31,872 nucleotides of DNA from a virus. The stretch lies in the IMG/VR virus record IMGVR_UViG_3300025120_000287, positions 1 to 31,872 of that record. The stretch is one strand, 5' to 3'. Below, piece by piece: positions 1-31,872 of the stretch. Position 1 is the stretch's first letter. Each line of letters opens with the position of its first letter. The notes below the pieces were generated by a model. It saw nothing but the letters and a program-made list of their open reading frames with translations, was not told where the DNA came from and made no database searches. Position numbers and translations under genes: made by a program.

Positions 1-38
1 CCTTCACCTACACCTAGAATCTTGTAATAATCTTTCAT
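1..38 (-). CDS. J-domain (DnaJ-like) protein, N-terminal fragment cut by window edge
   Basis: Only the first 12 complete codons are present, reading MKDYYKILGVGE on the minus strand. This matches the opening of a J-domain (the M-x-D-Y-Y-x-I-L-G-V pattern of DnaJ/Hsp40 proteins), which stimulates the ATPase of Hsp70. The HPD motif that would prove function lies outside the window. A near-consensus sigma70 promoter ends one base before the ATG and there is no Shine-Dalgarno sequence, so the start is well supported and the mRNA is probably leaderless. Phage J-domain proteins may redirect the host Hsp70 system during assembly or replication; that role is inference. Confidence 0.7.
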   Translation of the reverse strand, partial: MKDYYKILGVGE

Positions 39-45
39 TAGCTAT

Positions 46-73
46 ATTGTATGACAGATTTACTATTTGTCAA
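46..73 (-). promoter_or_regulatory. Sigma70-type promoter for the J-domain gene
   Basis: On the minus strand TTGACA (68-73), a 16-base spacer and TACAAT (46-51) are followed by 7 bases and the ATG at 38. The predicted +1 is about one base before the start codon. Confidence 0.7.
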
Positions 74-83
74 TGGTTGGTAA

Positions 84-407
84 TTATTTCTTGATGTTTG
101 TTTTTTTGCCGTTTACGTAAAGGCCAAACCAGGCCGCACCTGCACCAACAACAACTGAAACAAATCCAGCCTGTGCGTTGTTTGGTTCTGGTAGAGACAT
201 GAACCATTGCATTGTGTTGTAGAATACTAGACCATACAATCCCATCATGATTCTTGGAACTGTTCTCCAGTTGGATAAAAACTGTGGTAATTCGTCTCTT
301 AAAAATAGCCAAATGATTTTGATAAGTTCCCAACCATCCTTGGCACTTTTCTTTACAACGTTTTCTTTCTTGACGATCAGTTTATCTTCGTTTAATTGTT
401 CAGCCAT
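84..407 (-). CDS. Small two-span membrane protein, candidate holin
   Basis: This 107-residue protein has a charged N-terminus, then two hydrophobic stretches at about residues 51-72 and 80-100, and ends in a basic tail (KKTNIKK). That is the size and topology of a class II-type holin, which makes the inner-membrane lesion that lets endolysin out. It is the last gene of a run that contains an M15 peptidase and spanin-like genes, which supports a lysis role. It starts 2 bases after the DUF1353 stop, with AAGGTG upstream as a probable ribosome site. No specific holin family signature can be proved from sequence alone; another small membrane protein is possible. Confidence 0.55.
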   Translation of the reverse strand: MAEQLNEDKLIVKKENVVKKSAKDGWELIKIIWLFLRDELPQFLSNWRTVPRIMMGLYGLVFYNTMQWFMSLPEPNNAQAGFVSVVVGAGAAWFGLYVNGKKTNIKK

Positions 408-409
408 TA

Positions 410-997
410 TTATACACCTTTAATTTTTGCGTTTCTTTTTCTGTGCCCGTTCCAAGCAACAAAGCCACCTATTCTCAATGACCAATATGCAAGTCTATTC
501 ATTGTGTAGAATCCGTTCACAATTACATTTATATCTCTGAATATTTCGTCTGCTCTCTTTTGTGTAAGTTCACCCATTGTGTCTTTTTTGCTGATCTTTA
601 AAAGTGTTTTGTACTTGTATGCGTAGTCATGCACTAGTCCACCCACTAATAACACACCAACTGGTGAAAAGAAAGATCTTAAAAATTTTGGAATACTTGC
701 TCCGTCAAATTGAAAACCTGCTGGTATCACATACTCTGTGCCATCGATGTTGTACTTCCAGTCATCTGTTAGCACCCAGTTTCTTGTTGACAATAACCAC
801 ATTACAATGCCTTTCCAGAAGCCTTTGCCTTTGGTTGCGATTGGTACAGGTTGTAACCTAGGCATTCCCTTGTAATTGAATTTTAATTTTGTTGTTGCTC
901 TTTTGTCTGTAAAATTTATAATTGCGGCAATTATTACAACAGCGATTAATACTGTCCATTGCCAAAATTTCATTGCTAGTGCTAATATCATTTCCAT
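410..997 (-). CDS. DUF1353-family phage protein with N-terminal membrane anchor
   Basis: The protein has 195 residues. Residues about 10-28 form a membrane segment. The middle carries the DUF1353 pattern: a G-F-x-F-D-G-A-S-I-P motif near residues 95-104, then SPVG and a VHDYAY segment. DUF1353 proteins are widespread in tailed phages, often near lysis or tail genes, and their biochemical role is unsettled. The gene has its own late-type motif GATAAATA, a GGAG Shine-Dalgarno and 8 bases to the ATG, so it can be expressed separately from the gene before it. It is followed by the holin-like gene. Confidence 0.75.
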   Translation of the reverse strand: MEMILALAMKFWQWTVLIAVVIIAAIINFTDKRATTKLKFNYKGMPRLQPVPIATKGKGFWKGIVMWLLSTRNWVLTDDWKYNIDGTEYVIPAGFQFDGASIPKFLRSFFSPVGVLLVGGLVHDYAYKYKTLLKISKKDTMGELTQKRADEIFRDINVIVNGFYTMNRLAYWSLRIGGFVAWNGHRKRNAKIKGV

Positions 998-1021
998 GTT
1001 TTATTCTCCGTTTAATATACG

Positions 1022-1029
1022 TATTTATC
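1022..1029 (-). promoter_or_regulatory. T4-late-type promoter motif with downstream Shine-Dalgarno
   Basis: GATAAATA on the minus strand is followed by 24 bases containing GGAG before the ATG at 997. This is the conventional arrangement with a leader, in contrast to the motifs that abut start codons at 1682 and 2516. Confidence 0.55.
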
Positions 1030-1242
1030 TTACTCCAGTATGATTTTCTTAATTGATCTACTGCCGTCTATGTTAGATTCTAATTCTGCTTTTAATTTGA
1101 GACATTGGTATTTGGTTCCAGAACTATAACTTCTTTCTGCTGTACGTTTGCCTCGTAGACAAACGGCCATTGAATCCTGTATTCTGTGTTCTTTTATTTC
1201 ACCATTAATAATCATTAACAATGCTACAACTGTTTCGACCAT
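1030..1242 (-). CDS. Small unknown protein with hydrophobic N-terminus
   Basis: The protein has 70 residues. It begins with a short hydrophobic stretch (VVALLMI) followed by a basic, polar body with two cysteines at about positions 28 and 47. It could be an exported or membrane-tethered protein with one disulphide. Its ATG overlaps the TAA of the preceding coiled-coil gene (TAATG), which indicates translational coupling within the lysis region. No family is recognised. Confidence 0.6.
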   Translation of the reverse strand: MVETVVALLMIINGEIKEHRIQDSMAVCLRGKRTAERSYSSGTKYQCLKLKAELESNIDGSRSIKKIILE

Positions 1243-1682
1243 TAGTGTCCGTTTCCGTTTTTGTAAACTATTTCTCTGTCAGCGTCTTTTAACTTCTCAA
1301 TGTTTTGTTGTGCTTTTTCCATCTGTTCTTTTAAGAACTCAATGTTGATCTTGTTGTTAGCCATGCTGTCAAGATACTTTTGTATTCTATCAAATGATTT
1401 GTACAAGTCTTCAATTAACATGAATTGTTCTATGTCCTGAGAACTTTGACCTAATTCACCTCTTGGGTACTTGATTCTAAATTCGTTGTTCTTCTCAATG
1501 TCTGCTGTAAGTTTCTGCACTTGGTGTTCTAAATCTTTTACTATCGATGCATTTTGCATTTCTAAAAGTGTAAGTCTTTCCACTAGGCCAAAATATCCCC
1601 ACACTCCAATTGCAACTGCGGCCAAGATGGAAAGTAAATTCCGCATGGGCATTGAAATTGCTGTGTTATCACTGATCTTCAT
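1242..1682 (-). CDS. Membrane-anchored coiled-coil protein of the lysis region
   Basis: The protein has 146 residues. A membrane segment lies at about 15-33, followed by heptad-rich sequence at about 36-65 and 100-138. Between them is the motif PRGELG with EQFMLIE about eight residues later. It probably sits in the inner membrane with the coiled coil on one side. The start is the ATG 8 bases after a late-type motif AATAAATA, with no Shine-Dalgarno. It lies between the spanin-like genes and the DUF1353/holin-like genes, so it may belong to lysis or its control, but no function is proved. Confidence 0.65.
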   Translation of the reverse strand: MKISDNTAISMPMRNLLSILAAVAIGVWGYFGLVERLTLLEMQNASIVKDLEHQVQKLTADIEKNNEFRIKYPRGELGQSSQDIEQFMLIEDLYKSFDRIQKYLDSMANNKINIEFLKEQMEKAQQNIEKLKDADREIVYKNGNGH

Positions 1683-1690
1683 TATACGGG

Positions 1691-1698
1691 TATTTATT
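1691..1698 (-). promoter_or_regulatory. Late-type promoter motif abutting a start codon
   Basis: AATAAATA on the minus strand lies 8 bases before the ATG at 1682. By T4 late-promoter geometry, transcription would start about 3 bases before the ATG. The motif overlaps the end of the o-spanin-like gene. Confidence 0.5.
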
Positions 1699-2059
1699 CG
1701 GATTTACCAGAGTCTTCGTAGTACTTTTTGTATTCTAGCAACAGGTTGTTTGTTTCCTGTAGTTTTTGCCGGATTTGTGCAAAGTTTCTTGCTAAAACTT
1801 GAAAGTCTTTGTCTGTGATCCCAAACAACACAGGGTCTATGCCTGCTTCTTCAAGTTTTTTAAACACTTCTTGTGCGTTTTCACTTGTGATAATGTGCCA
1901 GTAGATCTCTTCCATTTGTAAAGGTGTTGGCATTGGATAATCTAATTTCTCTCTTGGCTTCTCCAAAGAAAATATTTTAATTTTCTTTTCACCACCTATA
2001 CTACAACCTGTCAGTAATATGATAAATGCTACTGCTAATATTTTATTGAAATGGTACAT
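1694..2059 (-). CDS. Lipoprotein, o-spanin-like
   Basis: The protein has 121 residues. It starts with a lipoprotein signal: a basic N-terminus, a hydrophobic core and the lipobox LLTGC, placing the lipidated Cys at about residue 19. The mature part is polar, with predicted helices at the C-terminus. Its start lies inside the last codons of the gene at 2043-2516, a coiled-coil membrane protein. This overlap of an inner-membrane Rz-like gene with a lipoprotein Rz1-like gene, directly after an endolysin, is the classical order of a two-component spanin, which fuses inner and outer membranes at lysis. It is longer than most o-spanins, so the role is inferred from context. Confidence 0.65.
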   Translation of the reverse strand: MYHFNKILAVAFIILLTGCSIGGEKKIKIFSLEKPREKLDYPMPTPLQMEEIYWHIITSENAQEVFKKLEEAGIDPVLFGITDKDFQVLARNFAQIRQKLQETNNLLLEYKKYYEDSGKSE

Positions 2060-2516
2060 AGTTTGGATTTGCTAGTGCCGGGCACTCTGGGTTAATCTCT
2101 GATTTTAATGTTGCTTTTAATTCTGCTTCTGTGTGTTCTGCACCTGATGCCAACTCAATGCATCTCGCCGCATTCTTGCCACCACCGTTTACAATTCTTT
2201 CAATTGATTCTGTTCTGTCTATTGCCAGTTTGCCGATGTCTCTGTTCTTCTTTGTGAAACGTTTATCTAGATCCTGTAGGTCTTTCTTGAATGTGTTGAT
2301 CAACACATTAAGTTTCTTGTTGCTTTCAAGTATCGCTGTGAAGTCTTCTTTCTGCTGTTCCAGTACCTTGTTCTGTTCTGTGATTGCAGTTTCCAGTTTT
2401 AATTGATTTGCCTTCAGCGTGGCATTGTCCGCACGTAATTTCATCACGTACATACCCGCACCCGCTATGCCGGTTATTAGCATTATGGCTATGGCCATTT
2501 TTATTGTTGAAAACAT
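2043..2516 (-). CDS. Inner-membrane coiled-coil protein, i-spanin-like
   Basis: The protein has 157 residues. It has a single N-terminal membrane segment (about 5-24), a long coiled coil (about 28-95), then a segment with two cysteines (RCIELASGA and NPECPALANP). The Rz-type i-spanin has this architecture: N-terminal anchor and periplasmic coiled coil. It follows the M15 endolysin and overlaps the start of the downstream lipoprotein gene by 17 bases. The ATG lies 8 bases after AATAAATA, so it may be transcribed from its own late promoter as well as from upstream. Confidence 0.7.
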   Translation of the reverse strand: MFSTIKMAIAIMLITGIAGAGMYVMKLRADNATLKANQLKLETAITEQNKVLEQQKEDFTAILESNKKLNVLINTFKKDLQDLDKRFTKKNRDIGKLAIDRTESIERIVNGGGKNAARCIELASGAEHTEAELKATLKSEINPECPALANPNYVPFQ

Positions 2517-2524
2517 AATAGTAG

Positions 2525-2532
2525 TATTTATT
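2525..2532 (-). promoter_or_regulatory. Late-type promoter motif abutting the i-spanin-like start
   Basis: AATAAATA on the minus strand overlaps the endolysin stop codon and lies 8 bases before the ATG at 2516. Confidence 0.5.
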
Positions 2533-2989
2533 GGATCAAGCCAGGCTTGTAAACAGTTTTGCCGTTTTCTTTCATTGCAGTCAATATGCTCTTACGATTG
2601 CCCTCTGACTTGTATGACACATGTACCCAGCCAGAATCAGGTATGCCTGGTGTGTAGAATTCTAGTATCAGTTGGTCGAAGTCGCAGTTCTCTTCTATCC
2701 ATTTGGCCACATCATAGTTGCCTGTGCCTGGACACTCAATGTCGACTGCTTCACCTTTGCAGTGTTGTGACTTGCTGGATCCACCTACTGCTTCATTTAG
2801 TGCCGGTCCTCGGTATCCTGAGTTGATCACAGTGACTCCAAAGTTCTCTCTGACCTTTTGTACCACGTTCTCAAACAGTTCTTTTGCGTTTGCTAGGTGT
2901 TCTTCGTCTGGGGTGTTGTCGAGACCTTTTCTTGTTGCTGTCTGACTCTTTGTGAATTCTGCTAGTGTGAAGTTTGTGCTTAATCTCAT
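2528..2989 (-). CDS. Peptidase M15-family endolysin
   Basis: This 153-residue protein reads as a compact M15A-type (D-Ala-D-Ala carboxypeptidase-like) domain. The zinc ligands are visible: His76 and Asp83 in SQHCKGEAVDIE, and His123 in WVHVSY. It also has the family features SGYRGPALN and GGSSKSQH. It has no signal peptide, so it would need a holin to reach the cell wall. The ATG at 2989 is preferred over a TTG at 3004, because a late-type motif GGTAAATA ends 5 bases before the ATG and overlaps that TTG. It heads the lysis region and is followed 11 bases later by the spanin-like genes. Confidence 0.85.
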   Translation of the reverse strand: MRLSTNFTLAEFTKSQTATRKGLDNTPDEEHLANAKELFENVVQKVRENFGVTVINSGYRGPALNEAVGGSSKSQHCKGEAVDIECPGTGNYDVAKWIEENCDFDQLILEFYTPGIPDSGWVHVSYKSEGNRKSILTAMKENGKTVYKPGLIQ

Positions 2990-2994
2990 ACACT

Positions 2995-3002
2995 TATTTA
3001 CC
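2995..3002 (-). promoter_or_regulatory. Late-type promoter motif abutting the endolysin start
   Basis: GGTAAATA on the minus strand lies 5 bases before the ATG at 2989, which would place +1 on the A of the start codon. The ten bases GGTAAATAAG recur exactly before the gene starting at 4231. Confidence 0.5.
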
Positions 3003-3021
3003 AATAAGTGCGTACATTATA

Positions 3022-3762
3022 CTACCAGCCGCTTTTCGAGACCAAACACGACTCACCGTCTTTACTGAAAATAAATCTATCCTCAGTGGTCTTTGTGATC
3101 TGATATGGTCCAAAATATTTTGTAAGGTACATGCATTCTGCCATGTCTTGTGTAGCAATACTGAATGCTTTTATTTCACGCATTACTGATTTTGTGTCAC
3201 CAAACGCATGTAGTTCAAATTTTAACTTATCTGCATGTTGTTTTTTGAAAGTAAGAATGTTGTTGTCTAATTTTACTTCCAGCATTTGGAACTTGTCAAA
3301 ATAATCTTTAACCTCGCCTAATTTTAAACTTTGTATTTTCTGCGTATATGCAATAGCAGTACGTGGAATCACATTCGATAAGTTAGATGGTGAAGCTTCA
3401 AACGGAACACTTCTTTTATGGTATGTGAATTCCCAAGTTTCTATGTTTGTAAGTTTTGTAAGATCGTCTAAAAATTTTCTTATGTGTTGATCTGCTTGTT
3501 CTACTCTAGCAAATTCTACGAAGACTCTGTGTTTGCCGTCTTCCAATGAGCCCGGTGTAGCATCAGCATCTAAAACTTCTTTGTAGCCCGTCTCTGCGAA
3601 ATGTTCCAGGTCCTTTGCAGGTGCCTGACCATCAACAGTGAACGCAAGAACCATGATGTTCCTGTCTTCGCCCATTTTTGATTTGTATTGATCTACTGAG
3701 AAACGTTTACTAACAACGCCTTCTAAATCCCCGGCCTTTAATCCTTCTTTAACTATCTGCAT
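3022..3762 (-). CDS. Unknown late-region protein, 246 residues
   Basis: The family is not recognised with confidence. The protein is soluble, mixed alpha/beta, with no signal peptide or membrane segment. The N-terminal half (about 1-110) alternates strands and charged helices; the C-terminal half contains LTFKKQHADKLKFELHAFG and ends with a short strand-rich tail. It overlaps the preceding gene by 14 bases, so the pair is probably made together. A late-type motif CCTAAATA sits 6 bases before its ATG. The position next to the lysis region and the late motif suggest a late or virion-associated product; this is inference. Confidence 0.6.
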   Translation of the reverse strand: MQIVKEGLKAGDLEGVVSKRFSVDQYKSKMGEDRNIMVLAFTVDGQAPAKDLEHFAETGYKEVLDADATPGSLEDGKHRVFVEFARVEQADQHIRKFLDDLTKLTNIETWEFTYHKRSVPFEASPSNLSNVIPRTAIAYTQKIQSLKLGEVKDYFDKFQMLEVKLDNNILTFKKQHADKLKFELHAFGDTKSVMREIKAFSIATQDMAECMYLTKYFGPYQITKTTEDRFIFSKDGESCLVSKSGW

Positions 3763-4231
3763 CTAAAGTATTTAGGTCTCCTGAGACCATGTCCATGTCA
3801 TCTTGACTCTCTACGTTATCTTGGCCATGTTTGAAATTTCCAATTAAGTCTTTCGGCATTTTTATTTCAACTATCCAAATATCATGTGCGTCAATTTTTC
3901 CTTTTGTAGTGCCTGGTCTGTAGTCTGCTGGAGTTTTTATCTGTCTAGGTTTCATTAATTCGTCTTTTTTGTAAGTTACTTTGCAACCCCTATCCAGTAG
4001 TCGTTTTCCGCCTGCAGGATCTGGCATTTTATCTGCCGGCCACATAAATGAACAGGTAACGAAATGTCTTGAATCAACAGGACCTGTCAATAATTCACCT
4101 TCTTCCCAATTTTGAAACACATATACATCCAGCTCGTCAACAACTCTTTCGAAGTCCTTCAATATTGTTAAAGTAGGGCCTACTGCGTATAACGATTGTA
4201 CGTTTTTGATTATGTCTAACACATCATGCAT
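3749..4231 (-). CDS. Unknown late-region protein, 160 residues
   Basis: The protein is soluble and has no recognised domain. Visible segments are an N-terminal helix (MHDVLDIIKNVQSLY), a FVTCSFMWP strand, a DRGCKVTYKK segment, a HDIWIVEIKMP strand and an acidic C-terminal tail. The gene forms a two-gene unit with the 246-residue gene, whose ATG lies within its last codons. Its own ATG lies 6 bases after GGTAAATA with no Shine-Dalgarno. It borders the only stretch of more than 300 bases without an intact gene (4232-4581). Confidence 0.6.
   Translation of the reverse strand: MHDVLDIIKNVQSLYAVGPTLTILKDFERVVDELDVYVFQNWEEGELLTGPVDSRHFVTCSFMWPADKMPDPAGGKRLLDRGCKVTYKKDELMKPRQIKTPADYRPGTTKGKIDAHDIWIVEIKMPKDLIGNFKHGQDNVESQDDMDMVSGDLNTLDADS
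3769..3776 (-). promoter_or_regulatory. Late-type promoter motif inside the upstream gene
   Basis: CCTAAATA on the minus strand lies 6 bases before the ATG at 3762, within the 3' end of the 3749-4231 gene. Confidence 0.4.
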
Positions 4232-4237
4232 AGTGCT

Positions 4238-4245
4238 TATTTACC
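4238..4245 (-). promoter_or_regulatory. Late-type promoter motif abutting a start codon
   Basis: GGTAAATA on the minus strand lies 6 bases before the ATG at 4231. Confidence 0.5.
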
Positions 4246-4308
4246 TTGTAGATCTGTGTTGTAAAATATGCATACTTTATCTGTAAATTTGATCTTAAGT
4301 ATTTGTAC

Positions 4309-4618
4309 ATGAGTCGAAAACACAGACACATCAAATCACAACACAACCAACGAGGTATCATATGCTATTTTATCAAACCCTACAACTGCGACCTTTATTT
4401 CAAAGGAAATTATGGAAACTGCTGAGGAAAAAAACCGTGTACGACAAGCGAGTAAAGTTGTACAAGCTGAACGAAAATTGGCTTAAGATAAGAAAGCAAA
4501 AGGACAGGAGAAGAAGAAAAGTACTTACAAAATTGTTTAAAACGAGACAGTTGGCTATGCTCAAGCGGATGTACAATCAGGCTATTTGATAAAGTCGTCC
4601 ATCGCTTCGGCCAAATAA
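4309..4618 (+). pseudogene. Disrupted plus-strand coding region
   Basis: The stretch 4232-4581 holds no intact gene. On the plus strand, the frame containing the ATG at 4412 reads like protein from about 4313: VENTDTSNHNTTNEVSYAIL, later METAEEKNRVRQASKV, DKKAKGQEKKKSTYKIV and NETVGYAQADVQSGYLIK. Codons are strongly purine-first, as in the window's real genes. Yet the frame has TAA at 4484 and at 4538, and no start codon before 4412. An ATG at 4309 would enter the frame if one base near 4315 were absent (giving M-S-E-N-T-D). The neighbouring frame (ATG 4362, to 4589) is open but gives an arginine/lysine-rich, unlikely protein. A decayed gene is the simplest reading. Sequencing error, or a genuine 24-residue peptide from 4412, is possible. 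Confidence 0.4.
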
Positions 4619-5445
4619 TCTGCCCAGAGCCTATGACCCTCGGCCGTGGGGTGTTTTGTTGCGTATTGGTTATTATATTGACATTCATTCATTGCATCAA
4701 TGTAGGTGTCTACATCCAACAACACATCACTAAATTGTGCTTCGATCTTTTTTAAATTGTTTTTACTAAGATATGTAACGAGAGGGGTTATTCCTATGCC
4801 CGACACCACCGGAAGAGTGCTCTTGTTTTCCATATTTGTTTCTCTGAACAGTATGTCTTGCCAGGTGTCTTTGACAAAGTTGTAATCTGAAACATCAAAA
4901 TCCACATTCCAAAAATTTTTAGAAAAAGTATGAGTATCTGGAATTGGCCTGTTTTTATCTAATTTGTCAAGCACAAAGGTTTTGAAATATTCTTTTGAAA
5001 ATTCTTTGAAGTTTTCTTTGTTGATTGACTGGAAGGAATCATGATCCCTTAGATCCCTGAACATCTCTGTCAAGCACACATGGACGTAAACTTTGTTGTA
5101 ATTTCTGTAAAACCCTTTGTCTATTGCTGTCTTTATTACGGAGTACTGGTGGAGAATCCAATCGTTTGTTCCCCCACACCATGCTATCATCAACCAGTCT
5201 GCTTGTAATTTTTCTGCAAGGAGATTAGTGTAAAATTGACTATGCCTTGCATCAACATCGTTGAATAATGGTTCGTCCTTGGAATTCCCGAGGCTGTCTC
5301 CCCAGGTCCAACTGTCACCTATGCAAATTATTAAATTACTTTTTCTTGATACTTTCTCTGCTATCCATTCTCTAGTACCGTTTGTGTTATGATTGTTACC
5401 GTACCAAGAGTATGAACTTTCTATAGGGGCGGGATACAGTTTCAT
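4582..5445 (-). CDS. SGNH/GDSL-like hydrolase
   Basis: The protein has 287 residues with the SGNH fold signature. Block I is IGDSWTWGD with the nucleophile Ser45, block III is GGTND (91-95), and block V is KHPTAEGH with His265. Such enzymes cleave ester bonds, for example removing or moving acyl groups on glycans. The usual D-x-x-H-P aspartate is Ala262 here, so the enzyme may work as a Ser-His dyad, or the acid may come from elsewhere. No signal peptide is seen, so it would act in the cytoplasm or in the virion. It lies 3 bases downstream of a small gene with a similar C-terminus. A role in polysaccharide processing is inference. Confidence 0.75.
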   Translation of the reverse strand: MKLYPAPIESSYSWYGNNHNTNGTREWIAEKVSRKSNLIICIGDSWTWGDSLGNSKDEPLFNDVDARHSQFYTNLLAEKLQADWLMIAWCGGTNDWILHQYSVIKTAIDKGFYRNYNKVYVHVCLTEMFRDLRDHDSFQSINKENFKEFSKEYFKTFVLDKLDKNRPIPDTHTFSKNFWNVDFDVSDYNFVKDTWQDILFRETNMENKSTLPVVSGIGITPLVTYLSKNNLKKIEAQFSDVLLDVDTYIDAMNECQYNNQYATKHPTAEGHRLWADYLAEAMDDFIK

Positions 5446-5448
5446 CAG

Positions 5449-5724
5449 TTACTTAATGAACTGATCTATCGCTTCGGCGTACCACTGTCGGTAGTGCTGT
5501 TCTATGCGTTCGAATGGGATCTGGTCTCTCTGTGCTACAGGTATGCCTGGTAGTTCGTTCTTCAATACTTCTTTGTTGATTAGATCTAGTATCACCGTGT
5601 ACTCCAATGCCTTGCCAGGTCCGATCTTCTTCTTGGATAGTTCCACGAACTCGTCGAACTTCCCGTCAGGTTTTATAATGTACTTGACGCAGAAAAATCT
5701 TTTTTTGTTATGTTTACTACCCAT
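5449..5724 (-). CDS. Unknown small protein sharing a C-terminal motif with the SGNH hydrolase
   Basis: The protein has 91 residues and is soluble, with a basic N-terminus followed by VKYIIKPDGKFDEFVELSKK and a central EYTVILDLINKE strand-helix. The last residues (HYRQWYAEAIDQFIK) resemble the end of the downstream SGNH hydrolase (HRLWADYLAEAMDDFIK). Its start overlaps the preceding oxygenase gene by 8 bases, so it belongs to the same operon. No function is recognised. Confidence 0.6.
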   Translation of the reverse strand: MGSKHNKKRFFCVKYIIKPDGKFDEFVELSKKKIGPGKALEYTVILDLINKEVLKNELPGIPVAQRDQIPFERIEQHYRQWYAEAIDQFIK

Positions 5725-6301
5725 AGAATCCAGTCACGGTTAGTACATACCTATCTTCGTGCCCAACGTTACATCCGCTGTGAGGTGTGTCTTGGTTAAA
5801 GGTCAAGATGGTACCTTTTTTTAAGTTGTACGCAACATCTGAACCTACGAACAATGCATGACCTAGTTTTGGATCGGTCATTGATATCCATAGTCTTCTC
5901 ACCTTTTTTCTTTTCTTGGAATTATTTTCTAATCCAAAATCTCTCAGCATTGAATCATATCTATCGATATGAGGAATACTGACTGTTCCGGGCGGGTGAT
6001 GTAATATTTGCACTTTTGATTTATTTTTATCCATTTTGTATCTTCGCCAAAAACCTGCCGGGATCATTTCAAAGAGAATTGTATTAGTGTAACGATAGTA
6101 ATAACACACATTTTTGTTTGGGGTGTATAATTTTTTTACTTTTTTACTAAAAGCCAACTGGTCTCTGTTTCTGTTTTTGTGATAACTTGTTCTCTCATTG
6201 TCAAAGGTTGCATCTATCCTTGTGGATTTTTTTGATGTCAGCTTAATCATCTCATCAAATGGCATTTTAACCTTGCCTAAATATGTTATTTCTTTATGCA
6301 T
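5717..6301 (-). CDS. 2OG-Fe(II) oxygenase-like protein
   Basis: The protein has 194 residues. The iron-binding facial triad is visible as HID in SIPHIDRYD (about 109-114) and a distal His in DTPHSGCNVGHEDRY, followed by an Arg and a VLTVTGFYG strand as in prolyl/asparaginyl-hydroxylase-like folds. Such enzymes hydroxylate proteins, nucleic acids or small molecules using 2-oxoglutarate and O2. The substrate cannot be told. The gene overlaps the clamp-loader gene by 8 bases and the next gene by 8 bases. A second such protein is encoded at 29552-30319. Confidence 0.7.
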   Translation of the reverse strand: MHKEITYLGKVKMPFDEMIKLTSKKSTRIDATFDNERTSYHKNRNRDQLAFSKKVKKLYTPNKNVCYYYRYTNTILFEMIPAGFWRRYKMDKNKSKVQILHHPPGTVSIPHIDRYDSMLRDFGLENNSKKRKKVRRLWISMTDPKLGHALFVGSDVAYNLKKGTILTFNQDTPHSGCNVGHEDRYVLTVTGFYG

Positions 6302-7220
6302 TTGAAAGTCTTGCTAATTTTATCATTACACTTGCTAAATTAATTTCAGGATCAGCAACAAACGAATGATCAACTAATCCTTGCTTAATAATTAGTACTG
6401 CTTTGTCTTGGGCGTCTTCATTTTTGGCAACGATATCAAGGTTGTCATACAGCCATCTGTATATCTCCTCACACTCCTCTGGTCTCGCCTGGGCACACAC
6501 AAGTTTCCTTGCTTCTTGTATCTTGCCTTGTTTAAACAGCTCAACCATCTGCAGTCTGTAATCCTGTTGTCCCGAGTCTCCACTTGCTGGAGGCATAAGT
6601 TTACCATCCCTACAATTCTGTTGTAGCATGTTGATGCATTTTCTCAAATCAGGATACGATGCTTTCACATAAGTGTCAAGCACTTCTATGTCTGGGGTCA
6701 CTTGCTCTGTGATAAGAATCTCACAAGCTCTTGCTGTGAATTCTGTCTTGTCAATAGTTTCCATATGGAAGCCTTGGCATCTGCTGTGCAGTGCAGGGAT
6801 AACCCTGTTGGGATAGTTACAAGTTAATATAAATCTTGCTGATGTGTGATACATCTCCATGACACCACGCAAGGCCGCTTGTCCATTTGGACTCATGTAG
6901 TCTGCCTCATCTAGTAATACATACTTGTAATCACCAAATGGCATTATCTGTACGAAGTTGTTGATCTTCTCTCTAACTGTGTCCACTGAATTTTCTCTCG
7001 AGGCATTTATTTCTAGTATGTCATAACTGCTGACATCTAGTTCCCCAAACAACACTTTCGCAAGTGTAGTCTTGCCTACGCCAGGTGCACCACTTAATAG
7101 TAAGTGTGGGATCGCTTTGTCTGTGATCCAAGATTGTATTTGTTGTCGCTGTGCGTCGTCCCTAACAACATATTCTTTCAATGTCTTAGGTCTGTATTTT
7201 TCTACCCAAAGTTCTTTCAT
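6294..7220 (-). CDS. Sliding-clamp loader ATPase subunit (RFC-small/gp44-like)
   Basis: This 308-residue AAA+ protein loads the DNA polymerase clamp onto primed DNA. Walker A is GAPGVGKT (44-51), Walker B is VLLDEAD (101-107), sensor 1 is LTCNY (132-136), and the SRC arginine-finger motif is at 146-148. The N-terminal WVEKYRPKTL is typical of RFC small subunits and their archaeal and phage relatives. The C-terminal part is the helical collar domain. Length fits T4 gp44 (about 320 residues). A small-subunit partner such as gp62 is not seen in this window. A sigma70-type promoter within the end of uvdE lies 8 bases before its ATG. Confidence 0.9.
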   Translation of the reverse strand: MKELWVEKYRPKTLKEYVVRDDAQRQQIQSWITDKAIPHLLLSGAPGVGKTTLAKVLFGELDVSSYDILEINASRENSVDTVREKINNFVQIMPFGDYKYVLLDEADYMSPNGQAALRGVMEMYHTSARFILTCNYPNRVIPALHSRCQGFHMETIDKTEFTARACEILITEQVTPDIEVLDTYVKASYPDLRKCINMLQQNCRDGKLMPPASGDSGQQDYRLQMVELFKQGKIQEARKLVCAQARPEECEEIYRWLYDNLDIVAKNEDAQDKAVLIIKQGLVDHSFVADPEINLASVMIKLARLSNA

Positions 7221-7228
7221 ATGTTGTT

Positions 7229-7257
7229 ATTATATTAAATTTGATTCTCTTTGTCTA
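7229..7257 (-). promoter_or_regulatory. Sigma70-type promoter for the clamp-loader gene
   Basis: TAGACA (7252-7257), a 17-base spacer and TATAAT (7229-7234) precede the ATG at 7220 by 8 bases. The promoter lies inside the 3' end of uvdE. Confidence 0.6.
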
Positions 7258-8270
7258 TATAATTGTTCAGAGGCCATGTTCTTGCCCTTGGCTTCTACCT
7301 GTATGTCAAAATTTTCTGAGAACGATAATGCCCAGTCATTTACTGTTCTGTTTGGTAATAGATCCGAATGTGCCCGTAGTTTCTGTTTTTTGCAACCACG
7401 TTCCAGTAGATCCTTCATGTTGTGCATCTCTGTGTGCATAGTGTCTGTCAATCCTGCGACTGCAAGGTGCTCGTCTCTGGAATATGAATAATGCATACTG
7501 GGTCTCACACCACGCCATGAGTCTATGACTCTCTTGACTCTGTCGTCTGTGGCTTCTATGTATTCTTCATCTCTGATCCAGTGATGATGTATGTCTAGTA
7601 CCAATGCTAGATGTTTCTCAAGCATCAACGATTGATCCAATCCATGTGACATCTCGTCATTCTCTATGGTGATCAAGTTCCTTGCTTCTGGTGATAGTTT
7701 GGGTAGTGCTTTTATGATACCTTCCGGTCCTTGCTTGCCTGAGATGTGTACGTTTATCTTGCAACCATCTTGGAAGCTCTTGCCAAAGCCCATCCAACGT
7801 GCCAGGTCTGCATGGTATTCAAATTCTTCTATGCTTCTGTCTACTATCTCAGGTGTTGCACTTGCCAACACACAGAACTGTCCTGGATGGAAACTGATCT
7901 TGACATCATGTTTCCTGGATGCTTCTCCCACGGGTGCGAATATTTTTGCTAGGTGATCTTGTATCTCTCGTTGTTGCCACCATGCTTTCCAGTCCTTCTC
8001 CGTGTAGCCCTGCAACTGCTCACTGCCAAGTCTGACCATCCTACGTCCTGGCGGTAGTGTGCCAACACGTTCTATCATACGTACTGCCGCGGCTGAATTA
8101 TGATTCATGATGTCCCACTGTCGTTGTTCTGCCTCGTCCTTGTGTTCCCTCAACCAACGCATTGTCGTTGATCTGCCATTGAGATCTCTGTCCTTGGCAT
8201 TGACTTTCATTCCACCAAATTCAGATGTGTCATTGAGCCATTTACAGCAGAAGCCGATACGTTTGTGCAT
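7230..8270 (-). CDS. uvdE: UV damage endonuclease (UvdE/UvsE family)
   Basis: The protein has 346 residues. This TIM-barrel repair enzyme nicks DNA 5' to UV photoproducts. Family motifs are clear in order: RIGFCCKW at the N-terminus, MVRLGSEQ, SFHPGQF, INVHISGK, ITIENDEM, LDIHHH and MHYSYSRDE. The His, Glu and Asp metal ligands lie in these blocks. Length fits the bacterial enzyme (about 300 residues). The ATG lies 6 bases after a consensus TATAAT. A visible-light repair pathway independent of photolyase suits a phage in sunlit water; that habitat is inference. Confidence 0.9.
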   Translation of the reverse strand: MHKRIGFCCKWLNDTSEFGGMKVNAKDRDLNGRSTTMRWLREHKDEAEQRQWDIMNHNSAAAVRMIERVGTLPPGRRMVRLGSEQLQGYTEKDWKAWWQQREIQDHLAKIFAPVGEASRKHDVKISFHPGQFCVLASATPEIVDRSIEEFEYHADLARWMGFGKSFQDGCKINVHISGKQGPEGIIKALPKLSPEARNLITIENDEMSHGLDQSLMLEKHLALVLDIHHHWIRDEEYIEATDDRVKRVIDSWRGVRPSMHYSYSRDEHLAVAGLTDTMHTEMHNMKDLLERGCKKQKLRAHSDLLPNRTVNDWALSFSENFDIQVEAKGKNMASEQLYRQRESNLI

Positions 8271-8276
8271 GTTGTT

Positions 8277-8304
8277 ATTATAACAGATTGTAGAAGTGTG
8301 TCAA
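8277..8304 (-). promoter_or_regulatory. Consensus sigma70 promoter placing +1 at the uvdE start codon
   Basis: TTGACA (8299-8304), a 16-base spacer and TATAAT (8277-8282, with an upstream TG giving an extended -10) are followed by exactly 6 bases and ATG. Standard geometry puts +1 on the A of the start codon. Confidence 0.8.
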
Positions 8305-8334
8305 CAGCAAGGCGGAGTATTACCGCCCTACTGT
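8304..8334. repeat. Imperfect hairpin between rubrerythrin and uvdE
   Basis: GGCGG (8311-8315) pairs with CCGCC (8323-8327) around a 7-base loop. Outer ACAG and CTGT arms extend it across a small internal loop. It lacks a clear T-run, so it is a weak terminator candidate for rubrerythrin, or an RNA-end stabiliser. Confidence 0.4.
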
Positions 8335-8347
8335 TCGTAATATGATA

Positions 8348-8773
8348 TTACTTTTGTGATTCGTAGGCATCCAATGTTTTTTGGAATTTACCTGCGTGTG
8401 ACTTCTCTGCTTTTGCTAAAGTTTCAAACCAGTCAGCGATCTCGTCAAAACCTTCTTCTCTGGCTGTTCTCGCCATGCCTGGGTACATGTCTGTGTACTC
8501 ATGCACTTCACCCTTGACTGCAGATTTAAGGTTGTCCGCTGTCTCTCCCATCTTCTCACCTGTCGCTGGATCACCAACTTCTTCCAGGTACTCTAGATGT
8601 CCGTGTGCGTGTCCTGTCTCACCTTCGGCAGTGCTTCTGAACACAGATGCTACATCCGGTGCTCCTTCTATGTCGGCCTTCTGTGCGAAGTAAAGATATC
8701 TTCTGTTGGCTTGTGACTCGCCTGCGAAAGCATCTTTAAGGTTCTCGGCTGTTTTACTATCTTTCAGTTCCAT
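8348..8773 (-). CDS. Rubrerythrin-family diiron protein
   Basis: The protein has 141 residues and is a four-helix ferritin-like domain. Ligand residues appear in the right order: Glu19 (AFAGES), Glu52 with His55 (EGETGHA), Glu89/Glu92 (VKGEVHEY), and Glu123 with His126 (AEKSHA). The C-terminal rubredoxin domain of classical rubrerythrin is absent, so electrons must come from another donor. The family reduces hydrogen peroxide. The ATG is preceded by GAGGAAA as a Shine-Dalgarno. The leader contains a strong promoter followed at once by a hairpin with a T-run, suggesting attenuated expression. Its presence in a phage suggests protection against oxidative stress (inference). Confidence 0.88.
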
Positions 8774-8829
8774 AATGTGTTTCCTCGTAGTTGCAAATGC
8801 GTACTATTCGCAATGGTTAGTTTTAAACG

Positions 8830-8855
8830 AAAAAAAGGAACCACTAGGATTCCTT
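8830..8855 (-). terminator. Intrinsic terminator in the rubrerythrin leader
   Basis: On the minus strand an 8-bp stem (AAGGAATC with GGTTCCTT, one G-T pair) and a 5-base loop are followed by seven Ts. It starts only about 10 bases after the -10 box at 8866-8871 and lies between that promoter and the rubrerythrin ATG. Confidence 0.7.
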
Positions 8856-8865
8856 CTTTATAATT

Positions 8866-8894
8866 ATTATAAACTAGTTATCTGGATTTGTCAA
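8866..8894 (-). promoter_or_regulatory. Perfect-consensus sigma70 promoter upstream of a terminator
   Basis: TTGACA (8889-8894), a 17-base spacer and TATAAT (8866-8871). The -35 box directly follows the TAG of the ParB-like gene. The predicted +1 near 8859 is about 4 bases before the terminator stem, so most transcripts would be about 30 bases long unless termination is overcome. Confidence 0.75.
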
Positions 8895-9287
8895 CTAGTC
8901 TTCTAGAAGAGATTGCATCATTGCCCAGTGTCCTATTATGTCACTGCAATTCAGTTTGAAGCCGAACTCTCTGTCTATGTCTCTGAGTATCTTGTTTGCT
9001 TTGGCCATGCTCAGGCCCACGTTGGCCGGCATCGGTATTGCATTTATTGTTTTCCTCTTCAGTGCTTTTGCGGCCTGTACCCTGTGCCAACCATCAGTCA
9101 GCAAGTAGTAGCCTGAATCTTTTATTGGGGTCACTAGGATAGGATCCCATGCACCCTCTTTCTTTAACTTTGCAATCCATCCGCTTTTCTCTTTGTTCAG
9201 AGGGCGTACTGCACCTAGTCCCATCTCTGCCATGGTGACTAACTTGCTTATTTCTACTTTAATTTTTTTAAGTTTAATCGCTTTCAT
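8895..9287 (-). CDS. ParB/sulfiredoxin-fold domain protein
   Basis: The protein has 130 residues. The core matches the ParB N-terminal-like fold: WDPILVTP, then YLLTDGWHRVQAAKAL (the D-G-x-H-R-x-x-A motif), then TINAIPMP. In plasmid ParB this fold binds CTP; related phage proteins can be nucleases or regulators. No helix-turn-helix DNA-binding domain follows, so it is not a full partition protein. It overlaps the zinc-motif gene before it by 14 bases. A promoter begins immediately after its stop codon. Confidence 0.7.
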   Translation of the reverse strand: MKAIKLKKIKVEISKLVTMAEMGLGAVRPLNKEKSGWIAKLKKEGAWDPILVTPIKDSGYYLLTDGWHRVQAAKALKRKTINAIPMPANVGLSMAKANKILRDIDREFGFKLNCSDIIGHWAMMQSLLED

Positions 9288-9516
9288 ATTGTATGTTATC
9301 TATGTCCTGTATTATTTCCCATCCAGCACCTTGGGGGAAAGGTTTTCTTATTGGGTAATCATTTACATCTGAGATCTCTCTGTATTTGTTTGCACAGGGT
9401 GGACCACAGAATGGTCTGATGATTCTTTTGTCGTATTTGGTATCGTGTATGCTGTCGTACCAGTAAATTGCGTTTGTGAAAGTTTTCTTGCAGACGTAAC
9501 AGGTATGGTTATTCAT
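9274..9516 (-). CDS. Small protein with a four-cysteine zinc motif
   Basis: The protein has 80 residues. C6-x2-C9 and C37-x3-C41 probably bind one zinc ion in a treble-clef-like arrangement (CYVCKKTF and FCGPPCANKY). The rest is polar. It overlaps both neighbours, by 8 bases at its start and 14 at its end, so it is part of the GroES-to-ParB operon. Function is unknown; a nucleic-acid or protein-binding adaptor is possible. Confidence 0.6.
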   Translation of the reverse strand: MNNHTCYVCKKTFTNAIYWYDSIHDTKYDKRIIRPFCGPPCANKYREISDVNDYPIRKPFPQGAGWEIIQDIDNIQYESD

Positions 9517-10018
9517 ATTTGTTTAACTCTAACCATTTTGTTAATATATTTGTACTTCTAATGTCATTTATTTGTAAACCTTCTAGAAAATATGGTTTGT
9601 AGAGATCTGCAAGATCCACCTGTCTTTTGAAAATCTGCCGGCTGTTTCTCTGCCAATTCATGTGTTCCTCAAACGACAATTTATTATATGGCTTGTCTCG
9701 TTTTATTCTACTATAGAAAAAATTAGCTAACTTATAATCAGAACAATAACATAATATAGTATTATCTTTTAAAAGTAATGAGAATTTTAGATCATGACTA
9801 CTGCAAACACCTGTCACTTCAATAGATTTTACATACTGTATTTTCTCATCATAGGAAGTCTGCATAAATTTGTACCATTTCAATTTTAAAACTTCTTTGT
9901 CAAGCACCATGGTGTTGTCATTGAACCCTTGGAACACATCTGGATTGTAGAGTGCAGTTATTAAATCACCTGCAAATCCACCATTGAATAAAATAATTTT
10001 GAAGTCTTTGTTAATCAT
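9509..10018 (-). CDS. Unknown protein, 169 residues
   Basis: The N-terminus reads KIILFNGGFAGDLITALYNPD, a strand-glycine-rich-loop-helix pattern that could begin a Rossmann or P-loop-like domain such as phage sulfotransferase-like proteins. It lacks a full Walker A. The remainder is helical and charged. It starts 8 bases inside the end of the GroES-like gene. No family is assigned. Confidence 0.55.
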   Translation of the reverse strand: MINKDFKIILFNGGFAGDLITALYNPDVFQGFNDNTMVLDKEVLKLKWYKFMQTSYDEKIQYVKSIEVTGVCSSHDLKFSLLLKDNTILCYCSDYKLANFFYSRIKRDKPYNKLSFEEHMNWQRNSRQIFKRQVDLADLYKPYFLEGLQINDIRSTNILTKWLELNKYE

Positions 10019-10451
10019 TGCCAGGCAGTTTAGTCATCTGTTGGGCACCGCCCATGTTGACGTATCCTGCTTGTTTTGTATTGAACTCTGGCTCATCATC
10101 TGAGACTAGCAAGATATCATTCTCATCTATCATTCTCACTTCTAGTTCAACACCATCTTTCGCTACCTTGAATGCTCTCGACCATCTACCGTGTGCAACC
10201 ATCAACCATTGTCCAACTTCGACATCGTCTTGTTGATTGCCTATGGCATATACCTTTGCCCAACGTGGATGTATTCCGCCTGCAGAGCCATCATCGTCCA
10301 CAAGGATAATCCCGCCCTTGGATTTCGTTTCTCCAAAGTGCATGTCGGATACTAGTATTCTTTTTTTAAGAGGAGTTATGTCGTTATCGACAGTGTACTG
10401 TTTTCCACCATCTGATCCAAAACCTTTTGCTTGTGCTGATTTAATGTCCAT
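10011..10451 (-). CDS. GroES/gp31-like co-chaperonin
   Basis: The protein has 146 residues. The GroES beta-barrel is recognisable: ITPLKKRILVSDM, a glycine-rich mobile loop (FGETKSKGGIILVDD), HPRWAKVYAIGNQ, then EVGQWLMVAHGRW. The family caps GroEL; T4 gp31 replaces GroES for folding of the major capsid protein. Extra sequence at both ends makes it longer than host GroES (about 97 residues), as in other phage co-chaperonins. A promoter (TTGACG, 17 bases, TACAAT) lies 9 bases before the ATG, with no Shine-Dalgarno. Confidence 0.8.
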   Translation of the reverse strand: MDIKSAQAKGFGSDGGKQYTVDNDITPLKKRILVSDMHFGETKSKGGIILVDDDGSAGGIHPRWAKVYAIGNQQDDVEVGQWLMVAHGRWSRAFKVAKDGVELEVRMIDENDILLVSDDEPEFNTKQAGYVNMGGAQQMTKLPGND

Positions 10452-10460
10452 TATAGAACT

Positions 10461-10489
10461 ATTGTAACAGATTTAATCTATTCCGTCAA
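10461..10489 (-). promoter_or_regulatory. Sigma70-type promoter for the GroES-like gene
   Basis: TTGACG (10484-10489), a 17-base spacer and TACAAT (10461-10466, with a TG one base upstream) lie 9 bases before the ATG at 10451. The predicted leader is about 3 bases. The -35 is inside the preceding gene. Confidence 0.65.
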
Positions 10490-10904
10490 GTGCCGCGTCT
10501 ATGCCTTTGCTGGATTTGTTTTCCGTCTCTGGTTTGAAAGCACTGACTGTCTTGGTGACCGTTTTTGGTGCCGGTTCTACTTTCTTTTCAGCCACAGGTT
10601 TCGCCTTGGCAATAGGTGTCATTGATTTGACAGTTTTCTTGGGCTCAGTTTTTGGTGCTGGTGTAATTTTGGCTTTGGTAGGTGTATCGTCTACTACACC
10701 CTTGGGTGCTTCGTAGTATTTGCTTATAATTGCTTCCTTTGGTGTTGCAATTGAACCACCTGGTCCAACAATATCTCCCCTGGCATTGACATTCATATTA
10801 CCAACTGCTGGCACACTCTCGTTGGCCGATCGTAATTTTTCTATATCTACCATACGTCCTTGCATGGTTCTGTACATTCTTTTTCTTGGTGCTCTTGCTA
10901 CCAT
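10473..10904 (-). CDS. Unknown basic protein with a Pro/Lys/Ala-rich tail
   Basis: The protein has 143 residues. The N-terminal 60 residues look ordered and conserved-like (RMYRTMQGRMVDIEKL, then NMNVNARGDIVGPGG). Residues about 70-125 are low-complexity and rich in Lys, Pro, Thr and Ala, and the end is short and acidic. Such layouts occur in virion-associated or scaffolding-like phage proteins, but no function is proved. The start is supported by AGGAG before the ATG. It carries the -35 of the GroES-like gene promoter at its 3' end. Confidence 0.6.
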   Translation of the reverse strand: MVARAPRKRMYRTMQGRMVDIEKLRSANESVPAVGNMNVNARGDIVGPGGSIATPKEAIISKYYEAPKGVVDDTPTKAKITPAPKTEPKKTVKSMTPIAKAKPVAEKKVEPAPKTVTKTVSAFKPETENKSSKGIDAALDGID

Positions 10905-10930
10905 AATATGCTCCTATTATAAATTACTTA

Positions 10931-11452
10931 TCATCGTAAAAACTCAGCGATATCTAAATTGTAAAGCAGTGGATTGATTTTGTGTACACCTATCAAAAAC
11001 AAACAGAAACTGGCCACGCTTGATCCTCTTCCAACACCCCAAACAACATTATTGTCTCGTAGGGTATCGATGAAATATATCAAAAACTGTAAAACTTTAA
11101 TGAACTCCTTCTTCTCAAATAAATCATATTCGTGTTGTACCCTCATTTTTTCTTCATCTGTTTGACACTTGTCCAACATCCATTGTAGAACATTTATTTT
11201 GTAATATTTTTCTGGCATATGCCATTCATCTATATTCTTTTTATCAAAATCTTTTAGCGATTCTCTTTTTGGAGTCTTGTTGATGTTTGGTAGATCGAGT
11301 TTCAATCTATTGAGGCTAGATGTATATTTTTCCACATCGTCAAAAAATAGTTTTGATATATCAAACCCTGGATCATTGTAAAGTAAGTCCATTGCGTCTT
11401 GCTCAGTGAAAGTAACGTCACCGTGTTCGTTAGTACTTGTTTTTAGTAGCAT
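10931..11452 (-). CDS. Short DNA polymerase III alpha (DnaE)-like protein
   Basis: The protein has 173 residues. The C-terminal 45 residues match the conserved block of bacterial replicative polymerase alpha subunits: WGVGRGSSVASFCLFLIG (GRGS at 141-144), then INPLLYNLDIAEFLR, equivalent to the 'GRGS...DPL.Y.L.FERFLN' region. The catalytic aspartates of the DnaE palm come after this block and are absent because the protein stops here. It is therefore a fragment or a reused domain and not a polymerase. The ATG is 7 bases after TACAAT of a TTGACA promoter, so it is expressed as an independent unit. The N-terminal 130 residues are helical and unassigned. Confidence 0.65.
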   Translation of the reverse strand: MLLKTSTNEHGDVTFTEQDAMDLLYNDPGFDISKLFFDDVEKYTSSLNRLKLDLPNINKTPKRESLKDFDKKNIDEWHMPEKYYKINVLQWMLDKCQTDEEKMRVQHEYDLFEKKEFIKVLQFLIYFIDTLRDNNVVWGVGRGSSVASFCLFLIGVHKINPLLYNLDIAEFLR

Positions 11453-11459
11453 ACGATAT

Positions 11460-11489
11460 ATTGTAAACGCAATCCGCCTATTTTGTCAA
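11460..11489 (-). promoter_or_regulatory. Sigma70-type promoter for the DnaE-like gene
   Basis: TTGACA (11484-11489), an 18-base spacer and TACAAT (11460-11465) lie 7 bases before the ATG at 11452, giving a leader of about one base. Confidence 0.7.
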
Positions 11490-11496
11490 TGAGTAA

Positions 11497-12801
11497 TTAC
11501 AAATCCTTGAGCTCTTGGTAAATTTGTGGATAGGTATTTTTCCAATTGGTATTTCTTCTACGATCCAGCTCATTTAGATATATTTTAAACTGCTTCATTC
11601 TAATCAATTGTGGCTCTCTTTGCTCAAATTCTATCATATTACCTTCCATAAAATTCTTGTGATTTACCTTCACAGAGTCTGGGAAACCATTTGTGTTGGT
11701 ATCAAACAACTCAATTGCCTCTCGAAGTCCCCAATCATTTATTTTTTTTCCAAAAATACCGGGATAGAGATATGGCAACCCGTCTCCGTCATGGTTGGCG
11801 GCCTTTGTCATGCTCCAGTATATTGGTTTTATTTCCTTGGACCACTTGTTTATGTGTTTGACCATGTCCGGCATGCCCGGAACGGCTGTCACTGTCAACG
11901 CACTGTTGATCCCTTGCTCTATGTTAGTTTTATACAATATGTGATTGAAGTTTTCCAGGGCAAGTTTAAGATCCAATCCAGACCTCACGTATTCACCCTC
12001 CTTACCAAATGCATCACAACTGAAAAATATCTGCACTTTGTCTAGCCTGCCAGACTTCTGCAAACGATCGAGCCTATCGATCCACCCTTTAAATCTCTCT
12101 TGTTCAACATTATGATTACTGAAAAATACTAAAGTGAGATCCGGGTAGTCTCCCTTCTCAAGAAACTCTATGAATCTAAATGTCTCTTTCTGTAGGAAAG
12201 GTTCTCCGCCTAGCACAATTACTTTGTGTAGCTTGTGTAGATTATTTTCAAACCATTTGAATAAAAGCTCTGTGTCTCGCTCAATGTTTGGATTTAATTT
12301 AAAATTACTAGAGTCAAGTGTAACCCCGTCTTGGTCAAATCGTCCAAAACGTTTTTCTTCTTGATGTATTTGTGAACTATAATGGGCCGCACAATAAATG
12401 CAACGTTGATTACAGGTGTTCCCCCAGTACACTTCGAGCATCCTCGGAGTCACATGTACCGCTTCGGGCTCGGTTTCAAGTTCGGGAGGAGCAGTAGTAC
12501 CTTCCATTTTTAAATGTATTGTTCTATCCGAGTGTCCTCCTGCTTCCTCGATATGTTTACAATGTTCACAGCCGTTGCCCGGCCATATGCCTTCGAGCAT
12601 TTTTTTCCTGTCTGCAATTTTGTTAGGTATGTTGTGAAAGTTGATTTCACCATTGTCCGTGGTATACTTTCCAAATCCTGCTTTGTGACAGCTGGCGCTG
12701 ATACCATCTGTGAGATAGACTGTACTGTGTGTCCATTTTAATTGACAGGCTACGCCTTTGTTGATAGGGAAACGTTTAGGCGGTTGCTTTGAAATACCCA
12801 T
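11497..12801 (-). CDS. Twitch-type radical SAM protein
   Basis: The protein has 434 residues. The [4Fe-4S]-SAM motif C-x3-C-x2-C is Cys130, Cys134 and Cys137 (GNTCNQRCIYC). It is followed by VIVLGGEPFLQKE, which carries the GGE SAM-binding element. The N-terminal 110 residues contain Cys19, Cys38, Cys78 and Cys81, arranged like an additional cluster-binding domain, with a GNGCEHCKHIEE segment. Radical SAM enzymes of this group often modify peptides or carry out difficult rearrangements; the substrate is unknown. It starts 2 bases after the preceding stop, so it is co-transcribed with the 211-residue gene. Confidence 0.85.
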   Translation of the reverse strand: MGISKQPPKRFPINKGVACQLKWTHSTVYLTDGISASCHKAGFGKYTTDNGEINFHNIPNKIADRKKMLEGIWPGNGCEHCKHIEEAGGHSDRTIHLKMEGTTAPPELETEPEAVHVTPRMLEVYWGNTCNQRCIYCAAHYSSQIHQEEKRFGRFDQDGVTLDSSNFKLNPNIERDTELLFKWFENNLHKLHKVIVLGGEPFLQKETFRFIEFLEKGDYPDLTLVFFSNHNVEQERFKGWIDRLDRLQKSGRLDKVQIFFSCDAFGKEGEYVRSGLDLKLALENFNHILYKTNIEQGINSALTVTAVPGMPDMVKHINKWSKEIKPIYWSMTKAANHDGDGLPYLYPGIFGKKINDWGLREAIELFDTNTNGFPDSVKVNHKNFMEGNMIEFEQREPQLIRMKQFKIYLNELDRRRNTNWKNTYPQIYQELKDL

Positions 12802-12803
12802 GA

Positions 12804-13439
12804 TTATTTCTTAGTATTTTTCCCACCGTCTAATACCTTGGGTTGAAATTTGAAAACTTTGGCATGATATTCGTGTTTATTATCTACTGGTATTGTTTGG
12901 TTGTTCCAACTGAAGTGTCCAGTGTATATTCCCTTGTCAAGTTCCTGATCGAATGTAGCAGTATCGGGTCTCAACCACCATGGATCGAATTTAGTAAATT
13001 TAGGTGTCCACCAGTCATTTCTATCGAGTAGTAATAGTTCATTACTATCTTTTGTTATGCTGTAAGTAATGCCGTCGCCTTGCCAAGATGAAAGTTCTAT
13101 TGTGCTTATAGTAATTTTACTATCCAGTATTGAATTAGCCTTGCAGAAACACACCGCGGCCATTATTTGATCGTATGGTGGTTTTGGCAATTCTATAAAT
13201 CTGTTCGTTGTGCTTTTTTTGAGAGTGAGATACAACGGTTCGTCTCTCCAAGTTGTGATCGTGTTGGCAAAAATCTGTTCGAACAGATTTTTCAACCTAT
13301 CAAAGTATTCGGTTTGTTCTTTCAGGTTTGCTGTGTGAGTGCAGAGTGAAACATTCACACTGTATTCATTAGGAAACAGTTCTCCGTCTACGATTATAAT
13401 TGATTTGAATTTTGTCTTCCAAGTAAAACTGTTTGGCAT
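12804..13439 (-). CDS. Unknown protein upstream of the radical SAM gene
   Basis: The protein has 211 residues, is soluble and is rich in aromatic residues in its second half. Notable segments are ELSSWQGDGITYSITKDSNELLLL, DRNDWWTPKF and DPWWLRPDTATFDQELDKGIY. It has no signal peptide and no known motif. It is separated by 2 bases from the radical SAM gene, so it may be its partner or substrate carrier; this is inference from spacing only. Confidence 0.6.
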   Translation of the reverse strand: MPNSFTWKTKFKSIIIVDGELFPNEYSVNVSLCTHTANLKEQTEYFDRLKNLFEQIFANTITTWRDEPLYLTLKKSTTNRFIELPKPPYDQIMAAVCFCKANSILDSKITISTIELSSWQGDGITYSITKDSNELLLLDRNDWWTPKFTKFDPWWLRPDTATFDQELDKGIYTGHFSWNNQTIPVDNKHEYHAKVFKFQPKVLDGGKNTKK

Positions 13440-13450
13440 ATCGATACTTA

Positions 13451-13702
13451 CTACTCTATATTGATAAGATCACCGATATCTGGTTCACCTCTTGCTTCTT
13501 TATTTTTCTTGTGCCATTCTTCAATCCGCCTTTGTCCTATTGCATCTTGATATGTTTTTAATGCCTGTTGCAGATTGAAAAGTAGTTCAGGATTTCTTCC
13601 TCGTCTTGCTATTGCTACCTTACGTGATAGTTCTTTGATTCTTTTTGATATGTCCTCTTCGCTTAGGTTACCAATTTCTTCTTGTAATGGATGGAAGTAC
13701 AT
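13451..13702 (-). CDS. Small helical protein of the tail-fibre region
   Basis: The protein has 83 residues and is almost entirely helical and charged. It begins MYFHPLQEEIGNLSEEDI, with a likely coiled coil at about 10-65. GGAG lies 5 bases before the ATG, giving a confident start. It follows the virion gene at 13718-14278 with a 15-base gap. Function is unknown. Confidence 0.6.
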   Translation of the reverse strand: MYFHPLQEEIGNLSEEDISKRIKELSRKVAIARRGRNPELLFNLQQALKTYQDAIGQRRIEEWHKKNKEARGEPDIGDLINIE

Positions 13703-13717
13703 AGGACTCCTTAATTA

Positions 13718-14278
13718 TTATGCGTATTGTCTACCAAGCTGATGCATTAGTACAGTAACACCTGAATCCGCACTTATGAATTCATATAACACTCTTCCTA
13801 TTCCCGGTGCTACTTGATCTGACGTTCCATCGCTTCCATGCACGTTGGTTGCCTTCATTATTGCACTAGGGAAAGTCAAAGTTGTTGCACCTGCATTAAC
13901 GGTCAAGTCTAATGTGAATCTTCCACAAGATCCAGATGGGAAATTTAGAAACGAAAATGTAGTGTCAGCAGTTATTGTAGCAGTCTGGTAATGTCCGTTT
14001 TCAAAGTTAAGAGCAATCGCTCCTCCACCCACTGTTCCGTGTGAGTATACAACTTCTCCATTATCCTGCATCACTGCGTTTTGAATTGTTACGCCGTTAA
14101 AATTGTTTGCCGAATTGAGGTTTGCTTTGTTTGTCTGCATAGCCTCGATCTCTGATTTAGCTTCAGTGAAGTTGTTTTTGATCGAATTAAAGTTATCTCT
14201 CAAACCCTGTGAAGAATTATCTTGCCCTGCCTTTGGGTAAGTTGCGTCTACGTTTCCTGGTACAATATTACTTGCCAT
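13718..14278 (-). CDS. Short virion/fibre-like protein
   Basis: The protein has 186 residues. The N-terminus (TYPKAGQDNSSQGLRDNFNSIKNNFTEAKSEIEAM) is a divergent version of the module that opens the four fibre-like proteins at 17023-21694: a D-x-S/G-x-G-x-x-R-x-x-F/M-x-x-I/V-x-x-N-F pattern. The C-terminal part is beta-rich, with repeated Thr, Val and Gly strands, suggesting a trimeric fibre tip or baseplate attachment. AAGGA before the ATG marks the start, which overlaps the stop of the 839-residue gene by one base. Confidence 0.7.
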   Translation of the reverse strand: MASNIVPGNVDATYPKAGQDNSSQGLRDNFNSIKNNFTEAKSEIEAMQTNKANLNSANNFNGVTIQNAVMQDNGEVVYSHGTVGGGAIALNFENGHYQTATITADTTFSFLNFPSGSCGRFTLDLTVNAGATTLTFPSAIMKATNVHGSDGTSDQVAPGIGRVLYEFISADSGVTVLMHQLGRQYA

Positions 14279-16797
14279 TAAAATATTCCTTTATCTCTAA
14301 ATTTTAGATATTTAGCGTTGACTCTGTCCACGCTTATTATTGTTCCTGCTTCAGGCACTTTTTTGGTAAAAGTGATGGTAGTTGTTTTATTTGTGGAATC
14401 AACAGAGAGTGAAATACCATATTCGTGATCAGCTGATCTAAGCTCTGTGTCTGCTGTTGGGTTGATGTGCCCAGCGAAACCAGAGGCTGTCCATCCTTCA
14501 CCTGCTATCACTATATCCGTTCCTTCCTTGATCAAAATATCTTGTTCGTGTACTATTTCATTTACCACAAATACCTTCGTCAATCCATCGCCTATGAATT
14601 CTGGTGTTGCAGTTTTGCTTTTGTTGATAATGTATCTGTCTACTATGAAAGAAATATTTTTGAATTCAATATTTTTATCACTGATTCTTTTCTTTACAAG
14701 CTCTGCAGTTCCTGGTTTACAATAACATACAGGCACCGCTAAAACAAAGCCCAAAGGAGCAAGATCGCCACTTTGTGTTGTTTTCATCCATAATGGAAGA
14801 TAATCGTATTCTTTGTGCCCAAGTGTTTTCATTCTGGATCGCATGTTGGCAACTGCGTTGGGATAGATCCTGTTTATAAATCCCAAGTCTGCACTCAATT
14901 GATTAGCATACCTGACTTTAGAACCACTTGTCGAAAATGAAAGTCCACCATCTGTGGTAACTTCATAAACAGAGTAGTCGGCAGATGCATATGTGTCAGA
15001 GGCCCTCGGTCCTAGCACTGGTGTTGCGATATCTGATCTTAAATTAATTGTACTAGACACTGTTTGGCCACTGCCGTTTACCATATCGTCTTTTACTTCG
15101 ATGTAAACAACCTCATATTTTGTTATTCCGTTTTCTTTTGCTACTGCTGTCTTTAAATCACCAAAATAAAGTTTTTTTGGAGAATGGTTTTGTTCCATCT
15201 GTTGTTGGAATGTTGTAAGTGTCTGTGCTTCAAGACCGGCCATCATCAACATGTCCGGCTTATTTTTCATTCCAAAGTTTTCATCCTCGGGTCTGTACAT
15301 GTATTCAGGATTGTTTATACTGTAATCTTGTGCTATGTTATAAAATAGATTTTGGTCAAACAATGATGTTGCATGTCCTGTCATGTTTCCGTATTCCAGC
15401 GATGTAAATGGAATGTCAATGCTCAGTGTGAATTCTTTAGTCGACGCTGATGTTTGATATTGATTGCTTACTGCAACTGTAAAGGTAAAAGCCCTAGTTG
15501 AATCTGTAAAGTCAGCATTATCTATTGTTCCAACTAGATTTCCAGAACTTGAAAGTGTTATTCCCGGTGGTAAACTTCCAGCCGTAAGTGTGTATGTCAA
15601 AATACTTTGTGTTTGCTCCGCAACTGCTTCTATAGAAAGAATACTAGGAATGTCTGCTTTAAGTGTTCCCACATTTGAGGCAGTGGTGAATTCGATACCA
15701 ATATCAATTTCACCGATCACTTTCATTGTGAATTGTTGGTCTGTAAAAACATTTACTCCTGTTTGCACAACTCTGTTTGCTCTGACTGTAAAGTTGTAGG
15801 TAGTTTCGACTGCAGGCTGTCTTGCCAAAGTTCCGTAAATTTCACCTGAGCTCACATTTATATTCAGTCCAGGTGGTAATGAACCTGTCTGTATTGTGTA
15901 TTCCAGATCGGCCTGTAGTGGATCAAAATCTTCCACGTCAATTTTTATAGCAACATTGTTATTGTGTCTGAAAGTTCCTAAATCTGATCCTGTTTTAAAT
16001 ACTGGTCGTCTACTAGCACTGAAGTCCATAGTCAATGGTGAACCATCTATTGCATTCATGTCTATGGTAATGGCTGTGTTAGACACTCTCCAAAAATCTG
16101 CCGAGTAAACAAATATAGAGTTTGTCTGTTCTGTAGAGCTTACACCATCTGATACTCTTATTATGAATTCAAAATTTTTGCTTATGCTTTTCGATACGAT
16201 GGTTTTGTCGTATGGCTCACCGTCATAAGTTTCATTTCCATCATAACCGCCACGTTCTCCGTACCTCTGGTCATCTGTTAATTGTACTACACCTGATATC
16301 AAACCTGTAGTAGTCATAGTCAGTCCCGGAGGAAGTGAGCCCGACACTAATTCATATACAAGTTGTTGACCTGAGGCAGTGTCCGAGTCAGTTGCAGATA
16401 ATTGGACTGACATTGATGCTCCATCAATTATCCAATACAATCCAACTCTGGTAGAATCGTCCATTTTGAGTTGCCCTGAGGCAGTGTTGAACGTTGGTGC
16501 GTCTGCACCAACAACATCCAGTGTGAATGTCCTGTCTGTGATTTTGGTACCGGCCGTGGCTCGCACGACGAAAGTGTAAAGAGTTCTCTTGGCAACCTCA
16601 GCCGGAGTACCTGTTAGTAAGCCTGTGGATGTTACCTGCATTCCTGCGGGTAGGCTCCCTGCAATCACGGAGTAAACTATGGCCGTTGAATCACCAGGAA
16701 GAACAGGATCATTCGCTTCTAGTTGTAGCGAAAATGATGCTTGTTCATCTATAGATGCAATTTTACCTGCTGTGGTTGTCCACACTGGTGTTGCCAT
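14278..16797 (-). CDS. Large virion protein with putative Ig-like (He_PIG) repeats
   Basis: The protein has 839 residues. The first two thirds hold about four Ig/cadherin-like repeats, each with the hallmark G-S-L-P-x-G followed by G-x-L/I-x-G: GSLPAGMQVTSTGLLTG, GSLPPGLTMTTTGLISG, GSLPPGLNINVSSGEIYG and GSLPPGITLSSSGNLVG. The C-terminal third (from about 450) is a different domain containing NNPEYMYRPEDENFGM and a beta-rich end. Such repeats are common in adhesive and tail proteins. The gene has a strong late promoter (CATAAATA) followed by AAGGAG before the ATG, the conventional arrangement for an abundant virion protein. Confidence 0.8.
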   Translation of the reverse strand: MATPVWTTTAGKIASIDEQASFSLQLEANDPVLPGDSTAIVYSVIAGSLPAGMQVTSTGLLTGTPAEVAKRTLYTFVVRATAGTKITDRTFTLDVVGADAPTFNTASGQLKMDDSTRVGLYWIIDGASMSVQLSATDSDTASGQQLVYELVSGSLPPGLTMTTTGLISGVVQLTDDQRYGERGGYDGNETYDGEPYDKTIVSKSISKNFEFIIRVSDGVSSTEQTNSIFVYSADFWRVSNTAITIDMNAIDGSPLTMDFSASRRPVFKTGSDLGTFRHNNNVAIKIDVEDFDPLQADLEYTIQTGSLPPGLNINVSSGEIYGTLARQPAVETTYNFTVRANRVVQTGVNVFTDQQFTMKVIGEIDIGIEFTTASNVGTLKADIPSILSIEAVAEQTQSILTYTLTAGSLPPGITLSSSGNLVGTIDNADFTDSTRAFTFTVAVSNQYQTSASTKEFTLSIDIPFTSLEYGNMTGHATSLFDQNLFYNIAQDYSINNPEYMYRPEDENFGMKNKPDMLMMAGLEAQTLTTFQQQMEQNHSPKKLYFGDLKTAVAKENGITKYEVVYIEVKDDMVNGSGQTVSSTINLRSDIATPVLGPRASDTYASADYSVYEVTTDGGLSFSTSGSKVRYANQLSADLGFINRIYPNAVANMRSRMKTLGHKEYDYLPLWMKTTQSGDLAPLGFVLAVPVCYCKPGTAELVKKRISDKNIEFKNISFIVDRYIINKSKTATPEFIGDGLTKVFVVNEIVHEQDILIKEGTDIVIAGEGWTASGFAGHINPTADTELRSADHEYGISLSVDSTNKTTTITFTKKVPEAGTIISVDRVNAKYLKFRDKGIF

Positions 16798-16817
16798 TGA
16801 AATACTCCTTACGCAGG

Positions 16818-16825
16818 TATTTATG
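16818..16825 (-). promoter_or_regulatory. Late-type promoter for the Ig-repeat protein
   Basis: CATAAATA on the minus strand is followed by a short leader with AAGGAG and the ATG at 16797. It has the geometry of a T4 late promoter with a Shine-Dalgarno. Confidence 0.65.
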
Positions 16826-16830
16826 GGCGA

Positions 16831-16989
16831 TTACCGAGTATTATTCTGTGTACGAATCAAGTGTTCGAGATGCTGTTGCAGACTTTCCTTCTCTATCTTG
16901 TCAGTAGCACGTCGTATGGCCTCTTCCAAACGTTTGATTTCAGAAAAAGGGGTCTTATGTCTATTACGGTCGTTGTAATGTTTTCTCAT
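16831..16989 (-). CDS. Small charged protein between fibre genes
   Basis: The protein has 52 residues: MRKHYNDRNRHKTPFSEIKR, then an amphipathic helix with LEEAIRRATDKIEKESL and LEHLIRTQNNTR. The reading frame is closed by TAA at 16831, just upstream of the late promoter of the next gene. No Shine-Dalgarno is seen, and expression would depend on the upstream fibre transcript. The regular helix supports a real small protein, but no family is known. Confidence 0.5.
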   Translation of the reverse strand: MRKHYNDRNRHKTPFSEIKRLEEAIRRATDKIEKESLQQHLEHLIRTQNNTR

Positions 16990-17022
16990 ATTGCGTTGTG
17001 CAAGACGGATCTTATTGTGTTA

Positions 17023-18507
17023 TTATGCTTGATCGTAGAACGGTATAACTCTTAAAGTTCCACCTATCTTGATCTTCATATATCCAGTTGGCTGTGCAGG
17101 TATTGCCGTTGCACTTCCTGCCGAACCTACAGTGGTCTGCGTTGGAGTGTTGAAATCTACAGTTCCTGTACCTTGAGTGTTTATTGATAAATCACCGTTG
17201 GACGTATCTATTTCTAATTTGTCTGTTCTAACCGTTGTTGCTTCCATCAATGTGAAGTTGGCCTCAGCGGCAGTAAGTTTTACACCTGTTCCACTGACAG
17301 TAACGTTTTGACCTGTTGCGGCAGAAAGTGTAATTCCACCTGTCTGTGCAGATAAAGTGTTTCCATCAAGTCTTAGATTGTCAACGTTTAGTTGACCTGT
17401 CGTAGTCTGTGTTCCTGTTGCTGTGATAGGACCAGTTAGCACAATCGCTCCTGTTCCTGCAGGATCAATAACGACGTCACCATTGGTATCTGTTGAAATT
17501 GTTCCGTCAGCAAGTATGTTCAAATCTCCAACGTTCAAAGTGCCTGTTGTCAACGAACCGGTCAATGTTTGGTTAACACCTGTAGCATCACCACCAATGT
17601 TCAATGCACCACTGATATCAGCAGATGCTGAATTGACAGCGCCTAGTACATTTACACCTTCACCGAAAGTGACTGCACTTGAGTCATTGCTGACAATCTT
17701 CGTTCCAACAGCATCCATTTCAAGAGTGATCGAACCAAGCACTAAATTTCCAATGCCGGACGGATTGATTGTTAAGTCGGCGTTTGATCCGTTACTTGTG
17801 ATTTCGTTTGTAGTCAATGAACCTGCTGTAAGCAAACCATTAACAGTAGCACCACCTGATAGTGTTGCGGCTCCAGTCACACCCAAGGTTGTTGAAACTG
17901 TTGCGGCGCCTGCCACTGCCAAAGTTGATCCATTAAAAGTTAAGTTGGCTTCACCTTGCACTGCGTTTGCACCTGTTACCGTTGTGATTGTATTATTTGT
18001 TGTACCCGTCAATGCCGCCTTTGTGTCTGCATAGGCCTTAATGCTTTGTTGTGTTGCTAATTTTACAGCACTGTTTGACGCCATGTTGTCTTCGTCTTTG
18101 ATGCCGGTTACTGTTGCACCATCACCGGCTATGCTCAATGACGTGTTGGCCGCTAATGCACCGCCAATGGTACCTGCCGCGGCTACAACTAATGCACCGG
18201 TTGTCTGTATATTCTCTGCTATTGTAATTTGTGTAGAATCATCTGAACTAATTGTAGTTCCGTTGAATTTTACTGCACCTAAATTGATACTTCCTGTTCC
18301 ATTAGGAGTAACTGTGATGTTACCATTAGTGACCCCAGTAGTAATTGAGTGAGTGCTGACGTCTAGGTTACTGTCTAGAGTGGTTAGGTTATTGTCTGCA
18401 CCGTATAATTCGTCAAAGTTGCTGTTAATTTTGTTAAATGCTGTTCTTAACGGATCACCTGTTCCGTCGTTTGCACTTGTTCCTATGCTGATAGATTGTT
18501 TTGCCAT
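17023..18507 (-). CDS. Fibre-like protein with DGTGD N-terminal module
   Basis: The protein has 494 residues. The N-terminus (SANDGTGDPLRTAFNKINSNFDELY) matches the module shared with the next three upstream genes. The body is a long Gly/Thr/Ala/Asn-rich series of beta repeats of the type 'D-L-x-I-N-P-x-G-x-G-x-L-x-L-G-x-I', as in phage fibres that form trimeric beta-helices. It ends with GYMKIKIGGTLRVIPFYDQA, a compact tip-like sequence. A late motif CATAAATA and AAGGA precede the ATG. It is a probable tail-fibre or fibre-like virion protein; receptor specificity cannot be read. Confidence 0.75.
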   Translation of the reverse strand: MAKQSISIGTSANDGTGDPLRTAFNKINSNFDELYGADNNLTTLDSNLDVSTHSITTGVTNGNITVTPNGTGSINLGAVKFNGTTISSDDSTQITIAENIQTTGALVVAAAGTIGGALAANTSLSIAGDGATVTGIKDEDNMASNSAVKLATQQSIKAYADTKAALTGTTNNTITTVTGANAVQGEANLTFNGSTLAVAGAATVSTTLGVTGAATLSGGATVNGLLTAGSLTTNEITSNGSNADLTINPSGIGNLVLGSITLEMDAVGTKIVSNDSSAVTFGEGVNVLGAVNSASADISGALNIGGDATGVNQTLTGSLTTGTLNVGDLNILADGTISTDTNGDVVIDPAGTGAIVLTGPITATGTQTTTGQLNVDNLRLDGNTLSAQTGGITLSAATGQNVTVSGTGVKLTAAEANFTLMEATTVRTDKLEIDTSNGDLSINTQGTGTVDFNTPTQTTVGSAGSATAIPAQPTGYMKIKIGGTLRVIPFYDQA

Positions 18508-18531
18508 TGTTTAAGTTCCTTGTTATGAGAA

Positions 18532-18539
18532 TATTTATG
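18532..18539 (-). promoter_or_regulatory. Late-type promoter for the 494-residue fibre gene
   Basis: CATAAATA on the minus strand is followed by a leader with AAGGA and the ATG at 18507. Confidence 0.6.
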
Positions 18540-18565
18540 ATTGATTTTATAAACCAAATGTAAAA

Positions 18566-19942
18566 TTATACGTCAACTGACACACGTTGGAATTTGAACA
18601 CAGTGCTATTGCTCGTGATGTTCGTTGCCAACAATCTCACATTACCATCATCGATATCTGCTGTGAAAGTGCATAAAGGTACAGAGTGATTGGTTGTTGA
18701 GCCAAACACAGTCAAGAAAGCCGCTGTTGTACTGTCATCACTAGGTCCGTGTACAACACTTGCTTCAACAGTCTCGAATCTACTGTTGGTTGCATCAGAG
18801 ATCGAAATAAAGTATCTAGCACTTCTGTAAGTGGCTGTTGCAAATGAGTCAACAACAGACACAGCTGACGTGGCCACAGTGGCACTGTTGTCATTGATGT
18901 CTGAGTGGTTAAGAGTTGCACTTGCAGTTGCAAATCCTAGATTTCCGTTTCCGTCTGTTTTTAATAATTGATTGGCACTTCCATCTGATGTGGGGAAAAC
19001 TAAACCGCTTATAGAAACTGAACCTGTTCCATTGCCTGATAATTCTAATGCAGAGTTACTTTCATTTGTTGTAATAGTGTTGTCAGCGATAGTAACACCA
19101 TCTATTACCATACTTTGTGTAGTTGCAAGTGTTGTGAAAGTACCCGCCGCAGGAGTTGTTGCACCTATTACAGTGGCATCTATTGTTCCGCTGTTGATGT
19201 CTGCCTTTGCCAACACAACCTGTCCTGTTCCGGCTGGAGCAATCACAAGGTCTGAGTTAGACTGTGTAGTTTTTATCTCATTATCTGTTATATTAATATT
19301 TGAGTCAACAGTAAGGCTTGAAACAATCACCGATCCTGTTCCGCCTGGTGCAAGGTTGATATCTGCATTGGAACTTGATCCGATCGTGTTGTCATTGAAA
19401 GTAAGATTGTCAATTGTTGTTATGCCTACTAGGTTTGTGGCACCATTCACAGTCAGCTGGCCGAGTGTTGTCAATGCAGATTCAACATTTAAAGTTGAAC
19501 TCAAGACAGTTGCACCATTCAAAGTAGTTGTGCCTGTTACATTTAAAGTACCGCCGACCGACAGTTGATCATTTATGTTGATTGTAGTGGAATCATCTGA
19601 ACTGAAACTAGTTCCGTTAATTTTTATTGCACCGAACACAACTGAACCTGTTCCGTTTGGTATAAGGTTAATGTTATCGTTGGTCCTTGTTCCTTCAATT
19701 CTGTTATCGTTGATGTTTATTGCAGGTAAACGTATGGATCCTGTACCGTTGGCAGACAGCACCAAATCATCATTAGTCCTGTTAGCCGATATGTTGTTAC
19801 CCGAAACGGTGATGTCACCTGAAAACAATGGTGATGCGTATAATTCTGCGAACATAGTGTTCACATTCTGCATAGCGGATCTTAACGTATCACCTGTTCC
19901 GTCATTAGCGTTTCCGCCAACATTTAAATTTATTCTTGCCAT
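18566..19942 (-). CDS. Fibre-like protein with DGTGD N-terminal module
   Basis: The protein has 458 residues. It opens with NANDGTGDTLRSAMQNVNTM, continues with repeats of the type 'N-D-D-L-V-L-S-A-N-G-T-G-S-I-R-L' and contains TVIGATTPAAGTFTTL, a motif common in phage fibre and neck-appendage proteins. The C-terminal 130 residues form a distinct domain (VDSFATATYRSARYFISISD) closely similar to that of the next paralogue upstream. AAGG before the ATG is the ribosome site. Its neighbour at 19945 ends 2 bases before its start. Confidence 0.75.
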   Translation of the reverse strand: MARINLNVGGNANDGTGDTLRSAMQNVNTMFAELYASPLFSGDITVSGNNISANRTNDDLVLSANGTGSIRLPAININDNRIEGTRTNDNINLIPNGTGSVVFGAIKINGTSFSSDDSTTININDQLSVGGTLNVTGTTTLNGATVLSSTLNVESALTTLGQLTVNGATNLVGITTIDNLTFNDNTIGSSSNADINLAPGGTGSVIVSSLTVDSNINITDNEIKTTQSNSDLVIAPAGTGQVVLAKADINSGTIDATVIGATTPAAGTFTTLATTQSMVIDGVTIADNTITTNESNSALELSGNGTGSVSISGLVFPTSDGSANQLLKTDGNGNLGFATASATLNHSDINDNSATVATSAVSVVDSFATATYRSARYFISISDATNSRFETVEASVVHGPSDDSTTAAFLTVFGSTTNHSVPLCTFTADIDDGNVRLLATNITSNSTVFKFQRVSVDV

Positions 19943-19944
19943 TT

Positions 19945-21324
19945 TTATACCTTAATAAGTCTTTTCACCATTTTAACCACTTGGCTGTTAGTGTTATTTA
20001 CTGTTCCTAGCAACCTAATATTGTCACCACTTACATCAACAGTCAAATCAAGAGGCAAATAACCGTCTGGATCATTCGTTACCAATCCATAAGCACTCAG
20101 GAACCCTCCTGATGTGTTATGTGTGACATTTACGTCGACTAAACTGAACCTGCTGGCCGTGGTGTCTGAAATCTGTAGGTGATATTGAACCGATCTATAT
20201 ACTGTTTTGTTGAATGTATCAATCACCTGCGGTGATGACGATGCACCAGATATAGAAGCTGTACCATCTGACATGTCTGTGTTATCAAACAGGACAGGAG
20301 ATGAGAACCAATTTAGCACGCCACTGCCGTTGGTCTGTAATACCTGGTTTCCTGAGCCATCTGCATTTGGGATCCTTATTCCGTTAACAAAAACATATCC
20401 AGATCCATTTGCTCTAAATTCTAAAGTATCATTACTGATTGTTGCTGTAATTTCGTTGTCAAATATTGACAATCCACTAGATGTAAGTTCATTGCTAGGG
20501 GTCAAAGTAATTGTGCTGAAAGTACCAGCGGCAGGTGTCGTTGCACCTATTACCGTGCTGTCGACTGTTCCTAGGTTCATGTCAACTTTAGATATTTGGA
20601 CAGATCCTGTTCCGTTGGCTGATAGAACGAAGTCATCATTAGAACGTGTTACTTTCATAATATTGTCTGTCAGATTGATGCTTGAATCTATGGTAATGTT
20701 AGAAACGTTCACGACTCCCGTGCCTCCCGGAGTTAAATTTAGGTCAGCGTTTGAACTTGTGGCTATGATGTTGTCATTGAATGTTAAGTTGTCCACTGTG
20801 GTAGTTCCTACAAATGATGTAGCACCAGAAACGGTAAGACTGTGTAATGTCGCCAAGTCTGAAACAGCAAGAGTTGAGCCAAGCACTGCGGCCCCCGTGG
20901 TTCCGTGTGTTCCATTTGCGATCAATCCACCGCCTATCAAAACGTTTTCATTCATCTTCACCTCCGAAGAATCAATTGCACTGATTGTGGTTCCACTAGT
21001 GAACCCGATGCCGTCTATCACTACAGAACCTGTACCGTGTGGTGACAACACTAGATCGCCGTTAACGGCTCTTGCTTCGATGTTATTATCATTGAATGTG
21101 ATTCCAGGGGTTACTATTCTGCCCGTACCACTTCCTTGTAACACCAAGTCGGAATTAGATAAAGTTGTGAAAATTTCGTTCTGGATAAAATGTATTTGTG
21201 AACTACCGGAATCGGTTGCATACAGTTCAGTAAAGTTATTATTAAGTTTAAGTCCTGATATTCTGATAGTATCACCTGTACCATCATCAGCCTGTGTTCC
21301 GATGTCGATTACTTCCTGAGCCAT
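19945..21324 (-). CDS. Fibre-like protein, paralogue of the adjacent gene
   Basis: The protein has 459 residues, almost the same length as its neighbour at 18566-19942. It has the same N-terminal module (QADDGTGDTIRISGLKLNNN), the same series of L-x-L-x-x-x-G-T-G-x-V repeats, STVIGATTPAAGTFSTI and a C-terminal domain with VIDTFNKTVYRSVQYHLQISD. The two genes therefore arose by tandem duplication and have since diverged. They could form hetero-oligomeric fibres or supply alternative receptor-binding tips (inference). Confidence 0.75.
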   Translation of the reverse strand: MAQEVIDIGTQADDGTGDTIRISGLKLNNNFTELYATDSGSSQIHFIQNEIFTTLSNSDLVLQGSGTGRIVTPGITFNDNNIEARAVNGDLVLSPHGTGSVVIDGIGFTSGTTISAIDSSEVKMNENVLIGGGLIANGTHGTTGAAVLGSTLAVSDLATLHSLTVSGATSFVGTTTVDNLTFNDNIIATSSNADLNLTPGGTGVVNVSNITIDSSINLTDNIMKVTRSNDDFVLSANGTGSVQISKVDMNLGTVDSTVIGATTPAAGTFSTITLTPSNELTSSGLSIFDNEITATISNDTLEFRANGSGYVFVNGIRIPNADGSGNQVLQTNGSGVLNWFSSPVLFDNTDMSDGTASISGASSSPQVIDTFNKTVYRSVQYHLQISDTTASRFSLVDVNVTHNTSGGFLSAYGLVTNDPDGYLPLDLTVDVSGDNIRLLGTVNNTNSQVVKMVKRLIKV

Positions 21325-21325
21325 G

Positions 21326-21694
21326 TTAGATACTCGCTAGGGTGATCTTTTTCCAGATTACTGTTGAACCATCGTAGTTGGCTGTGCAAACATACAAGTT
21401 AGTTGCGTCCCAAGATATGGATCCTGCCACGTCGCCTGTGTTTCCAACCGCAGTTGCAGTTTTTGTTGTTGTGATCACTAGTCTGTCTGCATTTACCTGC
21501 ACCTGTCCTGTACCGTTTGGATCCAGTATGATGTTACCGTTCGTGTCAACATTGACCAATGAATTTCCGGATAATGAAAGGTTGCCAGACATCATTTCTG
21601 CGAAATTGCTGTTGACCTTGGTCATAGCGGTACGTAAGGTATCGCCCGTTGCTGGATTTCCTACTGTTCCTGTGTCTATCGTTAATCTTGCCAT
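21326..21694 (-). CDS. Short fibre-like protein with DGTGD-type module
   Basis: The protein has 122 residues. NPATGDTLRTAMTKVNSNFAEM is the same N-terminal module as in the three longer proteins, followed by one repeat (NIILDPNGTGQVQVNADR) and a short C-terminal domain (TGDVAGSISWDATNLYVC). It looks like a minimal one-repeat version of the fibre, and is the first gene of the four-gene fibre operon. A late-type motif lies 13 bases before its ATG. Confidence 0.7.
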   Translation of the reverse strand: MARLTIDTGTVGNPATGDTLRTAMTKVNSNFAEMMSGNLSLSGNSLVNVDTNGNIILDPNGTGQVQVNADRLVITTTKTATAVGNTGDVAGSISWDATNLYVCTANYDGSTVIWKKITLASI

Positions 21695-21707
21695 AATGTG
21701 TTATTCG

Positions 21708-21720
21708 TATTTATTAAATA
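21708..21720. promoter_or_regulatory. Overlapping divergent late-type promoter motifs
   Basis: AATAAATA on the minus strand (21708-21715) serves the fibre operon. ATTAAATA on the plus strand (21713-21720) lies 5 bases before the plus-strand ATG at 21726. The two share three bases in a short palindrome-like sequence, so use of one may exclude the other. Confidence 0.5.
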
Positions 21721-21725
21721 GTAAT

Positions 21726-22004
21726 ATGTTCATAGAAACCCTAAAAACGATGAAGTTGCACAAGAGGGAGAGCAAACTGGGTACCATGCACAATTATCAC
21801 AGGAAGAACCTGATCTATGTGTTCAAATGCGATGCCTGTTCGGAAGTGTTTAATAGGCCAAAAAGTAAAGTAGATCCAGATCGTGCCTCCAATGACTACA
21901 AACACGTGTGCAATAATTGTGATTCCAAGAAGTTTGCCCAGTCAGTGGGCGTCAAGATGCGTCGGGTGTATCAGTTGGACGCCAGCAGTACCAAGACTCT
22001 ATAG
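21726..22004 (+). CDS. Plus-strand zinc-motif protein
   Basis: The protein has 92 residues, and this is the only intact plus-strand gene. Cys35, Cys38, Cys62 and Cys65 form a C-x2-C / C-x2-C zinc-binding pair (KCDACSEVF and HVCNNCDSKKF) with basic flanks, so DNA or RNA binding is plausible. It may be related to HNH-type or zinc-ribbon proteins, but no catalytic His-Asn motif is convincing. The ATG at 21726 is placed 5 bases after ATTAAATA; an alternative ATG is at 21750. Its end overlaps the convergent GNGESR gene by 6 bases. Opposite orientation suggests separate acquisition or a regulatory role. Confidence 0.65.
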   Translation: MFIETLKTMKLHKRESKLGTMHNYHRKNLIYVFKCDACSEVFNRPKSKVDPDRASNDYKHVCNNCDSKKFAQSVGVKMRRVYQLDASSTKTL

Positions 22005-22739
22005 TTCTTTCCATTTTATATCATCTCTATAACCATCTATCCATCTTTGTAAGTCGGCGTATGTGCCACACTTTATATTGGATTGATCAAAGTACCATTT
22101 CAAAAAAGTATTGCCTTCGATGTATTCTTTCCTGTTGATGAAATAAAAATTAGTTTTGGGGAATTTCCTAAACGTCTGCCTTAGATGATACATCCATTCG
22201 TATTTGAGATATGCTTTCATGCTGTCCCTGTTAGGATAGTTTACAGTATTTTTATAGATATTATTTTGTAGTCTACTAGGTTCATCCATTTCCCATTGTT
22301 GGGCACCCAGTATGTCAAATGCTAAAATCACAACGTTTTTGATTCCCGATTCGGCCGCCATCAGCACCGCCGAACAACCAGAACCTCTGGACTTGGAAAA
22401 GTCATTTGTTTTTATTTTTCCTTTTTTGATGTCCCCACCTCTCCATATCCTGTATATTTTTAGTCCCTCAGGAACTTCCATTTCTTTGTCACCTTCGCAT
22501 ATGAAATTCCATTTCGGTATGTCGTCTATTCCGTGTATCTCTGGAGATTCTTTGCCATCGTTGTGCCAACGCAGTAATTCATCATACATCTCAGGGCTGA
22601 CTCCTACAATGTGATCACACAGCTTAGGATGATCCCTATATATGGCGTTGCACCCGTATATCTTGCCGTTGCCTTTTAACGTTTCTATTGGAAAAATATT
22701 TCTTGATTCACCGTTGCCTATTATGAAAGCTGTGTCCAT
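21999..22739 (-). CDS. GNGESR-family protein, possible sialyltransferase/DUF115-like fold
   Basis: The protein has 246 residues. It opens AFIIGNGESRNIFPIETL and GKIYGCNAIYRD, a Rossmann-like strand and nucleotide loop. Later it has SGCSAVLMAAESGIKNVVILAFDILG, the equivalent of the second half of the fold. The same pattern occurs in the protein at 26724-27359, so they are paralogues. The layout resembles GT42 sialyltransferases and DUF115/MptE-like proteins; the function is not proved. The ATG at 22739 shares a base with the TAA of the IscA gene, and GGAG lies 4 bases before it, so this start is preferred to one at 22769. Confidence 0.65.
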   Translation of the reverse strand: MDTAFIIGNGESRNIFPIETLKGNGKIYGCNAIYRDHPKLCDHIVGVSPEMYDELLRWHNDGKESPEIHGIDDIPKWNFICEGDKEMEVPEGLKIYRIWRGGDIKKGKIKTNDFSKSRGSGCSAVLMAAESGIKNVVILAFDILGAQQWEMDEPSRLQNNIYKNTVNYPNRDSMKAYLKYEWMYHLRQTFRKFPKTNFYFINRKEYIEGNTFLKWYFDQSNIKCGTYADLQRWIDGYRDDIKWKEL

Positions 22740-23074
22740 TATACTCCAAAGGATTCTCCACAACCACACGAACTAGAACTGTTTGGATTTGATATCTCGA
22801 ACTGTGAACCAAAGGTTTCTTCTACCCAGTCAATTTTCGTTCCAGCCACGTACAGCATGGATGTTTCATCAACAACAAATCTGCCTGTACCCCAGTCAGT
22901 CATTTCGTCGCCCTCCTTGATCTCTTCCTTTGTTGTTATGAATCCCCACTCGTATTTAAATCCTGCACAACCGCCACCTAGCACCGCCAGGCTCACTGCG
23001 TACTTGTCCGTATTCTTTTCAAGCAGTTTCTCCATTTGACCTTTTGCAGAATCTGTAATATCAAACCATTTCAT
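22739..23074 (-). CDS. A-type Fe-S cluster carrier (IscA/HesB family)
   Basis: The protein has 111 residues. The three conserved cysteines are present: Cys36 (GGGCAGFKYEW), and Cys103 and Cys105 (SSCGCGESF). The domain is complete from ITDSAKGQMEKLL to the C-terminal CGCG. Such proteins accept [2Fe-2S] or [4Fe-4S] clusters and pass them to target enzymes. The ATG at 23074 is preferred to an upstream one because the family begins here and it lies 1 base after the preceding stop. In this genome likely recipients include the radical SAM protein (inference). Confidence 0.88.
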   Translation of the reverse strand: MKWFDITDSAKGQMEKLLEKNTDKYAVSLAVLGGGCAGFKYEWGFITTKEEIKEGDEMTDWGTGRFVVDETSMLYVAGTKIDWVEETFGSQFEISNPNSSSSCGCGESFGV

Positions 23075-23075
23075 A

Positions 23076-23399
23076 CTAGTAATTATCTTTCTTTGTACCA
23101 CTGTTTTGAATCCCCACGGACATCCAGAATTTTGTAGCATCTATTTTATTTTCAAAACTCATGTAGGCGTTTTGGTGCTCCCAGTGATTGGCCGGGTTTT
23201 CTATCTCACCTGCGGGTTTGAACCACCAACCCCACTTTCCGGTGCAATTTGTTTGGCACCAGTCTATGCAATCACCTGCTACACCGTTGTTGTTCATGTC
23301 TATGTTGAATTCAAAATGTTGCATGTAACCACAATCCTCTGGTATTTTTTCTAAACCTGGATTACTTCTCTGTACTTTTACTTTACCGTATGTGGTCAT
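23076..23399 (-). CDS. Unknown Cys/Trp-rich small protein
   Basis: The protein has 107 residues. The centre is unusual: GDCIDWCQTNCTGKWGWWFKP, with three Cys and several Trp, then NHWEHQNAYMSFENKIDATKFWMS. It has no signal peptide. The cysteines could bind metal or a cluster, which would fit its position directly before the IscA gene. The TAA of the glycosyltransferase gene overlaps its ATG (TAATG). No family is named. Confidence 0.6.
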   Translation of the reverse strand: MTTYGKVKVQRSNPGLEKIPEDCGYMQHFEFNIDMNNNGVAGDCIDWCQTNCTGKWGWWFKPAGEIENPANHWEHQNAYMSFENKIDATKFWMSVGIQNSGTKKDNY

Positions 23400-24100
23400 T
23401 ACTTCCAGTTGTCCTCGACGAACTGGTCAGCACATTCCATCGGGTTTGGATTACCGTGGAACACTGCGACTTTGTTTCCATTCTCTATCTTAGCCGGATT
23501 CCTGAAAAACTTTCTGCCGTCCTTGGATAGCAGTTTGGTGTCTTTCAATCCCACCATTTCCCATTTGTAGGATCTTATCCATTCATCTGGCCAAAAGTTT
23601 GTGTCATTGATTGCTCTCTTTGTTATCCAGTCTTGGTCTCCGTGGTTCTGTTGCATAATCTGTGCGGATCTCTCCTGGAACTCATTCCAAACATAATTTA
23701 GTTTGCCCGACTGCCAACGCATGACGCTTGAATTACAAAGTGTCCAATCCTTAATTCTACATCTGTTGAAATCTCTTATTATCATAAATTTTCCTTGTTC
23801 CTTTAGGAATAGGTCATCAATATTATCAAATATAACCACATCGAGGTCGAAAAATAAAATATTTCCTTCAAGTGGGAACTCCGGGGAAAACATGTAGAGT
23901 TTGCTCCACCAAGACTTAATGTAAGGTTTATCTGTTGGGAATCTTATGATGTTAATCCCTTCGTCTATTCCTGACGGATCGTCTGTGACACAGTGGAACT
24001 GATATTCACATGTGGTGTGGCGTTTGACCATACTGGCAAGAACATTAACATATTTTGCAACATATTTGTTCCCCCATTTAACGCATACTACGTGATTCAT
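23399..24100 (-). CDS. GT8-like glycosyltransferase
   Basis: The protein has 233 residues. A GT-A-type enzyme is indicated by NHVVCVKWGNKYV, SWWSKLYMFSPEF, the D-x-D metal motif in LFFDLDVVIFD (Asp85 and Asp87), NSSVMRW and a C-terminal VAVFHGNPNP. These match the layout of glycosyltransferase family 8, which transfers sugars from nucleotide sugars. It overlaps the preceding gene by 23 bases. Together with the GNGESR proteins and the SGNH hydrolase it suggests modification of host or virion glycans (inference). Confidence 0.75.
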   Translation of the reverse strand: MNHVVCVKWGNKYVAKYVNVLASMVKRHTTCEYQFHCVTDDPSGIDEGINIIRFPTDKPYIKSWWSKLYMFSPEFPLEGNILFFDLDVVIFDNIDDLFLKEQGKFMIIRDFNRCRIKDWTLCNSSVMRWQSGKLNYVWNEFQERSAQIMQQNHGDQDWITKRAINDTNFWPDEWIRSYKWEMVGLKDTKLLSKDGRKFFRNPAKIENGNKVAVFHGNPNPMECADQFVEDNWK

Positions 24101-25262
24101 AACCTTGTTTTAACCTTTCTATTTGTATCTGTTTCCAACTGTCGCTATCGAGAGTGTAAGGATATTCGCACTCTGTTGTGGGACCTGTAATTGTTCTAAT
24201 ACTTTTGATATTTAAATTATTATTCATTGTTTGATGTATATCTTGGATGGAGGCATCTGTGCCAAATGTCCTCTGTATGTCCACCTGTCCTATCTTTATG
24301 TAACCCAGTGACAGTTTAGGATCTTCCCAATCATATCCGTTATCTTTAAGCCATGTCCTGTATTGATCCATTTCTTCTTTTTTAAAGTCATGATCGGTTT
24401 CTGTTATCGTCTGTCCCCACTCGATGTCAAACTCGCCGGAGTAAAATTTTTGATGGTTAATTTCTGAGCATAGTGTTTCGGTCATGACGGGTGCATGTTC
24501 ATCTCTAAATACCTCAAACAATGTCTTACCTACTTGTGACCAGTGTAGATAAACACCGCCCAACTCTCTGTCGTACCTGTTCTGCTTGAACAACTCAAAG
24601 TCTTTCTCATGCAAATCATGTCTAGGTGCATTCAAAAATGTTGTGATCTGAGAAGGTCTCATCCATTCAGGTTCTATTGCTTTTTTACGATCTGAGTTGA
24701 CCCAACTTTCTATCTCATGACAGATATTGTTAAGTTGCCTGATAGCATATTTGGTTTCGTGGTCTGCCTGTTTGTAATATTTAGATATTTGCCATGCAGT
24801 ACCTTGTAGATCTTCAAAATATCTATGTAGAAGATTACAACTTTCGTGTTTAAGTCTTTTTCCCGGTGTTGCAGATTCATCACCGTTGATTGCCTTGCCT
24901 ATGGGCAGGCTACTGCTGTATTGGAAGTCGTCACCAACAAAAGGATGTATACTTTCGTATGGAGGTTCAAACTCGAAAGAATTGATTGTTGCAATATTTT
25001 CATTAAGTTCTCTAACAAGATAAGTCAGGTCTCTTTTTGAGTCAGCAAACCCTAGGAAGCAAAAGTTTTTTTCAAGTACCCTTTGATGTTTGAGATTATC
25101 TTTGAGTGCTTCCATCCACCTGTATCCTAACGGTGTGTCGTATACTTGGAAGTAGTAGGCCTTATCAGTCAGGCCTACTCTAACCATATCATGTATGAAT
25201 TTATTCTTTTCTGTAGATGGCACTATTGGCTCCGTGTTCCATGCATTCACATTCAACGACAT
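24078..25262 (-). CDS. Large unknown protein, 394 residues
   Basis: No known domain is recognised. The protein is soluble and rich in Trp, His, Tyr and acidic residues, with segments such as VGLTDKAYYFQVYDTPLGYRW, RYDRELGGVYLHWSQVGKTL and DPKLSLGYIKIGQVDI. Its length and even composition suggest an enzyme or a virion protein. The start is uncertain: the frame is open to 25337, but the ATG at 25262 is the best placed. Either choice overlaps the queD-like gene (by 62 bases for 25262). The end overlaps the glycosyltransferase gene by 23 bases. Confidence 0.6.
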   Translation of the reverse strand: MSLNVNAWNTEPIVPSTEKNKFIHDMVRVGLTDKAYYFQVYDTPLGYRWMEALKDNLKHQRVLEKNFCFLGFADSKRDLTYLVRELNENIATINSFEFEPPYESIHPFVGDDFQYSSSLPIGKAINGDESATPGKRLKHESCNLLHRYFEDLQGTAWQISKYYKQADHETKYAIRQLNNICHEIESWVNSDRKKAIEPEWMRPSQITTFLNAPRHDLHEKDFELFKQNRYDRELGGVYLHWSQVGKTLFEVFRDEHAPVMTETLCSEINHQKFYSGEFDIEWGQTITETDHDFKKEEMDQYRTWLKDNGYDWEDPKLSLGYIKIGQVDIQRTFGTDASIQDIHQTMNNNLNIKSIRTITGPTTECEYPYTLDSDSWKQIQIERLKQGYESRSMR

Positions 25263-25650
25263 AACATCTATTATTTGTTGCGGCTCTGATGATATCATCA
25301 GCGGTATCAAAGGCGTGTTTGGCAAACATCTCAGCACCTACGCCGTCAAATATTGTTATCTCGGCGAGATCCAGTTCTTCCAGTTCCTTGAACTTGTCTA
25401 GATGTGGATCGTTTTCGTCCAACACCAATTTATGGTCAAAGTGGTTTTCCAACCATTTCTTGAGTGGTTTCAATCCTCCAAAGTCCACTGCCCAGTTCTT
25501 GTTGTCCAGGTCCTTGCAACCAAATGTGAATTTGAATGCCAGGCTGTATCCGTGCAGTAAGTGACAGTGTGAGTGATCTGCGTTAGGTTGTCTAAACACC
25601 GCAGACAGTCCTATGTTGTGTCCGTATGTTTTAGTTGAGTAGTAAGTCAT
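25201..25650 (-). CDS. queD: QueD-like 6-carboxytetrahydropterin synthase family protein
   Basis: The protein has 149 residues. Family features are His11, a His/Cys-rich DHSHCHLLHGY segment (Cys29, His33), VDFGGLKPLKKWL, FDHKLVL, GVGAEMFA and CMEHGANSAIY. QueD makes 6-carboxytetrahydropterin for 7-deazaguanine (preQ0) synthesis; phages use this pathway to modify DNA or host tRNA. The usual second zinc His of L-H-G-H is Tyr35 here, a variant seen as L-H-G-Y in some relatives. AAGGAG before the ATG supports the start. Other queuosine genes are not in the window. Confidence 0.8.
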   Translation of the reverse strand: MTYYSTKTYGHNIGLSAVFRQPNADHSHCHLLHGYSLAFKFTFGCKDLDNKNWAVDFGGLKPLKKWLENHFDHKLVLDENDPHLDKFKELEELDLAEITIFDGVGAEMFAKHAFDTADDIIRAATNNRCYVVECECMEHGANSAIYRKE

Positions 25651-25719
25651 CGTTTCTCCTTGCGTTGATGACTTGCAGAGTGTTTATAGAGGGTTGAAAG
25701 TCTTGAGTCCTCTCGATCA

Positions 25720-25974
25720 TCAGTTCAACTTTTTGTCAATCTTCTGATCCATGTCTATCTGGAAAGCTGTATCTCTGATGCGATCCGTTAGATCATTTGG
25801 TATATTTAACTCGCCGTCTATGATGCTCTTAAGAAAATGTATCATCACAGTGAACTCATTTCTATTAGAAACTGTCTCCGGATCGATGCCATGTTTCTCC
25901 ATAGCGTTCAGCATGGCCTCTGATACATCTACAAGAGCGGTGATACTTTTAGAGTGTTTGTCAAAGTGTGCCAT
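25720..25974 (-). CDS. Unknown small acidic helical protein
   Basis: The protein has 84 residues, mainly helical (SITALVDVSEAMLNAMEKHG, then DLTDRIRDTAFQIDMDQ). It has no membrane segment and no motif. Its ATG overlaps the TAA of the beta-barrel-like gene before it (TAATG), so the two are translationally coupled. It is followed by a 69-base gap before the queD-like gene. Confidence 0.55.
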   Translation of the reverse strand: MAHFDKHSKSITALVDVSEAMLNAMEKHGIDPETVSNRNEFTVMIHFLKSIIDGELNIPNDLTDRIRDTAFQIDMDQKIDKKLN

Positions 25975-26279
25975 TATACGATAATCTTTGGTTTCTCAGG
26001 AACCACAACTTTACTGAATACCCTATTGTACTCATCAGCGATCTTATCATTGATGTGTGCTATCGTTACGATCTTGTCAGTGAATATGTTGAATGGTACA
26101 TCTTGTCTGGCAGTGGAGAAAAATGTACCAAATGCCAACCCTTGTGGGCCTTGCATCAGTACAAGTGCTTTGTCAATACTGATGTATGAGTCGGCCTTGC
26201 CTGTGAATTTCGCGATGACTTCCTCTCCTGAAGTCAGTTTAAGAGTAACTAGATCTCCATCTTTTATTTTATCAAACAT
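25974..26279 (-). CDS. Small Sm/SH3-like beta-barrel protein
   Basis: The protein has 101 residues. The N-terminus (IKDGDLVTLKLTSGEEVIAKFTG) has the strand pattern of Sm-like or SH3-like barrels, followed by further strands (ISIDKALVLMQGPQGLAFGTFF). The Hfq/Sm family binds RNA, but the specific residues cannot be confirmed here. The ATG lies exactly 6 bases after the TATAAT of a consensus promoter, so the mRNA should be leaderless. Confidence 0.55.
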   Translation of the reverse strand: MFDKIKDGDLVTLKLTSGEEVIAKFTGKADSYISIDKALVLMQGPQGLAFGTFFSTARQDVPFNIFTDKIVTIAHINDKIADEYNRVFSKVVVPEKPKIIV

Positions 26280-26285
26280 ATTACT

Positions 26286-26313
26286 ATTATAAACTATCCT
26301 ACAAGTTTGTCAA
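26286..26313 (-). promoter_or_regulatory. Consensus promoter placing +1 at the start codon of the 101-residue gene
   Basis: TTGACA (26308-26313), 16 bases, TATAAT (26286-26291), 6 bases, ATG at 26279. The promoter lies inside the end of the glycosylase-like gene. Confidence 0.8.
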
Positions 26314-26704
26314 TGTATTTTCTTAACTCTTTGTCCTGCACGTCAGGTGGAATATGATCAAAGAAGAATATCTGGTAACTGTCAGAACCGTACTTGCCTA
26401 TTCCGTGTAGGTCACTAGCTTCCTTCTTGTCCCATGTTAGATATTGTTCTGTCATCTTTCTTATTCTTTTTGATCTTACTTCCCACATGCCCAGTGGTTT
26501 CAACATTTCCTGTTGTGTCTTTAACCTGCCACGTAGATATGCTTCGGGAGTGGGATATCTAGCAAATAATTTTGGTAAGATTATCTTAACATGTTTACGA
26601 TATGTGAGGTTGAGGCACATCACCCCCACCATGTGTTTCCATCTCTTGTGTGGAGCCTTTAGTTGCTGTTGCACCATCAGGTGATCCACCATTGGTTTAA
26701 TCAT
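26294..26704 (-). CDS. MBD4-like HhH-GPD DNA glycosylase
   Basis: The protein has 136 residues. The second half closely resembles the glycosylase domain of MBD4: a PLGMWEVRSKRIRKMTEQYL block, the helix-hairpin-helix LHGIGKYGSDSY (99-110), and QDKELRKY, where Asp124 matches the catalytic Asp560 of human MBD4 (P-E-D-H-K-L-N-K-Y). MBD4 removes T or U from G mismatches. The protein is only the minimal glycosylase domain, without a 4Fe-4S cluster or methyl-CpG-binding domain. Its promoter gives a leaderless start. It could excise deaminated bases from phage or host DNA. Confidence 0.75.
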   Translation of the reverse strand: MIKPMVDHLMVQQQLKAPHKRWKHMVGVMCLNLTYRKHVKIILPKLFARYPTPEAYLRGRLKTQQEMLKPLGMWEVRSKRIRKMTEQYLTWDKKEASDLHGIGKYGSDSYQIFFFDHIPPDVQDKELRKYIDKLVG

Positions 26705-26710
26705 ACAGTA

Positions 26711-26738
26711 ATTTTATATTGGATTACTTTTTTGTCAA
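26711..26738 (-). promoter_or_regulatory. Sigma70-type promoter for the MBD4-like gene
   Basis: TTGACA (26733-26738), 16 bases, TAAAAT (26711-26716), 6 bases, ATG at 26704. The -35 lies in the last codons of the upstream gene. Confidence 0.65.
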
Positions 26739-27359
26739 CTGCTTGTTGATAAACTTGGCCATACCGTCGTATGTTTCCTGGAACACATTTCCATGTTGGC
26801 TCCATTCTTTGGGCATCTCCCAACGATCATGGTTTACCACAATCCACCTTGTGTCTGGATCGGAATATCCCATTAACTTGTGGAACTGATATATCCAATA
26901 ACTTGGATCCACTGGTCTCTTGATATAAGTGTATCCTTCTGACCCAGTGTACATGTTGTTGATTTTGTCCTTTTCTAATGGGTGCAGATCAAAACCCAAC
27001 ATGAATATTGCCTTGGGCTTGAAAGTAAGTCCTAAAACACCAGCGTAAGGTCCGGTGCCCCAATGGAACGGCTGATCCTGTCTCTTGTCTCCTGAGTAAG
27101 GCAAGGGTGGCATTTTTTTGATGTTAGGCCAATGTGCAAACTGATCTGCCCAGTCCGGCCTAGTGTGTATTGTTGTTCCTTTGCCAACGGCATTTGCGGC
27201 CTGTTGGCACATATGCCTGTCTGCACATACCAGGTATTCCGTGACGAAATCTCTGTAGATTGCGTTGCAACCAATTACCGTGCTGAACAATTTCAATGGA
27301 GATATGTCAAATCCTCTCCTGCTTTCACCGTTCCCTACAATGCTTACAAACTTGGTCAT
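26724..27359 (-). CDS. GNGESR-family protein (paralogue of 21999-22739)
   Basis: The protein has 211 residues. FVSIVGNGESRRGFDISPLK and VIGCNAIYRDFVTEYLVCADRHM parallel the first part of the protein at 21999-22739. YAGVLGLTFKPKAIFMLGFDLHP is the matching second half, with the G-F-D pattern seen in GT42-type sialyltransferases and DUF115 proteins. A nucleotide-sugar-dependent activity is plausible but not proved. The ATG lies 5 bases after a late-type motif ATTAAATA and there is no Shine-Dalgarno. Confidence 0.65.
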   Translation of the reverse strand: MTKFVSIVGNGESRRGFDISPLKLFSTVIGCNAIYRDFVTEYLVCADRHMCQQAANAVGKGTTIHTRPDWADQFAHWPNIKKMPPLPYSGDKRQDQPFHWGTGPYAGVLGLTFKPKAIFMLGFDLHPLEKDKINNMYTGSEGYTYIKRPVDPSYWIYQFHKLMGYSDPDTRWIVVNHDRWEMPKEWSQHGNVFQETYDGMAKFINKQLTKK

Positions 27360-27364
27360 AATAC

Positions 27365-27372
27365 TATTTAAT
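27365..27372 (-). promoter_or_regulatory. Late-type promoter motif abutting a start codon
   Basis: ATTAAATA on the minus strand lies 5 bases before the ATG at 27359. The sequence through the ATG is nearly identical to that before the plus-strand gene at 21726 (ATTAAATAGTATTATG against ATTAAATAGTAATATG). Confidence 0.5.
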
Positions 27373-27440
27373 CACCCCTTTAGACGCACACAGAAGCCTG
27401 TATACTGCTGGTAAAATTGAAGTTGGAATAGTTGTACATT

Positions 27441-27707
27441 TCAGTTATTATCACTGACTAAACGCCATATGACACGATATCTATCCCATGCTTTCTTTAG
27501 TGTGGGATATTTTCTTCGGAGCTCGATGGCTTCAACTCCCACCATTTCCGCTTCATCATAAGCGGTCTCCTCGTCCTTAGCCTTCTGTGATTGCTCCACT
27601 AGGACACGATTGCCGTTTGACAATTGTTGGTACACAGTCTCTCCACCATCGGGAGAAACGAATATTGGTCCTGCTGTAATTTTCTTTGTTTGTTTTCTTT
27701 TTGGCAT
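27441..27707 (-). CDS. Unknown small protein coupled to the HIT gene
   Basis: The protein has 88 residues with a basic start (MPKRKQTKKITAGPIFVSPDGGETVYQQL) and then a charged helical region with AYDEAEMVGVEAIELRRKYP. No domain is recognised. Its ATG overlaps the TGA of the HIT-family gene (ATGA), which implies coupled translation and possibly a shared role. Confidence 0.6.
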   Translation of the reverse strand: MPKRKQTKKITAGPIFVSPDGGETVYQQLSNGNRVLVEQSQKAKDEETAYDEAEMVGVEAIELRRKYPTLKKAWDRYRVIWRLVSDNN

Positions 27708-28117
27708 CAGTAATATTTCTTGTGGTCAGCACCAGGATGTGCATGTCTCATTCCGCCTATCTCTTTGCTATCGTTTTCGTGACGTGGGATGAAGTGTATG
27801 TGTGGCCACATGATGGTCTGTCCTGCACAGATCCCTATATTCATGCCAACATTAAATCCTGCTATCTCGCCTGCTTTAATTTTATCTTTGCCATACTGAT
27901 ATGCCATACCGTATGACTTGCCAATAAATTCTGAACTTTTTTCTTTAGGAATGAAGAGTGTGTGTCCTTTTACACAAGGGTATCTATCTTTGAAAACGAA
28001 AGTGAAATCTGATTCCATGATGGGGGTGTCGTTACCCAGCCATATGCTCTCGTCAACACTATTAACAGGTTCATATTCTTTCTTGTAGGTAGGTTTTTCC
28101 GATTGCATTTGTTTCAA
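27707..28117 (-). CDS. HIT-family nucleotide-binding protein
   Basis: The protein has 136 residues. The histidine triad segment is MWPHIHFIPRHEND: His106 and His108 match the second and third histidines of the usual H-P-H-I-H-L-I-P-R motif, while the first is Trp104. GHTLFIPKEK and FNVGMNIGICAGQT are the other family blocks, and GGMRHAHP follows. HIT proteins hydrolyse nucleotide conjugates such as Ap4A or AMP-lysine. The middle catalytic His is kept, so activity is possible. The start overlaps the previous gene by about 47 bases; a second ATG 9 bases in is an alternative. Confidence 0.75.
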   Translation of the reverse strand: MKQMQSEKPTYKKEYEPVNSVDESIWLGNDTPIMESDFTFVFKDRYPCVKGHTLFIPKEKSSEFIGKSYGMAYQYGKDKIKAGEIAGFNVGMNIGICAGQTIMWPHIHFIPRHENDSKEIGGMRHAHPGADHKKYY

Positions 28118-28421
28118 TTATTCCTATCTTAATATTAATGGAATTTGGTTTGTGTTGCAACCTTATTTCCTCCCAATATTTTGTTTTTGTTACCGAAGGA
28201 TTTTGTTCAAAAACATTTAAGAGATTAACCAGGGCCTTCCTGACTTTCTCAGCGCCGCCGTGTTTTTTGCAGGTGTCTGACCTACCCACGTGTACAACTT
28301 TCGAGTTTATTTTGATTTTGTAAACACATGGTAAACGTATCCATTTCGTGGCCGGTATTTTACTGTGTTTAATTTTGTATTTTTCTACAGTGTAAAGATC
28401 TTGTATGGTGTACCATTTCAT
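28071..28421 (-). CDS. Small basic protein, possibly GIY-YIG-like
   Basis: The protein has 116 residues. RLPCVYKIKINSKVVHVGRSD resembles the first two strands of a GIY-YIG nuclease (V-Y-x-I-x10-x-V-G-x-S/T), and basic residues follow in a helix (AEKVRKALVNLL), but the catalytic Arg and Glu cannot be assigned with confidence. The ATG at 28421 overlaps the TGA of the membrane protein gene (ATGA), so it is chosen over the longer open frame to 28568. Confidence 0.5.
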   Translation of the reverse strand: MKWYTIQDLYTVEKYKIKHSKIPATKWIRLPCVYKIKINSKVVHVGRSDTCKKHGGAEKVRKALVNLLNVFEQNPSVTKTKYWEEIRLQHKPNSINIKIGIIETNAIGKTYLQERI

Positions 28422-28696
28422 AGGACTTCCAATATAACATACACGCCGATGACCCATCCAACAAAGCCAAACCAGAAGTCGTCCCAACTCCAGTGTCCTT
28501 TGGTCCATAGGTCCAGTGCTTCTTTCACGATAGTTGCTACGAGCCCTAGGTATATCAATGGTTGCCAAAATATTGCTAGTAATGTCAAGAACAGAGACCA
28601 GAAGAAATGCAGTTGCAGATCAAATCTGAAATACCGCATGATGTGTGTGGCTATCTTTATGTAAAGAATTTTAAGATCCGTCTTCATTGAAGTCAT
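28418..28696 (-). CDS. Small membrane protein
   Basis: The protein has 92 residues. Hydrophobic segments lie at about 25-52 (QLHFFWSLFLTLLAIFWQPL and following) and 72-92 (FWFGFVGWVIGVYVILEVL), separated by a KEALDLWTKGHWSWDDF loop. It is probably a two- or three-span inner-membrane protein. It overlaps the SET gene by 26 bases at its start (a second ATG at 28687 is possible) and the next gene by 4 bases. Function is unknown. Confidence 0.55.
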   Translation of the reverse strand: MTSMKTDLKILYIKIATHIMRYFRFDLQLHFFWSLFLTLLAIFWQPLIYLGLVATIVKEALDLWTKGHWSWDDFWFGFVGWVIGVYVILEVL

Positions 28697-28991
28697 CGTA
28701 TAATGAATATCTTGCTGTCAGCTCTTCGCCTGCTTTGATAGGTTTTGTTGTTTGCAAATATTTGACCGGCAGTTGATGCCAGAATCCTGCAACATTTTTG
28801 CAGTTCGGTTCATCTGAATGATTGTAAAAGGCACCCAAGGCTGTCCTTATACTACCGTGAGGGAAGTTTTTATTAAGCACGTGAACAATGCCTAGCACCA
28901 CATTTGCGTCAAAATCTTTTGTTGCAAACAATCCTAGCCCTTGTACTTTAGATTCTTTTATAGTCAGTCCGTAAGGTAATGGTTTATACAT
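28671..28991 (-). CDS. SET-domain protein (putative protein lysine methyltransferase)
   Basis: The protein has 106 residues, a minimal SET domain. It contains SKVQGLGLFATKDFDANVVLG at the N-terminus, the N-H-S-x-x-P-N signature NHSDEPN (57-63), then KPIKAGEELTARYSLYD with Tyr95 as the likely catalytic tyrosine. SET proteins transfer methyl groups from SAM to lysine, and in phages their targets are unknown. It overlaps the exonuclease gene by 8 bases. Pre-SET and post-SET zinc regions are absent. Confidence 0.8.
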   Translation of the reverse strand: MYKPLPYGLTIKESKVQGLGLFATKDFDANVVLGIVHVLNKNFPHGSIRTALGAFYNHSDEPNCKNVAGFWHQLPVKYLQTTKPIKAGEELTARYSLYDDFNEDGS

Positions 28992-29517
28992 TTCTTATAT
29001 TTAAACTCCAGTAAACTTTTTGCACTTTTCTTGCTTGGAAATAGCAGTCTTCTAGTGCGTTGTGTAGTCCTGTTCTCTTCTCATTCGGGTCACGTGGAAC
29101 AAGCGAAAACAAAGTTCTCGAATCTCTTATCTGCCAATACTGCCATGGCACGGGCACTTTCATCTGTGCGTAAAAATTCTGTAGTATTGCATAATCAAAC
29201 AATGGACCTTGGCACCAAAACACGTCCACTCCCACACACCATTTGTTTAACTGTTTGATAAAATATTTTAGATCAATCCTATCATGCTCTCCTAGTGCTT
29301 CTTCTCTAACATCCTCCTCCTGTTTGGCCCACCATTCCACTGTATCCTCCATGACATCCCTGCCCATGAGAGTCTGTGAATCAACATCAATCCTGTGGTA
29401 CAAGCCCTGTGAGGGTTCTACATTTGTGTAAGGATCAAACTTGACACCGCCAATTGTCAATATTGTAGCGTCGGGTTTAGTGGATAATGTCTCTAGGTCT
29501 ATCATTGCATGAATCAT
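28984..29517 (-). CDS. DnaQ-fold 3'-5' exonuclease
   Basis: The protein has 177 residues. The DEDD-type motifs are visible: Exo I as MIDLETLSTKPDATIL (D-x-E), Exo II near FDYAILQNFY, and Exo III as HNALEDCYFQAR (H-x5-D type). The family includes proofreading exonucleases and T4 DexA. It is a stand-alone exonuclease without a polymerase. The ATG lies exactly 6 bases after a TACAAT -10 box, so the start MIHAMIDLE is favoured over the second Met. It is followed in the same transcript by the SET and membrane genes. Confidence 0.8.
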   Translation of the reverse strand: MIHAMIDLETLSTKPDATILTIGGVKFDPYTNVEPSQGLYHRIDVDSQTLMGRDVMEDTVEWWAKQEEDVREEALGEHDRIDLKYFIKQLNKWCVGVDVFWCQGPLFDYAILQNFYAQMKVPVPWQYWQIRDSRTLFSLVPRDPNEKRTGLHNALEDCYFQARKVQKVYWSLNIRNV

Positions 29518-29523
29518 AGTATT

Positions 29524-29551
29524 ATTGTACTACGAAACTACTAAATGTCAA
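29524..29551 (-). promoter_or_regulatory. Sigma70-type promoter placing +1 at the exonuclease start codon
   Basis: TTGACA (29546-29551), 16 bases, TACAAT (29524-29529), 6 bases, ATG at 29517. The -35 box directly follows the TAG of the oxygenase gene. Confidence 0.75.
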
Positions 29552-30319
29552 CTAGACGTCTGTTGGTAATTCTTCAGGTTTTTGATTAGTAAAGAAAATT
29601 AAACTTAACTTTGTTTTGATATCGTTTGTGAGGAAATTATCAGCACAATGAAGTTGGTTCTGATCCCATGTCACACAACTACCTGGTGTCCATTTAAAGA
29701 CATTGTCAATTTCCAAACCTTCGAGGAACTCGTAGGGCATGTGGCTGAAATATTTTTCATGTTCGTCTTTGGATATATTGTAACCCTCACAAAGATTTTT
29801 TGTTCCTTTATCTTCACAAGGTCTAATCCAATTACTTTGATTACTGTTTCCTTTGTTACCTTCGTTGGTATTTCTGTTTCCTTCTAGATAGTTCCTTTGT
29901 TTGAATGCAATAGTGTACGTGTCTTTCCAACTATCTGAATCACTTATCACATCTAATGGAAACAATATAACTTTGTAGGGCAGTTTGTCCTTGTACCATC
30001 TTATATCGGCATGTATCTTCCATGGATTGATTGCTTCCTGCCAGGCATAAAAATCAAGATCATACTCGCCGATAATTTTTTTCAGTGGTTCATGAAAAAT
30101 TTCTTTAATTTTTTGTCCCAAGGGATCACGGAAATTTGCACCTGCATACTTACTAGTTTTTCCTATTTCAGGATACTTTATTTTTTTAATTATGTTTTGT
30201 AGAGATTTGAGTTGTTCTTGACTTATAACATTATGGAAAGTTTTGCTCTTGCTATCTGCAAATTGCATTTTTTTAACTTGATTCTCTGTATATTTGTTAT
30301 CAATGTATGTGTGATACAT
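29552..30319 (-). CDS. 2OG-Fe(II) oxygenase-like protein
   Basis: The protein has 255 residues. The iron triad is suggested by HAD in WKIHADIRWY (about 102-104) and by the His in WDQNQLHCADNF, followed by Lys and LSLIFFT strands. A polar insertion (NRNTNEGNKGNSNQSN) lies between the two halves and is probably disordered. The Arg that binds 2-oxoglutarate may be replaced by Lys after the distal His. The substrate is unknown. It differs from the shorter oxygenase at 5717-6301. The ATG lies 6 bases after TATAAT and has no Shine-Dalgarno. Confidence 0.65.
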   Translation of the reverse strand: MYHTYIDNKYTENQVKKMQFADSKSKTFHNVISQEQLKSLQNIIKKIKYPEIGKTSKYAGANFRDPLGQKIKEIFHEPLKKIIGEYDLDFYAWQEAINPWKIHADIRWYKDKLPYKVILFPLDVISDSDSWKDTYTIAFKQRNYLEGNRNTNEGNKGNSNQSNWIRPCEDKGTKNLCEGYNISKDEHEKYFSHMPYEFLEGLEIDNVFKWTPGSCVTWDQNQLHCADNFLTNDIKTKLSLIFFTNQKPEELPTDV

Positions 30320-30325
30320 TTTACA

Positions 30326-30354
30326 ATTATACTGTGGAAATATGGTAATGTCAA
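30326..30354 (-). promoter_or_regulatory. Consensus promoter placing +1 at the oxygenase start codon
   Basis: TTGACA (30349-30354), 17 bases, TATAAT (30326-30331), 6 bases, ATG at 30319. The -35 directly follows the TAA of the 30355-30618 gene. Confidence 0.8.
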
Positions 30355-30618
30355 TTAGATGTTTGACGACTTTTCTGGGTGTTCGAGGCTCAACGTTGGC
30401 TTACCACCATTGTTCAAGTATTCCTGGTATTGTACTGTTTCCTCTGAATTTAGGCAGTGTATCTCACCAGATGATGTAGCATAAACGTCTCTCATGTATC
30501 TGCTGACTGGGAGTGCTTGTGCCATGCATTGATCATATGTGTTGAACTGTGTGGCATCAAAGACTGCCTGACACGTGTCTTCTGCAAAACATATTATCAT
30601 TACCATAAGGAATTTCAT
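30355..30618 (-). CDS. Small exported protein with conserved-looking cysteines
   Basis: The protein has 87 residues. It starts with a hydrophobic signal-like segment (MKFLMVMIICFA) followed by a polar domain with Cys17, Cys31 and Cys55 (DTCQAVF, YDQCMAQAL, EIHCLNSEE). It is probably periplasmic or membrane-attached with a disulphide. The ATG lies 5 bases after TTTAAATA. Its stop abuts the -35 of the next promoter. No function is recognised. Confidence 0.6.
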   Translation of the reverse strand: MKFLMVMIICFAEDTCQAVFDATQFNTYDQCMAQALPVSRYMRDVYATSSGEIHCLNSEETVQYQEYLNNGGKPTLSLEHPEKSSNI

Positions 30619-30623
30619 GCAAA

Positions 30624-30631
30624 TATTTAAA
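30624..30631 (-). promoter_or_regulatory. Late-type promoter motif abutting a start codon
   Basis: TTTAAATA on the minus strand lies 5 bases before the ATG at 30618. AT-rich context lowers its specificity. Confidence 0.4.
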
Positions 30632-30657
30632 TCAGATATGAAGGAAGTTATATTGTA

Positions 30658-30906
30658 CTACTTCTTTTTTTTCTGCAAAGTACGTACTTTAGTCTGGAGC
30701 CTGATTAGGTCGTTGTCTAACAATCGTATCCTGTCAATGAGTTTGATCAGTGTTGCAGATGTTGAAGACAGTTTAGGTGTGATTTCTGTTGTGATAAACT
30801 TCCACAGGAAGTAGATGAAGTATGCTAGGAAGAACACAGCCACAGTGGGAAACCCATAGTCCTGTATGATGTTGGTCACTGACATAGTCTTTGATACAAT
30901 GTCCAT
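30658..30906 (-). CDS. Small membrane-anchored coiled-coil protein
   Basis: The protein has 82 residues. One membrane segment (about 19-38: FPTVAVFFLAYFIYFLWKF) is followed by a coiled coil rich in Leu, Arg and Lys and a KKKK tail. It resembles the 93-residue protein two genes upstream. Its ATG overlaps the TAA of the 37-residue gene (TAATG). Such proteins can be holin-like, antiholin-like or cyclase accessory factors; nothing decides between these. Confidence 0.6.
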   Translation of the reverse strand: MDIVSKTMSVTNIIQDYGFPTVAVFFLAYFIYFLWKFITTEITPKLSSTSATLIKLIDRIRLLDNDLIRLQTKVRTLQKKKK

Positions 30907-31019
30907 TATCCCTGTACTCCTCTGCCAATAAGATTAGGATCCATGTCTGTACTTGAAATGCCAACTAAGAATCCAAATATGAAACCAATAACAAACGCTG
31001 TTATGATGAATTTACTCAT
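30906..31019 (-). CDS. Tiny single-span membrane protein
   Basis: The protein has 37 residues: MSKFIITAFVIGFIFGFLVG as a membrane anchor and a short ISSTDMDPNLIGRGVQG tail. Both ends are linked by TAATG overlaps to its neighbours (the upstream stop at 31019 and the downstream start at 30906), which is strong evidence that it is translated in spite of its size. Confidence 0.65.
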   Translation of the reverse strand: MSKFIITAFVIGFIFGFLVGISSTDMDPNLIGRGVQG

Positions 31020-31300
31020 TAGTCTTTCCTCGCATCGGTCTTGCCGTCTGCCCTGGCCACCCTATCTGTGTCTATTGGCAATCCCAGTTGTTCTGACACT
31101 TCCTGGTCAATTTTAAGTATGTCGTTGTTCATTGTCTTTACTCTGTTGTCCAATTGTGATATCACACTCTCAATGAACTTGATAGAAGATACTATGCCAT
31201 TCAGTATGTACCTTATTATGAACAGTATGAACACACCCATTCCCACTGTGGCGGCAATTGGTAATCCTAATTCTGCTACTAGTTTAAAGAATTGTGTCAT
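31019..31300 (-). CDS. Small membrane-anchored coiled-coil protein
   Basis: The protein has 93 residues. A membrane segment at about 12-33 (LPIAATVGMGVFILFIIRYI) is followed by a heptad helix (about 38-70) and a charged tail. The 'GLP-x-A' start of the membrane segment recurs as 'GFPTVAV' in the 82-residue protein, so they are probably paralogues. It is the first gene of the three-gene TAATG-linked unit. A late-type motif GTTAAATA lies 8 bases before its ATG. Confidence 0.6.
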   Translation of the reverse strand: MTQFFKLVAELGLPIAATVGMGVFILFIIRYILNGIVSSIKFIESVISQLDNRVKTMNNDILKIDQEVSEQLGLPIDTDRVARADGKTDARKD

Positions 31301-31308
31301 TATATGTG

Positions 31309-31316
31309 TATTTAAC
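31309..31316 (-). promoter_or_regulatory. Late-type promoter motif abutting a start codon
   Basis: GTTAAATA on the minus strand lies 8 bases before the ATG at 31300, overlapping the cyclase stop codon. The spacing is identical to that at 1682 and 2516. Confidence 0.45.
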
Positions 31317-31872
31317 GTGTTAGTGTGTACACATTCACAGGTTCGGTTTTTCCCTTAACTGTGATGCTGTCCACAAATTCAAAAGAGAACTTGTGGTCTA
31401 TGACCTTCTTGGTCGCCTCTCCCACTATCAGTGTGTGTCCTAGGGTCTTACTTGCACTCTCCAAACGTGCCGCAAGGTTAACAGGATCACCGATCACAGA
31501 GTAATCAAACCTTTGATTTGAGCCCATGTTGCCTACAAGTGCCTCACCTGAGTTGATACCTATGCCCACTTTGATGTTTGGTAAATTTTCTGCAGTCAAC
31601 TGTGTGTTCAGCATGGCTAATTCCGATTGCATTTGAGAAGCAGTCAGTACCGCCAACATCTGATGATCCTTTGTGTCAAGTGGTGCGTTCCAGAATGCCA
31701 TTATGCAATCACCCATGAACTTGTCCACAGTACCACCATTGCTGATTATCACGTTGGTCATGCGTGTTAGGAATCTGTTGATCAGTTTCGTGAGCTCTGC
31801 TGGATTGTCCTTGTACTGTTCTGATATGGGAGTGAACCCTCTGATGTCACAGAACATGAAAGTCATGTATCT
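31312..31872 (-). CDS. Class III adenylate/guanylate cyclase catalytic domain, truncated by window edge
   Basis: At least 186 residues of the C-terminal part are present; the frame is open to the window edge (R-Y before the first internal Met). The catalytic core is complete in outline: FMFCDIRGFTPISE (first metal Asp), VDKFMGDCIMAFWNAP (second metal Asp, with the Lys that favours ATP), GIGINSGEALVGNMGS, DYSVIGDPVNLAARLES with the Asn and Arg transition-state residues, and a closing VKGKTEPVNVYTL. It therefore looks active, making cAMP most likely. The regulatory N-terminal part lies outside. A late-type motif for the next gene overlaps its stop. Confidence 0.88.
   Translation of the reverse strand, partial: RYMTFMFCDIRGFTPISEQYKDNPAELTKLINRFLTRMTNVIISNGGTVDKFMGDCIMAFWNAPLDTKDHQMLAVLTASQMQSELAMLNTQLTAENLPNIKVGIGINSGEALVGNMGSNQRFDYSVIGDPVNLAARLESASKTLGHTLIVGEATKKVIDHKFSFEFVDSITVKGKTEPVNVYTLTR

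Follow-up and report, generated by a model that had tools for sequence, protein, structure and literature searches.

Family C DNA polymerases are large, single-chain enzymes and are thought to need many accessory domains. In the group 2.2 jumbo phages, a split minimal polymerase III (Pol III) alpha subunit has been described beside a family B polymerase; it comprises an N-terminal NTP-binding protein and a C-terminal Mg- and template-binding protein, encoded by distant genes (Iyer et al. 2021, PMC7824862). The split enzyme was predicted in 2021, and the literature we searched yielded no biochemical test of it. Pectobacterium phage CBB carries a truncated "DNA polymerase III alpha," CBB_328 (PMC5259590), and gp316 of Atu_ph07 has been described as a truncated or predicted alpha subunit (PMC6102473); the available parts of these two accounts make no mention of a second half. 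The two-protein reading applied below was already reached by Iyer et al. (PMC7824862). What is new is the addition of marine members, the near-perfect co-occurrence of the two halves, the exact split point, and the place of the C-terminal half in the replication module.

Here we analyzed a 31.9-kb phage genome fragment of 31,872 nt (record IMGVR_UViG_3300025120_000287), referred to in its entirety as the window. Two of its features resemble part of Pol III alpha:

10931 to 11452, minus strand: predicted N-terminal unit (N-unit) of a split minimal Pol III alpha, 173 amino acids (aa), ATG at 11452, with Pfam, PHROGs, and profile matches
10937 to 11038, minus strand: GVGRGSS...DIAEFL block with the nucleotide-binding GS motif, N-unit residues 139 to 172, corresponding to Escherichia coli alpha 359 to 392

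The homology of this protein to Pol III alpha is established. Residues 93 to 172 match positions 15 to 94 of the 260 in Pfam DNA_pol3_alpha (E value, 4e-11), with a score above the curated cut-off, and the entire protein matches phrog_11127, a 171-aa "DNA polymerase" family (E value, 2e-46). Profile-profile alignment placed residues 98 to 173 on E. coli alpha 318 to 393 (E value, 1.3e-10), and Pol III alpha chains were the closest PDB sequences. The C terminus sits 8 residues before the position of the catalytic D401, and the N-unit therefore lacks any catalytic aspartate. The earlier note on this DNA was right to recognize a conserved piece of DnaE that stands alone and lacks the catalytic residues; its open reading frame (ORF), on the minus strand, encodes 173 aa and ends in the GRGS block. 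The complete DnaE or PolC layout, with PHP, catalytic aspartates, thumb, and fingers on one chain, was not found in the N-unit; its features are those of the split form, a stand-alone protein of ∼170 aa whose C terminus comes after the GRGS block but ahead of the catalytic DxD.

A search for conservation in other phages, which the earlier note had proposed, showed that the phrog_11127 family is conserved in marine loci and in jumbo phages. Copies of the N-unit are carried by 80 IMG/VR loci (71 to 79% identity, 173 to 177 aa), with the stop at the same position or no more than 2 residues away, apart from one copy cut by a contig end. More distant relatives (32 to 45%) occur in T4-type jumbo phages, including MIJ3/PA5oct, 121Q, CBB, Phosso, SCTP-2, and Atu_ph07. 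CBB_328 and gp316 belong to this family, with ∼33% identity over the alignment, the same length class, and neighbors like those in the window (small proteins and a gp44-type clamp loader). A scan of viral_contigs with the Phosso N-unit returned zero relatives, and DnaE matches in actinophages and a Bacteroides phage fell outside the N-unit family, being mostly annotated DnaE-like polymerases (the one examined was a protein of ∼1277 aa).

GRGS was kept in 103 of 103 fetched N-units, all with about the same end point, and G139, G141, R142, G143, S144, and S148 of the GS motif were invariant. The gene is under strong purifying selection: the median pairwise dN/dS was 0.09, and pN was only 0.02 in residues 137 to 158, which span the GRGS block. 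Conservation peaks in the active-site GS block. Being short and partial relative to DnaE, the N-unit could be taken for a decaying or accidental dnaE fragment, but that idea is refuted by the near-constant length and end point of some 100 copies from widely differing phages, by the low dN/dS, and by a conserved gene neighborhood, and we give it practically no weight. The earlier claim that the protein is not a decaying tail is upheld by the full-length copies.

The immediate surroundings of the N-unit in the window contain the following:

11460 to 11489, minus strand: sigma-70-like promoter TTGACA-N18-TACAAT, located 7 nt upstream of the N-unit ATG and specific to the window
11497 to 12801, minus strand: radical-SAM gene that separates the N-unit from the gene normally upstream of it; absent from this position in the relatives examined
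12804 to 13439, minus strand: 211-aa ORF, the usual upstream gene of the N-unit
10473 to 10904, minus strand: small protein of the phrog_14844 type; in jumbo phages, too, a small protein gene is repeatedly found here
10011 to 10451, minus strand: GroES-like co-chaperonin (phrog_931, Cpn10), a conserved neighbor
6294 to 7220, minus strand: clamp loader of the T4 gp44 type, which jumbo phages conserve in the same cassette

In T4-type jumbo phages, the N-unit is repeatedly followed by a small protein, a GroES-like co-chaperonin, and the gp44 clamp loader, and the window has the same order from the N-unit to gp44, with additional genes before gp44. Upstream, in 78 of 79 relatives, the ortholog of the 12804 to 13439 gene runs at its 3′ end into the N-unit start codon; the 5′ end of the N-unit in the window differs, in that the radical-SAM gene separates these two otherwise overlapping genes. 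This extra gene and the promoter also distinguish the window from the group 2.2 jumbo phages (PMC7824862), as does the origin of the window and its relatives, which are marine contigs with a largest size of 196,581 bp. An Alishewanella member of the family has a genome of 141 kb, compared to the limit of over 200 kb for a jumbo phage.

The earlier note had also argued from the N-unit having its own strong promoter. The element at 11489 to 11460 is probably real: sigma-70-like sites that match 11 or more of the 12 positions number 10 in the window, where 1.35 would be expected, and every one lies on the coding (minus) strand. The window phage seems to use strong host-type promoters. However, the element was absent upstream of the N-unit in 79 of 79 relatives checked, so a family-wide N-unit promoter was rejected. 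The promoter of the N-unit is a local rearrangement that is uninformative about the family, and as an argument it is weak, since it is unique to the window.

To locate the rest of the polymerase, we searched the whole genomes of five jumbo phages and the marine relatives with the Pfam finger and DNA_pol3_alpha models, and no further DnaE domain scored above the curated cut-offs. A second half could nonetheless be traced through weak, sub-threshold Pfam finger matches in ORFs of ∼200 aa. This C-unit is a separate protein of about 196 aa (ORFs of ∼190 to 216 aa; phrog_11778, "DNA polymerase") that scores poorly against Pfam on its own (E values, 0.006 to 0.2). A CBB match at 53183 was rejected as a C-unit, as three stops interrupt the frame of the match and the ORFs at this location encode other proteins.

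C-units open with or near D[VI]DID[FV], as MPDVDIDF or after a short leader, and carry all three catalytic aspartates (the counterparts of D401, D403, and D555) together with shortened fingers. Their homology to Pol III alpha is likewise established. The C-unit begins at E. coli alpha 400 and aligns over 509 to 643, with K66 and D68 on K553 and D555 and with FKKSHAVAYA as the counterpart of the GFNKSHSAAYA motif near 753. Retained in order are PDVDIDF (400), KH..G (510 to 514), K-x-D (553 to 555), the P...RP block (625 to 640), and KSHA..Y (near 757 to 763). Measured against the thumb and finger domain limits of E. coli alpha, ∼78 residues are missing at the thumb site and ∼87 in the fingers. 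D3, D5, D7, K66, D68, R135, and P136 were invariant in the alignment, and the C-unit dN/dS was 0.06. The gene is placed among those for a UvsW-type helicase, a primase, and a DnaB-type helicase. It is flanked by a convergent gene (L090, 160 to 534; L094, 10717 to 11091; phrog_11637 in the marine phage) that is conserved in the marine, Phosso, 121Q, and CBB phages.

We then compared the distributions of the two units. Among isolate-phage records, 60 had an N-unit (E values up to 1e-8) and 63 had a C-unit, with all 60 shared; 57 of these were listed in both tables, and the other three were deduced from genus counts, one of them (Munch) with direct confirmation. The three records with only a C-unit came from a RaK2-like phage (record length, 109 kb) and two Alishewanella phages, one of which, when tested with a family profile, proved to have a divergent 170-aa N-unit adjoining a GroES-like ORF. 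The units lie tens to hundreds of kilobases apart in the isolate records. They are 182 kb apart on the linear record of the 196,581-bp marine contig, a nearly full-length relative and the only marine contig with both; the others, of 27 to 122 kb, carry one unit or the other. The earlier note had named the rest of DnaE, encoded nearby as a split gene, as grounds against its reading; in relatives it is indeed a split gene, but a distant one. Neither a C-unit nor any second polymerase piece was found in the 31.9-kb window, and we therefore infer the partner from relatives and place it in the unsequenced part of the phage genome. A family B polymerase, expected by the earlier note for a T4-type phage, was present in all five jumbo phages and on two of four marine contigs (G001 and G002, including the 196-kb one).

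The same note had proposed that the N-unit could be a decoy that engages part of the host replisome and interferes with replication of the host, as might befit a stand-alone block of a host-type enzyme without catalytic residues. We found no support for such a role, and consider it very unlikely. Every isolate record with an N-unit also encodes the matching catalytic half, and the best-conserved part is the active-site GS block, for which a decoy has no obvious need. Moreover, the clamp-, tau-, and epsilon-binding regions of Pol III alpha lie outside the segment kept in the N-unit.

The two units are complementary: the N-unit ends at E. coli alpha 393 and the C-unit starts at 399 to 400, and together they therefore tile the palm. 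No split intein was found at the break, where N-units end in EFLR or EFLK and C-units start with MPDVDIDF or a short leader, leaving no room for one, and no fused N-plus-C ORF was found among the fetched loci. AlphaFold models of each chain singly had mean pLDDT values of 83 (N-unit) and 90 (C-unit). Pol III alpha and PolC were the only high-probability PDB fold matches of both, with weak Foldseek E values (best, 0.004 to 0.008) and moderate TM scores. Compared to full-length E. coli alpha (1160 aa), the phage proteins keep the same palm segments (318 to 393 in the N-unit, 399 to ∼770 in the C-unit) and the same catalytic residues, on two chains without the PHP, thumb, clamp-binding, OB, and tau-binding regions.

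We consider it likely that the window ORF encodes the N-terminal subunit of a minimal Pol III catalytic core that is made of two proteins and acts beside a family B replicase. The N-unit would supply the helical palm segment, with its GRGS motif holding the incoming nucleotide triphosphate, and the C-unit would supply the palm sheet with three metal-binding aspartates and the cut-down fingers. Brought together in trans, the two may form a single active site of ∼370 residues, devoid of PHP, thumb, clamp-binding, OB, and tau-binding parts, which could serve in gap filling, repair, or strand-specific synthesis. Loss of the thumb casts doubt on efficient DNA synthesis by such a core. The missing thumb, PHP, OB, and clamp-binding parts, and the presence of a family B polymerase, would also suit assembled halves with another function, either as a nucleotide-binding scaffold, inactive or regulatory, or as a nucleotidyltransferase that works without copying a template. 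We regard this as improbable, given that 150 of 150 C-units retain the D-x-D-I-D and K-x-D motifs, and with them all three catalytic carboxylates, and that 147 have the K.H[AS]..Y motif of the fingers.

Returning to the two-subunit core, we put forward more tentatively, at somewhat short of even chances, that hundreds of marine phages use it as an active second polymerase alongside their family B replicase, for example in gap filling or on one strand, and that it is possibly the smallest natural family C polymerase. If so, a natural split core of ∼370 residues, conserved in two genes, would show the minimum for family C chemistry. It would also give a phage replisome with two polymerases and provide a compact system for structural and mechanistic work. 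The marine members enlarge the set of candidates.

On another contig (IMGVR_UViG_3300017744_000031), a compact ORF of ∼562 aa (L135, 14451 to 16139, plus strand) resembles Pol III alpha on a single chain, without PHP, and lies ∼4 kb from a split C-unit. A further C-unit contig (G007, 16802 to 16876) holds just 25 residues that are 80% identical to the C-terminal end of this ORF. The window itself encodes several likely auxiliary metabolic or repair genes, namely, those for the UV endonuclease UvdE (7230 to 8270), a rubrerythrin (8348 to 8773), an A-type iron-sulfur carrier (22739 to 23140), and a PTPS/QueD-like protein (25201 to 25650). At the contig edge (31312 to 31866), there is a class III adenylate/guanylate cyclase domain (PF00211; E value, 3.5e-22), which is unusual in a phage and whose ORF probably extends past the contig end.
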